Origin: Bacteroidia bacterium
Lineage (GTDB): Bacteria; Bacteroidota; Bacteroidia; CAIKAF01
Direction: 5' to 3'
Length of the DNA stretch: 49,240 bases
NCBI GenBank assembly: GCA_030427255.1
Contig: JAUHWY010000025.1
Span: 1 to 49,240, forward strand
Shown: in pieces, positions 1 through 49,240 of the stretch
Position numbering within the stretch: the first letter of the stretch is position 1
Layout of the letters: the number at the start of each line of letters is the position of its first letter
Made by a program: the position numbers and the translations under genes
The notes under the pieces: generated by a model
What the model was told of the DNA's origin: nothing
Databases searched by the model: none
Seen by the model: only the letters and a program-made list of their open reading frames with translations

Positions 1-212
1 CCCAAGAGGGTGCCGCCTGAGGCTTGATCGTACCATCGAAAGATGCCGGTAGATCCGGAGGCGGTGAGTGTCGCTCCTTGGCCACAGGTGGCAGAGGAAC
101 TAACTACCGAAGGAATGGGGCATTGGGCATATCCTCTTGGAAGCATGCTCCAAAATAGCGCCATGATTACGAATAGTTTACAACTATTTCGGTGTGTAAA
201 GGTTTTACTCAT
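1..212 (-). CDS. N-terminus of a second glycine-rich/Ig-like T9SS-type surface protein (cut by window edge)
   Basis: An ATG at 212 opens a reading frame that runs off the left edge after 70 codons. The first 30 residues form a signal peptide: a basic start (MSKTFTHRNSCK), a hydrophobic stretch (LFVIMALFWSML) and a cut site after GYAQ. The mature start reads CPIPSVVSSSATCGQG and then TLTASGSTGIFRWYD, almost identical to the start of the giant protein at 922-7692. The DNA is clearly similar as well, so this is a tandem paralogue transcribed in the same direction. By analogy it is probably a large secreted surface protein, but only its N-terminus is visible, so its length and C-terminal sorting domain are inferred. 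Confidence 0.85.
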   Translation of the reverse strand, partial: MSKTFTHRNSCKLFVIMALFWSMLPRGYAQCPIPSVVSSSATCGQGATLTASGSTGIFRWYDQASGGTLL

Positions 213-667
213 AACAAAGTATTTAGGGCGGTTGAAACTTAATTAACCTATATAAAGTTAAATCAAAAATCTGATAGTTTTCATAAAAAAGAATGATAAA
301 TGAACGAAAATTACTTTTATAAAGTAATAAAAGCCTGTTTATCAGAGCTAAAACAAAATAGACTTTCTGAACTTATTTGGGAGCTTGATTTTTGTTTACT
401 GTATAAAACTTATTATTTGTGATATTTTTTGAATTGATAATTAACATTTAAAGTTTAGCTTTTGGTTTTGACTATTCGAATTTAGTTTATTGTTTTTTTA
501 GAGATTTAAAGTCGGGGTTCATTTTTTGCAGTGGCCTATGTCAAATTGAGTAAGCCTTTTTAGCTAAGCTTAGCCTTCAGGTTTGAGTAGGTGAGTTCAG
601 GAAGGTTTGAGTATGGCTAAAATGGGAGAACCTTTAGCTTTCCAAGATTTTAGAAAGTACAGGCGCA

Positions 668-737
668 GGGACCGCACCGATACCCCGGATGCAGCTCTTG
701 CCCCGCGGCTTAAAGGAAAAGAGCGGTCCCTTTTTTT
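668..737. repeat. Intergenic inverted repeat ending in a T-run
   Basis: GGGACCGC (668-675) is answered by GCGGTCCC (723-730), with a GC-rich 47-base interior (ACCGATACCCCGG and CCCCGCGGC), followed by seven T residues. It resembles the structured gene-end elements common between Bacteroidota genes and could act as a plus-strand terminator. No plus-strand gene precedes it in the window, so its role is unclear. Confidence 0.45.
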
Positions 738-874
738 GGGAAAGCTCCTTTTCCTTTTTAGCAAGCGGGAGCAAGAGATGCAACGGAGTAAAGGTAAGGG
801 CCCGGTTGCGCCCCAAATACAATAGCTAAAAGGAAGGAGCGAGGAATGTGTTCTATAGCTTCGGTTTTGGCCAT

Positions 875-908
875 AAAAAAAGCCGCCCTTTTGAGGCGGC
901 TTTTAAAA
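875..908 (-). terminator. Rho-independent terminator of the giant surface-protein gene
   Basis: On the minus strand, AAAAGCCGCC and GGCGGCTTTT form a perfect stem around a short loop, followed by seven T residues. It begins about 14 bases after the stop codon of the 922-7692 gene. Confidence 0.85.
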
Positions 909-921
909 CGGTCGGTTGGAA

Positions 922-3900
922 TTAATCGATAAGGTGCACAATGCGTGTGGTGTACCATTGGTCACCCACTTGAACACTGAGCAGGTAAGTGCCGCTGCTC
1001 AAGCCCCAAGAACGGGCATCGATGTTCCAGGTTTGAAGCCCTGCACCTTGCGGTTGGAGCGTTTGGCTAGCTGCGGTGCGGCCACGTAAGTCTTGAAGCA
1101 AGAGGGTTGCCTCTTTTTCGGTAGGCAAGTTCAAGCTTAGGCGGAAGCTTTCTCCAAACGGGTTGGGGAAAACCTGTAAACCTATAGCGTTGCCGTCTTG
1201 ACTTTCCAAGCCAAAGACATCTTTGGCGTAGATGGTATCGCAAACGGTGTTTTCGCAACCATTCTTTGTGGTAGTCAAACAGACTTGATAGAATCCTGTA
1301 TTTCCATATTGCTTTAAGGGTGAAATAGCATTGGAAGAAGTTCCATCGCCAAATGTCCACAGGTAATTTGCTCCTGTCAAAGGATTGAATGGAGTAAACT
1401 GTACCTGATTCACCCCTTGATTGGTTTCGTACCAAGTAGCATCAGGAGTTTGGCTAACAGTAACCTGGCTGGTATGTACATCGGTACAACCTTGGGGGGT
1501 ACTTACCGTTAAGCTAACGGTGTATACACCTGGTGTGCTGTAGCTGTAGCTGGGGTTCTGTTGGTTGTCTGTTGCAGGACCAAAATTCCAGTTCCATCCG
1601 GAAATATTACCGTTAGAAACGTCAAAGAACTGCAATGGCTGATCTGTGCAGCCTGGGGTGAACAAGTAGTCCGCCTCGGGCTTATCGTCTACTACTACAT
1701 TTCCATTGAAAGTGCTTTGGCATCCTAAATTAGAGGTTGCGGTAATGGTGTAGTAGAAGGTGCCTGCAGAAGGGTATTGGTGAACTACGGATTGGCCATT
1801 TCCGGTGTTTCCATTACCAAAGTTCCATTGGTAGGTCTGAACGCTTGCCCCTGAGGTGAACGCTTGGAAATTGGCCGGATTCGGGAAGCAAGCACCGGTG
1901 GTTAGTATCGAGTCAATACTAGGTCTCGGGTGCACAGTTACCAATTGAGTGGCAGTGTCTGCGCAACCTTCGGGAGTGGTGGCAATAAGCTGAGCCGTGT
2001 ATTGACCTGCAGAGCTGTAGGTCTCATTGGTTTGGAAACCTGAACCCGTGTTGCCGTTGCCAAAATCCCATTGATAGGTGCTAATGACTCCTCCTTGACC
2101 CACGCCACTGTTTTGCGTGAAGTTGGTGACTTGGCCTTCACAAACAGAAGGTGCGTTTATTTGGAAAATCACCGGGTTAGGAAGAATGTTTACTTGCACG
2201 GACGGAGAACTTGCCGAACAGCCATTTCCATCCACGCCCATAACGGTGTATGCTCCTGCATTTAGAGTGGTTAGGTTGGCTTGAGTGGCTCCACTAATTG
2301 GGTTTCCATTGTTCATCCATTGGTAATTTACCGCTCCTGTAGCCGAAATAGTTACGGGAGTACCGGCACAAGCCTGCTGAATGGTGTTGGGGCTCACGCT
2401 AATTTGCGGCAAGGGGTTCACGACTACAAAAGCCGTATCGGTAGCGGAGCAATTGTTGCTGGCAGAAACCGTGTAAACAATTTGGGCCGTTCCAGTACCA
2501 GCCAATTGTGGGCTAAATAAGCCTGAATTGGGGTTGGCCATACCGCTGCCTGTCCAAGAACCGCCTGGTGTTGCTGCAGTGAGCAATAGAGAGGGTGCAT
2601 TGGCACAAACTTGCATAGGAGCATTGGCTATGCTGGCATTTGGTGAAGTCAACACCGTTACTACCAAAGAATCGGTATTTGAACAGTTGTTTTGACTTAC
2701 GCTATACACTATGGTATTGTTTCCAACAAGGTTAGGGTTTGGCGCGAATGTACCGTTGGACGTATTTATGATTCCACTGCCGGACCAAGTGCCGCCGGGG
2801 GTTACCGGAGACAAATTGAAAGGTTGGTCGGCCGAACAAACGATTCCCGGATTTACCACAGATGCATTTGGGGTAGGATTAACCACAATTTGAAGGGAAT
2901 CTGTCACCGAGCAACCTGCTTGTTGGTCTACCAAAGTATGGTATACTTGGTAGGTTCCGGGAGCTACGCTAGTTGGATCAAAGATACCTTGATTGGGGTC
3001 TACAATGCCATTACCTGACCAGATACCGCCGGAGTTTAGGGCCACAAGGGTGTCGGTATTGCTGTAATCGCAATAGCTAGGAGGAGCTGTGCTGATTGAA
3101 GCGTCCGGTCCTGCTACCACATTTATAGCAATAGAATCTTGGAATGTACATCCATTATTGCTTACGGTATAAACTGCATAGTTTGTACCAATATTGGCTT
3201 GGCTAGCATTAAAGATACCGTTAATGCTGTCAACAATACCAGGGCCTGACCAAGTACCAAAGGTGTCTGAAGGCTGAGGAATATTATAGGTAATGGTTAC
3301 AAAGCCATGGCCTTGGTTTGCTCCTGTTGTTGCAAGAGTATTGGTTCCTGCATTGAAAGATCCACCACCGCCGCCGCCGGCAGTGTTTCCATCACCTCCG
3401 CCACCGGACCATCCGCCTCCGGCAGCGGCACGGTGTCCTACACCAGCTCCACCACCGAATCCACCTTCGACACCCGAGCGACCTACGTCTGCTGCGCCGC
3501 CTAAACCTCCGGCTAAGAAGCTTTCGCCGGCAATGTTGGGTGCGGAGCCGGAACAGTTTTCACCTCCTTTGGTATAGAAACCACCACCACCTGCACCAAA
3601 GGAGCAAGAGTTGCCGTTTCCGCCGGGGGTGTTTTGGGTGCCTGCGGTTCCATTTTGAGCTGCTCCACCGCCGCCGCCATTGATACCTCCTTGACCCGCA
3701 TTGGATAAGGAGTTTGTGCCATTAAGGCCAATATCTCCGGGAAGGCCTGCACCACCGCTGCCTGCACCACCGCCGCCACCGGCTACAATAAGGGGAGTGT
3801 TGTTGCCATCTACAACAAATGTACCTCCTCCACCTGCTCCGGCAGAGTTGGATCCGCTTGGTGGTCTACTGCCACCGCGTTGACCTACCAAAACACGAAG

Positions 3901-6900
3901 CGTAGTGCCCGCTGTTAATTGGAAGTCTCCCTCCAGCACAGCGCCAAGTCCTCCTTGGTTTCCGCCGCCGTCACCACCTTGGGCTCCGGCTGCAGTAATT
4001 CTGTAAGTTCCTGTGAACGGCACTGTCCATTCCTGAATTCCTGCATTTACGGTCACTACACCGGGGCCATAAGCTGTGTTGGCCTGCTGTTGCGTAGGGC
4101 CGGAGCGACCTGTTGCACCGCAATTGGTAAGGTTAAGGGTGCCTTGAAGCACCGGAGGTACAAAACCTAAGTCTAAGGGTAGAGAGCCTTGGCAATAATT
4201 TCCGGTTACAGGAGCTAAGTTTGCCACGGGGAATGGGGTTGCTTGCACCCTTACGGTGTCGTATTTAGAAGGGCAACCATTCACCGTATAATTCACATAA
4301 TACGTTTGTGGGCCATTCAAAGGAGGGGTATTCCAGTTTTGTCCAACATTAGCGATATTTCCGCCAATGGTATCGTACCACACATAGTTCCCTTGAGGTC
4401 CGGTCACACTTAGAGGTGCAGAGCCTGTTCCACAGAAGCTGGTATCTCCCGAAGCGGTAGGTGCTGGAAGCGAATCCAACCAAATGGGAGCTGGTACTCT
4501 TGGGCTTGAGCAGCTCAGGTTCACATTATAAGAGATAATGATTTGACCATTTCCTGACTGAAAGCCTTGGGTATGCGTTGTGTTGCTGGTTCTGTTGGCA
4601 TTGGCAAAAGAAGAGCCGCCACCGCCGCCGGCATATCGACCGCCGCCGCCGCCAAATTGGCCACCGCCGCCGCCGCCGCCGGAGCTGCCACAAGTACCGC
4701 CTGTACCTCCTTGGCCTGCTGTTCCTGCCGTGGCACAGCCACCGCAAGTGGCACCTTGGCCTCCAGTGGTTGGCGTGGCTCCGCTGCCTGTATTGCAATC
4801 TTGGCTGTTGCAGTTAAACCCTTGTTGGGCCTGGCCGGAGCCACCGCCGTTTCCGCCACTCATACCTGTGGAGCAATTCCATCCGCTTCCGCCACCGCCA
4901 CCGGCAGTAACCACACGGTTTGCTAATCCTGTTCCACCACTACGTATGTCGGATCCACCGCCACCGCCGGCACCACTGCCGCTTCCGTTTCCGCCGCCAT
5001 TCCAGCCGCCTGTATTTGAACTGGTGGTGCCACCTACGTGAAGGGTGAGTGTTTCGCCCGGTGTAACGTTTAATGTAGTTTGAACTCTTCCTCCTAAACC
5101 GCCGGGGTTGTTGCCGGGGCTAGGTATTGAAGCGCCGCCTTGGGCCCCACGCACATCTACCTGGATTTGAGAAACACCGTTCGGTACGGTCCAGGTTTGA
5201 GGCGCACCTGTGAAGTTAAAGGTGTGGTTTCCGGAGATGTTATTGATAAGGGTAACTCCTGCAAACAAGGTGTCTGAACCCAAAACGGGAGGGAGTGACA
5301 CTTGACTTCCTGTAGCTAAAATGTTGCCTCCTGTGGGCGCATCGTACCAATTAACCGGATATGGGGTTCCGGTTGCCGTTAGTGTTACTGGTGTTCCACA
5401 AGTGACACTATCGCCTTGGGTTATGGGAGCACTTATTGGAGATACGGTCATAATTGCCGGTATGCGTTGGCTTGAGCAGAAATTACGGGTATAGCTAATG
5501 GTGGCGGTACCGTTGCCGGTATGTACGCCCTGATTGTGGGTTATATTGCTGGCCAAGTTAGGATTGGCGAAGCTGGATCCGCCGCCGCCGCCGCCGTACC
5601 AGCCGCCGCCGCCACCGTAGTAGCCGCCACCGCCGCCACCGGCATTGGTGCTTCCATTTCCTCCTTGAGCAAGCTGTCCCGCTTGTCCTCCGTTGTTAGC
5701 GCTGTTGCCTCCGGAGTTTTGGGTACCTCCCTGACCTACATAAGTAGTAGATTGCCCATTGCAACGGAAGCCTGCACCGGCCGCACCTGAACCGCCACCG
5801 GCACCACCGCCATTGGTAAAGGATCCGCAATCGTAGCCGGCACCACCGCCGCCTCCGGCAATGAGTACCCGGTTGTTGACACTGGTACCACCAATTCTAA
5901 TATCGGTAGCACCACCGCCACCACGGCCATTGCTGCTACCGCTGCCACCGCCATTCCATCCTGGGCTGGTAGTGTTGTTGGGTTGACCGCCTACGTAAAT
6001 AAATATGGTTTGTCCTGGAGTAACGGCAATGTCAGCGGTTACTTGACCGCCCAATCCTCCGGCTCCAAAGCTGGGGTTTGTTCCTCCTTGAGCACCATAC
6101 AGGTCCACGGTTATGCTAAACACTCCTGCGGGAACCGTCCATTGTTGTGATCCACCGGTAAAGTTAAAGTTGAAGGAACCAAATGGGTTGGGGTCGGTTA
6201 CCGCTTCTACATAGAACGTATCGGAGTTGGTAACAAATTGCCTAGTCAATTGGGTATTGGTGCTGATGGGATTACCTCCTGTAGGAGCATCGAACCAGCG
6301 GAAGAAACCTGTAGAACCACTTGCAGATAGGTTAAGTGTGTCGCCACAGGTACCACTTGCATTAACTGTGGCGGGGTTGGCTATAGGATTTACAATTACA
6401 GGCACGGGAATACGCGCACTGTTGCAGAATGGGGTAACAAAGGTAATGTTGAGCACTCCATGACCTGTGCGTACGCCTTGATTATGGGTTACGTTAGAGG
6501 CCAAAACGGGGTCGGAAAAGGAGGAACCCCCACCGCCGCCTCCGTAGGAGGAACCGCCGCCACCATAATAGCCGCCGCCGCCGCCGCCGCCTCTATAGCC
6601 GCCGCCGCCGCCGTTTCCTAGGCTTCCATTGCTTGGGCAGCACCAGTTCGTACCTGCAGCACCACCGCTGTTTTGACTTCCACCTCTTCCGTTATAAGTA
6701 GTGTTGGCTGTGCTGCTGCAATAATAACCGGCTTCGCCGGTAAGTCCGCCGCCGTCGCCACCACGAGAGCCATCGGTTCCGCAATTCCAGCCGGCACCGC
6801 CACCACCACCGGCAACGATAACTCGGTTGGCTAGGCCTGTACCGCCAATTCGAATGTCGGTGGCACCACCGCCGCCTTGTCCATATTGACTAGATACATT

Positions 6901-7692
6901 GGAGTTGGCCCCACCATTGTAGCCTCCGGAGGTGGAGGTGTTGGGCCATCCACCTACGAAAATAAATAGGGTTTGGCCGGGGGTAACGGCAAGATTGGCC
7001 AAAACTTGACCTCCGAAACCTCCACGGTTTCCGTAAGTGGTGTTTTGGCCACCTTGAGCGCCTTGTGCGTCTATGCTAACAGAAAACACACCGGCTGGAA
7101 CTACCCAGCTTTGTTGCCCACCCGTAAAGTTAAAGGTAGCCGTTTGAACGGGGTTAGGGTTGGTGGTTGCCTGCACATAAAATAATGTGTTTTGGCTTGT
7201 GAAAGGAGGGCTAAATGAGCCTCCTGTGCCGATGGGTTGGCCACCGGTAGGAGCAGCAAACCACTGAAACTGCCCTGAAGAACCACTGGCAAAAAGAGTA
7301 GCAGGGCTACCGCAGCTTATGGTATCGCCAAGGGCAATTGGTACAGGAATATTATTAACGGTAACCAAAGCAGCTGCTCTGGGGCTAATGCAAGAGGGAT
7401 TAGTCAGGGAATTGACCGCTTCTACATAATACGTGGCTTGGGCATATAAGGCCGGGGTAGAATAGTTTAGCCCTGTACCTAAGAGGTTGCCGCCTGTAGG
7501 GGCGTCGTACCATCTAAAAATACCTGTAGAACCTGATGCGGTTAATGTGGCTCCTTGTCCACAAGTAGCCGAAGAACTAGTGACCCCCGGAACGGGGCAT
7601 TGGGCATGTACTTGCCATGTTAGGGCAAGTAAGCATAGGGCAGTGGTCCATAGTCGGCCGAAAGCCCCGGTTTTAGTACCGTTTGTTTTCAT
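922..7692 (-). CDS. Giant T9SS-secreted surface protein with Ig-like, glycine-rich and PKD domains (2256 residues)
   Basis: A predicted secreted, cell-surface or adhesion protein. Residues 1-31 are a signal peptide ending HAQ. Ig-like modules with the core ASGSTGxFRWYDAPTGG recur near residues 35-185, 430-505, 740-825 and 1065-1215. Between them lie four glycine-rich blocks (about 187-424, 509-739, 827-1062 and 1217-1467). The first three each open with FNFTG and a WxVP motif, the fourth with a degenerate IQEWTVP; all four carry poly-Gly runs with Tyr and Ser. Residues 1480-1765 hold repeats built on GxWSGxGI...NxGxF. PKD-type modules with YQWDFGNGN-like cores follow near 1872, 1954, 2034 and 2110. 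The last 85 residues (LQVFPNPFGESF... to GTYLLSVQVGD) are a type A T9SS sorting domain. The ligand is unknown. The ATG at 7692 fits the signal peptide, and a terminator follows the stop. Confidence 0.93.
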   Translation of the reverse strand: MKTNGTKTGAFGRLWTTALCLLALTWQVHAQCPVPGVTSSSATCGQGATLTASGSTGIFRWYDAPTGGNLLGTGLNYSTPALYAQATYYVEAVNSLTNPSCISPRAAALVTVNNIPVPIALGDTISCGSPATLFASGSSGQFQWFAAPTGGQPIGTGGSFSPPFTSQNTLFYVQATTNPNPVQTATFNFTGGQQSWVVPAGVFSVSIDAQGAQGGQNTTYGNRGGFGGQVLANLAVTPGQTLFIFVGGWPNTSTSGGYNGGANSNVSSQYGQGGGGATDIRIGGTGLANRVIVAGGGGGAGWNCGTDGSRGGDGGGLTGEAGYYCSSTANTTYNGRGGSQNSGGAAGTNWCCPSNGSLGNGGGGGYRGGGGGGGYYGGGGSSYGGGGGGSSFSDPVLASNVTHNQGVRTGHGVLNITFVTPFCNSARIPVPVIVNPIANPATVNASGTCGDTLNLSASGSTGFFRWFDAPTGGNPISTNTQLTRQFVTNSDTFYVEAVTDPNPFGSFNFNFTGGSQQWTVPAGVFSITVDLYGAQGGTNPSFGAGGLGGQVTADIAVTPGQTIFIYVGGQPNNTTSPGWNGGGSGSSNGRGGGGATDIRIGGTSVNNRVLIAGGGGGAGYDCGSFTNGGGAGGGSGAAGAGFRCNGQSTTYVGQGGTQNSGGNSANNGGQAGQLAQGGNGSTNAGGGGGGYYGGGGGWYGGGGGGSSFANPNLASNITHNQGVHTGNGTATISYTRNFCSSQRIPAIMTVSPISAPITQGDSVTCGTPVTLTATGTPYPVNWYDAPTGGNILATGSQVSLPPVLGSDTLFAGVTLINNISGNHTFNFTGAPQTWTVPNGVSQIQVDVRGAQGGASIPSPGNNPGGLGGRVQTTLNVTPGETLTLHVGGTTSSNTGGWNGGGNGSGSGAGGGGGSDIRSGGTGLANRVVTAGGGGGSGWNCSTGMSGGNGGGSGQAQQGFNCNSQDCNTGSGATPTTGGQGATCGGCATAGTAGQGGTGGTCGSSGGGGGGGQFGGGGGRYAGGGGGSSFANANRTSNTTHTQGFQSGNGQIIISYNVNLSCSSPRVPAPIWLDSLPAPTASGDTSFCGTGSAPLSVTGPQGNYVWYDTIGGNIANVGQNWNTPPLNGPQTYYVNYTVNGCPSKYDTVRVQATPFPVANLAPVTGNYCQGSLPLDLGFVPPVLQGTLNLTNCGATGRSGPTQQQANTAYGPGVVTVNAGIQEWTVPFTGTYRITAAGAQGGDGGGNQGGLGAVLEGDFQLTAGTTLRVLVGQRGGSRPPSGSNSAGAGGGGTFVVDGNNTPLIVAGGGGGAGSGGAGLPGDIGLNGTNSLSNAGQGGINGGGGGAAQNGTAGTQNTPGGNGNSCSFGAGGGGFYTKGGENCSGSAPNIAGESFLAGGLGGAADVGRSGVEGGFGGGAGVGHRAAAGGGWSGGGGDGNTAGGGGGGSFNAGTNTLATTGANQGHGFVTITYNIPQPSDTFGTWSGPGIVDSINGIFNASQANIGTNYAVYTVSNNGCTFQDSIAINVVAGPDASISTAPPSYCDYSNTDTLVALNSGGIWSGNGIVDPNQGIFDPTSVAPGTYQVYHTLVDQQAGCSVTDSLQIVVNPTPNASVVNPGIVCSADQPFNLSPVTPGGTWSGSGIINTSNGTFAPNPNLVGNNTIVYSVSQNNCSNTDSLVVTVLTSPNASIANAPMQVCANAPSLLLTAATPGGSWTGSGMANPNSGLFSPQLAGTGTAQIVYTVSASNNCSATDTAFVVVNPLPQISVSPNTIQQACAGTPVTISATGAVNYQWMNNGNPISGATQANLTTLNAGAYTVMGVDGNGCSASSPSVQVNILPNPVIFQINAPSVCEGQVTNFTQNSGVGQGGVISTYQWDFGNGNTGSGFQTNETYSSAGQYTAQLIATTPEGCADTATQLVTVHPRPSIDSILTTGACFPNPANFQAFTSGASVQTYQWNFGNGNTGNGQSVVHQYPSAGTFYYTITATSNLGCQSTFNGNVVVDDKPEADYLFTPGCTDQPLQFFDVSNGNISGWNWNFGPATDNQQNPSYSYSTPGVYTVSLTVSTPQGCTDVHTSQVTVSQTPDATWYETNQGVNQVQFTPFNPLTGANYLWTFGDGTSSNAISPLKQYGNTGFYQVCLTTTKNGCENTVCDTIYAKDVFGLESQDGNAIGLQVFPNPFGESFRLSLNLPTEKEATLLLQDLRGRTAASQTLQPQGAGLQTWNIDARSWGLSSGTYLLSVQVGDQWYTTRIVHLID

Positions 7693-8293
7693 ATAAACAG
7701 CTTAAAGTGTGTCTGACCAATTGCACGAAAATGGGTTGGCAGTTGGCGGTACTTCAAAGTTTCTAATTTGAATCGAGAAATGAAATAGAAATGAGGAAAA
7801 ATAGTTGGTTTTTTTTGCGCATTTAAGCTACTGATAATGAGCTTATTACCTAGGTTTGTGAATTTAACTTTAGATATATTTCTGTAATTAAATGCCATCT
7901 TAGCTACTCTTAGTTAAAAATTTATTAAATTTAAGTAAAGATATATTTATTTTAAGTATTTGAAATGAAGTGAATTAGAGCGATTTTTAATTTTAATTTA
8001 TGCTTACTTTTCAGGTGAAAAGTAACATTTAACCTTGAGCCTTTGAACTGCTTTTTGTTTACGATTTTGGCCTAAGAAATCGTCTGTTTTTTTTGAGATT
8101 TTGCAAAAAAATAGTTCATCCATTTCCGCCAATTGCTGTCGGTGACTAACCACCAACTTTAGCATCCGAAACCAATTAAGTTTGGAAACCTGAATAGAGG
8201 AGGCTGATCAGGAAAAAACGACGCGTAATCCAGCTTTGGAATTACACCTATGGAAAGCGTTAAGGCCTTGTTATTCTGGCGGAGTTCCTGTTC
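7693..8293. other. AT-rich non-coding region upstream of the giant surface-protein gene
   Basis: About 600 bases with no credible gene. The part up to about 8100 is AT-rich and should hold the promoter of the minus-strand giant gene, but I found no clean TAnnTTTG box there. Near 8281 the sequence passes into the repeat array described next. Confidence 0.6.
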
Positions 8294-8307
8294 CTGACGC
8301 TTAGTAC

Positions 8308-8382
8308 TAACGCTACGTGCTGACGCTACGTGCTGACGCTACGTGCTGACGCTACGTGCTGACGCTACGTACTGACGCTACG
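8308..8382. repeat. 13-bp tandem repeat (TGACGCTACGTGC), nearly six copies
   Basis: Units begin at 8308, 8321, 8334, 8347, 8360 and 8373. The first has one change (TAACG...), the fifth reads ...GTAC and the sixth is incomplete. The array is directly followed by the 14-bp array. Both appear to be expansions within one larger unit that recurs in inverted orientation at the right edge of the window. Confidence 0.95.
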
Positions 8383-8550
8383 GTCAGCATCTTCGAGTCA
8401 GCATCTTCGAGTCAGCATCTTCGAGTCAGCATCTTCGAGTCAGCATTTTCGAGTCAGCATCTTCGAGTCAGCATCTTTGAGTCAGCATCTTTGAGTCAGC
8501 ATCTTTGAGTCAGCATCTTTGAGTCAGCATCTTTGAGTCAGCATCTTTGA
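8383..8550. repeat. 14-bp tandem repeat (GTCAGCATCTTYGA), twelve copies
   Basis: Twelve head-to-tail units start every 14 bases from 8383 to 8537. The first units read CTTCGA (one reads TTTCGA) and the last six read CTTTGA, so variants are clustered as expected for local duplication. There are no unique spacers. The reverse complement of the CTTTGA form occurs exactly once in each 54-bp unit at 49.06-49.24 kb. Confidence 0.96.
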
Positions 8551-8639
8551 GTCAGGGATTTCGCACCAGACGCATTGGTCAGGATTATAAGCTTGAATAC
8601 ACAGGCCGTCAAGGGTTTCAATTGATACGGGTTCGGGCA

Positions 8640-8668
8640 AAAAAAAAGCTGCCAAACGGCAGCTTTTT
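8640..8668 (-). terminator. Terminator downstream of tRNA-Pro
   Basis: On the minus strand, AGCTGCCG and GGCAGCT form a hairpin with a short TTT loop, followed by nine T residues, immediately after the tRNA 3' end. Confidence 0.85.
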
Positions 8669-8669
8669 G

Positions 8670-8744
8670 TCGGGGTGAGAGGATTCGAACCTCCGACCAC
8701 ACGCCCCCCAGACGTGTACTCTAACCGGGCTGAGCTACACCCCG
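8670..8744 (-). tRNA. tRNA-Pro (anticodon GGG)
   Basis: Full cloverleaf. The acceptor CGGGGTG pairs with CACCCCG and is followed by discriminator A. A TAGCTCAG D-arm is present. The anticodon stem CACGT/GCGTG closes the loop CTGGGGG, giving anticodon GGG. The T-arm is GGAGG-TTCGAAT-CCTCT. CCA is not encoded. It has its own perfect promoter and a terminator, so it is transcribed alone. Confidence 0.95.
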
Positions 8745-8753
8745 AATGGGGCG

Positions 8754-8784
8754 CAAATATACATGACTTTCGCTTTTTGCCAAA
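8754..8784 (-). promoter_or_regulatory. Promoter of tRNA-Pro
   Basis: On the minus strand, TTTG (8781-8784), exactly 19 bases, then TATATTTG (8754-8761). This matches the Bacteroidota housekeeping consensus TTTG-N19-TAnnTTTG and ends 9 bases before the tRNA. Confidence 0.85.
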
Positions 8785-8824
8785 ATTTTATGCCCCAGGG
8801 ACCGCAGGGAAACCCCACAGGTCC

Positions 8825-8895
8825 GAAAAATTGCACAGGCGTGGGCTGCCGCGGTGGCGCGCAGCAAACCCCGGCAGCCCCGCCTGTGCTTTTTC
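8825..8895. repeat. GC-rich intergenic hairpin element (copy 1)
   Basis: GCACAGGC (8833-8840) plus GGGCTGCCG pair with CGGCAGCCC plus GCCTGTGC (8882-8889), extended by AAAAA/TTTTT. The interior carries GGCGCGCAGCA, the reverse complement of TGCTGCGCGCC in the element at 13.54 kb. It lies between the promoters of tRNA-Pro and the surface-protein gene. Confidence 0.75.
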
Positions 8896-8947
8896 CGGGC
8901 CGAGGAGTTGCACTAAGGGCCCGTTAAGCCGCAATCCATAGAAAATA

Positions 8948-8979
8948 CTTGATTCAACCCTGCCTTTTCCCTATTTTTG
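8948..8979 (+). promoter_or_regulatory. Promoter of the 1333-residue surface-protein gene
   Basis: CTTG (8948-8951), 20 bases, then TATTTTTG (8972-8979) match the Bacteroidota -33/-7 pattern, 16 bases before the ATG at 8996. Confidence 0.7.
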
Positions 8980-8995
8980 TAAGAAGGCTCATGCT

Positions 8996-11900
8996 ATGAT
9001 ACATACCCCTTTGCCCATGCTTGCTTCACGCTCTATAGTTGTTCTGATACTCTTTTTGTGCAGCGGCTTAGGGGCCCAAGCCCATATTCCACCCTATACT
9101 TTTGTTCCTAACCAAGGGCAATGGCAACAGCCTTTTGCTTTTAAAGCCGAGCTGCCTTCCGGTGCCGTGTTTTTTACTTCAAGCGGTTGGACTTACCATT
9201 GGGCCGATTTTTCATGGATGCACCAGCACCATCGAGAAGGAACGCAGGCCGGGGCCCAGGACAAAATTATTCAGGCACATGCCCTATCCATTCGTCCGGT
9301 AAATCCCTTGGGCGACTTCACTTGGCAGGGAGAATCGCCCCTAAAAAGCACCCTGAATTTTATTTATGGCCAAGATCCTTCCCGCTGGAAATCCAATATT
9401 CATCCCTTTGAGCGTATTCAGGCTTGGGACGTGTGGCAAGGTGTGGCTGTTCGCTTTTTAAAGCAGGCTCAAGGCATTAAATACGAGTTTTATTTAGAGG
9501 CGGGAGTACAACCCAATCAAGTTCAATTGGAGATTTCAGGGGCAGAGTCTCTCTCCTTGGTCGATGGACGCTTACGTATGGAAACCAGTCTCGGTCCAGT
9601 GTTTGAAGAGGCCCCGGTGGCCTACCAAATATCGCCGGAAGGGGATACACTTTTTGTTGCTTGTGCCTTTAATTTGCGCAAACAGGTGCTCGGTTTTGAC
9701 TTGGGGGAGTACAGGAAAGACTTGCCCCTTACCATTGACCCTTCCTTGGTGTTTGGCAGCTACTCGGGCTCCACAACCGATAACTGGGGCTACACAGCCA
9801 CTTACGATGCTTTAGGTTTTCTGTATACCGGTGGAATTGCCAATGGCATTGGTTTCCCAACCTCCATTGGGGCTTATCAAACCACATGGAATGGTGGGCA
9901 TGGAACCGTTTTCCCTTCCGATTTAGCCATTTCTAAATACGATACCACAGGAAGCTTTTTGGTCTGGTCTACCTACCTTGGGGGAAGTGGAAGCGAGGTG
10001 CCGCATTCCATGGTGGTCAATAGTTTCAACGAGCTTTTTATTTATGGCACCACCGGTTCGGCTGATTATCCGGTAAGTTCCTCCGCATACGATCCCAGTT
10101 TTAATGCCGGTACACCTGCTACCACCACCTCCATGAACATCGACTACAACAGTGGTTCAGATATTTTCATTAGCCGGCTATCTGCACAAGGCGATGCACT
10201 TTTGGCCTCAACCTTTATTGGAGGCACAGGCAACGACGGTCTAAATCAGGGAGCCCCCCTTCGGTTCAATTATGCCGATGAAGTGCGGGGTGAAATCATT
10301 ATCGATAACCTCAACAATATTTATGTGGCCACGGTAACGGCCAGCAACGATTTTCCCGTTACCAATGGAGCTTTTCAAGCCAATTTTGGAGGCGGTCAAC
10401 AGGATGGTGTGGTTCTGAAAATGGACAACTCCCTTACGACCATGATTTGGGCCTCTTACCTTGGTGGAAGCCAAAACGATGGCATCTACTCGCTTGATTT
10501 ATACGCCAATAACGACTTGTTGGTGACCGGAGGTACCAATTCCCAAAACTTTCCTACCGCCAATACTCCCTTCAATACCTACTCGGGAGGTATTTCTGAT
10601 GGTTTTGTAAGTCGGTTTTCTTCCGATGGTACCACCCTCTTAAATAGCATGCTTGTTGGCTCTCCCGATTATGACCAAAGCTATTTTGTACAATTGGATG
10701 GAACCGACCATATCTACGTGCTTGGCCAAACCAATACGCCCGGCAATTTTTGGATTCAAAACGCTACGTTTAGCATACCAAACAGTGGACAGTTTATTCG
10801 AAAATACGCCCCCGATTTTTCTGCCATAGTTTGGTCTACAGCTTTTGGAACCGGCGATGGAAACCCCGACATTTCTCCTTCCGCTTTTTTGGTGGACGTG
10901 TGCAATAAAATATACCTGAGTGGATGGGGTGGGGTAGTGAATGCAAGCTTTTTTACAGGAAGTACTACTGCCGGAATGCCCATTACTCCCGGAACGGCAT
11001 TTCAAACCACTACCGACGGAAGCGACTACTACCTCATGGTAATCGATGATAATGCCAACCAATTGATTTATGGCTCTTTTTACGGCGGAGCCACCAGCGG
11101 CGAACATGTAGATGGAGGAACTTCACGCTTTGACCGAAAAGGTGTGATTTATCAAAGCGTCTGTGCCGGTTGTGGTGGCTTTTCCGACTTTCCAACCAGC
11201 CCAAATGCCCATAGCCAAACCAACAATGCACTCAATTGCAACAATGGGGTGTTCAAATTCTCTTTTGATTTCCCTTCTACCATAGCCGACTTTTTAGTGC
11301 CCAATTCGGTTTGTTTACCCACGGCACTTAGTTTTCAAAATACCTCCGTGGGTGCTACCGATTACCTATGGGATTTTGGCGATGGAAACAGCTCCACACA
11401 AGCCAATCCAAGTCATGTTTATGGGCAATCCGGAGTCTACGACGTTACGCTGTTTGCTTTTGATAATTCCGGAAGCAATTGCAATCCGGTAGACTCCATA
11501 ACCAGGCAAGTGGTGGTGCTGGACAATGCCGCCGATAGCCTGGCCCAAGTGGTCATATGTCTTGGTGACCAAACCCCTATTGGCATTCCTCCCAATGGAG
11601 ATCCTACCGTAACTTATGCCTGGACACCCAATACCGGACTTTCAGACCCTAGCATCCCAAACCCCATTGCCTCGCCTACAAGTACCCAAACCTATAGCCT
11701 GGTACTCACCAATAGTGCCTGCTCCGATACGCTACAACAGTTGGTGGTGGTCGAAACATTGCCCGATATTCAAGACACTACATTATTGCTCTGCCCGGGA
11801 CAAACCGTTGTGCTCCAGCACCCGGACCTGCCCGGAAACGCCAGCCCTATTTGGTCCCCAACTGCCGGCCTTAGCGACAGTACCCTTTTAAACCCCTCGG

Positions 11901-12997
11901 TTACTCCCGCTGCCGACCAGACCTACACCTTAATATTTGAGCTAGGCACCTGCCGCGATACCTTTGACTATATATTGCAGGTGGACCCTTCTCCCATTAT
12001 TGATTTGCCCGAACTGGTGCTTTGTCCGGGCGACACCATTAACCTAAACCAAGCCGATACTACGGGAAGGTCAAATTTTGAATGGACGCCCACTACCGGT
12101 TTGAGCAACCCCGGTATTCCTTTTCCCAATGCTTGGCCTTCTGCTAGCCAAAACTATATACTCACAGCCCAACGCGGGGCATGTATAGACACTTTTAGAC
12201 AGCCCGTGAAGGTCTTGGATCCTACGGCCTTTGCAGGCACGGATAAACTCATTTGTTTCGGCGACCAAGTACCCATCGGAAGCACCGATACTTTGCCGGG
12301 TTTTCAATACCAATGGACCCCGGCCTCCGGCTTAAATTCTGACACAGTTCCCAGACCTTTGGCGGGGCCAAACAGCCCCACGACTTATGTGCTGCAGACT
12401 TTCCTACCCGGATTTCCGGGGGTGTGCGAGAGGATCGATAGCGTGTTTGTAGATGTGCAAACAGACTTGCCTTTGGCCGATTTTGATTGGCAAGAAAGCG
12501 GGGGATGTTTAGGAATGAAGCTTAACCTTAGCGATTTATCTACCAACAGCGATTCGGTGGTCTGGTACCTCAACGGCAATCCCTTAGCGCCCGGATCTAA
12601 CTTAGCAGAATTTCCTTACGATAGCGCGGTTACCCTAACACAGGTGGTTTGGAATGGCCCTTGCCGCGACAGCCTCAGCAAGCCTTTTGCCGGTGGTGCA
12701 CTCTCCGACTACTTAAGTTTCGACATGCCCAATGTCTTTACCCCGGTTATGAGCCCCGGAGTTAACGATCTTTTCTGCCCCATTGGCCTGGAAAACGAAT
12801 ATTGCTTTACCCTATGGATTTACAACCGCTGGGGAACACGGATCTTCCAAAGCACCGGAAGCAAACCCTGTTGGGACGGCACCGTTGGAAATACCACCAA
12901 TCCTGCGTCCGAAGGGGTCTATTACTGGGTGCTTCTGCTCGACGATAATGTAACCGAACGGCAGGGAATGCTTCATTTGTTCCGAACCGCTCCTTGA
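8996..12997 (+). CDS. Secreted beta-propeller/PKD protein with gliding-motility (CHU_C) C-terminal domain (1333 residues)
   Basis: A predicted surface or extracellular protein exported by T9SS. A signal peptide (residues 1-29, SIVVLILFLCSGLGAQA) is followed by an N-terminal FVPNQGQW... domain typical of SBBP-repeat proteins of this phylum (about 30-250). Several beta-propeller repeats with the motif VWSTYLGG/STFIGGTG and GxxxxxDYP/DFP cover about 250-720. A PKD domain lies near 770-845 (DYLWDFGDGNSS). Repeats of the form WTPxTGLSDPxIPNP...QTYxLxxxxxxCxDT cover 860-1170. The last 90 residues (NVFTPVMSPGVNDLF, then LWIYNRWGTRIF and GVYYWVLLLDD) are the CHU_C/type B sorting domain. The promoter is well placed. 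Its binding target is not predictable. Confidence 0.93.
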   Translation: MIHTPLPMLASRSIVVLILFLCSGLGAQAHIPPYTFVPNQGQWQQPFAFKAELPSGAVFFTSSGWTYHWADFSWMHQHHREGTQAGAQDKIIQAHALSIRPVNPLGDFTWQGESPLKSTLNFIYGQDPSRWKSNIHPFERIQAWDVWQGVAVRFLKQAQGIKYEFYLEAGVQPNQVQLEISGAESLSLVDGRLRMETSLGPVFEEAPVAYQISPEGDTLFVACAFNLRKQVLGFDLGEYRKDLPLTIDPSLVFGSYSGSTTDNWGYTATYDALGFLYTGGIANGIGFPTSIGAYQTTWNGGHGTVFPSDLAISKYDTTGSFLVWSTYLGGSGSEVPHSMVVNSFNELFIYGTTGSADYPVSSSAYDPSFNAGTPATTTSMNIDYNSGSDIFISRLSAQGDALLASTFIGGTGNDGLNQGAPLRFNYADEVRGEIIIDNLNNIYVATVTASNDFPVTNGAFQANFGGGQQDGVVLKMDNSLTTMIWASYLGGSQNDGIYSLDLYANNDLLVTGGTNSQNFPTANTPFNTYSGGISDGFVSRFSSDGTTLLNSMLVGSPDYDQSYFVQLDGTDHIYVLGQTNTPGNFWIQNATFSIPNSGQFIRKYAPDFSAIVWSTAFGTGDGNPDISPSAFLVDVCNKIYLSGWGGVVNASFFTGSTTAGMPITPGTAFQTTTDGSDYYLMVIDDNANQLIYGSFYGGATSGEHVDGGTSRFDRKGVIYQSVCAGCGGFSDFPTSPNAHSQTNNALNCNNGVFKFSFDFPSTIADFLVPNSVCLPTALSFQNTSVGATDYLWDFGDGNSSTQANPSHVYGQSGVYDVTLFAFDNSGSNCNPVDSITRQVVVLDNAADSLAQVVICLGDQTPIGIPPNGDPTVTYAWTPNTGLSDPSIPNPIASPTSTQTYSLVLTNSACSDTLQQLVVVETLPDIQDTTLLLCPGQTVVLQHPDLPGNASPIWSPTAGLSDSTLLNPSVTPAADQTYTLIFELGTCRDTFDYILQVDPSPIIDLPELVLCPGDTINLNQADTTGRSNFEWTPTTGLSNPGIPFPNAWPSASQNYILTAQRGACIDTFRQPVKVLDPTAFAGTDKLICFGDQVPIGSTDTLPGFQYQWTPASGLNSDTVPRPLAGPNSPTTYVLQTFLPGFPGVCERIDSVFVDVQTDLPLADFDWQESGGCLGMKLNLSDLSTNSDSVVWYLNGNPLAPGSNLAEFPYDSAVTLTQVVWNGPCRDSLSKPFAGGALSDYLSFDMPNVFTPVMSPGVNDLFCPIGLENEYCFTLWIYNRWGTRIFQSTGSKPCWDGTVGNTTNPASEGVYYWVLLLDDNVTERQGMLHLFRTAP

Positions 12998-13041
12998 GCC
13001 TCGGACAACCTTTTGCGTATTTTAAACGTCTATAGGATACT

Positions 13042-13476
13042 ATGTATCGTTGCTACACATTTTGCGCAGCTTTAAGCATCCTGTTTACGGCTTGTACTCC
13101 CGATCCGGAAATCGAGGACTACAGAGTGCCCTACACCGGAGATTTCTATTTTGAATCTTTTGCTTGTCCTATTATGGACACCAATGACTCCTGCACCGCC
13201 ACCATCGCCTACGAGGGCACCATCGAAATTTTGGCTTCCAACCGCCTCCAGATTCAATTTAGAGAAGGTGTTGCATCGCCCTACACCCAATGGTCTCCTT
13301 TCATGGACAGCCTGGCCGTGCTGCGCTTTCCTGACAACCCCGCCATGGCCGTTGACCCGGAATACCTGATTGAAGGACGGTTTCTTAGCACCGACAGCCT
13401 GTACCTAAGCGGACAGCTGCTCAAAGTAATGCCCAATTTTCAGTGGGAAATTCGTGGCCTTAGGTTAAAGGATTAA
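13042..13476 (+). CDS. Small predicted lipoprotein of unknown function
   Basis: 144 residues starting MYRCYTFCAALSILFTAC. The hydrophobic stretch and LFTAC lipobox predict lipid attachment at Cys18, and the following PDPE makes retention in an envelope membrane likely. The mature part is acidic, with a Cys pair (CPIMDTNDSC) and beta-rich character. I recognise no family. It lies 44 bases after the surface-protein gene in the same direction and may be co-transcribed. No clear promoter is seen in the gap. Confidence 0.75.
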   Translation: MYRCYTFCAALSILFTACTPDPEIEDYRVPYTGDFYFESFACPIMDTNDSCTATIAYEGTIEILASNRLQIQFREGVASPYTQWSPFMDSLAVLRFPDNPAMAVDPEYLIEGRFLSTDSLYLSGQLLKVMPNFQWEIRGLRLKD

Positions 13477-13538
13477 CGGGGGCTTCCCATCTTTTTTGTT
13501 TTAGTATTCTTTTCCGGCCAAGCTTGCCGTCGTACTCA

Positions 13539-13613
13539 CCAAAAGCGGATTTGCTAGGGCTTTGGGTGCTTGCTGCGCGCCGCATCCTCGCCCAAGCAAG
13601 TCCAAGCTTTTGG
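13539..13613. repeat. GC-rich intergenic hairpin element (copy 2)
   Basis: CCAAAAGC (13539-13546) pairs with GCTTTTGG (13606-13613). GGATTTGCTAGGGC pairs with GCCCAAGCAAGTCC with two mismatches. The head reads GCTGCGCGCC...TCCTCGC, sharing its borders with the element at 30.42 kb. It sits between the convergent ends of the lipoprotein gene and glyA. Confidence 0.75.
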
Positions 13614-13665
13614 TATCGTACGGCCGTTCAGCTGCCGGGTGCCACCTTTCTGGGGTTCCGGTATT

Positions 13666-14940
13666 TTACCAAGCAAAAATGGGCAAAGGACTCATTAGCG
13701 CCCTTACTTCTTGATGAATCTCGGCCAGCTTCAGTGGATCCTCGGCATGCCTTAGCGCTCGGTCAATCAGCTCTACTATACCCGCCATGTCTTTGGCTTG
13801 CATGCCGCGGGTAGTTATAGCCGCAGTGCCTACCCGTATGCCTGAAGTCACAAAAGGGGAGCGGTCATCAAAGGGAACCATGTTTTTATTTACCGTTATT
13901 CCGGCCTGCCCCAAGGCATGTTCGGCTGCCTTTCCGGTAATGTCCTTATTCCTTAAATCAATCAGCATTAAGTGATTGTTTGTGCCACCCGAAATCAGGT
14001 GATACCCCAAATCATTAAATGCCTCAGCCATGGCTTGAGCATTTTGCACCACCTGTTTGGTATAGTCGGTAAATTCAGGCGCCAAATCTTCACCAAATGC
14101 AATCGCCTTTGCGGCAATTACGTGCTCCAACGGGCCTCCTTGGGTACCGGGAAAAACGGCAGCATCTAGTAGTTGACTCATGAGTTTTACCTGACCTTTA
14201 GGTGTGGTAAGTCCCCAAGGATTTTCAAAATCACGTCCCATCATAATTACCCCGCCACGAGGCCCACGGAGGGTTTTGTGGGTGGTTGAGGTAACGATGT
14301 GGCAATGGGGCAGTGGGTCGTTTAACAAACCCGTAGCAATGAGTCCGGCAGGGTGTGAAATATCGGCCAACAACAAGGCACCCACCTCATCGGCGACTGC
14401 TCTAAGCTTACTGTAGTTCCAATCTCTGCTGTAGCTGCTTGCCCCACAAATAATCATGGCCGGCTTAATTTCTTTGGCTTTTTGCTCCACCAAGTCCCAG
14501 TCAATGGTTCCGGTTTCCTTTTGAACCCCATAAAAAGAGGCTTCGTACAATTTCCCTGAAAAATTCACAGGTGAACCGTGGGTAAGGTGCCCTCCATGGG
14601 AAAGATCAAAGCCTAGTATTTTATCTCCCGGTTTTAGACAGGCCAGCATAACGGCTGCATTGGCCTGTGCTCCGCTATGGGGTTGCACATTAGCCCAGGC
14701 AGCACCAAACAATTGCTTAACACGGTCTATGGCCAATTGCTCCACTTCATCAACTACCTCGCAGCCTCCATAGTACCGTTTGCCCGGAAGGCCTTCGGCA
14801 TATTTGTTGGTCAAACACGAACCCATGGCTGCCATAACCTGTTCGGAAACATAGTTTTCAGAGGCAATCAGTTCAATACCCTCCCGCTGGCGAATGTCTT
14901 CGCGGGCAATAAGGTCAAATACTTCCCGGTCTTTTTTCAT
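13666..14940 (-). CDS. glyA: Serine hydroxymethyltransferase
   Basis: Interconverts serine plus tetrahydrofolate with glycine plus 5,10-methylenetetrahydrofolate in the cytoplasm, using pyridoxal phosphate. Seen directly: the N-terminal substrate region [37 protein letters not shown], the cofactor-lysine motif [13 protein letters not shown] (Lys near residue 222), and [14 protein letters not shown] near the end. About 424 residues, normal for the family. I chose the ATG at 14940 over an in-frame TTG at 14961 because the -7 promoter box ends at 14966 and transcription would start at about 14960. It is a single-gene unit. FolD, encoded 12 kb away, uses its product. Confidence 0.97.
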
Positions 14941-14965
14941 GAATATGTTTATCGAATTCAATGTT

Positions 14966-14973
14966 CAAAGATA
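14966..14973 (-). promoter_or_regulatory. -7 promoter element of glyA
   Basis: On the minus strand, TATCTTTG matches TAnnTTTG, 25 bases upstream of the glyA ATG. The -33 region is weak (a TTC rather than TTTG). Confidence 0.6.
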
Positions 14974-15274
14974 ATGCTTCGCTAGATTCCGAATGAACCT
15001 CCGGTATTTTGTCCCTTTGCCACTGATCTTTAGGTTTATAAATACCTTCCCTGCTTTTATGGGTATGCATTAGGCGCTTAGCTGCTTAAATATTTTACCA
15101 ACCTTTGTGGTTCATGCCTGCCAAAAGGCTTGCTGAGCCCAAGCCTCTTTCTGAGTCGGATACCCGGGGCCTAATCCCTCCTTAGAAACCCACTTTTCTT
15201 GCCCTTTGTTTCAAACCCATTTGGGCATCTGCAGCTGACCTGCTTTTAGTATCATTGCATAAGCAAAAACAAAC
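14974..15274. other. Intergenic region between divergent glyA and the flavin oxidoreductase gene
   Basis: About 300 bases with the glyA promoter at the left. Near the right end, TATCATTG (15250-15257) is a one-mismatch match to TAnnTTTG and could serve the plus-strand gene. No coding potential is seen. Confidence 0.5.
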
Positions 15275-16231
15275 ATGAACAACAGGATTTGCCAACTTTT
15301 TGATATTCAATACCCCATAGTTCAAGCGGGTATGATTTGGTGTTCCGGCTGGGAGTTGGCTTCGGCAGTTTCTGAAGCCGGTGGTTTAGGTATTATTGGT
15401 TCAGGATCCATGTATCCCGAGGTGTTGCTGCAACATGTTCAGCGCTGCAAAAAGGCCACCAACAGACCATTTGCCGTCAATTTGCCGCTCATATATCCCA
15501 ATATTGAGGAGCACATTCAAACCATTTTGGACGAAAAAGTACCCATAGTATTTAGCTCGGCAGGAAACCCCGCTACTTGGACACCTAAGCTTAAGGAAGC
15601 CGGAATTACGGTGGTGCATGTGGTTTCATCTGCCAAATTTGCCTTTAAAGCGCAACAAGCCGGTGTAGACGCAGTGGTTGCCGAAGGTTTTGAAGCCGGA
15701 GGGCACAATGGCCGCGAAGAAACAACCACTATGGTTTTGGTTCCTTTGGTAAAACAAGCAGTGGATATTCCGGTGATTGCTGCCGGAGGTATTGGCAACG
15801 GAAAATCCATGGCCGCTGCTTTTGCTTTGGGGGCAGAAGCCGTGCAAATGGGCAGCCGATTCGTGGCTTCGGAAGAGTCTTCGGCACATTTGGCTTTTAA
15901 AGAAGCCGTTTTGGCGGCAAAGGAAGGCGATACCTTGCTTACCTTAAAAGAACTTACTCCCGTTCGCCTGCTCAAGAATCCTTTTTTTCAGCAAGTAATA
16001 GAGGCATATCAGGCAGGAGCCAACAAAGAAACCCTGGCGGAACTGCTTGGCCGAGGACGGGCCAAATTGGGCATGTTCCAAGGAGATTTGAATCAGGGCG
16101 AGTTGGAAATAGGCCAGGTTTCTGCCTTGTTTTCTGAAATTTTGCCTGCCGGTGAAATTCTCCGAGAAGTTTGGGCAGAGTTTTGCCAAACCTTAGACCA
16201 TTTTGTACAATTAAGGACCTTTATTTCATGA
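15275..16231 (+). CDS. FMN-dependent nitronate monooxygenase / NAD(P)H flavin oxidoreductase family protein
   Basis: 318 residues with the TIM-barrel fold of the 2-nitropropane dioxygenase/nitronate monooxygenase family, which also contains the enoyl-ACP reductase FabK. Seen: YPIVQAGMIW at the N-terminus, AGGLGIIGSGSM (flavin-side loop), VVAEGFEAGGHNG with the family catalytic His, and IPVIAAGGIGNG followed by GAEAVQMGSRFVASEES (FMN phosphate binding). The substrate is uncertain: nitronate oxidation or an enoyl reduction are both possible. Its TGA overlaps the next ATG (ATGA), so it is translationally coupled to the M16 peptidase pair. Confidence 0.88.
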   Translation: MNNRICQLFDIQYPIVQAGMIWCSGWELASAVSEAGGLGIIGSGSMYPEVLLQHVQRCKKATNRPFAVNLPLIYPNIEEHIQTILDEKVPIVFSSAGNPATWTPKLKEAGITVVHVVSSAKFAFKAQQAGVDAVVAEGFEAGGHNGREETTTMVLVPLVKQAVDIPVIAAGGIGNGKSMAAAFALGAEAVQMGSRFVASEESSAHLAFKEAVLAAKEGDTLLTLKELTPVRLLKNPFFQQVIEAYQAGANKETLAELLGRGRAKLGMFQGDLNQGELEIGQVSALFSEILPAGEILREVWAEFCQTLDHFVQLRTFIS

Positions 16232-17475
16232 ATACTTCCTTGCATAGATTTACTTTGGCCAATGGACTAACACTTTTGGTTCAACCCGACTTCTCCACCC
16301 CCATGGTTGCGGTTAACCTACTCTATAAGGTTGGCGCAAGGGACGAACAACCGGAAACTACCGGACTGGCCCACCTGTTTGAACATTTGATGTTTGAAGG
16401 GTCCAAGCACATTCCTTCTTTTGACACTCCTTTGCAGCTAGCCGGTGGCACCAATAACGCCTTTACCAACAACGATATCACCAATTATTACTGCCTTTTG
16501 CCGGCAGAGAATCTTGACACAGCCCTTTGGCTCGAAAGCGACCGAATGCTTTCCTTAGACTTTAGCCAAGAAAAACTCGATATCCAAAAGAAAGTGGTGA
16601 TTGAGGAATTCAATCAACGCTACCTAAACCAGCCCTACGGAGATATTTGGTTGGAGTCTAGAAAGTTGAGCTATAAAGTGCATCCTTACAGATGGCCCAC
16701 CATTGGAAGTACTCCGGAGCATGTGGAGAAAACCACTTTAGAGGAAATCAAAGCTTTTTATTTTGGTCATTATGCACCCAATAATGCGGTTTTGGCTTTG
16801 GTGGGACCTTTGGATCCTCAAGCGTGTCTAAAGAAAGTGGAGCACTGGTTTGGCCCTGTTCCTATGCGGAACTTGGGTAAGCATCCGTACCCAAAAGAAC
16901 CGCTTCAAAAGGAGCCTAGGTTTTTAGCATTGGAGCGGGATGTACCCTTAGATGCCTTGTGGATGGGCTGGCATATGCCCGAGCGTACCCATCCGGACTA
17001 TCATGCACTGGACTTGTTTACTGATTTATGCAGTGCTGGAGACAGCGGTTGGTTTAACCGAGATTTGGTCCGCAAAGATCAGGTGTTTACTGCCGGAGGT
17101 TTTTATGTAAGTGGCAGCCACGACCCCGGACAGCTATTGTTTTCCGGAACCCTGCGCCCTGAACAAAACCTCGCAGAAGCCGAAGAAAAGCTTAAAGCTT
17201 GGCTCAAAGGCATTTTAGCAAAACCTATCCCTGCCTCAGAGTTAAACAAAGCCCTACGCAGGTTGCAAACTCGAGAAGCATTTGAGCAAAGTTCTGTGCA
17301 ACAAAGAGCACTTAAGCTGGCATGGTTTGAATGGATAAGCCGCGCCGAAGATGCTTTTTCCGAAATTGAACGCTACCGGAACATCCGTGCAGAAAAATTG
17401 CAAGAAACGGTAATGCGCTATTTGGTAGACACCAACTGTTCAATCATTCACTACAAAGCCAAGAAAAAATCATGA
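16228..17475 (+). CDS. M16 family zinc metallopeptidase, catalytic subunit
   Basis: A 415-residue protein of the pitrilysin/processing-peptidase family. The inverted zinc motif HLFEH is at residues 49-53, and the third ligand lies in VVIEEFNQ near 126-127. No signal peptide is evident at the chosen ATG (16228), so it is probably cytoplasmic or exported by an unrecognised route. The frame extends upstream, but that part lies inside the previous gene. The ATG sits in an ATGA overlap, and its own stop overlaps the next ATG in the same way. In the M16B class, this active subunit pairs with a partner that lacks the zinc site, which fits the gene that follows. Confidence 0.93.
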   Translation: MNTSLHRFTLANGLTLLVQPDFSTPMVAVNLLYKVGARDEQPETTGLAHLFEHLMFEGSKHIPSFDTPLQLAGGTNNAFTNNDITNYYCLLPAENLDTALWLESDRMLSLDFSQEKLDIQKKVVIEEFNQRYLNQPYGDIWLESRKLSYKVHPYRWPTIGSTPEHVEKTTLEEIKAFYFGHYAPNNAVLALVGPLDPQACLKKVEHWFGPVPMRNLGKHPYPKEPLQKEPRFLALERDVPLDALWMGWHMPERTHPDYHALDLFTDLCSAGDSGWFNRDLVRKDQVFTAGGFYVSGSHDPGQLLFSGTLRPEQNLAEAEEKLKAWLKGILAKPIPASELNKALRRLQTREAFEQSSVQQRALKLAWFEWISRAEDAFSEIERYRNIRAEKLQETVMRYLVDTNCSIIHYKAKKKS

Positions 17476-18749
17476 GTTTGTCCTTGCCCGATAGAAGAAA
17501 GGCGCCTGCCCTTCACTTAGCCTCTGAGATTGTATTGCTTCATGGTTCTGAGCATGATTTGCCTCAAGGTTCTAAATTGTACGCTCTGCCCGGGGGACAG
17601 CAGCCGGCTTGCCGATTAGATGTGGTGTATTCGGTGGGCCAAGGTTTGGGTGATAAACCTGTGCTAAGTTGGTTGCTGAGCCAATTGCTGGGTGAGGGTA
17701 CCCGTCAAAAATCTGCCGATGCTTGGCATTTGGCCTTAGAAAGTACCGGTGCATATATGCACCGTAGCTTTTCCGGAGACCTATTGCAGCTCAGTTTTTA
17801 TTTTTTGGAAGAGCAATGGTCGGCTGTGTTGCCTCTGATTAGAGAGGCCTTGTTTGAGTCCGAATTCCCTCAAAATGAGGTGGACTTATTGGTGCATAAC
17901 CAAAAGGCTGCTTTAGCCCAACAGGCCCAAAAAGTTGCTTGGCAAGCCAATAAAAAGGCCAAATCCTTGTTTTTTGAAGGACATACCTATGGGTGGCTTT
18001 TAACAGAAGAGCAGCTGCAAGGTTTTCAAAGTACAACGCTTAAGGATTGGTATCAGAGGGAATTATTAGGCCTAAGGCCCTCCTTTTATTTTAGTGGAGG
18101 ATTTTCCCCGGCTACCCTAAATGCGCTCTGTGCCTCTTTGGCTGAATGGCCCCTTGGTCAAAGAGATGCTAAACCTTTGGTGAGGCCGGGAACCTATAAG
18201 CCGGGACAGCACCATGTGGCTATGGAGAATAAATCTCAGGCAGCCCTTAGGGTCTACAGCCCATCTCCCTCTCCTTCAGAGCCCAATTATGCGGCTGTAC
18301 ATGCCATGCTGACTTTGTTTGGCGGCTTTTTCGGGAGCAGACTCATGAAAAATATTCGGGAAGAAAAAGGGCTAACCTATGGCATTGGCACCGGCTTTGC
18401 GCATTTGCGCTTGGCCTCGGCTTGGACCTTAGCCACAGAAGTAAACCGCAATAAACTGGAGGAAGCCTTGCTTGAGGTTCAAAAAGAAGCCCGGAAAATG
18501 ATGGAATTGAGCATTCCTGAAGAGGAACTGCAATTGGTCAAAAATTATATTGCGGGGCAAAGAGCCCGGGCCTTTGATGGACCGTTTTTGCAAATGGACC
18601 AATGGATATGGCGCAATACTATGGAATTGGATGCAGCTTGGATTGTGAAACAACAGCGAGAATTAAAGGACCTTAGGCCCGAAGACTTGCAAAAGGCTGC
18701 CCAAAAATACTTGCCTGAAGACCAATGGTTGGTGGCTTGGGCAGGTTAA
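17472..18749 (+). CDS. M16 family peptidase-like protein, non-catalytic partner subunit
   Basis: A 425-residue M16 homologue without HxxEH: the corresponding region reads LLSQLLGEGTRQK. It keeps the C-terminal-domain motif GSRLMKNIREEKGLTYGIG, whose Arg/Tyr pair binds substrate main chain in M16B enzymes. The ATGA overlap with the catalytic subunit supports equal synthesis and a heterodimer. Its 3' end overlaps by four bases the end of a convergent small gene (18746-18916). Confidence 0.92.
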   Translation: MSLSLPDRRKAPALHLASEIVLLHGSEHDLPQGSKLYALPGGQQPACRLDVVYSVGQGLGDKPVLSWLLSQLLGEGTRQKSADAWHLALESTGAYMHRSFSGDLLQLSFYFLEEQWSAVLPLIREALFESEFPQNEVDLLVHNQKAALAQQAQKVAWQANKKAKSLFFEGHTYGWLLTEEQLQGFQSTTLKDWYQRELLGLRPSFYFSGGFSPATLNALCASLAEWPLGQRDAKPLVRPGTYKPGQHHVAMENKSQAALRVYSPSPSPSEPNYAAVHAMLTLFGGFFGSRLMKNIREEKGLTYGIGTGFAHLRLASAWTLATEVNRNKLEEALLEVQKEARKMMELSIPEEELQLVKNYIAGQRARAFDGPFLQMDQWIWRNTMELDAAWIVKQQRELKDLRPEDLQKAAQKYLPEDQWLVAWAG

Positions 18750-18916
18750 TTTCCAAAAACCTTTACAAACACCAGTACTAAGGCAATCAAAAACATAAAA
18801 ATCGAAATTCGATTGATGCCGTGCATCATTCGTAGGTTGATGTTTGGCTTGTCTTCTGAGGACGACCTGCGGAAAAGGGTAAGCGGATTCAGGTAATGAA
18901 GTAGCTTTTGGAGCAT
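18746..18916 (-). CDS. Small membrane protein, DUF6728-like (56 residues)
   Basis: The minus-strand ATG at 18916 opens a frame of 56 codons ending in TAA at 18746-18748. It starts MLQKLLHYLNPLTLFRR, continues SSEDKPNINLRMMHGIN and ends in a single membrane segment (RISIFMFLIALVLVFVKVFG). I recognise this pattern (YLNPxTLFRR, NINLRxMHGINRISI) as a short protein conserved across Bacteroidota (DUF6728). Its function is unknown. It is convergent with the M16 gene, sharing four bases at the stops. The conserved family pattern and a full frame outweigh its small size. Confidence 0.8.
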   Translation of the reverse strand: MLQKLLHYLNPLTLFRRSSSEDKPNINLRMMHGINRISIFMFLIALVLVFVKVFGN

Positions 18917-19029
18917 GGCATGTTACTTTATTTAAATATAACAACGCCAAGCTGTTTTTCGTTTTGTTTGGTAAAAATTAATTTTTGGCACGGGACTTGC
19001 TTTGTATTTAGAAACCAAAATTCAAGATC

Positions 19030-19608
19030 ATGAAACTCCGTGTTACAACCGTTATGTTGGTCTTAGCTTCAGTAGGAGCAGTAGGCCTCAGCTCATGCAA
19101 AAGCAAAAAGGTGACCAAAGATCAAGTAGGTACCGAACTTAAAAGTTTGCCCTGCCAAGGTCCCAAGTACACCACCGACGACAAATTTTTCCGTTCCTCT
19201 CAAATTGGGACCTCCAGCGACATTTCTTTGGCAAAAGAAAAGGCCTTGACTTTGGCCAAGCAGCAATTGGCGGCTACGATTCAAACAAAGATTAAATCGG
19301 TAACCGACCGTTACGTTAACGAGCGCGAGATTGGCAACCAGTCCGATTTTAGCCAGAAGTTTGAGAACCTTACCCGTGAGGTTGTAGATCAAACCTTGAT
19401 TGATATCCGTACCGTTTGCGAGCAAAGCACCGTGCTTGAGGATGGCCGATTCCGCACCTTTGTTGCTTTGGAAATCAACAAAGAGACCTTAAAGAATGGC
19501 ATCAGCGAGCGAATTTCTCGTCAGGACTTGATTCAGTTGGAATACGACAAGAAAAAGTTCGAAGAGATTTTTGACGAGGAGATGCGTAAAATTGAAGAAG
19601 GACAATAA
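19030..19608 (+). CDS. LPP20-like lipoprotein A
   Basis: 192 residues. Residues 1-23 form a lipoprotein signal ending LSSC. The mature part contains FFRSSQIGTSSDISLAKEKA, LAKQQLAATIQ, and NQSDFSQKFENLTREV followed by a beta-rich RFRTFVALEI segment. This matches the LPP20/LPP20-like fold, in which an Ala-rich helix follows a beta strand. The role is not known; envelope assembly is a guess from the family. It is followed after 10 bases by a clear paralogue, so the two probably form one transcript ending at the hairpin at 20218. Confidence 0.8.
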   Translation: MKLRVTTVMLVLASVGAVGLSSCKSKKVTKDQVGTELKSLPCQGPKYTTDDKFFRSSQIGTSSDISLAKEKALTLAKQQLAATIQTKIKSVTDRYVNEREIGNQSDFSQKFENLTREVVDQTLIDIRTVCEQSTVLEDGRFRTFVALEINKETLKNGISERISRQDLIQLEYDKKKFEEIFDEEMRKIEEGQ

Positions 19609-19618
19609 AACCACGCCT

Positions 19619-20194
19619 ATGTTTGCCCGTAGTTCCCTTTTTATTTGGCTCATGTTGCTTGCCTTAAGCACCAACTATGCTTGCAAAAGCAGAACACCTA
19701 ATGTAGGTGGCGAAAAAGTTACCCGCCTAGACGAGCCCTTTAGTCAACGCAAATACCGTTCGAACAAGAAGTTCTTTAGGGCGGTAGGGTCAGCCGAAAG
19801 CAGCAATTTGAATTTTTCTAAAGAAAATGCGCTGTTTAACGCAAAAAAGGAACTGGCTTCTAACGTCAATACCATGATGAAAGGAGTTACCGAAAGGTAT
19901 GCGGGCGAACGTAACATTGGGAATGCCATGGAGTTTAATCAGAAATTCCAGGACATAACCCGAGAGGTTCTAAATACTCGTTTGGCAGGTGTTAAGGTTT
20001 TGGGTGAGGAGTCTTTTAAGAAAGACAACAATAGGTTTTTGACCTATGTAGCGGTGGAGATAGACATGGAGTCCTTTTACTTTGCCCTCACCGAGCGCAT
20101 TGCCAGCCGCAAGGAAATTAGGCAGGATTGGAATGCCGAAAAATTCCGAGAGGTTTACAATAGAGAAATGGACCGACTGTACGGCGAAGAGTAA
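19619..20194 (+). CDS. LPP20-like lipoprotein B (tandem paralogue)
   Basis: 191 residues from the ATG at 19619. A longer frame exists upstream, but that part overlaps the previous gene and would spoil the signal sequence. The lipoprotein signal is LFIWLMLLALSTNYAC. The mature part aligns along its whole length with its neighbour: KKFFRAVGSAESSNLNFSK, AKKELASNVN, GNAMEFNQKFQDITREVL and RFLTYVAVEIDMES. It is thus a tandem duplicate with moderate divergence. A strong terminator follows. Confidence 0.82.
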   Translation: MFARSSLFIWLMLLALSTNYACKSRTPNVGGEKVTRLDEPFSQRKYRSNKKFFRAVGSAESSNLNFSKENALFNAKKELASNVNTMMKGVTERYAGERNIGNAMEFNQKFQDITREVLNTRLAGVKVLGEESFKKDNNRFLTYVAVEIDMESFYFALTERIASRKEIRQDWNAEKFREVYNREMDRLYGEE

Positions 20195-20217
20195 AGGTTT
20201 TTCGCCAAAAACCGAAG

Positions 20218-20251
20218 CGGCTCTGCACCTTAGTGTAGAGCCGTTTTTTTT
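20218..20251 (+). terminator. Terminator after the LPP20-like pair
   Basis: CGGCTCTGCAC and GTGTAGAGCCG form the stem (one G-T pair), followed by eight T residues, 23 bases after the stop codon. Confidence 0.9.
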
Positions 20252-20319
20252 GGATTTAGTTCAAAGGATGCAGGATTTTAAGCATGGAGGCCACCCGGCC
20301 CAAAGGAGGGCCGCCGAAG

Positions 20320-20403
20320 CCCAAAAGCCACAACAGCTAAGCGAGGAGGCGACCCCGACACTTCGGGAAAGCCACCGCAGCACTGCTGTTGCGTGCTTTT
20401 GGG
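20320..20403. repeat. GC-rich intergenic hairpin element (copy 3)
   Basis: CCCAAAAG (20320-20327) and CAACAG pair with CTGTTG and CTTTTGGG (20396-20403). The inner part AGCGAGGAGGC...CACTTCGGG...CCGCAGC is the reverse complement of the core of the element at 30.42 kb. It separates the convergent LPP20 pair and the flippase gene. Confidence 0.75.
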
Positions 20404-20467
20404 CGAGGTCGACCGGGAAAAGGCCGGCATTGGAAGATGAAATAACATCGGAGGGAAGGCCCCAAAC

Positions 20468-21778
20468 CTACCACGACCATATTTGAGTAGCGGCGTAGGA
20501 AAGAATTAAGGATATGGAGCCTAGGTAAAAGCTGCGTTTGGGCAGGCAAAGTTGGAAGTCCGGGATGTGCACATGGAATGTGTAGGCCATGAGGAGTATT
20601 TTTTCGATGGCAAAGGCTATTACCGTGGCCCAGGCGACGCCGATGATGCCAAAGGATTGGATCCACCAAAGGCTGAGGCCAATGTTGAGCAGCCATTCTA
20701 TGATACCGATGGTGAGTAAGGCTCGGTTTTTGCCATGCGCGAGCAGCAAGGTTTGCGGAAAAAGCATGCGTGGAATCACCAGTAATAAGTAGAGTCGAAA
20801 GATTTCTGCGGAGGCCATGAAGTCGCTGCCAAAAAATAGCTTGAACAGTATTGGCGCGGTCCACATGAGCAAAATGGAGGGGACAAAGCTGAGCAAGAGA
20901 ATGCTTTTTTGGCTTGCATACCAATTTTGGTATGCGCCGGAGTTCTTGTAATTGAGGGCTTGGGATTCCGAAAATCCGCCGGCGAGTAGTTGGCTTAGTG
21001 GAAATTCGCGGGCGCCGTATTGGAAAATTAAAAAGGCCAGCGGACCTCCAAATCCAAGCACAATGGTACCGTCTATTTGCAGGCCATAGCCACCAATTAG
21101 GCTGAGAAAAATCAAAGGCCAGGAAAGGGATAAGAGCTGCTTTAGTTCTTTGATATTGAAGTCAGAGAGGTGGTTTCTAAGGGCGATGTTCAAGGCCCAA
21201 ATACTTCGCAATAAGGTTAATAGGGCGAGGCATTGAAAGATTTGGCTGATGGAAACCTCTGAGAAAATAGCAAAAGGGAGAAGGGCGAACAGGGGATAGG
21301 CGGTGTGCAGCAAGGAGCTCCAACGCCAGAGGGCTCGAAAATTGCTTTGGTGGAGCCAGAGGTAGTCGAGCAGAAATCCTGTAGTGAGGCCAAAGAACCA
21401 AAGCCTAAACCACCATTTTTCTTGGGGGCTGGCAAAGAGGTAGTTTCGGTCAAATTTTTGGGCAATCCAGGGTTCGAGCAATTCAAGGCTAAGTAAAGCA
21501 AGTAGGGCAAAAGCGGCAAGGCTGAAATAGCTTATAAGCCCCGGTTTTTTTGGGGCCCGGGTGGAAAGTCCGGCGCGGAGCAGTCCGGAGACCCATGCTT
21601 GGCTGAGCAGGGAACCGGTTAGGAGCAGGGCTTCGAAGCGGGCCAGTTCAAGGCGGTTGTTGAGAAGCTGCGCCATACCGATGCTCAAGAGCAGCAAAGA
21701 GGCGTATCTAAGTATTTGCTGCCATTGCCAAGCGTGGTCTTGGCGTAAATTGGAAAAAAACAAATAGAAGCTTTTCAA
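20468..21778 (-). CDS. Polysaccharide/O-antigen flippase-like membrane protein (MOP superfamily)
   Basis: A 436-residue, strongly hydrophobic protein with about a dozen membrane segments arranged as in Wzx/MATE transporters. The second half begins KQLLSLSWPLIFLSLIGGYGLQIDGTIVLGF, with a charged residue inside a membrane helix as is usual in this family. Such proteins move lipid-linked sugars across the inner membrane, but no glycan genes surround it, so the substrate is unknown. The frame has no ATG at its 5' end. The TTG at 21778 places a short polar segment before the first helix and is the best start; the next ATG lies inside helix 1. It is transcribed away from tRNA-His. Confidence 0.8.
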   Translation of the reverse strand: MKSFYLFFSNLRQDHAWQWQQILRYASLLLLSIGMAQLLNNRLELARFEALLLTGSLLSQAWVSGLLRAGLSTRAPKKPGLISYFSLAAFALLALLSLELLEPWIAQKFDRNYLFASPQEKWWFRLWFFGLTTGFLLDYLWLHQSNFRALWRWSSLLHTAYPLFALLPFAIFSEVSISQIFQCLALLTLLRSIWALNIALRNHLSDFNIKELKQLLSLSWPLIFLSLIGGYGLQIDGTIVLGFGGPLAFLIFQYGAREFPLSQLLAGGFSESQALNYKNSGAYQNWYASQKSILLLSFVPSILLMWTAPILFKLFFGSDFMASAEIFRLYLLLVIPRMLFPQTLLLAHGKNRALLTIGIIEWLLNIGLSLWWIQSFGIIGVAWATVIAFAIEKILLMAYTFHVHIPDFQLCLPKRSFYLGSISLILSYAATQIWSW

Positions 21779-21793
21779 TTTTGGAATAAACTG

Positions 21794-21801
21794 TATATTT
21801 G
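21794..21801 (+). promoter_or_regulatory. -7 promoter element of tRNA-His
   Basis: TATATTTG matches TAnnTTTG and lies 27 bases before the tRNA. No TTTG occurs 19 bases upstream, so the -33 part is weak. Confidence 0.6.
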
Positions 21802-21828
21802 CACTCCCTTTGAACAGGTCTTTGAAAT

Positions 21829-21903
21829 GGAGGGCATAGTTCAGTTGGTTAGAACGTCAGATTGTGGTTCTGAAGGTCGTGGGTTCGACTCCCACTGTTC
21901 TCC
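21829..21903 (+). tRNA. tRNA-His (anticodon GTG)
   Basis: Cloverleaf with the extra G(-1) typical of tRNA-His: G + GAGGGCA pairs with TGTTCTC + C73. The D-arm is TAGTTCAG. The anticodon stem TCAGA/TCTGA encloses TTGTGGT (anticodon GTG). The T-arm is GTGGG-TTCGACT-CCCAC. CCA is not encoded. The opposite strand of 21841-21903 is also the 3' end of the TraB/GumN reading frame. Confidence 0.95.
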
Positions 21904-22854
21904 CTTTTTTTCTTGAATGGGTTCCATAGTGAACCCATTTTTTTTGAGCTGTTCCAACAAGCCGTCTTTTCCTGGTAAGTATTCTGCGCCGACCAAAACC
22001 ACGAGGTTTTGGCTTTTGCTTTTGTCTAAAATGTTGGGCATCCAGTTGTTGACCTGTTGGGTAACCAAAAGATGGAACAAAGAGGGAAAAGGGTAGTATT
22101 GGTTCAGTTCTTGTTCCCAAGTAGTAATGTCTTTTCGGCATTGGTCTTTGAGGCAGATTTTGGCATAAGTTCTAATTTCACTCATGCGTTCGGGGAGCTC
22201 GGCCAAATAATTGACTTGTTGTTTAAGGGAAAAGGAATCGGAAAGAAAATGGTTTCGGCTTAGGTTAGACATAGGAATTCCTTGGGTAGAACCCATAGTC
22301 ATAAAGAGCGATTCCAGGGATTCGCTGTAGCCCGGTATATGTGAAATAAATGCGGCTTCTTCGAACACATTTCGCAGCAAAATCATGGGATATACCCGAT
22401 CGTAATCTTCCAAATTTACGTTAAGGCTGTCTACACACCAGCGTTTTAATTTTTGAAACTTTTCGGGGGATATTGCCGATTTAATGGTCCATTGATTCGG
22501 CATTTGAAAGGCTTCTAAAATGGAGTGCGGAGGGTTCACATTGGCGACCCGATTTTCGAGAAGGAGGTGGTCTGCCTCAACAATTAGTTTACGTTCGGTA
22601 CCGGAAAGGAGCACGCAAGGTCCGGTGGCTCTGCTAAAGCAGCCCTTTATGAAAATATACTGTTTTTGGTTTGGAGAAGTGGCTTTCCAAGCCAGTCCGG
22701 GAGCGGGCGTTTTGGTCTCCAAAGCAGCCTTTTCCACTTGGGAAGGCTTGGCTTTTGGAGTATTGCCACAGCCATTCAAAAGCACAAAAAAAGCGGCAAA
22801 CCATGCAAGGGATAGACTTATTCTTAAGCCTTTCGTTCCACTAAGGTAATCCAT
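21841..22854 (-). CDS. TraB/GumN-family lipoprotein whose frame reads through the antisense of tRNA-His
   Basis: 337 residues. The signal LAWFAAFFVLLNGC carries a lipobox (LNGC). The body matches the TraB/GumN/PrgY superfamily: KQYIFIKGCF near the start, ILEAFQMPNQW, and NLVVLVGAEYLPGKDGLLEQLKKNG at the end, where family members normally stop after a GFTxEPI-like strand. Here the frame continues through about 25 more residues (EKKGEQWESNPRPSEPQ...), most of them the opposite strand of tRNA-His. This suggests loss of the original stop. Its ATG lies inside the 3' end of the methyltransferase gene (31-base overlap), making it the last gene of the ffh operon. Function unknown; some relatives act on peptide signals. 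Confidence 0.82.
   Translation of the reverse strand: MDYLSGTKGLRISLSLAWFAAFFVLLNGCGNTPKAKPSQVEKAALETKTPAPGLAWKATSPNQKQYIFIKGCFSRATGPCVLLSGTERKLIVEADHLLLENRVANVNPPHSILEAFQMPNQWTIKSAISPEKFQKLKRWCVDSLNVNLEDYDRVYPMILLRNVFEEAAFISHIPGYSESLESLFMTMGSTQGIPMSNLSRNHFLSDSFSLKQQVNYLAELPERMSEIRTYAKICLKDQCRKDITTWEQELNQYYPFPSLFHLLVTQQVNNWMPNILDKSKSQNLVVLVGAEYLPGKDGLLEQLKKNGFTMEPIQEKKGEQWESNPRPSEPQSDVLTN
21916..21945 (+). terminator. Terminator of tRNA-His, embedded in the opposite gene
   Basis: AATGGGTTC and GAACCCATT form a perfect 9-bp stem with a 6-base loop, followed by eight T residues, starting 13 bases after the tRNA. On the minus strand the same bases encode the conserved end of the TraB/GumN protein. 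Confidence 0.85.
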
Positions 22855-23693
22855 CCTGTAAGCAATTTTTTTCCAAACTGGTCCTGCAAATAAAGTGGAC
22901 CATGGGTTATTTTTAGGTAAAAGGGTAGTTTATTGCTAAATAAGCCTTCTAAGATACTTGAAATTCCTTGGGCATAGGTATTTAAAATTAAAAAGCCATT
23001 GGGTTGGAGAAGATGCAAGGCATTTTCCCACAATTCGGGAATTTGGCTTTTGAGTTGCCAGCGTTTGCCACCGGGTGCTCTGCCAAAAGCGGGAGGGTCC
23101 ATAACCAGCCCCTTGTATGTTTTGCCTCTTTGGCGTTCTTTTTTAAGGAAGCTTAGAGCATCGTCGACAACCCAGCGGATGCCCTGTACATTTGACTTTT
23201 TTTGGTTAAGGGCGGTCCAATCTACCAATTGTCTTAGGGCATCTATATGAACTACATCGGCACCTGCTGCTTTGGCAGTAATGCTGGCAGCACCGGTGTA
23301 AGCAAAGGCGTTTAGGAACTTGGAATCTGCTTGGTCCAATAAAGTAGAATAGATGAACTCCCAGTTGACTTGTTGCTCCGGAAATAGGCCCACATGTTTG
23401 AATTGGGTGCGTTTTAGGTTCATTTTAAGACCGCTACCCACCGGGAGGCCAATGTCCCAATGTTCGGGCATGGGTTTAAAAAGCTCCCAAGTGCCTTGTT
23501 GGTGGCCGGTTTCGGTAAACCATGCATGGGCTTCTTTTTTCCAGTTTTTTAGCGGGGTGCCTGGTTTTTCAGAGGCTCGCGGGTCAGGGCGAACGAGTCG
23601 GTAATCTCCAAATTGTTCGTACCTGAATTGGTCGCCAAAATCAAGCAGTTGGTAATCGGCCCAGCCCGTGCTGCAAAATTCACGGAAGTGCAT
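22824..23693 (-). CDS. Class I SAM-dependent methyltransferase (RlmI/RlmK-like)
   Basis: 289 residues from the ATG at 23693, which shares one base with the stop of the thioesterase gene (TAATG). A longer upstream frame lies within that gene. Motif I is FLNAFAYTGAASITAKAAGA, the acidic ribose-binding loop is VVHIDALRQLVDW, and motif IV is VMDPPAFGRAPGGK. The DPPAFG form is typical of the COG1092 group, which methylates bases of 23S rRNA, so a nucleic-acid substrate is likely. The N-terminal 100 residues resemble the short beta domain of this group, without a recognisable PUA domain. Confidence 0.87.
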   Translation of the reverse strand: MHFREFCSTGWADYQLLDFGDQFRYEQFGDYRLVRPDPRASEKPGTPLKNWKKEAHAWFTETGHQQGTWELFKPMPEHWDIGLPVGSGLKMNLKRTQFKHVGLFPEQQVNWEFIYSTLLDQADSKFLNAFAYTGAASITAKAAGADVVHIDALRQLVDWTALNQKKSNVQGIRWVVDDALSFLKKERQRGKTYKGLVMDPPAFGRAPGGKRWQLKSQIPELWENALHLLQPNGFLILNTYAQGISSILEGLFSNKLPFYLKITHGPLYLQDQFGKKLLTGWITLVERKA

Positions 23694-24127
23694 TAGTTTC
23701 CAATTTTTTGGACAAACAAGGTAAGTTGTCCTTTGGCGGTTTTGTTTCCTTTTGGGTCGGTGCAAAGGGTTTCCCAAACTTGAACACTTTTGCCAATTCG
23801 CACGGGCCGGCAAATGGCCTCCACCGGGCCTTTATTTTCCAGAATGCCCCTTAAATGGCTCACATGAAGGTCAAGTCCTAATGCCAGATGGGTTTTAGGG
23901 TTTAGGGTCATGTTGGCGGCTACGCTGCAAATGGTTTCTATAAGAGCGGCCGTGGCTCCGCCATGCAATCTTCTAGCCGGTTGCACGGTTTGCGCATTTA
24001 CGGGCATTTGGGCTTTGAGGTAATCTTCTCCAATTTCCAAAAAACGGATGTCGAGATGATCAACCAGGCTGTTTTGGCACCAGGTGTCGAGCATTTCGGG
24101 ACTAAATTCTTTAAACCAAATGGGCAT
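23693..24127 (-). CDS. Hotdog-fold acyl-CoA thioesterase (PaaI/4HBT family)
   Basis: 144 residues, the usual size for a single hotdog domain. The signature RLHGGATAALIET includes the His-Gly-Gly loop and the catalytic Glu of the PaaI/MenI-type thioesterases. The central strand reads ALGLDLHVSHLRG and the last strand KTAKGQLTLFVQ. It hydrolyses some acyl-CoA thioester; the substrate cannot be read from sequence. Menaquinone-pathway and phenylacetate-type enzymes are both in this group. It begins four bases after the WD40 gene. Confidence 0.9.
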   Translation of the reverse strand: MPIWFKEFSPEMLDTWCQNSLVDHLDIRFLEIGEDYLKAQMPVNAQTVQPARRLHGGATAALIETICSVAANMTLNPKTHLALGLDLHVSHLRGILENKGPVEAICRPVRIGKSVQVWETLCTDPKGNKTAKGQLTLFVQKIGN

Positions 24128-24131
24128 ATTT

Positions 24132-25046
24132 TCAGATTATTGGTAATTCCCATAAGCGCAGGCTTTTGTCATCTCCGGCGGTAAGTAGGGTTTGGTTGTT
24201 GAGCCAGCACAGGTCGTTTACGGAGTGGGTATGGCCTTGCTTGTGGTTGGGTCTTCCTAGGCGTCCGAGGAGCTTTCCGGAATCGGCCTGCCAGCATTTG
24301 GCCGTTTTATCGCGGCTAGCGGTGGCGAAGTATTTGCCGTTTGGGCTTAATTTTATGCGGTAAATGGCATAGTTATGGGCTTCTAAGCCTGGGAATATAA
24401 GGCGGTTTTGTGGGTTTAAGAAGTACAACCGAGCGTCTTTTCCCCCAACAATTCGTTGTCCATTTTCTAAGCTTAGGCAACTAAACAAAGGCCATTCGGC
24501 TAAAGTGAGTTTTTGGATTTCGTGGTTTGGGTTTTCGGGGTCAAAAATCCAGAGGCTTCCTTCGTCGGCGCAAATATTCCAACGTTTGCCTGTGCTATCC
24601 CAGCACATTTGGCGGCATTTATTGGCCGGCAAAGGCCAAGACTTAGACAAGGTGCCGATTTGGAGGTCATAATAATCCAACCTGCCGGAGTGTCCCAAAA
24701 CAGCCAGGTGCTTTTGGTCGGGAGCCAAGCTTAGATGAAAAATAGGGTCTTTTCCTGCTTCAATCCGTTTATTGATGCGTGTATTGGCTAAGTCCAACCA
24801 AAGCAAGCTTCCATCGGCTTGTCCCACCCAGAGGCTTTTGTGTTTTTGGTCGTAACAAAGAGAATAAACGGTTGCGGTAGTTTGGGCTATGGCTTGCACT
24901 TCGGATGGGCTTGTCCAATGCAGGACTACGCGGTCACCCCCAGCCGAAAACCACTCTTTTCCATCATTTATGGCGCACAAGGCATAGACAGGCTGGCTAT
25001 GCGCTTTGAGGACAAGGGGTTCATTTCCAGGGCTCCGAGTATTCAT
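24132..25046 (-). CDS. WD40 repeat protein (single beta-propeller)
   Basis: 304 residues made up almost entirely of WD40 units. The clearest are the last two: FATASRDKTAKCWQADSG and LLTAGDDKSLRLWELP, each with the GH...D...W pattern. There is no signal peptide, so it is probably a cytoplasmic scaffold. Its ATG overlaps the stop of the preceding gene, which also encodes a propeller (ATGA). Confidence 0.88.
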   Translation of the reverse strand: MNTRSPGNEPLVLKAHSQPVYALCAINDGKEWFSAGGDRVVLHWTSPSEVQAIAQTTATVYSLCYDQKHKSLWVGQADGSLLWLDLANTRINKRIEAGKDPIFHLSLAPDQKHLAVLGHSGRLDYYDLQIGTLSKSWPLPANKCRQMCWDSTGKRWNICADEGSLWIFDPENPNHEIQKLTLAEWPLFSCLSLENGQRIVGGKDARLYFLNPQNRLIFPGLEAHNYAIYRIKLSPNGKYFATASRDKTAKCWQADSGKLLGRLGRPNHKQGHTHSVNDLCWLNNQTLLTAGDDKSLRLWELPII

Positions 25047-26677
25047 TGAGTTTCTAGGAGAAAAACTTTGGTTACTGCGTTGGTTTTACCTTCCAAGCGT
25101 TCCACTCTAAAGGATTCTTCGGCAGGTTTGAACCCGGGGACTGTAGCTTTTAGGACATAATCTTGATTTCCTTCTACGGTTAGCAAATAGGTGCCGTTTT
25201 CTCCGGTTTCAAAGCGCTCTATCAATTTGCCATTGGCGTTGAAAAGTTCCAGTTCAATTTCGAGAGGTTCGGCAGTTGCTTTGCTGAGTACCTTTCCTTG
25301 AATCATGCACACGGTTGGTTTTTGAGGTCCTTCGTTTTTGCGGTCCAGTGGAAAGACGTATTCGCGTAAATCTATTTCATAGATATCGTAACTGCCCCCC
25401 ATGCTTTCGGGGCGTCGGCTACTCACCCAAGCTTTGTTTCCGTCCGGGCTTACCGAAAAATACACTTCGTCGCCGGCACTGTTGATGGGATAGCCAAGAT
25501 TGACAGGAGGAAGCCATTTACTTCCTTCTTTGCGGGACATAAAGATGTCGTAGCCGCCCATTGATTCGGCACGGTTTGAGCTAAAAAAGAGGGTTTTTCC
25601 ATCGGGGTGTATAAACACGGAGTTTTCGTCGTATATGCTATTGAGCGGTGCTCCGGGGTTTTCTTGTTGGTCGTAGGCATATTTGCTGTCTTTGTGCAAG
25701 ATCCAAATATCACCGCTGCCTTGAGCTCCGCGCTTTTCTCTTTCGCTAATGATGTACAGCTTTTTACGGTCGGCACTCATAGAGGCTCCGGATTCAAAAT
25801 AAGAAGTATTTACCTGGCCTTCCATAGGTTTGGGTTCGCGGTATTCACCGGTTCGCTTGCGGCGCGTGTAGTAGATGTTTCCTCCCTGTTCGCTTTTATA
25901 CACAAAGAGCAGATCGCCCTGAGGGTTAATACCCAAGCTGGCATCGTGTTCCGGCGTGTTCACATCGCCCGGCAAAAGGGACGGCTCAGACCAAGCTTGG
26001 CTGCTGCTGTCCCACGTGGCGTACCAAATGTCTTGAAAATACATATCGAAGGCCTCGTCTTTACCGGTACCTGTATTTTCTTTGCGGCTGGAAGTGAAAA
26101 AGAGGGTTTTGCCGTCTAAACTAAGGCAGGAAGAGCTTTCGTGCCCTGGGGTGTTGACTTGACTAATGGGCTTAAGGGTAACTTTTTCGGGGTTTTGCAT
26201 AAAGGCTTCCCGATTGGTGATGTAGCTTAAGTAGAGGCTTGCATCGCTTTCTGCCTTTTCTTTTTCATCCAGTCCCTGCAAGGCCAAGGTGAAATGGCTT
26301 TTGGAGGAATCGATTTGATAGGTGATAAACAGGGCCTTTCCAAGGTACAAATGGTAGTCTTCCGGCACTTCTTTACCGGTGAAATCGGCTTGGCCAAAAA
26401 AGGCCAGGGCTTCTTGGTATCGGCGGAGGTTAAATGCTGATTTTCCTGCCATGAAGTTGATTTCGGGGCGGTCTTGAACTTCGAGCAAGAGTGCTTCGTA
26501 GCCTTTCTTGGCTTCTAAAAAATAGCCGGTCCTAAAATTTTGGTTGGCATCGGAAAGTTTGAGCCTTTGGCCGACGGAAAGAGGTTCCTGAGCAAACAGT
26601 CCGTTCGTTAGCAGGCCAAAAATGACCAAGATGGGCAAAGCAAGTCTGCGGGCAAACGATTTGGGAATGGTATTCAT
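25043..26677 (-). CDS. Exported TPR / PD40 beta-propeller / carboxypeptidase-regulatory-like protein
   Basis: 544 residues. The signal peptide (ILVIFGLLTNGLFAQ) is cleaved by signal peptidase I; there is no lipobox. Residues 40-150 look like TPR helices (GYFLEAKKGYEALL, FNLRRYQEALAFF). Residues 165-435 carry PD40 propeller blades with the recurring LSxDGKTLFFTSSR / HPDGKTLFFSSNRAESMGGYDIF core. Residues about 450-540 are a CarboxypepD_reg-like domain (IQGKVLSKATAEPLEIEL). The layout is that of PorE-type and other OmpA-anchored envelope proteins of this phylum, but the final OmpA peptidoglycan-binding domain is absent. Its role in the envelope is inferred. Confidence 0.87.
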   Translation of the reverse strand: MNTIPKSFARRLALPILVIFGLLTNGLFAQEPLSVGQRLKLSDANQNFRTGYFLEAKKGYEALLLEVQDRPEINFMAGKSAFNLRRYQEALAFFGQADFTGKEVPEDYHLYLGKALFITYQIDSSKSHFTLALQGLDEKEKAESDASLYLSYITNREAFMQNPEKVTLKPISQVNTPGHESSSCLSLDGKTLFFTSSRKENTGTGKDEAFDMYFQDIWYATWDSSSQAWSEPSLLPGDVNTPEHDASLGINPQGDLLFVYKSEQGGNIYYTRRKRTGEYREPKPMEGQVNTSYFESGASMSADRKKLYIISEREKRGAQGSGDIWILHKDSKYAYDQQENPGAPLNSIYDENSVFIHPDGKTLFFSSNRAESMGGYDIFMSRKEGSKWLPPVNLGYPINSAGDEVYFSVSPDGNKAWVSSRRPESMGGSYDIYEIDLREYVFPLDRKNEGPQKPTVCMIQGKVLSKATAEPLEIELELFNANGKLIERFETGENGTYLLTVEGNQDYVLKATVPGFKPAEESFRVERLEGKTNAVTKVFLLETQ

Positions 26678-27549
26678 GGGTTAAAGGTTTTATAAGCTTC
26701 TAAGGTATTGTGGAGTAAACCAATGCGTGTCATAGGACCAACGCCACCGGGTACCGGGCTAATGGCTTTGGTTTTTGGGGCAACTTGTTCAAAGTCTACG
26801 TCGCCTTTGAGTCGCCAACCACGGGCAATGGAATGGTCTTGTACTCTGGTAGTGCCCACATCAATAACTACAGCTCCTTGCTTAACCATATCGGCAGTCA
26901 CAAAACCGGGTTTTCCTAGGGCGGCAATAAGGATGTCGGCACGAAGACAGTGTTCTTTTAGGTTTTTAGATTTAGAGTGCAACAAAGTAACGGTTCCGTT
27001 TTTTGGGGAGGAAGATAAGAGCACACTCAAAGGGCGGCCAACGATATGGCTGCGGCCAATAATTGCAATTTCTGCCCCTTCGGTTGGTATGTTATAGTGG
27101 TCTATCATGGCTACGATTCCCCAAGGCGTTGCAGGGACAAAACCAGGTCGGCCAAGCATCAAACGACCGGCATGTAAGGGATGAAATCCATCTACATCTT
27201 TAGTGGGGTCAATGGCTGCAACAATGGTTTGTTCGTCGATGTGCTTTGGCAAGGGGAGTTGCACTATATACCCATGTACTGAAGCATCTTTATTAAGGTC
27301 TTCAATGGTTTGGAGTAAGGAAGCCTGCGAAGTATTTTCGGGAAGTTGAATCAATTTGCTTTGAAAGCCCACTTCTTGGCAGTCTTTCATTTTAAATTGA
27401 ACGTAGGATTGGCTGGCGCCATCGGAGCCTACCAAAACGGCTGCCAAACAGGGCTTTTGATCAAAAGCAGCACAGGCGACTTTGATTTTTTGTTTCCAAA
27501 GCGCTGCCAAGGCATTTCCATCGAGGAGCTTGGGAGGATTGCTGCTCAT
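26674..27549 (-). CDS. folD: Bifunctional methylenetetrahydrofolate dehydrogenase / methenyltetrahydrofolate cyclohydrolase
   Basis: Converts 5,10-methylene-THF to 10-formyl-THF with NADP(+), supplying one-carbon units for purines and formyl-Met. 291 residues, as expected. Seen: SYVQFKMKDCQEVGF with the catalytic Tyr and Lys, GYIVQLPLPKHID, DPTKDVDGFHPLHAG, PATPWGIV, the nucleotide-binding IIGRSHIVGRPLS, and SPVPGGVGPMTRIGLL at the C-terminus. It begins two bases after the ffh stop, and its own stop overlaps the next gene. Confidence 0.97.
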   Translation of the reverse strand: MSSNPPKLLDGNALAALWKQKIKVACAAFDQKPCLAAVLVGSDGASQSYVQFKMKDCQEVGFQSKLIQLPENTSQASLLQTIEDLNKDASVHGYIVQLPLPKHIDEQTIVAAIDPTKDVDGFHPLHAGRLMLGRPGFVPATPWGIVAMIDHYNIPTEGAEIAIIGRSHIVGRPLSVLLSSSPKNGTVTLLHSKSKNLKEHCLRADILIAALGKPGFVTADMVKQGAVVIDVGTTRVQDHSIARGWRLKGDVDFEQVAPKTKAISPVPGGVGPMTRIGLLHNTLEAYKTFNP

Positions 27550-27551
27550 AT

Positions 27552-28895
27552 TTAAGGCATTTTTCCCATGTTGGGGGGCATAGACTTCATCAACCTTCCC
27601 ATTTGCTGTTTATTGCCCATGAGCTTCATCATTTTTTTCATTTCTCCAAATTGCTTTAGCAATTTGTTTACTTCCTGCACCGAAGTGCCACTTCCTCTGG
27701 CAATGCGGTCTTTGCGTTTTCCATTAATGATATGAGGTTGGCTGCGCTCTTCAGGAGTCATACTATGAATGATGGCTTCTACGCTTTTGAAGGCATCGTC
27801 GTCTACATTTACATTTTTCATGAGTTTCCCGGCGCCGGGAATCATGCCCATTAAATCTTTGAGGTTGCCCATTTTTTTGAGCTGGTTGATTTGCCCCAAA
27901 AAGTCATTGAAATCGAATTGGTTTTTTTCGATGCGCTTGCGGAGCTTTTCGGACTGCTTTTCGTCGTATTGCTCCTGGGCTTTTTCGACCAAAGAAATAA
28001 TGTCGCCCATGCCCAGAATCCGACTTGCCATACGTTCCGGATAGAACACGTCAATGGCGTCGAGTTTTTCGCCTGTGCCCACAAACTTCACCGGTTTGTT
28101 TACAACAGAACGAATGGTGAGGGCTGCACCACCCCTGGTGTCGCCATCGAGTTTGGTAAGGATTACTCCGTTAAAATCGAGCCGGTCGTTAAAGGCTTTG
28201 GCTGTATTAACGGCATCCTGACCGGTCATAGCATCCACCACAAACAAGATTTCGTCGGGGTTTACGGCCTTTTTGATGGCAGCAATTTCTTGCATCATGT
28301 CCTCGTCCACGGCCAATCGGCCTGCGGTATCGATAATAACCACGGAGTAGCCTTGACTTTTTGCTTCAGCAATGGCGCGTTTGGCAATATCGACGGGGTC
28401 TTTGCTGGATTTGTCGCTAAACACCGGCAAATCCAATTGCTCTCCCAATACATGCAACTGGTCAATGGCGGCGGGTCGGTAAACGTCGGCGGCTACCAAC
28501 AGCGCTTTACGGCCTTTTTTGTTTTTTAGGTAGTGCCCAAGTTTTCCGGTAAAGGTGGTTTTTCCGGAGCCTTGGAGTCCTGCCATTAAAATTATGGCAG
28601 GTTTGTTATTGAGCTGCAGGTCGGTATGGGTGCCTCCCATAAGCTCGGTTAGCTCATCTTTAACAATTTTCACCATCAATTGGCCGGGAGAAACAGAAGT
28701 GAGTACTTCCTGCCCCAAGGCTTTTTCTTTGACGGTATCGGTAAATTCTTTGGCGATTTTATAGTTGACGTCGGCATCGAGAAGGGCACGACGCACATCT
28801 TTTAGGGATTCGGCAACATTGATTTCCGAAATTTTCCCTTGTCCACGCAGGCCTTTAAGGGCCGATTCCAGCTTTTCTGATAAATTTTCAAACAT
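27552..28895 (-). CDS. ffh: Signal recognition particle GTPase Ffh
   Basis: Binds signal sequences of nascent inner-membrane proteins and delivers ribosomes to FtsY. 447 residues from the ATG at 28895 ([18 protein letters not shown]). An extended upstream frame is poorly conserved and would precede the promoter box. N domain: residues 1-90. GTPase motifs: G1 [33 protein letters not shown] and [12 protein letters not shown]. The methionine-rich M domain carries [20 protein letters not shown], the RNA-binding motif, and a Met-rich tail. It is the first gene of a seven-gene operon. Confidence 0.97.
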
Positions 28896-28918
28896 GCGAT
28901 TTGTCCTAAAATGCAGTA

Positions 28919-28926
28919 CAAAGATA
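28919..28926 (-). promoter_or_regulatory. -7 promoter element of the ffh operon
   Basis: On the minus strand, TATCTTTG matches TAnnTTTG, 23 bases upstream of the ffh ATG. No good TTTG is seen 19-20 bases further upstream. Confidence 0.55.
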
Positions 28927-29211
28927 GCAAGACCAAAAGACAGTAGCCCCACCCAAAGCTGCTCGGTTTAACGGATTGCATTTGGAAGGAGATTTTCGGC
29001 CAGGGGCTGCGGCGGTACCGCGCCCTGCCGCGGGCTAGCTTCGGCCCCGGAGGCCCGGCGACCATAGGAAGCCCGGCCTCCGGGTTTGCCGAAGCAGCCC
29101 GGGGCAGGGGGTAGTAAAGCCAAAGACCCGGCCCCCATCGGGACTTAAAAAGGACCGATGGGGGGGACGCCAAAAAAAGCTTTCTTATTTTCACCAAAAC
29201 CTTTTATTGCA
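28927..29211. other. Intergenic region between divergent ffh operon and peptidase gene
   Basis: Contains a very large GC-rich hairpin (29023-29109) and a second hairpin (CCCCCATCGG at 29132-29141 with CCGATGGGGG at 29154-29163). The second ends 48 bases before the peptidase ATG, so it may lie in its leader RNA. No TAnnTTTG box was found for the plus-strand gene. Confidence 0.55.
29023..29109. repeat. Large GC-rich intergenic hairpin element (copy 4)
   Basis: CCCTGCC-GCGGGCT, CTTCGGC and CCCGGAGGCC on the left arm pair in order with GGCCTCCGGG, GCCGAAG and AGCCCGG-GGCAGGG on the right arm. The stem is about 30 bp, almost unbroken. Just to its left, GGGGCTGCGGCGG resembles the core of the other intergenic hairpins. 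Confidence 0.8.
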
Positions 29212-30369
29212 ATGAACTACCTTTTTACCCTTGGTTTAGCGCTTGGCTGCAGCTTGTCGCTAATGGCGCAGGAAACGGTTAAGCCGCACAAAGACAGTAA
29301 TATACAGCTAACAAAGCTCGTCGATTTAGAATCCACCGATGTAAAAGATCAAAATCGGTCCGGGACTTGCTGGAGTTTTTCGAGCCTTTCTTTTCTTGAA
29401 TCCGAGTTGATTCGCATGGGAAAGGGCCGGCATGATTTGGCAGAAATGTTTGTGGTTCATCAAGTGTATCTACTTAAGGCTGAGAAGTTTGTTCGCATGC
29501 ACGGGAAGAATAATTTTGGTCCTGGAGGCGCATTTCATGACCCCTTGTACATTTTAAAGCATATAGGTTTGGTGCCTCAATCGGCATTTCCCGGGCTTAA
29601 ATACGGAGAAGAGGAGATTTTTCACGGGGAATTGGATGCCGTTTTGGAAGCCTACGTTAAGGCCGTTGTTAGCAATCCCAACCGCAGGCTCAGCACCTCG
29701 TGGTTAAAGGGATTGGAAGGCATTTTGGATGCTTATTTGGGCCAAGCTCCGGAGCAGTTTAGCTACCAAGGAAAGAGCTATACACCACGCAGTTTTGCCG
29801 ATGATATGGGCCTTAAAGCCGAAAATTATGTGGACCTGACCTCGTTTACCCATCATCCTTTTTACGCATCCTTTCCCATTGAAATTCCGGACAATTGGAG
29901 TTGGGAACCTGCTTGGAATTTGCCGATTGATGAGCTAATGCAGGTATTGGATTATGCCTTGGAAAATGGGTTTACGGTTGCCTGGGGAGCAGATGTTTCC
30001 GACAAGGGATTCATGCACCGCGATGGAATTGCGGTGCTGCCTGCCGGCGATTGGGAAGACAAGGACGCAGAGGCGCGCAAAGAGGCGGCGAAGGAGCCTT
30101 TAGCCCAGCAAAAAGTGAGTCAGGCCATGCGCCAAGAGGCCTTTGATCGCTACGAAACTACCGATGATCATGGCATGCAAATTACCGGAAAGTACAAGGA
30201 CCAAAACGGCACCATTTACTACAAAGTAAAGAATTCTTGGGGCGATGATTCCAACGATTGTGGCGGGTATTTTTATGCTACGGCAGCCTACCTTCGCCTG
30301 CGAACCATTAATTTTTTGGTACATCGCGACGCCGTGCCTGCGGCTATTTTGTCTAAGCTTAAGTTGTAA
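29212..30369 (+). CDS. Exported C1-like aminopeptidase (bleomycin hydrolase family)
   Basis: 386 residues from the ATG at 29212. Earlier in-frame codons encode no signal, whereas this start gives a signal peptide (YLFTLGLALGCSLSLMAQ). The papain-like catalytic set of the PepC/bleomycin hydrolase family is complete: Gln and Cys in KDQNRSGTCWSFS, His in TTDDHGMQITG, and Asn in VKNSWGDDS. Inner family blocks include NNFGPGGAFHDPLYILKHIG and SYTPRSFADDMGL. Relatives are cytosolic hexameric aminopeptidases, so a signal peptide points to a periplasmic or outer-face role in peptide digestion. The C-terminal tail, which controls aminopeptidase activity in relatives, ends AILSKLKL here. Confidence 0.9.
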   Translation: MNYLFTLGLALGCSLSLMAQETVKPHKDSNIQLTKLVDLESTDVKDQNRSGTCWSFSSLSFLESELIRMGKGRHDLAEMFVVHQVYLLKAEKFVRMHGKNNFGPGGAFHDPLYILKHIGLVPQSAFPGLKYGEEEIFHGELDAVLEAYVKAVVSNPNRRLSTSWLKGLEGILDAYLGQAPEQFSYQGKSYTPRSFADDMGLKAENYVDLTSFTHHPFYASFPIEIPDNWSWEPAWNLPIDELMQVLDYALENGFTVAWGADVSDKGFMHRDGIAVLPAGDWEDKDAEARKEAAKEPLAQQKVSQAMRQEAFDRYETTDDHGMQITGKYKDQNGTIYYKVKNSWGDDSNDCGGYFYATAAYLRLRTINFLVHRDAVPAAILSKLKL

Positions 30370-30371
30370 TT

Positions 30372-30409
30372 GGGGGCGGCCTGTTCCTGCTCTCGGAACT
30401 AGTGCCCCC
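30372..30409. other. Hairpin just after the C1 peptidase gene
   Basis: GGGGGC (30372-30377) and GTTCC pair with GGAAC and GCCCCC (30404-30409), starting three bases after the stop codon. There is no T-run, so it is more likely an mRNA 3'-end stabiliser or a factor-dependent end than a simple terminator. Confidence 0.5.
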
Positions 30410-30416
30410 CAAACCA

Positions 30417-30490
30417 AGCACGCCGGCCCAAGGGCTGCGGGGTCCCCCGAAGTATCGGGGGCCTCCTCGCTCCAGGGCCGGCGGCTTGCT
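30417..30490. repeat. GC-rich intergenic hairpin element (copy 5)
   Basis: GCCGGCCC (30422-30429) pairs with GGGCCGGC (30475-30482), flanked by AAGC/GCTT. Inside, CCCCCGA (30444-30450) pairs with TCGGGGG (30455-30461). The core GGGCTGCGG...CCTCCTCGCT is the reverse complement of the core in the element at 20.32 kb. Confidence 0.8.
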
Positions 30491-30681
30491 TTTGGTGTCA
30501 GCTAGTTTCCTCCATCAGGGGCCGTGGATTATCTTCCAAATCATAAATTGGAGTAGGAGAGTAGGTTCACGGAGACGTGGTGGTGCCTCCGAGAGGGAGA
30601 GTTTCTCCGTCTTTACTGAGAGACGGGAGGCATCCCGTCTTTACTTCACCATTCATCATTCCCCATTCATCTTCCATCATT
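30491..30681. other. Spacer leading into the satellite array
   Basis: No gene. Contains the palindrome AGACGGGA (30621-30628) / TCCCGTCT (30633-30640), with CCGTCTTTACT repeated on both sides of it. From about 30650 the ATTCATCATT-type sequence of the satellite begins. Confidence 0.5.
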
Positions 30682-31590
30682 AGCGAGGAAAAGGTGGCAG
30701 GCAAAGACACCGGTTTAGGCAGAGGAAGGCGCGGGCAAAAGCCATGTATCATTTACCCTTCATCATTTCTCATTCACCACTCATCATTTACCCTTCATCA
30801 TTCCCCATTCATCTTCCATCATTAACGAGAAAAAGGCGGCACGAAAAGACGCCAAGCCGCAAAGGTTTAAGCTTAGGAAAGCGCAGGCAAAAGCCATTTA
30901 TCATTCATCATTCATCACTCACCCTTCATCACTCACCATTTATCATTCTACACTCATCTTTAGCGAGGAAAAGGTGGCACGCAAAGACGCCAAGCCGCAA
31001 AGGTTTAAGCGTGGGAAAGCGAAGGCAAAGGCCATTTATCATTTACCCTTTATCATTTACCCTTCATCATTTATCATTCACCACTCATCATTGACCCTTC
31101 ATCATTCCCCATTCATTTTCCATCATTAGCGCAGAAAAGGCGGCAGGCAAATACGCCAAGCCGCAAAGGTTTAAGCGTGGGAAAGCGCAGGCAAAGGCCA
31201 TGTATCATTCATCATTCATCACTCACCCTTCATCACTCACCATTTATCATTCTACACTCATCTTCCATCATTAGCGAGGAAAAGGTGGCACGCAAAGACG
31301 CCAAGCCGCAAAGGTTTAAGCGTGGGAAAGCGAAGGCAAAGGCCATTTATCATTTACCCTTTATCATTTACCCTTCATCATTTACCCTTCATCATTTATC
31401 ATTCACCACTCATCATTCACCCTTTATCATTCCCCATTCATCTTCCATCATTAGCGCAGAAAAGGCGGCAAGCAAAGACGCCAAGCCGCACAGGTTTAAG
31501 CGTGGGAAAGCGCAGGCAAAGGCCATTCATCATTCACCACTCACCCTTCATCATTCACCATTTATCATTCATCATTTATCACTCCCATTA
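30640..31590. repeat. Composite satellite array: six units of two alternating types
   Basis: Each unit has a conserved 65-70 base block (AAAAGGYGGCACGCAAAGACG, then CCAAGCCGCAAAGGTTTAAG and GAAAGCGCAGGCAAAGGCC) followed by a variable block of ATTCATCATT/TTTACCC/CACTCATC words. Conserved blocks start at 30682, 30824, 30962, 31128, 31273 and 31453. Copies 1, 3 and 5 read AGGTGGC and copies 2, 4 and 6 read AGGCGGC. Spacers after 3 and 5 match each other, as do those after 2 and 4. The array ends directly at the stop codon of the metzincin gene. Confidence 0.93.
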
Positions 31591-31591
31591 A

Positions 31592-33595
31592 TTACGGTTT
31601 TACGATGAGTTTTTGGTACAGTGTTCCCTGGCCTTCCACTTGGACTTCTACCACATATAGGCCTGCGGACCGGCTAGTTAGGGAGATGATTGCCTCTTTA
31701 ACAGCCAAATCAAAGCTTTGAGAATGGAGCACTCTTCCTCTTGTGTCGAGCAAACGCACCTTTTGTATTGGGGAAGATCCTTGACTTCGTATTTGCACTT
31801 GATCAGAAGCGGGGTTAGGAGCAAGTGTCAGCTGGAGTTCGTCCCACATGCCAAGGGAAGAGTTGGTATTTCTTACCACTGTGTCGGAATACAATACGAA
31901 GTTGCAAAGCTGCAGTTGAACAATGGCAAAGTAGCTGCCATCTTGCAAAGGGATGATGGTATTTTGGTTTGCCCCCGGGATGGGACCGTTTTGGTCATAC
32001 CATTGATAACTGGCATTGGCATATACGGGTACAGAGTAGGTACCGGCAATGATTTGAATGCTGGGGTCAGGTGGCGCCACGGTTACTTGAACGGTAACTA
32101 CATCGGAGACATTGCAGTTGCCATCGTTGGCAATTACAGTGTAGTTTCCTGAGTTTTGGCTGGTAACATTGGGAATACGGATGGTGTCGCCTGTAGTACT
32201 GAAACCGTTTGGTCCGGTCCACTGATACGTAATGGTGTCTACGCCTGCAGTGGTGAGCACTAAAGTGTCTCCTTCACAAAGTGGGGCATTGGCATTTAGT
32301 TGCGGATCGGTTCCGGGAATGGTTCCCAAACAGCTGGCGTTGTTGCTGCTGATTTCGTCTCTAAGCTTTTGGCCGGGCAAAGGCCCAAAACCCTGATTAA
32401 AGTCAATGCCTTGGTTGGTAAGGTGGCAGTAACTCATAATGGTTCCTTTTCTTGGGATTACCGGACCGGAGTAGCAGTTTCCTTCTACGGCATAACAGGA
32501 GTCAATTGCTCCACCGGGCCAATTGCAGTTGTGGGTATGGCGGCTACCTATATTGTGCCCCATTTCGTGGGAAAAGACCATGACCGTCCAGCTATAGGTT
32601 GGAACTCCTTGAAAATTATTGGCAATATTAGAATAGGCAAACCTACCGGAATTGGAGTTGGGATTATACGAGCGGCAAAGAACGTCTAGCCAAGCAATTC
32701 CCCCATTTCCAAAATTACCGGTTGTTACCCAGTGGGCTAAATCACCGTTAAAGTTGTCTTGACGTTGCTGCCCATAGGCTTGGAGTGCTGCAGAGGAAGA
32801 ATTGGTAGGAATTTGATCCTGAGAGGTCCAAACAAAGATTTCGCTGATGGCCACGTTCACTCCTTCATTTGCGTAAAGCAGCGCTACTTCATTAAAAAAT
32901 GCGGTAAAGAAGTTTTGCACGTTGTTTACCGAGCTGTTGCGGTCTTGGTACGTTTTGAAGGATGCTTCCATGAAAACCCCAATTATCCTACAATCGTTTC
33001 CTGATTCGGGGGCGTTTTGAGGCAGGTCTTGGCTGTTGGAGGGAAGTTCCGGAAGGCCTTCCATATGGCACTCAAAGGGCATTTGCCCGGCGATTTGGAG
33101 ATCGGGGTAGGCGACATGCCACGCTTGCAAGCTTCCGTCGGGATTATCTAAGGGCGCCAGCACCACGTTTCCTTTGTCAGAGCCAAAAATCGCAACGGCA
33201 TGGTCGTTGTAAACAGAAAGGCTAAGGGTCTTTTTTTGTTCGCCTGCAAACCGGCCATGAAAATGAAGGCCAGGATCTGCCTGGTGCGGCATTCCGTCGG
33301 AGCTGCGCAGTTTATATCCCGGCTCAAAAATATGGCTAGGGGTCATGTAAGCAGTGCGTTCTATTCCTTCTCCATCGGGTATGCGTACCACAAATGGCTT
33401 ATGGCCGAGGCTGTGGATTTTATTCAACCCTTGCGGGTTTATGGTGTATAGGGAATAGATGTCTAAGGTTTGCGACAAGTCCGGAGCCGAACTGTTGGCA
33501 GGGGCGGGGTCAAATAATTGCACCGTTTCTTGGGCATTTGCGAGGAAATTAAAGCTCCAAGCAAAAGATAAAATAAGTAGGAACGTTGACTTCAT
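31592..33595 (-). CDS. T9SS-secreted metzincin zinc protease with Ig-like domain
   Basis: 667 residues. Signal peptide: FLLILSFAWSFNFLANAQ. A reprolysin-like (M12/M43-type) catalytic domain covers about 195-425: CRIIGVFMEASFKTYQD opens it, HEMGHNIGSRH near residues 342-352 is the HExxHxxGxxH zinc site, and GTIMSYCH near 386 supplies the Met-turn. An Ig-like domain (PLCEGDTLVLTT ... NSGNYTVIANDG) follows at 430-515, and a second beta domain precedes the C-terminal T9SS type A sorting domain (LTLAPNPASDQVQI to GLYVVEVQVEGQGTLYQKLIV). The N-terminal 190 residues look like a propeptide. Predicted extracellular protease for protein degradation. Confidence 0.94.
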   Translation of the reverse strand: MKSTFLLILSFAWSFNFLANAQETVQLFDPAPANSSAPDLSQTLDIYSLYTINPQGLNKIHSLGHKPFVVRIPDGEGIERTAYMTPSHIFEPGYKLRSSDGMPHQADPGLHFHGRFAGEQKKTLSLSVYNDHAVAIFGSDKGNVVLAPLDNPDGSLQAWHVAYPDLQIAGQMPFECHMEGLPELPSNSQDLPQNAPESGNDCRIIGVFMEASFKTYQDRNSSVNNVQNFFTAFFNEVALLYANEGVNVAISEIFVWTSQDQIPTNSSSAALQAYGQQRQDNFNGDLAHWVTTGNFGNGGIAWLDVLCRSYNPNSNSGRFAYSNIANNFQGVPTYSWTVMVFSHEMGHNIGSRHTHNCNWPGGAIDSCYAVEGNCYSGPVIPRKGTIMSYCHLTNQGIDFNQGFGPLPGQKLRDEISSNNASCLGTIPGTDPQLNANAPLCEGDTLVLTTAGVDTITYQWTGPNGFSTTGDTIRIPNVTSQNSGNYTVIANDGNCNVSDVVTVQVTVAPPDPSIQIIAGTYSVPVYANASYQWYDQNGPIPGANQNTIIPLQDGSYFAIVQLQLCNFVLYSDTVVRNTNSSLGMWDELQLTLAPNPASDQVQIRSQGSSPIQKVRLLDTRGRVLHSQSFDLAVKEAIISLTSRSAGLYVVEVQVEGQGTLYQKLIVKP

Positions 33596-33807
33596 GGAAC
33601 GAATTTGAGCGAAATATGGATACTAAAGATACGTTTCAACTTAACATTTGTTGACTATTTGAGGAGCTTTTTCTTTGGTAGATATTTGAAGTGACTGTTT
33701 TTTAATAAGTTATATCTCACCTAGTATCTAAGGTGCAATAGCTTGGGCATGTTGGTAAAAATAGCCAATGGGGAGTGGTGGGAAGGATAGAAATTGTGTT
33801 AAACAAA

Positions 33808-33841
33808 CAAAGGCTTACAACGAAAACGCTGCAAGCCTTTG
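33808..33841 (-). terminator. Terminator of tRNA-Arg
   Basis: On the minus strand, CAAAGGCTTGCAGCG and CGTTGTAAGCCTTTG pair around TTTT, followed by TTTGTTT, 7 bases after the tRNA 3' end. Confidence 0.85.
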
Positions 33842-33848
33842 ATTTAAG

Positions 33849-33922
33849 TGACCCCGAAGAGATTCGAACTCCTAACCTTCTGATCCGTAGTCAGATGCTC
33901 TATCCAGTTAAGCTACGGGGCC
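33849..33922 (-). tRNA. tRNA-Arg (anticodon ACG)
   Basis: The acceptor GGCCCCG pairs with CGGGGTC (one G-T pair) and is followed by discriminator A. The D-arm is TAGCTTAA. The anticodon stem TCTGA/TCAGA encloses CTACGGA (anticodon ACG, presumably deaminated at A34). The T-arm is TAGGAG-TTCGAAT-CTCTT. CCA is not encoded. It is a single-gene unit with its own promoter. Confidence 0.95.
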
Positions 33923-33935
33923 TCAATGAGGAGTG

Positions 33936-33966
33936 CAAATATAGAGTCCTTATTTTTATTCCCAAA
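33936..33966 (-). promoter_or_regulatory. Promoter of tRNA-Arg
   Basis: On the minus strand, TTTG (33963-33966), 19 bases, then TATATTTG (33936-33943): a perfect consensus, identical in layout to the tRNA-Pro promoter. Confidence 0.85.
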
Positions 33967-33982
33967 GCTTTTGTGTTCTTTT

Positions 33983-34013
33983 TTTGGAAAGGCAGCAGAA
34001 AAGACTACCTTTG
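33983..34013 (+). promoter_or_regulatory. Promoter of rpsU
   Basis: TTTG (33983-33986), exactly 19 bases, then TACCTTTG (34006-34013): a perfect match to the Bacteroidota consensus, divergent from the tRNA-Arg promoter with only 16 bases between the -33 boxes. Confidence 0.88.
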
Positions 34014-34026
34014 CCCACCCAGACAA

Positions 34027-34035
34027 AAGGAGGTG
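34027..34035 (+). promoter_or_regulatory. Strong Shine-Dalgarno of rpsU
   Basis: AAGGAGGTG is complementary to the 3' end of 16S rRNA. Nine bases separate GGAGG from the ATG. Bacteroidota genes usually lack such sites because bS21, with bS18 and bS6, hides the anti-Shine-Dalgarno in the ribosome. rpsU is the known exception, which suggests feedback: ribosomes lacking bS21 would translate it best. Confidence 0.9.
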
Positions 34036-34042
34036 TTTTATT

Positions 34043-34240
34043 ATGTTGATTATTCCAATTAAAGAAGGCGAAAATATTGACCGGGCACTTAAGAAGTTCA
34101 AAAAGAAATTTGAACGCACAGGTACCATGAAGCAATTGCGTGGTCGTCAGAACTTTACCAAACCTTCGGTAAAGCGTCGTGACGAGGTTCTCAAAGCTGC
34201 CTATCGCGAACGCATGCGCAGCCAAGAAGAGAACGCCTAA
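34043..34240 (+). CDS. rpsU: 30S ribosomal protein bS21
   Basis: 65 residues, MLIIPIKEGENIDRALKK ... FKKKFERTGTMKQLRGRQ, the full bS21 family. Basic small-subunit protein next to the 16S rRNA 3' end. The ATG at 34043 is fixed by homology and by the Shine-Dalgarno at 34027-34035. It leads a likely operon with the XerC-type recombinase, 12 bases downstream. Confidence 0.97.
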   Translation: MLIIPIKEGENIDRALKKFKKKFERTGTMKQLRGRQNFTKPSVKRRDEVLKAAYRERMRSQEENA

Positions 34241-34252
34241 TTCTTTGCCTAT

Positions 34253-35176
34253 ATGGCGGAGCTTAGCGACACCCTAGTTCCGGCCTTTATAGAATATTTG
34301 AGGGCTGAGCGCAGGTGCTCAGCACATACCATAAAAGCTTACAAGGAAGATTTGAACCAAGTTCAGGTCTTCCTTTTTGGTTTGGAGCAATCCCCAAATT
34401 GGTTGAACGTTGAGGCTGGAGACCTCAGCAGGTATTTGGTTTGGCTTCAACATCGAGGCCTTGCAAAGACCAGCATCAATCGAAAAATTTCGGCCCTTCG
34501 GTCCTTTTACCGGTATTTACGAAAGAAAGGATTCGGAGTTAACCACCCCTTAAGAGACATAAGCAATTTGAGGGTTGCCGAAAAGACGCCGCGGTTTTTA
34601 ACCGCCAAGCAAGCAGAAGGGCTAAACACTTTGGTGTTTCGAGAGGACTTTTCGGGGTACAGGGACAAGCTCATGTTGGGGTTGTTTTTGTGGACAGGAA
34701 TGCGAAGTGCGGAGCTTATTGGCTTAACATTAACCGATGTAGACCTTACACGTGCTCAATTACGCGTTACCGGAAAAGGGAACAAAGCAAGGATATTGCC
34801 TTTGCATGCCTTGTTGATGGATCAGTTGAGTTCTTATTTGCATGAGCGGACTCTTTTTTTGAAAGATAAAGGAGTTCAAAGGCTGGAGCTATTTCTTAAC
34901 GACAAAGGGGGAGCGCTTCAGGCGAGTTGGTTATACCGTAGGGTACGTTATTACACCGGTCAGTTGACCACAGAGAGTTACAGAGGTCCGCACCTTTTGC
35001 GTCATTCTTTTGCCACATGGATGTTAAATAATGGAGCGGACATTCAGGCGGTGAAGGAGCTGTTGGGTCATGCAAATTTAGCGGCAACTCAAGTCTATAC
35101 ACATGTAGAATTTGAGCGCATGCGGGAGATGTATAGAAAAGCACACCCGAAAGGCAGCAGCAAGGATGGCAAGTAA
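34253..35176 (+). CDS. xerC: XerC-type tyrosine recombinase
   Basis: 307 residues. The N-terminal SAM-like DNA-binding domain (FIEYLRAERRCSAHTIKAY) is followed by the catalytic domain with Arg in TGMRSAELIGL, Lys in VTGKGNKARILPL, HLLRHSFATWM (His-x-x-Arg), His in LLGHANLAATQ and the nucleophile Tyr in VYTHVEFERM. The length and the rpsU-xer-hpf order fit the housekeeping chromosome-dimer resolvase of this phylum rather than a mobile integrase. I cannot tell XerC from XerD with certainty, and no dif site is seen nearby. Confidence 0.92.
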   Translation: MAELSDTLVPAFIEYLRAERRCSAHTIKAYKEDLNQVQVFLFGLEQSPNWLNVEAGDLSRYLVWLQHRGLAKTSINRKISALRSFYRYLRKKGFGVNHPLRDISNLRVAEKTPRFLTAKQAEGLNTLVFREDFSGYRDKLMLGLFLWTGMRSAELIGLTLTDVDLTRAQLRVTGKGNKARILPLHALLMDQLSSYLHERTLFLKDKGVQRLELFLNDKGGALQASWLYRRVRYYTGQLTTESYRGPHLLRHSFATWMLNNGADIQAVKELLGHANLAATQVYTHVEFERMREMYRKAHPKGSSKDGK

Positions 35177-35306
35177 TGTAAGCTTAGAAGATGAACGATG
35201 AGTTATAGAGTGGAATGAAGAGATTTTTAAGCGAACAGAGCCAAATGCTTTGAGACAATTTAAGAGAAAGCTATTGAGGGTGACGGAAAGAATGCTCGGC
35301 AACTCC

Positions 35307-35314
35307 TATATTTG
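35307..35314 (+). promoter_or_regulatory. -7 promoter element of hpf
   Basis: TATATTTG matches TAnnTTTG, 23 bases before the hpf ATG. It allows hpf to be expressed separately from rpsU-xerC. The -33 region is poor. Confidence 0.55.
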
Positions 35315-35337
35315 GGCAAAATTTAAACCATACTACG

Positions 35338-35631
35338 ATGAACATACTGATAAACCCGGTTAACTTTAATATAGAGGAATCTTTGAAAGACCATACGCAA
35401 AAGAAGATGGAGAAGTTGTATGGTTTATATGAAGGGATTGTAGGAATAGAAGTGAACTACAAATTGGAGAACAACTCAGAGGATTCGAACAAGACAGCGG
35501 AAGTTCGGGTAAAAGTACCGGGCAACGATTTATTTGCAGGCAAGACAGGCAAGAGCTTTGAGGAGTCTTTAGATGCATGCATGGATGCTTTAAGAAAGCA
35601 AGTCGAAAAGCATAAGGAGCGCCACCGTTAA
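35338..35631 (+). CDS. hpf: Ribosome hibernation-promoting factor, short form
   Basis: 97 residues with the HPF/YfiA fold: MNILINPVNFNIEESLKDH, KMEKLYGLYEG (helix 1), EVRVKVPGNDLFAGK (strand) and SFEESLDACMDALRKQVEKHKERH (basic helix 2). It binds the 30S decoding region and silences ribosomes when growth slows. It lacks the C-terminal dimerisation domain of long HPF, so it is of the short type. It has a possible promoter of its own. Confidence 0.92.
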   Translation: MNILINPVNFNIEESLKDHTQKKMEKLYGLYEGIVGIEVNYKLENNSEDSNKTAEVRVKVPGNDLFAGKTGKSFEESLDACMDALRKQVEKHKERHR

Positions 35632-35647
35632 TTTTTTTTTTGGTGTT

Positions 35648-35680
35648 TTTGGTAATTGAATAAAAACTTTACTACATTTG
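35648..35680 (+). promoter_or_regulatory. Promoter of the tRNA-Thr/Tyr unit
   Basis: TTTG (35648-35651), 21 bases, then TACATTTG (35673-35680), ending 17 bases before tRNA-Thr. Confidence 0.7.
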
Positions 35681-35697
35681 CAGCCCTTTGCGCACCA

Positions 35698-35771
35698 GCC
35701 GGTGTAGCTCAGTTGGCCAGAGCAGCTGATTTGTAATCAGCTGGTCGGGGGTTCGAATCCCTCCACCGGCT
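35698..35771 (+). tRNA. tRNA-Thr (anticodon TGT)
   Basis: The acceptor GCCGGTG pairs with CACCGGC, followed by discriminator T. The D-arm is TAGCTCAG. The anticodon stem GCTGA/TCAGC encloses TTTGTAA (anticodon TGT). The T-arm is GGGGG-TTCGAAT-CCCTC. CCA is not encoded. It is the first of four tRNAs before tuf. Confidence 0.96.
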
Positions 35772-35792
35772 CCGTTCTTTTATGCGCAAAAT

Positions 35793-35875
35793 GGGGAGAT
35801 ACTCAAGCGGTCAACGAGGACAGACTGTAAATCTGTTGCCATTCGGCTTCGTAGGTTCGAATCCTGCTCTCCCCA
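35793..35875 (+). tRNA. tRNA-Tyr (anticodon GTA)
   Basis: 83 bases with the long variable arm of class II tRNAs. The acceptor GGGGAGA pairs with TCTCCCC, followed by A. The stem CAGA/TCTG encloses CTGTAAA (anticodon GTA). The T-arm contains GGTTCGAATCC. It lies 21 bases after tRNA-Thr. Confidence 0.95.
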
Positions 35876-35892
35876 CTATTTCACTTCGGGTG

Positions 35893-35922
35893 TTGTAAAT
35901 TAGTTGGAAACAACTACCTTTG
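35893..35922 (+). promoter_or_regulatory. Promoter of the tRNA-Gly/tRNA-Thr/tuf unit
   Basis: TTG (35893-35895), 19 bases, then TACCTTTG (35915-35922), ending 21 bases before tRNA-Gly. It is probably the main promoter for tuf, since nothing comparable is seen closer to that gene. Confidence 0.75.
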
Positions 35923-35943
35923 CACCCCGTTGCGAGGTAAAAA

Positions 35944-36017
35944 GCGGGAGTAGCTCAGCTGGCTAGAGCATTAGCCTTCCAAGCTAAGGGTCGCGGGTTC
36001 GAATCCCGTCTCCCGCT
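35944..36017 (+). tRNA. tRNA-Gly (anticodon TCC)
   Basis: The acceptor GCGGGAG pairs with CTCCCGC, followed by T. The D-arm is TAGCTCAG. The stem TTAGC/GCTAA encloses CTTCCAA (anticodon TCC). The T-arm is GCGGG-TTCGAAT-CCCGT. Confidence 0.95.
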
Positions 36018-36049
36018 CAAGTCCCTCGGGACATTTGTTCTTTATGAAA

Positions 36050-36122
<73 letters not shown>

Positions 36123-36165
36123 CTGACAATTGAATCATTGCACAACCGGTTCTAAATCTCTAAAC

Positions 36166-37353
36166 ATGGCAAAGGAGAACTTCCAGCGGACAAAACCGCA
36201 CCTTAACATTGGTACCATCGGTCACGTTGACCACGGTAAAACTACCTTAACAGCTGCGATTACTTCAGTGTTGGCAGCTGACGGTCATTCTCAGGCGAGG
36301 TCTTTCGATTCTATCGATAACGCTCCTGAAGAAAAAGAGCGTGGTATCACCATCAACACTTCGCACGTAGAATACGAAACAGCGAATCGTCACTATGCAC
36401 ACGTTGACTGTCCAGGTCACGCCGACTATGTAAAAAACATGGTTACCGGTGCAGCCCAAATGGACGGAGCTATTTTGGTAGTGGCCGCTACGGATGGTCC
36501 TATGCCACAAACGCGTGAGCACATCCTATTGGCACGTCAGGTGGGCGTACCTCGTATTGTCGTATTCATGAACAAAGTGGATATGGTAGACGATCCCGAA
36601 TTGCTCGAACTTGTAGAAATGGAGATCCGCGATCTTCTTTCTTTCTACGAATTTGACGGCGACAACACTCCTGTAATCCAAGGCTCAGCTTTGGGTGGAT
36701 TGAATGGAGAAGAGAAGTGGGTACAAACCATCCGCGATCTTATGGCTTCTGTGGATGAGTACATCCCAGTTCCTCCTCGTGATGTAGAAAAGACATTCTT
36801 GATGCCTATCGAGGACGTATTCTCTATCACCGGTCGTGGTACTGTTGCCACTGGTCGTATTGAAACTGGTGTAATCCTTTCCGGTGAGGAAGTGGAAATC
36901 ATCGGTATGCAAGAAGAGAAAATGAAGACCGTAGTAACCGGTGTAGAAATGTTCCGTAAGATTCTTGACCGCGGTGAAGCCGGCGATAACGTTGGTTTGT
37001 TGCTTCGTGGTATTGACAAGAAGGACATTCGCCGTGGTATGGTGATTGCCAAGCCAGGCTCCATTACTCCTCATACCGAATTTAAGGCTGAGATTTACGT
37101 GTTGAAGAAAGAAGAGGGTGGACGTCACACTCCTTTCCACAACCGTTACCGTCCTCAGTTCTATTTGCGGACCACTGACGTTACAGGAGAAATTACCCTT
37201 CCTGAAGGACGTGAGATGGTAATGCCCGGAGACAACGTAACTATTACAGTGAAACTCATTGTACCTGTTGCGATGGATAAGGGTCTCCGTTTTGCTATCC
37301 GTGAGGGTGGACGTACGGTAGGTGCCGGCCAGGTTATCGAAATCATCAAGTAA
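36166..37353 (+). CDS. tuf: Translation elongation factor EF-Tu
   Basis: 395 residues from the ATG at 36166 ([19 protein letters not shown]). Delivers aminoacyl-tRNA to the ribosome as a GTPase. G1 GHVDHGKT, effector region [34 protein letters not shown] and GSALGG are intact, as is the C-terminal tRNA-binding barrel ([15 protein letters not shown]). An upstream in-frame codon at 36130 is unlikely because the extension is not conserved. A hairpin terminator follows, so expression of tuf can be uncoupled from secE-nusG. Confidence 0.98.
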
Positions 37354-37371
37354 TATTGATCGACCTGATAT

Positions 37372-37418
37372 GCGGTTGGTGCCTTCCTGGGTATTCAGGA
37401 AGCGCCAACCGCTTTTTT
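37372..37418 (+). terminator. Terminator/attenuator between tuf and tRNA-Trp
   Basis: GCGGTTGGTGC pairs with GCGCCAACCGC, with an inner CCTG/CAGG pair, then six T residues ending at 37418. The tRNA begins at the very next base, leaving no room for a promoter after the hairpin. Confidence 0.85.
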
Positions 37419-37489
37419 ACGGGTGTAGTTCAAGGGTAGAATAACGGTCTCCAAAACCGTTGATCTTGGTTCGAATCCAGGCACCCGTG
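37419..37489 (+). tRNA. tRNA-Trp (anticodon CCA)
   Basis: The acceptor ACGGGTG pairs with CACCCGT, followed by G. The D-arm is TAGTTCAA. The stem AACGGT/ACCGTT encloses CTCCAAA (anticodon CCA). The T-arm is TTGG-TTCGAAT-CCAG. It lies between the tuf terminator and secE, probably on the secE-nusG transcript. Confidence 0.96.
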
Positions 37490-37504
37490 CAAAAAACGAA
37501 TAAG

Positions 37505-37702
37505 GTGAAACTGAAAGCCTACATACAAGAAAGTTACGAGGAGCTAGTCAATAAGGTCTCATGGCCTACCTGGCCAGAACTTCAAAGCAGTTCCATTGTG
37601 GTTCTCGTGGCCTCTCTTTTGATTGCCCTTGCAGTTTTCGCAATGGACTCTGTGTTTAGCAGAGTAATGAAATTGGTGTATGACTTGCTGTTTGGCAGCT
37701 AA
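37505..37702 (+). CDS. secE: Preprotein translocase subunit SecE
   Basis: 65 residues from a GTG start at 37505 (V/M-KLKAYIQESYEELVNKVSWP). Upstream in-frame codons fall inside tRNA-Trp, so GTG is the only reasonable start. The conserved amphipathic VNKVSWPTWPELQ precedes one membrane helix (SIVVLVASLLIALAVFAMD). It is the small essential subunit of the SecYEG channel. It is the first gene of the classic secE-nusG-rplKAJL-rpoBC run. Confidence 0.94.
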   Translation: MKLKAYIQESYEELVNKVSWPTWPELQSSSIVVLVASLLIALAVFAMDSVFSRVMKLVYDLLFGS

Positions 37703-37717
37703 ATATCAAAGAAGGAG

Positions 37718-38266
37718 ATGTCCGAGACGGTAAAAAAATGGTATGTGGTGCGGGTCATCAGTGGACAAGAGAAAAAAATCAAGTCCTACATTGAAATGGA
37801 GGTCCGTCGTGCCGGAGTTGAGGCTTATTTGAGCCAAATCTTAATTCCGACGGAAAAGATTTACCAAATTCGAAAAGGGAAGAAGGTAAGCAAAGAGCAA
37901 AGCCTTTATCCCGGATACATTTTTATTGAGGCCGCTTTAATTGGAGAATTGCCGCATACCATAAATAATGTTCCCGGAGTAATTAACTTTTTGGGTGAAA
38001 AGGGTGGAAGCCCACAGCCACTAAGTGCTCCTGAAGTGAATCGCATGTTAGGTAAGGTAGATGAACTTGCCGAAAGTGAAGAGGAATTGAATATCCCCTT
38101 TATGGTAGGTGAGTCAGTGAAGGTTATTGATGGGCCATTCAATAATTTTTCCGGAATTATTGAGCATATCAATGAAGAAAAGAAAAAGCTCAAGGTTTCG
38201 GTTAAGATTTTTGGACGAAAAACTCCATTGGAGCTGAGCTACATGCAAGTCGAAAAAGAAAGTTAA
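37718..38266 (+). CDS. nusG: Transcription termination/antitermination factor NusG
   Basis: 182 residues. The NGN domain (KKWYVVRVISGQEKKIKSYIE ... QSLYPGYIFIEA ... VPGVINFLGE) is followed by the C-terminal KOW domain (FMVGESVKVIDGPFNNFSGIIEHI). It couples RNA polymerase with Rho or the ribosome. The gene starts 15 bases after secE. Confidence 0.97.
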   Translation: MSETVKKWYVVRVISGQEKKIKSYIEMEVRRAGVEAYLSQILIPTEKIYQIRKGKKVSKEQSLYPGYIFIEAALIGELPHTINNVPGVINFLGEKGGSPQPLSAPEVNRMLGKVDELAESEEELNIPFMVGESVKVIDGPFNNFSGIIEHINEEKKKLKVSVKIFGRKTPLELSYMQVEKES

Positions 38267-38291
38267 CGGACAAAACGTATATTAAATCGTC

Positions 38292-38732
38292 ATGGCAAAG
38301 GAAGTAAGTGGTTTTATTAAACTACAGGTCAAAGGAGGGCAAGCAAACCCTTCTCCCCCGATTGGTCCCGCGTTGGGTGCAAAGGGAGTCAATATCATGG
38401 ACTTCTGTAAGCAATTTAATGCTCGGACTCAAGATCAGATGGGTAAAGTGCTGCCGGTGGTTATTACCGTGTATGCCGACAAGTCATTTGAATTTATTAT
38501 CAAAAGCCCACCGGTGCCTGTTTTGCTGATTGATGCAAGCAAGGTTAAAGGTGGCTCCCCAGAGCCTAACCGTAAAAAGGTAGGGTCTGTAAATTGGGAT
38601 CAGGTGCGAGAAATCGCAGAAATTAAAATGAAGGACTTGAACTGTTTTGAGGTAAACAGCGCCATGCGTATGGTTGCCGGAACAGCTCGTTCTATGGGTA
38701 TAACCGTTGAGGGAGATTTTCCCGCGAATTAA
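38292..38732 (+). CDS. rplK: 50S ribosomal protein uL11
   Basis: 146 residues. [26 protein letters not shown] at the N-terminus, the Pro-rich linker [12 protein letters not shown], and the rRNA-binding C-terminal domain ending [11 protein letters not shown]. It forms the stalk base with the L10-L12 complex. Begins 25 bases after nusG. Confidence 0.98.
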
Positions 38733-38740
38733 TTAGAACA

Positions 38741-39436
38741 ATGGCAAGGTTAACAAAAAAAATGAAAGCAGCCCTTGGTAAGGTAGAAGCCGACAAGGAA
38801 TACAGCCTCAGTGAGGCAGCTGCACTTGTTAAAGATCTTTCAATTACCAAGTTTGACGCCAGTGTGGACATCGCCGTTCGCCTTGGTGTTGACCCCCGTA
38901 AAGCGGACCAAATGGTTCGTGGTTCTGTGAAGCTTCCTCATGGAATTGGTAAAAGCGTGCGCGTGTTGGTGCTTTGTACTCCCGACAAGGAGGAAGAAGC
39001 TAAGGCCGCTGGCGCTGACATGGTAGGGCTTGACGAATACATTGAGAAAATCAAAAATGGTTGGACTGATGTAGACGTTATTGTTACGATGCCCGCCGTT
39101 ATGGGTAAAATTGGTGCTTTAGGACGTATTTTAGGTCCCCGCGGCCTAATGCCTAACCCCAAAACCGGAACGGTAACCATGGAGATTGGTAAGGCTGTCG
39201 AAGATGTGAAAGCCGGTAAAATTGACTTCAAAGTCGATAAGTATGGTATCGTGCATACGACCATAGGCCGGACCTCATTCGAGGCAGAAAAGTTGCAGGA
39301 AAATGCCCGCGAGTTCCTGCAAACCATTGCCAAACTCAAGCCTTCTTCCGCTAAAGGAACTTATGTGCAGAGCATTTTTATGTCTCCAACCATGGGTCCC
39401 GGTGTGCGTGTAGAGGCTAAAACTGTCGTAGGTTAA
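38741..39436 (+). CDS. rplA: 50S ribosomal protein uL1
   Basis: 231 residues. [19 protein letters not shown]..., [20 protein letters not shown], and the signature [13 protein letters not shown] are all present. Forms the L1 stalk at the ribosomal exit site. Lies eight bases after rplK. Confidence 0.98.
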
Positions 39437-39454
39437 TTAAAATCCGTATAGCTG

Positions 39455-39979
39455 ATGACCCGATCAGAAAAAAGTCAGGCCATTGAAGCAATTCTCGAAA
39501 CGCTTGCCAGCAATGACGTTTTTTATTTAGCAGATACCTCCGGGATGTCCGCTGAAAAAACGACCAAATTGCGCCGTGCTTGCTTTGAGAAGGGTATAAA
39601 ACTTAACGTGGTTAAGAATACCCTCTTGCGCCAAGCCATGGAGCGTTCCGAAAAGGATTTTTCTCCGCTGTTTGAATCGCTTAAAGGTACTACCGCACTT
39701 ATGGTAGCCGAAACCGGCAATGTACCCGGAAAGCTCCTAAAGCAGTTTGGGAAAGAAATGGGCAAGCCTACCTTAAAAGCGGCTTACATTGATGCTGCCA
39801 CCTTTGTTGGTGAGGAGCATTTGGAAGCCCTGGCTTCGCTTAAATCCCGCGAAGAATTGCTCGGCGATGTTATTGGATTGCTGCAATCTCCTGCCAAGAA
39901 CGTTATTGGCGCTCTTCAAGGAGGCGGTGGTCAAAAAATTGCCGGCTTGGTCAAAGCGCTCGAAGAACGCGCTGCTTAA
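39455..39979 (+). CDS. rplJ: 50S ribosomal protein uL10
   Basis: 174 residues. YLADTSGMSAEKTTKLRRACFE, LNVVKNTLLRQAME and FESLKGTTALM are typical of the rRNA-binding domain, and the C-terminal helix (KIAGLVKALEERA) holds the L7/L12 dimers. Only 18 bases separate it from rplA, so the long L10-binding leader known from enterobacteria cannot lie directly in front of it. Confidence 0.97.
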   Translation: MTRSEKSQAIEAILETLASNDVFYLADTSGMSAEKTTKLRRACFEKGIKLNVVKNTLLRQAMERSEKDFSPLFESLKGTTALMVAETGNVPGKLLKQFGKEMGKPTLKAAYIDAATFVGEEHLEALASLKSREELLGDVIGLLQSPAKNVIGALQGGGGQKIAGLVKALEERAA

Positions 39980-40029
39980 ATCTTCATTTTAAATTTTCAC
40001 CGAATCCACATCTTTAAACAATTATCATC

Positions 40030-40404
40030 ATGGCAGAAGTAAAGGAATTGGCCGAACAATTGGTCAACCTCACCGTGAAGGAAGTCAATGAATTGGCTAC
40101 CATTTTAAAGGAGGAGTATGGCATTGAGCCTGCTGCTGCTGCAGTTGCTGTTGCTGCTCCCGGCGCCGGAGGCGGCGATGCTGCAGAAGAAAAGACATCT
40201 TTTGATGTTATCCTTAACAACCCGGGTGGTTCTAAACTTAACGTGGTTAAAGCCGTTAAGGAACTTACAGGTCTTGGCCTCAAAGAAGCTAAAGAACTTG
40301 TTGACGGAGCACCTAAAGCCATTAAGGAAGGTATTTCCAAAGAGGAAGCTGAAGCTATTAAGACTCAGCTGGAAGAAGCAGGTGCTGAAGTTGAGCTTAA
40401 GTAA
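40030..40404 (+). CDS. rplL: 50S ribosomal protein bL12 (L7/L12)
   Basis: 124 residues. N-terminal dimer helices ([20 protein letters not shown]), an Ala/Gly hinge ([20 protein letters not shown]), and the C-terminal factor-binding domain ([34 protein letters not shown]). It forms the flexible stalk that recruits EF-Tu and EF-G. Confidence 0.98.
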
Positions 40405-40434
40405 GTTCTTCCTCACACCGAACGGAATCCGACA

Positions 40435-40468
40435 GACCCGAGCCCCATATGCTGTATGGGGTAGGGTC
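40435..40468 (+). promoter_or_regulatory. Hairpin between rplL and rpoB (attenuator or processing site)
   Basis: GACCC and GCCCCATA pair with TATGGGG and GGGTC across a short GCTG-centred loop, followed by TTAT rather than a full T-run. The position matches the rplL-rpoB attenuator/RNase III site of other bacteria, which lowers rpoBC output relative to ribosomal proteins. That function is inferred. Confidence 0.65.
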
Positions 40469-40527
40469 TTATCCTGTTTATTCAGGTACTCTTTTAATTT
40501 GTCTTTTCCTTAATTTCGTCCTATCTT

Positions 40528-43500
40528 ATGGCGGTGGCACCAAATTCTTCTACCCAACAATCGAATTTGCCTCAAAGGCATAATTTCGCTTCCATTCAAA
40601 ATCAGGTAGATTATCCTGATTTTCTGGAAATTCAATTAAAATCTTTTAGGGACTTTTTCCAATTGGAAACCACTCCTGAAAACCGTATAAACGAAGGTCT
40701 ATACGCAGTTTTTAGTGAGAATTTTCCAATTACGGACGCCCGTAATCAGTTCGTGCTGGAGTTCCTCGATTATTATATCGATCCCCCACGCTACACCCTC
40801 GACGAGTGCATCGAAAGAGGGTTGACCTATGCCCTTCCGCTTAAAGCAAAACTTAGGCTGTATTGCACCGACCCTGAGCACGAAGATTTCGAAACTATTG
40901 TCCAAGATGTATACTTGGGCACTATTCCATATATGACTCCCAAAGGCACCTTCGTTATTAATGGTGCAGAACGGGTTATCGTTTCTCAATTGCACCGGTC
41001 TCCCGGTGTATTCTTTGGGCAAAGCCGCCACGCCAACGGTACCAAACTTTACTCAGCTCGTATTATTCCTTTTAAAGGAAGCTGGATTGAGTTTGCAACC
41101 GACATCAATAATGTGATGTATGCCTATATTGACCGGAAAAAGAAACTGCCTGTAACTACTTTGTTCCGGGCCATTGGTTTTGAATCCGATAAGGATGTAT
41201 TAGGCATTTTTGATTTGGCCGACGAGGTTAAAGTCAATAAAACCAATTTGAAAAAATGCGTCGGCCGGAAATTGGCCGCTCGTGTACTTAAAACTTGGAT
41301 TGAAGATTTTGTCGATGAAGATACCGGTGAGGTGGTTTCTATTGAGCGTAACGAGGTAATCCTTGATCGCGAAACCATTATTGAAGCCGAACATGTTGAG
41401 GAAATCCTTAATTCCGGTACCAAGTCTATCATTCTTCATAAAGAAGATGGTAGCTCCGCCGATTTCAGTATCATTTATAATACGCTTCAAAAGGATACAA
41501 CCAACTCCGAAATTGAAGCTGTTGAACACGTTTACCGTGTTCTAAGAAATGCCGACCCACCGGATGAAGAAACCGCACGTGGTGTTTTGGATAAGCTATT
41601 TTTCTCCGATAAACGCTACGATTTAGGTGAGGTAGGTCGCTACCGAATCAATAGAAAGCTCGGTTTAGAAATTGGTTCTGAAACTCGAGTGCTTACCAAA
41701 GAAGACATCATTGCTATTGTTAAGCACCTCATTCAGTTAATCAATTCTAAGGCCAACGTAGACGATATTGACCACTTGTCAAACCGTCGTGTCCGTACCG
41801 TAGGTGAACAACTATACAATCAATTTGGGGTTGGTTTGGCTCGTATGGCCAGAACCATTCGTGAGCGTATGAATGTGCGCGACAACGAGGTGTTTACTCC
41901 CATTGATTTGATCAACGCCAAGACCTTGTCTTCGGTGATTAACTCCTTCTTCGGTACCAACCAGCTCAGCCAATTCATGGATCAGACAAATCCTTTGGCC
42001 GAGGTTACACACAAACGTCGCCTTTCTGCCCTAGGACCCGGTGGTTTATCAAGAGAACGGGCCGGTTTTGAGGTGCGTGACGTACATTATACCCACTACG
42101 GTCGTTTGTGTACAATTGAGACCCCGGAAGGACCGAACATTGGACTTATTTCTTCGCTTTGTGTATACGCAAGAATCAATAAACTTGGTTTCATTGAAAC
42201 TCCTTACCGCAAAGTAGATGACGGTCAAGTACAGTTGAGCGACGATGTGGTATATCTTTCCGCAGAAGAGGAAGAAGCAAACATTATTGCTCAGGCTAAT
42301 GCCATCTTAGACGAGAAAGGAAAGTTCCAAAGCCAGCGTATCAAAGCGCGTTTTGAAGGGGATTTCCCGCTTTCTGAGCCTCATGAGGTTAAATTGATGG
42401 ACGTAGCTCCCAATCAGATTGCATCTATTGCTGCATCCTTGATTCCCTTCCTTGAACACGATGATGCAAACCGTGCACTCATGGGGTCAAACATGATGCG
42501 CCAAGCGGTTCCTCTGCTTCAACCCGATGCTCCAATCGTGGGTACCGGACTTGAAGAACGTGTAGCGCGTGATTCCCGACTCCTGCTTAATGCAGAATAC
42601 GACGGGGTTGTAGAGTATGTCGATGCAGAAAAAATTAGCATTAGGTACGAAAGAACCGATGCAGAAAAGCTAGTTAGCTTCGACGATGACGTCAAAACCT
42701 ACAAACTGATTAAGTTCCGTAAAACCAATCAAAATACGACCATCAACTTAAAGCCTATTGTTAAAAAAGGGCAGCGAGTGAGCCGTGGTCAAGTGCTTTG
42801 TGAAGGTTTCGGTACCGAAAAAGGAGAACTAGCTCTTGGTCGCAACCTTCTTGTGGCATTCATGCCATGGAAGGGTTACAACTTTGAGGATGCCATTGTG
42901 ATTTCAGAAAAAGTAGTTCGCGACGATATCTTTACTTCTCTCCATATTGATGAATTCATTATGGAGGTTAGAGATACCAAAATGGGGCAAGAAGAGCTTA
43001 CCGCAGATATTCCAAACGTTTCCGAAGAAGCCACACGCGACTTGGACGAAAATGGACTTATTCGCGTAGGTGCTGAGGTAGTTCCCGGCGATATCCTTAT
43101 CGGTAAAATCACGCCTAAAGGAGAATCCGATCCTACTCCCGAAGAAAAACTCTTGCGTGCCATCTTTGGCGACAAGGCGGGTGATGTAAAGGATGCTTCT
43201 ATGAAAGCTCCTCCTTCGCTTTACGGAGTTGTAATCGACAAGAAGTTGTTCTCTAAGTCCATGAAGGACCGAAGAACCAAAGCAGAAGATAAAAAGGAGC
43301 TTGAAATCCTTGACAAAGAATACGAAAAGGAATTCTTTGAACTTAAAGACAAGCTAATCACTCGTTTGCTTAGTTTGTTGGAAGGCAAAACTTCTCAAGG
43401 GGTATTCAATAACCTTCGTGAAGAAGTAGTTAAAAAGGGCAGCAAGTTTACCCGTAAGGCACTCTCACAAATTGATTATATCCACATTAATCCTGAAAAC

Positions 43501-44361
43501 TGGATTAAAGACGATGAAATCAATGCTAAGGTTAAATTGCTTATTCACAATTACTCCATTAAGCATAACGACCTTCTCGGGGTACACAAGCGTAAGAAAT
43601 ACAATATTACGGTTGGAGATGAATTGCCCTCCGGTATTGTTCAACTGGCCAAAGTGTACATCGCTAAAAAGCGTAAGCTTAAGGTAGGTGACAAGCTTGC
43701 CGGACGCCATGGAAACAAAGGTATTGTTGCTCGGATTGTACGTCCGGAAGATATGCCTTTCCTTGACGATGGCACACCTGTAGATATTGTGTTGAACCCT
43801 CTCGGGGTGCCCTCACGTATGAACTTGGGTCAGATTTACGAAACCATCTTGGCTTGGGCCGGACATAAATTGGATAAGAAATACGCTACTCCAATTTTTG
43901 ATGGCGCCTCTATCGATGACATTCAAAACGAAGTAGAGAAAGCAGGTCTGCCACGGTTAGGTAAGTCTTACCTCTACGACGGAGGAACCGGTGAGCGGTT
44001 CCACCAGCCGGCAACCGTGGGTATTATCTACATGCTCAAGCTAAGCCACATGGTGGACGACAAAATGCATGCAAGATCTATTGGACCATACAGCTTAATT
44101 ACTCAACAGCCTTTGGGTGGTAAAGCTCAGTTCGGAGGTCAGCGTTTCGGTGAAATGGAGGTATGGGCTCTCGAAGCTTTCGGAGCTGCCAACATCCTTC
44201 AAGAAATGCTTACTGTAAAGAGCGATGACGTAATGGGAAGGGCCAAAGCATATGAATACATCGTAAAAGGTGAACCTATGCCAACGCCTGGTATTCCTGA
44301 GTCGTTCAACGTACTCTTGCATGAGCTCAGAGGTTTGGGTCTCAAAATAACCCTAGAATAA
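40528..44361 (+). CDS. rpoB: DNA-directed RNA polymerase subunit beta
   Basis: 1277 residues. Starts [20 protein letters not shown]. Conserved regions include [21 protein letters not shown], the rifampicin pocket [17 protein letters not shown] and [70 protein letters not shown], and [21 protein letters not shown] at the C-terminal clamp. It carries wild-type-like residues in the rifampicin region as far as I can judge by eye. Expressed with rpoC. Confidence 0.99.
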
Positions 44362-44394
44362 TTTCGGAAGTAAAACCTTATCTAAGCGGATCAT

Positions 44395-47300
44395 ATGGCC
44401 TTTCAAAAAGAAGCCAAAACCGGTAGCGACTTTTCTAAAATCGTAATCAGCCTTGCCTCTCCCGATCACATTCTGGAGCAAAGCCGAGGAGAAGTCACTA
44501 AACCCGAAACCATCAATTACCGGACCTTTAAACCCGAAAGGGATGGTCTGTTCTGTGAACGTATTTTCGGTCCTGTGAAGGACTGGCAATGCGCCTGCGG
44601 AAAATACAAAGGCATACGCTACAAAGGTATTGTGTGTGACCGTTGCGGTGTTGAAGTTACCGAGAAAAAGGTACGCCGCGAACGTACCGGTCATATCATG
44701 CTCACGGTTCCCGTAGCGCATATCTGGTATTTCCGTTCGCTGCCCAATAAAATTGGTTTGTTGTTGGGTTTGCCTACCAAAAAGCTTGAATCCATCATTT
44801 ACTATGAAAAGTATGTGGTGGTGCAACCAGGACCCAAAGCCGATTCTCTCGCAGTTCTTGACTTTCTTTCAGAAGAAGAATACCTGGATATTCTCGAAGA
44901 GCTTCCCAAAGAAAATCAATTCCTAGACGACCACGACCCCAATAAGTTCGTGGCCAAAATGGGAGGAGAAGCATTGTACGATTTGCTCCAACGGGTAGAT
45001 TTGGACGATTTGTCTTACAAACTTCGGCACCAAGCCAACAACGAAACCTCTCAGCAAAGAAAGCAAGAGGCATTAAAGAGGCTTCAAGTAGTTGAATCTT
45101 TTAGAGATGCCAACTCCAGAATGGAAAACCGTCCGGAATGGATGGTTATTAAGGTGATACCAATCACCCCTCCAGACCTTAGGCCTTTGGTGCCTTTGGA
45201 CGGTGGACGTTTTGCAACCTCCGACTTAAACGACCTTTACCGTAGGGTAATTATTCGTAACAACCGCCTTAAGCGCCTTATCGAAATTAAAGCTCCCGAG
45301 GTGATTCTGCGCAACGAAAAGCGCATGCTTCAAGAGGCTGTCGACGCTCTGTTCGACAATTCGCGTAAGTCTTCGGCGGTTAAAACCGATGCCAACCGTC
45401 CGCTCAAGTCCTTGTCCGACTCACTTAAAGGTAAGCAAGGTCGTTTCCGTCAAAACCTATTAGGAAAGCGGGTAGATTATTCTGCACGTTCCGTAATTGT
45501 TGTGGGCCCAGAAATGAAGCTCCACGAATGCGGATTGCCTAAAGATATGGCCGCCGAGCTCTTCAAGCCTTTCGTGATTCGTAAGCTCATTCAACGTGGA
45601 CTCGTTAAAACCGTTAAGTCTGCCAAGAAAATTGTTGACCGTCGCGATCCCGTAATTTGGGAGATTTTGGAAAGTGTGCTCAAAGGACACCCGGTGTTGC
45701 TTAACCGTGCACCAACTTTGCACCGCTTGGGCATTCAGTCTTTCCAGCCTAAACTTATTGAAGGCAAAGCCATTCAATTGCACCCCTTGGCCTGTACCGC
45801 ATTCAACGCCGACTTTGACGGTGACCAAATGGCGGTTCACGTGCCCTTAGGCAATGCAGCCATCTTAGAAGCTCAAATTCTAATGTTGGGTGCACATAAC
45901 ATCATTAACCCCGCCAACGGTGCCCCTATTGCCGTTCCTTCACAGGATATGGTACTTGGTCTTTATTACATTACCAAGAACCGCAAGCACACCGAGGAGT
46001 ACCCTGTGCGTGGAGAAGGTTTAACCTTCTACGGCCCCGAAGAAGTAATCATAGCTTACAACGAGGGTAGGGTTGACCTGCACGCCGAAATTAAGGTAAA
46101 GGTGAATGTGCGTCAATCCGACGGAAGTCTCAAGAATGAGCTGTTGGATACCACAGTTGGCCGTGTACTCTTTAATGAGGTAGTACCCGAAGGTACCGGC
46201 TTCATTAATGAATTGCTTACCAAGAAATCTTTGCGTGACATTATTGGTCGCATCTTTAAGCAAACCAATATGGCCACCACCGCTAAATTCTTAGATGAGA
46301 TTAAGCGTCTTGGTTTCCAAATGGCATTTAAAGGAGGACTTTCTTTCCTAATCGATGACTTGGTAATCCCCGAAGAGAAAGTTGAGCTTATTAATGATGC
46401 TCAAACTCAGGTGGAAGAGGTCTGGAGCAACTACAACATGGGCTTCATTACCAACAACGAACGCTACAATCAAATCATTGATATTTGGACACACACCAAC
46501 AGTAAGCTGACGCAAATCCTCATGAAACAAATTAGTGAGGACAAACAAGGCTTCAACCCGGTGTATATGATGCTCCACTCCGGTGCACGTGGTTCCAAAG
46601 AACAAATTCGCCAGCTTTGCGGCATGCGTGGTCTTATGGCCAAGCCACAAAAATCCGGCGATACCGGAAATGAAATTATCGAGAACCCTATCCTCTCTAA
46701 CTTTAAAGAGGGACTTTCTATTCTCGAGTATTTCATCTCTACCCACGGTGCCCGAAAAGGTTTGGCTGATACCGCCCTTAAAACAGCGGATGCCGGTTAC
46801 CTAACCCGTCGTTTGGTAGATGTGGCTCAAGACGTCATCATCACTGAAGAGGATTGCGGTACCCTACGTGGACTTCAAATGACTGCTCTCAAAATCAACG
46901 ATGAAGTGGTGGAATCGCTCCATGACCGAATCCTTGGCAGAGTGTCATTGAATGAAGTAATTCACCCCAATACCGGTGAAGTGCTTATTGAGGCAGGTCA
47001 AGAAATCGATGAAGAGTTGGCCGCTAAAGTGGATCAATCGCCCATCGAAATGGTGGAAATTCGTTCCGTACTTACCTGCGAAACCAAACGCGGTGTGTGC
47101 AGCGCCTGCTACGGCAGAAACCTTTCCAGTGGAAATATGGTTCAGCGCGGAGAAGCTGTCGGTGTTATCGCGGCTCAGTCCATTGGTGAACCCGGTACTC
47201 AGCTTACATTGCGTACTTTCCACGTAGGTGGTGTGGCCGGTGGCATTGCTTCTCAATCCAAATTGTCTGCCAAATACGATGGAAAACTCGAAATCGACGA

Positions 47301-48717
47301 GCTACGCACCGTAGATCATACTTCTCCGGAAGGGGAAACCAAAACCGTAGTTATTGGTCGTTCCGCTGAAATGCGTTTGGTCGATAAAAATACAGGCATC
47401 GTACTCACTACCAGCAACATTCCTTATGGTTCTACCCTGTACTTTAAGGAGGGTGATTTGGTAAGCAAAGGCGATATCATCTGCGATTGGGATCCATGGA
47501 ACGCAGTAATCATCTCTGAATTCGAAGGTAAAGTCGACTTCGAAAATATCGAAGCCGGTGTTACTTACCGCGAAGAACAAGACGAACAAACCGGTTTTAC
47601 CGAAAAGGTGATTACCGAGCGCCGCGACAAAACCAAAAACCCAATCATTCGGGTATTGGACAAAAAAGGCGAAGTATTGCGGTCTTATTCTCTACCTACC
47701 GGTGCACATATCATGGTGGAAAACGGTGCCAAAGTGGAATCCGGCAAGGTGTTGGTAAAGATTCCAAGAAGTTCCGGAAAAACTGGCGATATCACCGGTG
47801 GTCTGCCTAGAGTTACCGAGCTTTTCGAAGCACGTAACCCAAGCAACCCGGCTGTGGTTAGTGAAATCGATGGCTTGGTAAGCTTTGGTAAAATCAAACG
47901 CGGTAACCGTGAAATTGAAATTACCTCGCGTACCAACGAAGTCAAGAAATACTTGGTTTCTCTTAGTAAGCACATTCTTGTTCAAGAGAATGATTTCGTG
48001 AAGGCCGGGCAACCGCTTACCGACGGGGCCACCACTCCTTCCGACATCTTGGCCATCAAAGGTCCAACCGCCGTGCAAGAATACTTGGTAAATGAAATCC
48101 AAGAGGTGTACCGTCTTCAAGGTGTAAAAATCAACGATAAGCATTTCGAAGTGATTGTACGCCAAATGATGAAGAAGGTAGAAATCCTCGATTCAGGCGA
48201 TACCAGCTTGCTTGAGAATGCTTTGGTGAATAAGGTGGAGTTCATGGAGAAAAACGACGCCATCTTTGGTCATAAAGTGGTTACCGAACCTGGCGACTCT
48301 ACGGAGCTGAAAGCCGGTCAAATCATTACCGCTCGTCGTTTGCGTGACGAAAACAGCGCCCTAAAGCGCAGAGATGCAAAATTGGTGGAGGCGCGCGATG
48401 CTATTGCCGCAACCTCAAACCCCATCCTGCAGGGTATTACCCGGGCTTCATTGCAAACCGACAGCTGGATTTCTGCTGCCTCTTTCCAAGAGACCACCAA
48501 GGTCTTGAACGAAGCCGCGGTAAGCGCCAAGCAAGACTTCCTCGAGGGACTTAAAGAAAACGTTATCGTAGGACACTTGATTCCTGCAGGTACCGGACTT
48601 AAGGCCTACCGCAAACCTGTGGTTTACCATCGCGACGATTACGAGCGCATGGCACAACAGGAAGAGCAAGCGGCACCCGCTAAACGCGACCGTAGCCGTT
48701 CCGTGGTTGAGGAGTAA
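44395..48717 (+). CDS. rpoC: DNA-directed RNA polymerase subunit beta'
   Basis: 1440 residues. The N-terminal zinc finger is [20 protein letters not shown]. The clamp sequence [21 protein letters not shown] is present. The catalytic Mg site is [12 protein letters not shown]. The trigger-loop/bridge region includes [19 protein letters not shown]. The second zinc site is DCGTL with [13 protein letters not shown]. Compared with enterobacterial RpoC, the C-terminal part holds the shorter Bacteroidota-type insertions (about 940-1130). It starts 33 bases after rpoB and is closed by a strong terminator. Confidence 0.99.
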
Positions 48718-48742
48718 TTTCCTGTGAAATAATGCAAACGCA

Positions 48743-48775
48743 AAAGGCTTTTCCTTCGGGAAAAGCCTTTTTTTT
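48743..48775 (+). terminator. Terminator of the rpoBC operon
   Basis: AAAGGCTTTTCC and GGAAAAGCCTTT form a perfect 12-bp stem closed by a TTCG loop and followed by a run of T residues, 25 bases after the rpoC stop. Confidence 0.95.
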
Positions 48776-49045
48776 GCCTTTGGGCCTAGGTTCCAATCCA
48801 AGTTTACCATCCTATCCGGCCCTTGTTCCGGCCAGCCAAGCCTGCGTTCGTTTGGACACATCTACCATAGAAGTGTTCCACTTTCCATTAATGATCGCAT
48901 CAATAAAGGCGTTACCCTGTTTTTCCCAAACAAACGCAGCCTTGCCGGGTCCTCCCTTGGGGTCCGGGAGGCCATTCTATTAAATTCGTTTATGCTATCC
49001 GGGCCTTTGTATTTTGAGACCCTTGACGCGTTGTGTTTTCAAGAC
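48776..49045. other. Non-coding stretch after rpoBC
   Basis: About 270 bases with no conserved frame. Contains GGTCCTCCCTTGG-type GC-rich sequence near 48945-48970. From about 49045 it turns into the tandem array. Confidence 0.5.
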
Positions 49046-49063
49046 GAAGTTCCTGACCAAAGC

Positions 49064-49240
49064 GTCAGGGCCGAAGTTCCTGACTCAAAGATGCTGACAG
49101 CAGCGTCAGTACAAAGCGTCAGGGCCGAAGTTCCTGACTCAAAGATGCTGACAGCAGCGTCAGTACAAAGCGTCAGGGACGAAGTTCCTGACTCAAAGAT
49201 GCTGACAGCAGCGTCAGTACAAAGCGTCAGGGCCGAAGTT
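49064..49240. repeat. 54-bp tandem repeat array running off the window
   Basis: Units start at GTCAGGG/CGAAGTTC: 49064, 49118, 49172 and 49226 (the last cut by the window), exactly 54 bases apart. A partial, diverged unit precedes at about 49045. Copies differ at a single base (GGGCC versus GGGAC). Each unit holds two CTGAC and two GTCAG blocks, and contains TCAAAGATGCTGAC, the exact reverse complement of the 14-bp repeat at 8.4 kb. Confidence 0.95.

Follow-up and report, generated by a model that had tools for sequence, protein, structure and literature searches.

Introduction

Convergent overlaps that arise by extension of one gene at its 3' end are a described class, and, for those that are possibly real, conservation is said to be confined mostly to very close species (PMC2478687). 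Read-through antisense RNA between convergent genes has been documented in Rickettsia prowazekii (PMC3027695), and AntiFam includes spurious proteins derived from tRNA genes (PMC9710616). Here we describe a minus-strand gene for a TraB/PrgY/GumN-like protein that runs into the antisense of tRNA-His in the window (the whole stretch of DNA that was analysed, 49,240 nt, from the genome here called G000). As in the overlaps of PMC2478687, the gene that is longer at its 3' end enters a convergent neighbour, the partner has normal length, and the arrangement is found only in close species; unlike in those overlaps, the partner is a tRNA gene rather than a protein gene, tRNA being unmentioned in the main text of that study. 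Like the AntiFam proteins from tRNA genes (PMC9710616), the tail of the TraB-like protein reads tRNA DNA, here from the antisense strand; unlike for those proteins, this applies to the tail only, the 313-residue core being a domain protein with the signature of purifying selection (dN/dS about 0.13). The protein matches the profile of its family (PF01963) over the whole domain, but differs from its homologues by the loss of both histidine motifs and the addition of a 24-residue tail. As with intrinsic terminators that overlap convergent 3' ends, a hairpin and T run lie in the facing coding sequence. A search of literature titles yielded no bacterial protein gene ending in tRNA antisense, from which we do not claim absence from print.

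Results

The TraB-like frame ends inside the antisense of tRNA-His

The junction comprises the following features:

21841..22854, minus strand: TraB/PrgY/GumN-like, lipoprotein-like gene of 337 codons (Pfam match; frame also in the congener G002)
21830..21904, plus strand: tRNA-His, GTG anticodon, 75 nt (ARAGORN; Rfam RF00005, 66.9 bits)
21905..21915: 11-base spacer from tRNA-His to the hairpin (9-bp core), where the stop of the facing gene would be expected
21915..21940, plus strand: terminator-like hairpin of tRNA-His, with a T run that reaches 21945; covers NGFTMEPI, codons 306-313 of the minus-strand gene; identical in G002
21844..21915, minus strand: 24-residue C-terminal extension QEKKGEQWESNPRPSEPQSDVLTN, 20 residues of which are antisense to tRNA-His (comparison with G002 and homologue alignment)

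The TraB-like open reading frame (22854-21841, minus strand) encodes 337 residues with the C-terminus ...NGFTMEPIQEKKGEQWESNPRPSEPQSDVLTN*. Its stop codon, TGA at 21843-21841, lies within the antisense of tRNA-His, and the frame has no stop before it reaches the tRNA; the ORF scan and the ARAGORN coordinates agree with the initial annotation, in which the gene reached tRNA-His without a stop. The overlap is 64 nt and consists of 20 sense codons (318-337), the TGA, and one base of codon 317, and the earlier figure of 21 codons, or 63 bases, antisense to the tRNA is correct when the stop codon is counted. The tryptic peptide from the tail is GEQWESNPRPSEPQSDVLTN. The tRNA-His gene is intact and of normal length, and is the single tRNA-His gene among the 36 tRNA genes found in G000.

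The Pfam profile TraB_PrgY_gumN (PF01963) covers residues 56-312, up to profile position 263 of 263, with a score of 67.3 bits, above the curated cut-off of 26.8; a search of NCBIfam with the protein gave no match, and a structure prediction made from two sequences (mean pLDDT 37.6) was set aside. Because the profile finishes at residue 312, inside the hairpin codons 306-313, the hairpin encodes the end of the domain, as had been claimed. The hairpin has 10 pairs and a 6-nt loop followed by the T run, lies entirely within the TraB-like frame (N306-I313), and has a predicted fold of −12.9 kcal/mol (z −3.64; 0/200 shuffles equally stable). Many tRNA genes of G000 have a hairpin and T run on their 3' side, and we infer that the hairpin of tRNA-His works as a terminator.

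The frame is retained in a congener

According to one explanation, an assembly or sequencing error deleted a stop codon at the junction: the assemblies of G000 and of the congener G002 (Flavobacteriales bacterium M30B58, JAGYKD010000002.1) are both split into many contigs, and that of G002 is a metagenome assembly. However, G002 retains the 337-codon frame together with its tail and stop, the protein being 85% identical to that of G000; a search of its junction found no stop codon before the tRNA; and its spacer has TTTGTTT in place of the seven T of the window, at equal length. Retention of the frame in G002 argues that it is not a sequencing error, and TTTGTTT at equal length argues against a homopolymer miscall. 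Since the identical frame occurs in a second species, we reject this explanation, the probability of which is close to nil.

Comparison of codons 1-297 between G000 and G002 gave dN 0.097 and dS 0.751, for a dN/dS ratio that indicates purifying selection on the TraB-like core. The Pfam match and the dN/dS ratio together rule out that the whole TraB-like frame is spurious. Both histidine motifs of the family, GT[IV]H and GA[AG]H, the histidines of which we take to form a metal site, are missing in G000 and G002 (KGCF/KGYF and GAEY), and the histidines are present in 5/5 homologues. Given the loss of both motifs, the protein may be an inactive family member under purifying selection.

In the G000-G002 comparison dS is 0 for codons 298-317, and 0/54 bases are changed in codons 298-315 (21963-21910), a stretch that was chosen post hoc and of which codons 298-303 lie outside the hairpin and its T run. 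Among earlier 18-codon windows 0/280 are unchanged, the least changed having 4 differences, and when 18 codons were drawn at random from codons 1-317, 100,000 times, all third positions were unchanged in 0.15% of the draws. The results are suggestive of double constraint on the hairpin codons, as terminator and as protein. The double selection on the hairpin that the initial annotation had offered as one of two alternatives thus draws support from the unchanged stretch, but its post hoc choice and the inclusion of codons 298-303 make that support suggestive rather than strict.

Conservation of the tail over the tRNA, which rests on the two sequences G000 and G002, could also reflect selection on the tail at the level of the protein: all 20 tail residues encoded opposite the tRNA match between G000 and G002. 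The tRNA, however, suffices as a cause; the 21 codons over it carry one third-position change, which is silent; the sole residue change in the tail, K316T, falls in the tRNA-free part; and the tail is lacking in 5/5 homologues. From the sequence comparison, the tRNA alone explains the conservation of the tail over it, and a functional tail is very unlikely. Most likely, the 24-residue tail is a tolerated by-product.

Distant homologues end at the domain boundary

PF01963 matches were present in 7/16 genomes of the family comparison. G000 and G002 each have one divergent copy (E about 1e-18 and 1e-17), and a clear member, at E 1.5e-56 or better, was found in each of five genomes (G010, G011, G012, G014, and G015); these members served as distant homologues. 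A second TraB-family match in G010 (L149) lies inside a 1237-residue open frame. An alignment showed that 5/5 distant homologues stop 1-3 residues past the I/V of the domain end and lack the tail. The corresponding letters are GYEVKPV, GYTLKAV, GYTVEAI, GFRLTPI, and GYQVSPV; what had been described as a conserved GFTMEPI is therefore conserved in position, whereas its letters vary among the five homologues. The first-fetched loci of the five homologues contained no tRNA, and 12-kb stretches around them contained a tRNA in 1/5 (G015, tRNA-Leu about 5 kb off); a long tail away from a tRNA was looked for and found in none of the homologues.

Because 5/5 distant homologues stop so close to the domain end, the 24-residue tail is an add-on peculiar to the tRNA-facing gene, and by this alignment the TraB-like gene extends further in the 3' direction than the homologues do. 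The absence of the tail in all five is what would be expected if a native stop was lost or never formed, but no relative was found in which this TraB gene lies next to the tRNA and has a stop of its own, so that the tail may date back to the origin of the arrangement. The two alternatives of the initial annotation both fit, each for a different stretch: loss of the stop for the tail, double selection for the hairpin codons. Most likely, the 11-base spacer either lost the native stop or never had one, and the antisense of the tRNA provides it instead.

Tight convergent packing at tRNA-His in the genus

The gene preceding the TraB-like gene on the minus strand is:

22824..23813, minus strand: SAM-dependent methyltransferase-like gene, overlapping the TraB-like start by 31 bases

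Within the six species of the genus comparison (G000, G002, and four congeners), TraB was not detected in four, and no TraB orthologue besides that of G002 was found. In these four congeners a relative of the methyltransferase faces tRNA-His directly, with stops 18, 5, 5, and 19 bases away, from which we conclude that close packing at tRNA-His is the rule in the genus. Eight tRNA-His loci from other genera match neither the methyltransferase nor TraB. TraB may have been inserted in the line of G000 and G002 or lost in the other species. The antisense of tRNA-His is closed in all three frames inside the tRNA in 6/6 species of the genus; the tRNA itself therefore guarantees an end to a facing frame.

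The same kind of packing recurs in the sequence of G000 at tRNA-Ala, where the C-terminal codons and stop codon of a convergent gene for an aldehyde dehydrogenase overlap the terminator hairpin (L102:2012-2057; −20.9 kcal/mol), in an arrangement that is near-identical in G002. The hairpin of tRNA-Ala contains the stop codon of the facing gene, whereas the hairpin of tRNA-His lies wholly in frame.

According to the hypothesis that we favour, with a probability of about 0.8, the overlap arises because a protein operon and a tRNA gene are packed tail to tail. The divergent TraB/GumN-like gene, last of a minus-strand cluster, would end very near tRNA-His; the intrinsic terminator of tRNA-His would form within the final domain codons of that gene, and these codons would be held by two constraints together; and, since the 11-base spacer has no stop, translation would continue into the tRNA antisense and reach a TGA 20 codons on.

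Possible antisense transcription across tRNA-His

The features that bear on transcription of the region are:

21794..21801, plus strand: Bacteroidota-type −7 box TATATTTG, 36 bases 5' of tRNA-His (consensus search)
20468..21778, minus strand: flippase-like gene (by eye), TTG start at 21778; no Pfam match at 0.001

The box TATATTTG, which corresponds to the Bacteroidota −7 consensus, lies 34-36 bases upstream of tRNA-His in 6/6 species of the genus and is likely part of the promoter of tRNA-His, which very likely has one of its own. The start region of the flippase-like gene adjoins this promoter, and a consensus search found no Bacteroidota-type −7 box on the minus strand in 21779-22100. On the minus strand, the seven genes between 28952 and 21841 are closely spaced or overlap and form a putative operon. 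Because the TraB-like stop codon lies inside the tRNA, a full TraB-like mRNA must cover tRNA-His, and because the flippase-like gene has no −7 box in 21779-22100, read-through of the operon over tRNA-His is plausible. It is thus plausible, from the arrangement of the genes, that a minus-strand mRNA crosses tRNA-His, and we infer that the TraB-like protein is made with its tail.

Such a transcript invites a regulatory explanation, in which operon read-through lowers or tunes tRNA-His, or the converging polymerases interfere, linking the operon to histidine decoding. The position of the stop, the missing −7 box, the finding of only one tRNA-His gene in G000, and the precedent of read-through antisense between convergent genes in R. 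prowazekii (PMC3027695) fit this explanation. TraB, however, is absent from 4/6 species of the genus, which retain the tRNA and the convergent methyltransferase, and thus no conserved regulatory link via TraB is visible. We regard regulatory antisense as improbable; an effect of any antisense transcript on tRNA-His is possible but unsupported. Still less credence is due to the strongest version, in which antisense from an eight-gene operon would couple its output with histidine decoding at the only tRNA-His gene and the hairpin would be selected for both tRNA and protein.

The minus-strand mRNA might, instead, end before the stop codon, yielding a non-stop message and ribosome rescue, such that the long frame is never fully translated. 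The inverted repeat does fold on the minus strand too (−12.4 kcal/mol), but there it is followed by CAAGAAAAAAAGGG and not by a T run, and a search for terminator-like sites on this strand gave none close to the hairpin. A non-stop message is accordingly an outside chance, and tail-to-tail packing remains the reading that we prefer.

The overlap is rare

In a survey of the class (395 genomes), covering one of the three antisense frames, a frame of >100 residues occurred in G000 and G002 only (362 and 356 residues; next 91) among the at least 150 matches listed. A check of all three frames at 42 tRNA-His loci, three of which were counted twice (39 distinct), likewise found only G000 and G002 to have an open reading frame that enters the tRNA and is 150 residues or longer. 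A widespread tail is rejected, the long frame occurring in 2 of the at least 150 class matches listed.

Across all 36 of the 36 tRNA genes of G000, an antisense open reading frame of at least 100 residues is present at four: His, Pro, Ser, and Leu. The three other than His each span the whole tRNA, are 129-149 residues long, and have no Pfam match:

L100:1934-2383: antisense ORF over tRNA-Pro
L105:1775-2218: antisense ORF over tRNA-Ser
L110:2021-2410: antisense ORF over tRNA-Leu

These three ORFs are probably due to chance, and tRNA-His is the sole tRNA of the 36 overlapped antisense by a domain-bearing gene. Searches of viral contigs found no relative of the TraB-like protein, and searches of plasmids found no match to it. 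The tail alone matched 33 plasmid records; 24 of the 25 listed have no annotated feature there and the remaining record is unannotated, which is what the gene table used would be expected to show for tRNA genes.

We conclude that the overlap is real, conserved, and rare, yet an ordinary outcome of convergent packing. It is a clean case, seen in two species, in which a protein gene takes its stop from tRNA antisense and carries a tRNA terminator in its coding end. Gene callers and filters that bar overlap with tRNA could trim or lose such genes, and the tail may pass for a spurious tRNA translation. The overlap is a small oddity of dense gene packing that leaves the picture of mechanism unchanged, unless there is antisense RNA over tRNA-His.

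Elsewhere in the window, on the plus strand at 19030-20194, two adjoining, overlapping open reading frames look by eye like paralogues, the second matching LPP20 lipoprotein weakly, below the cut-off.
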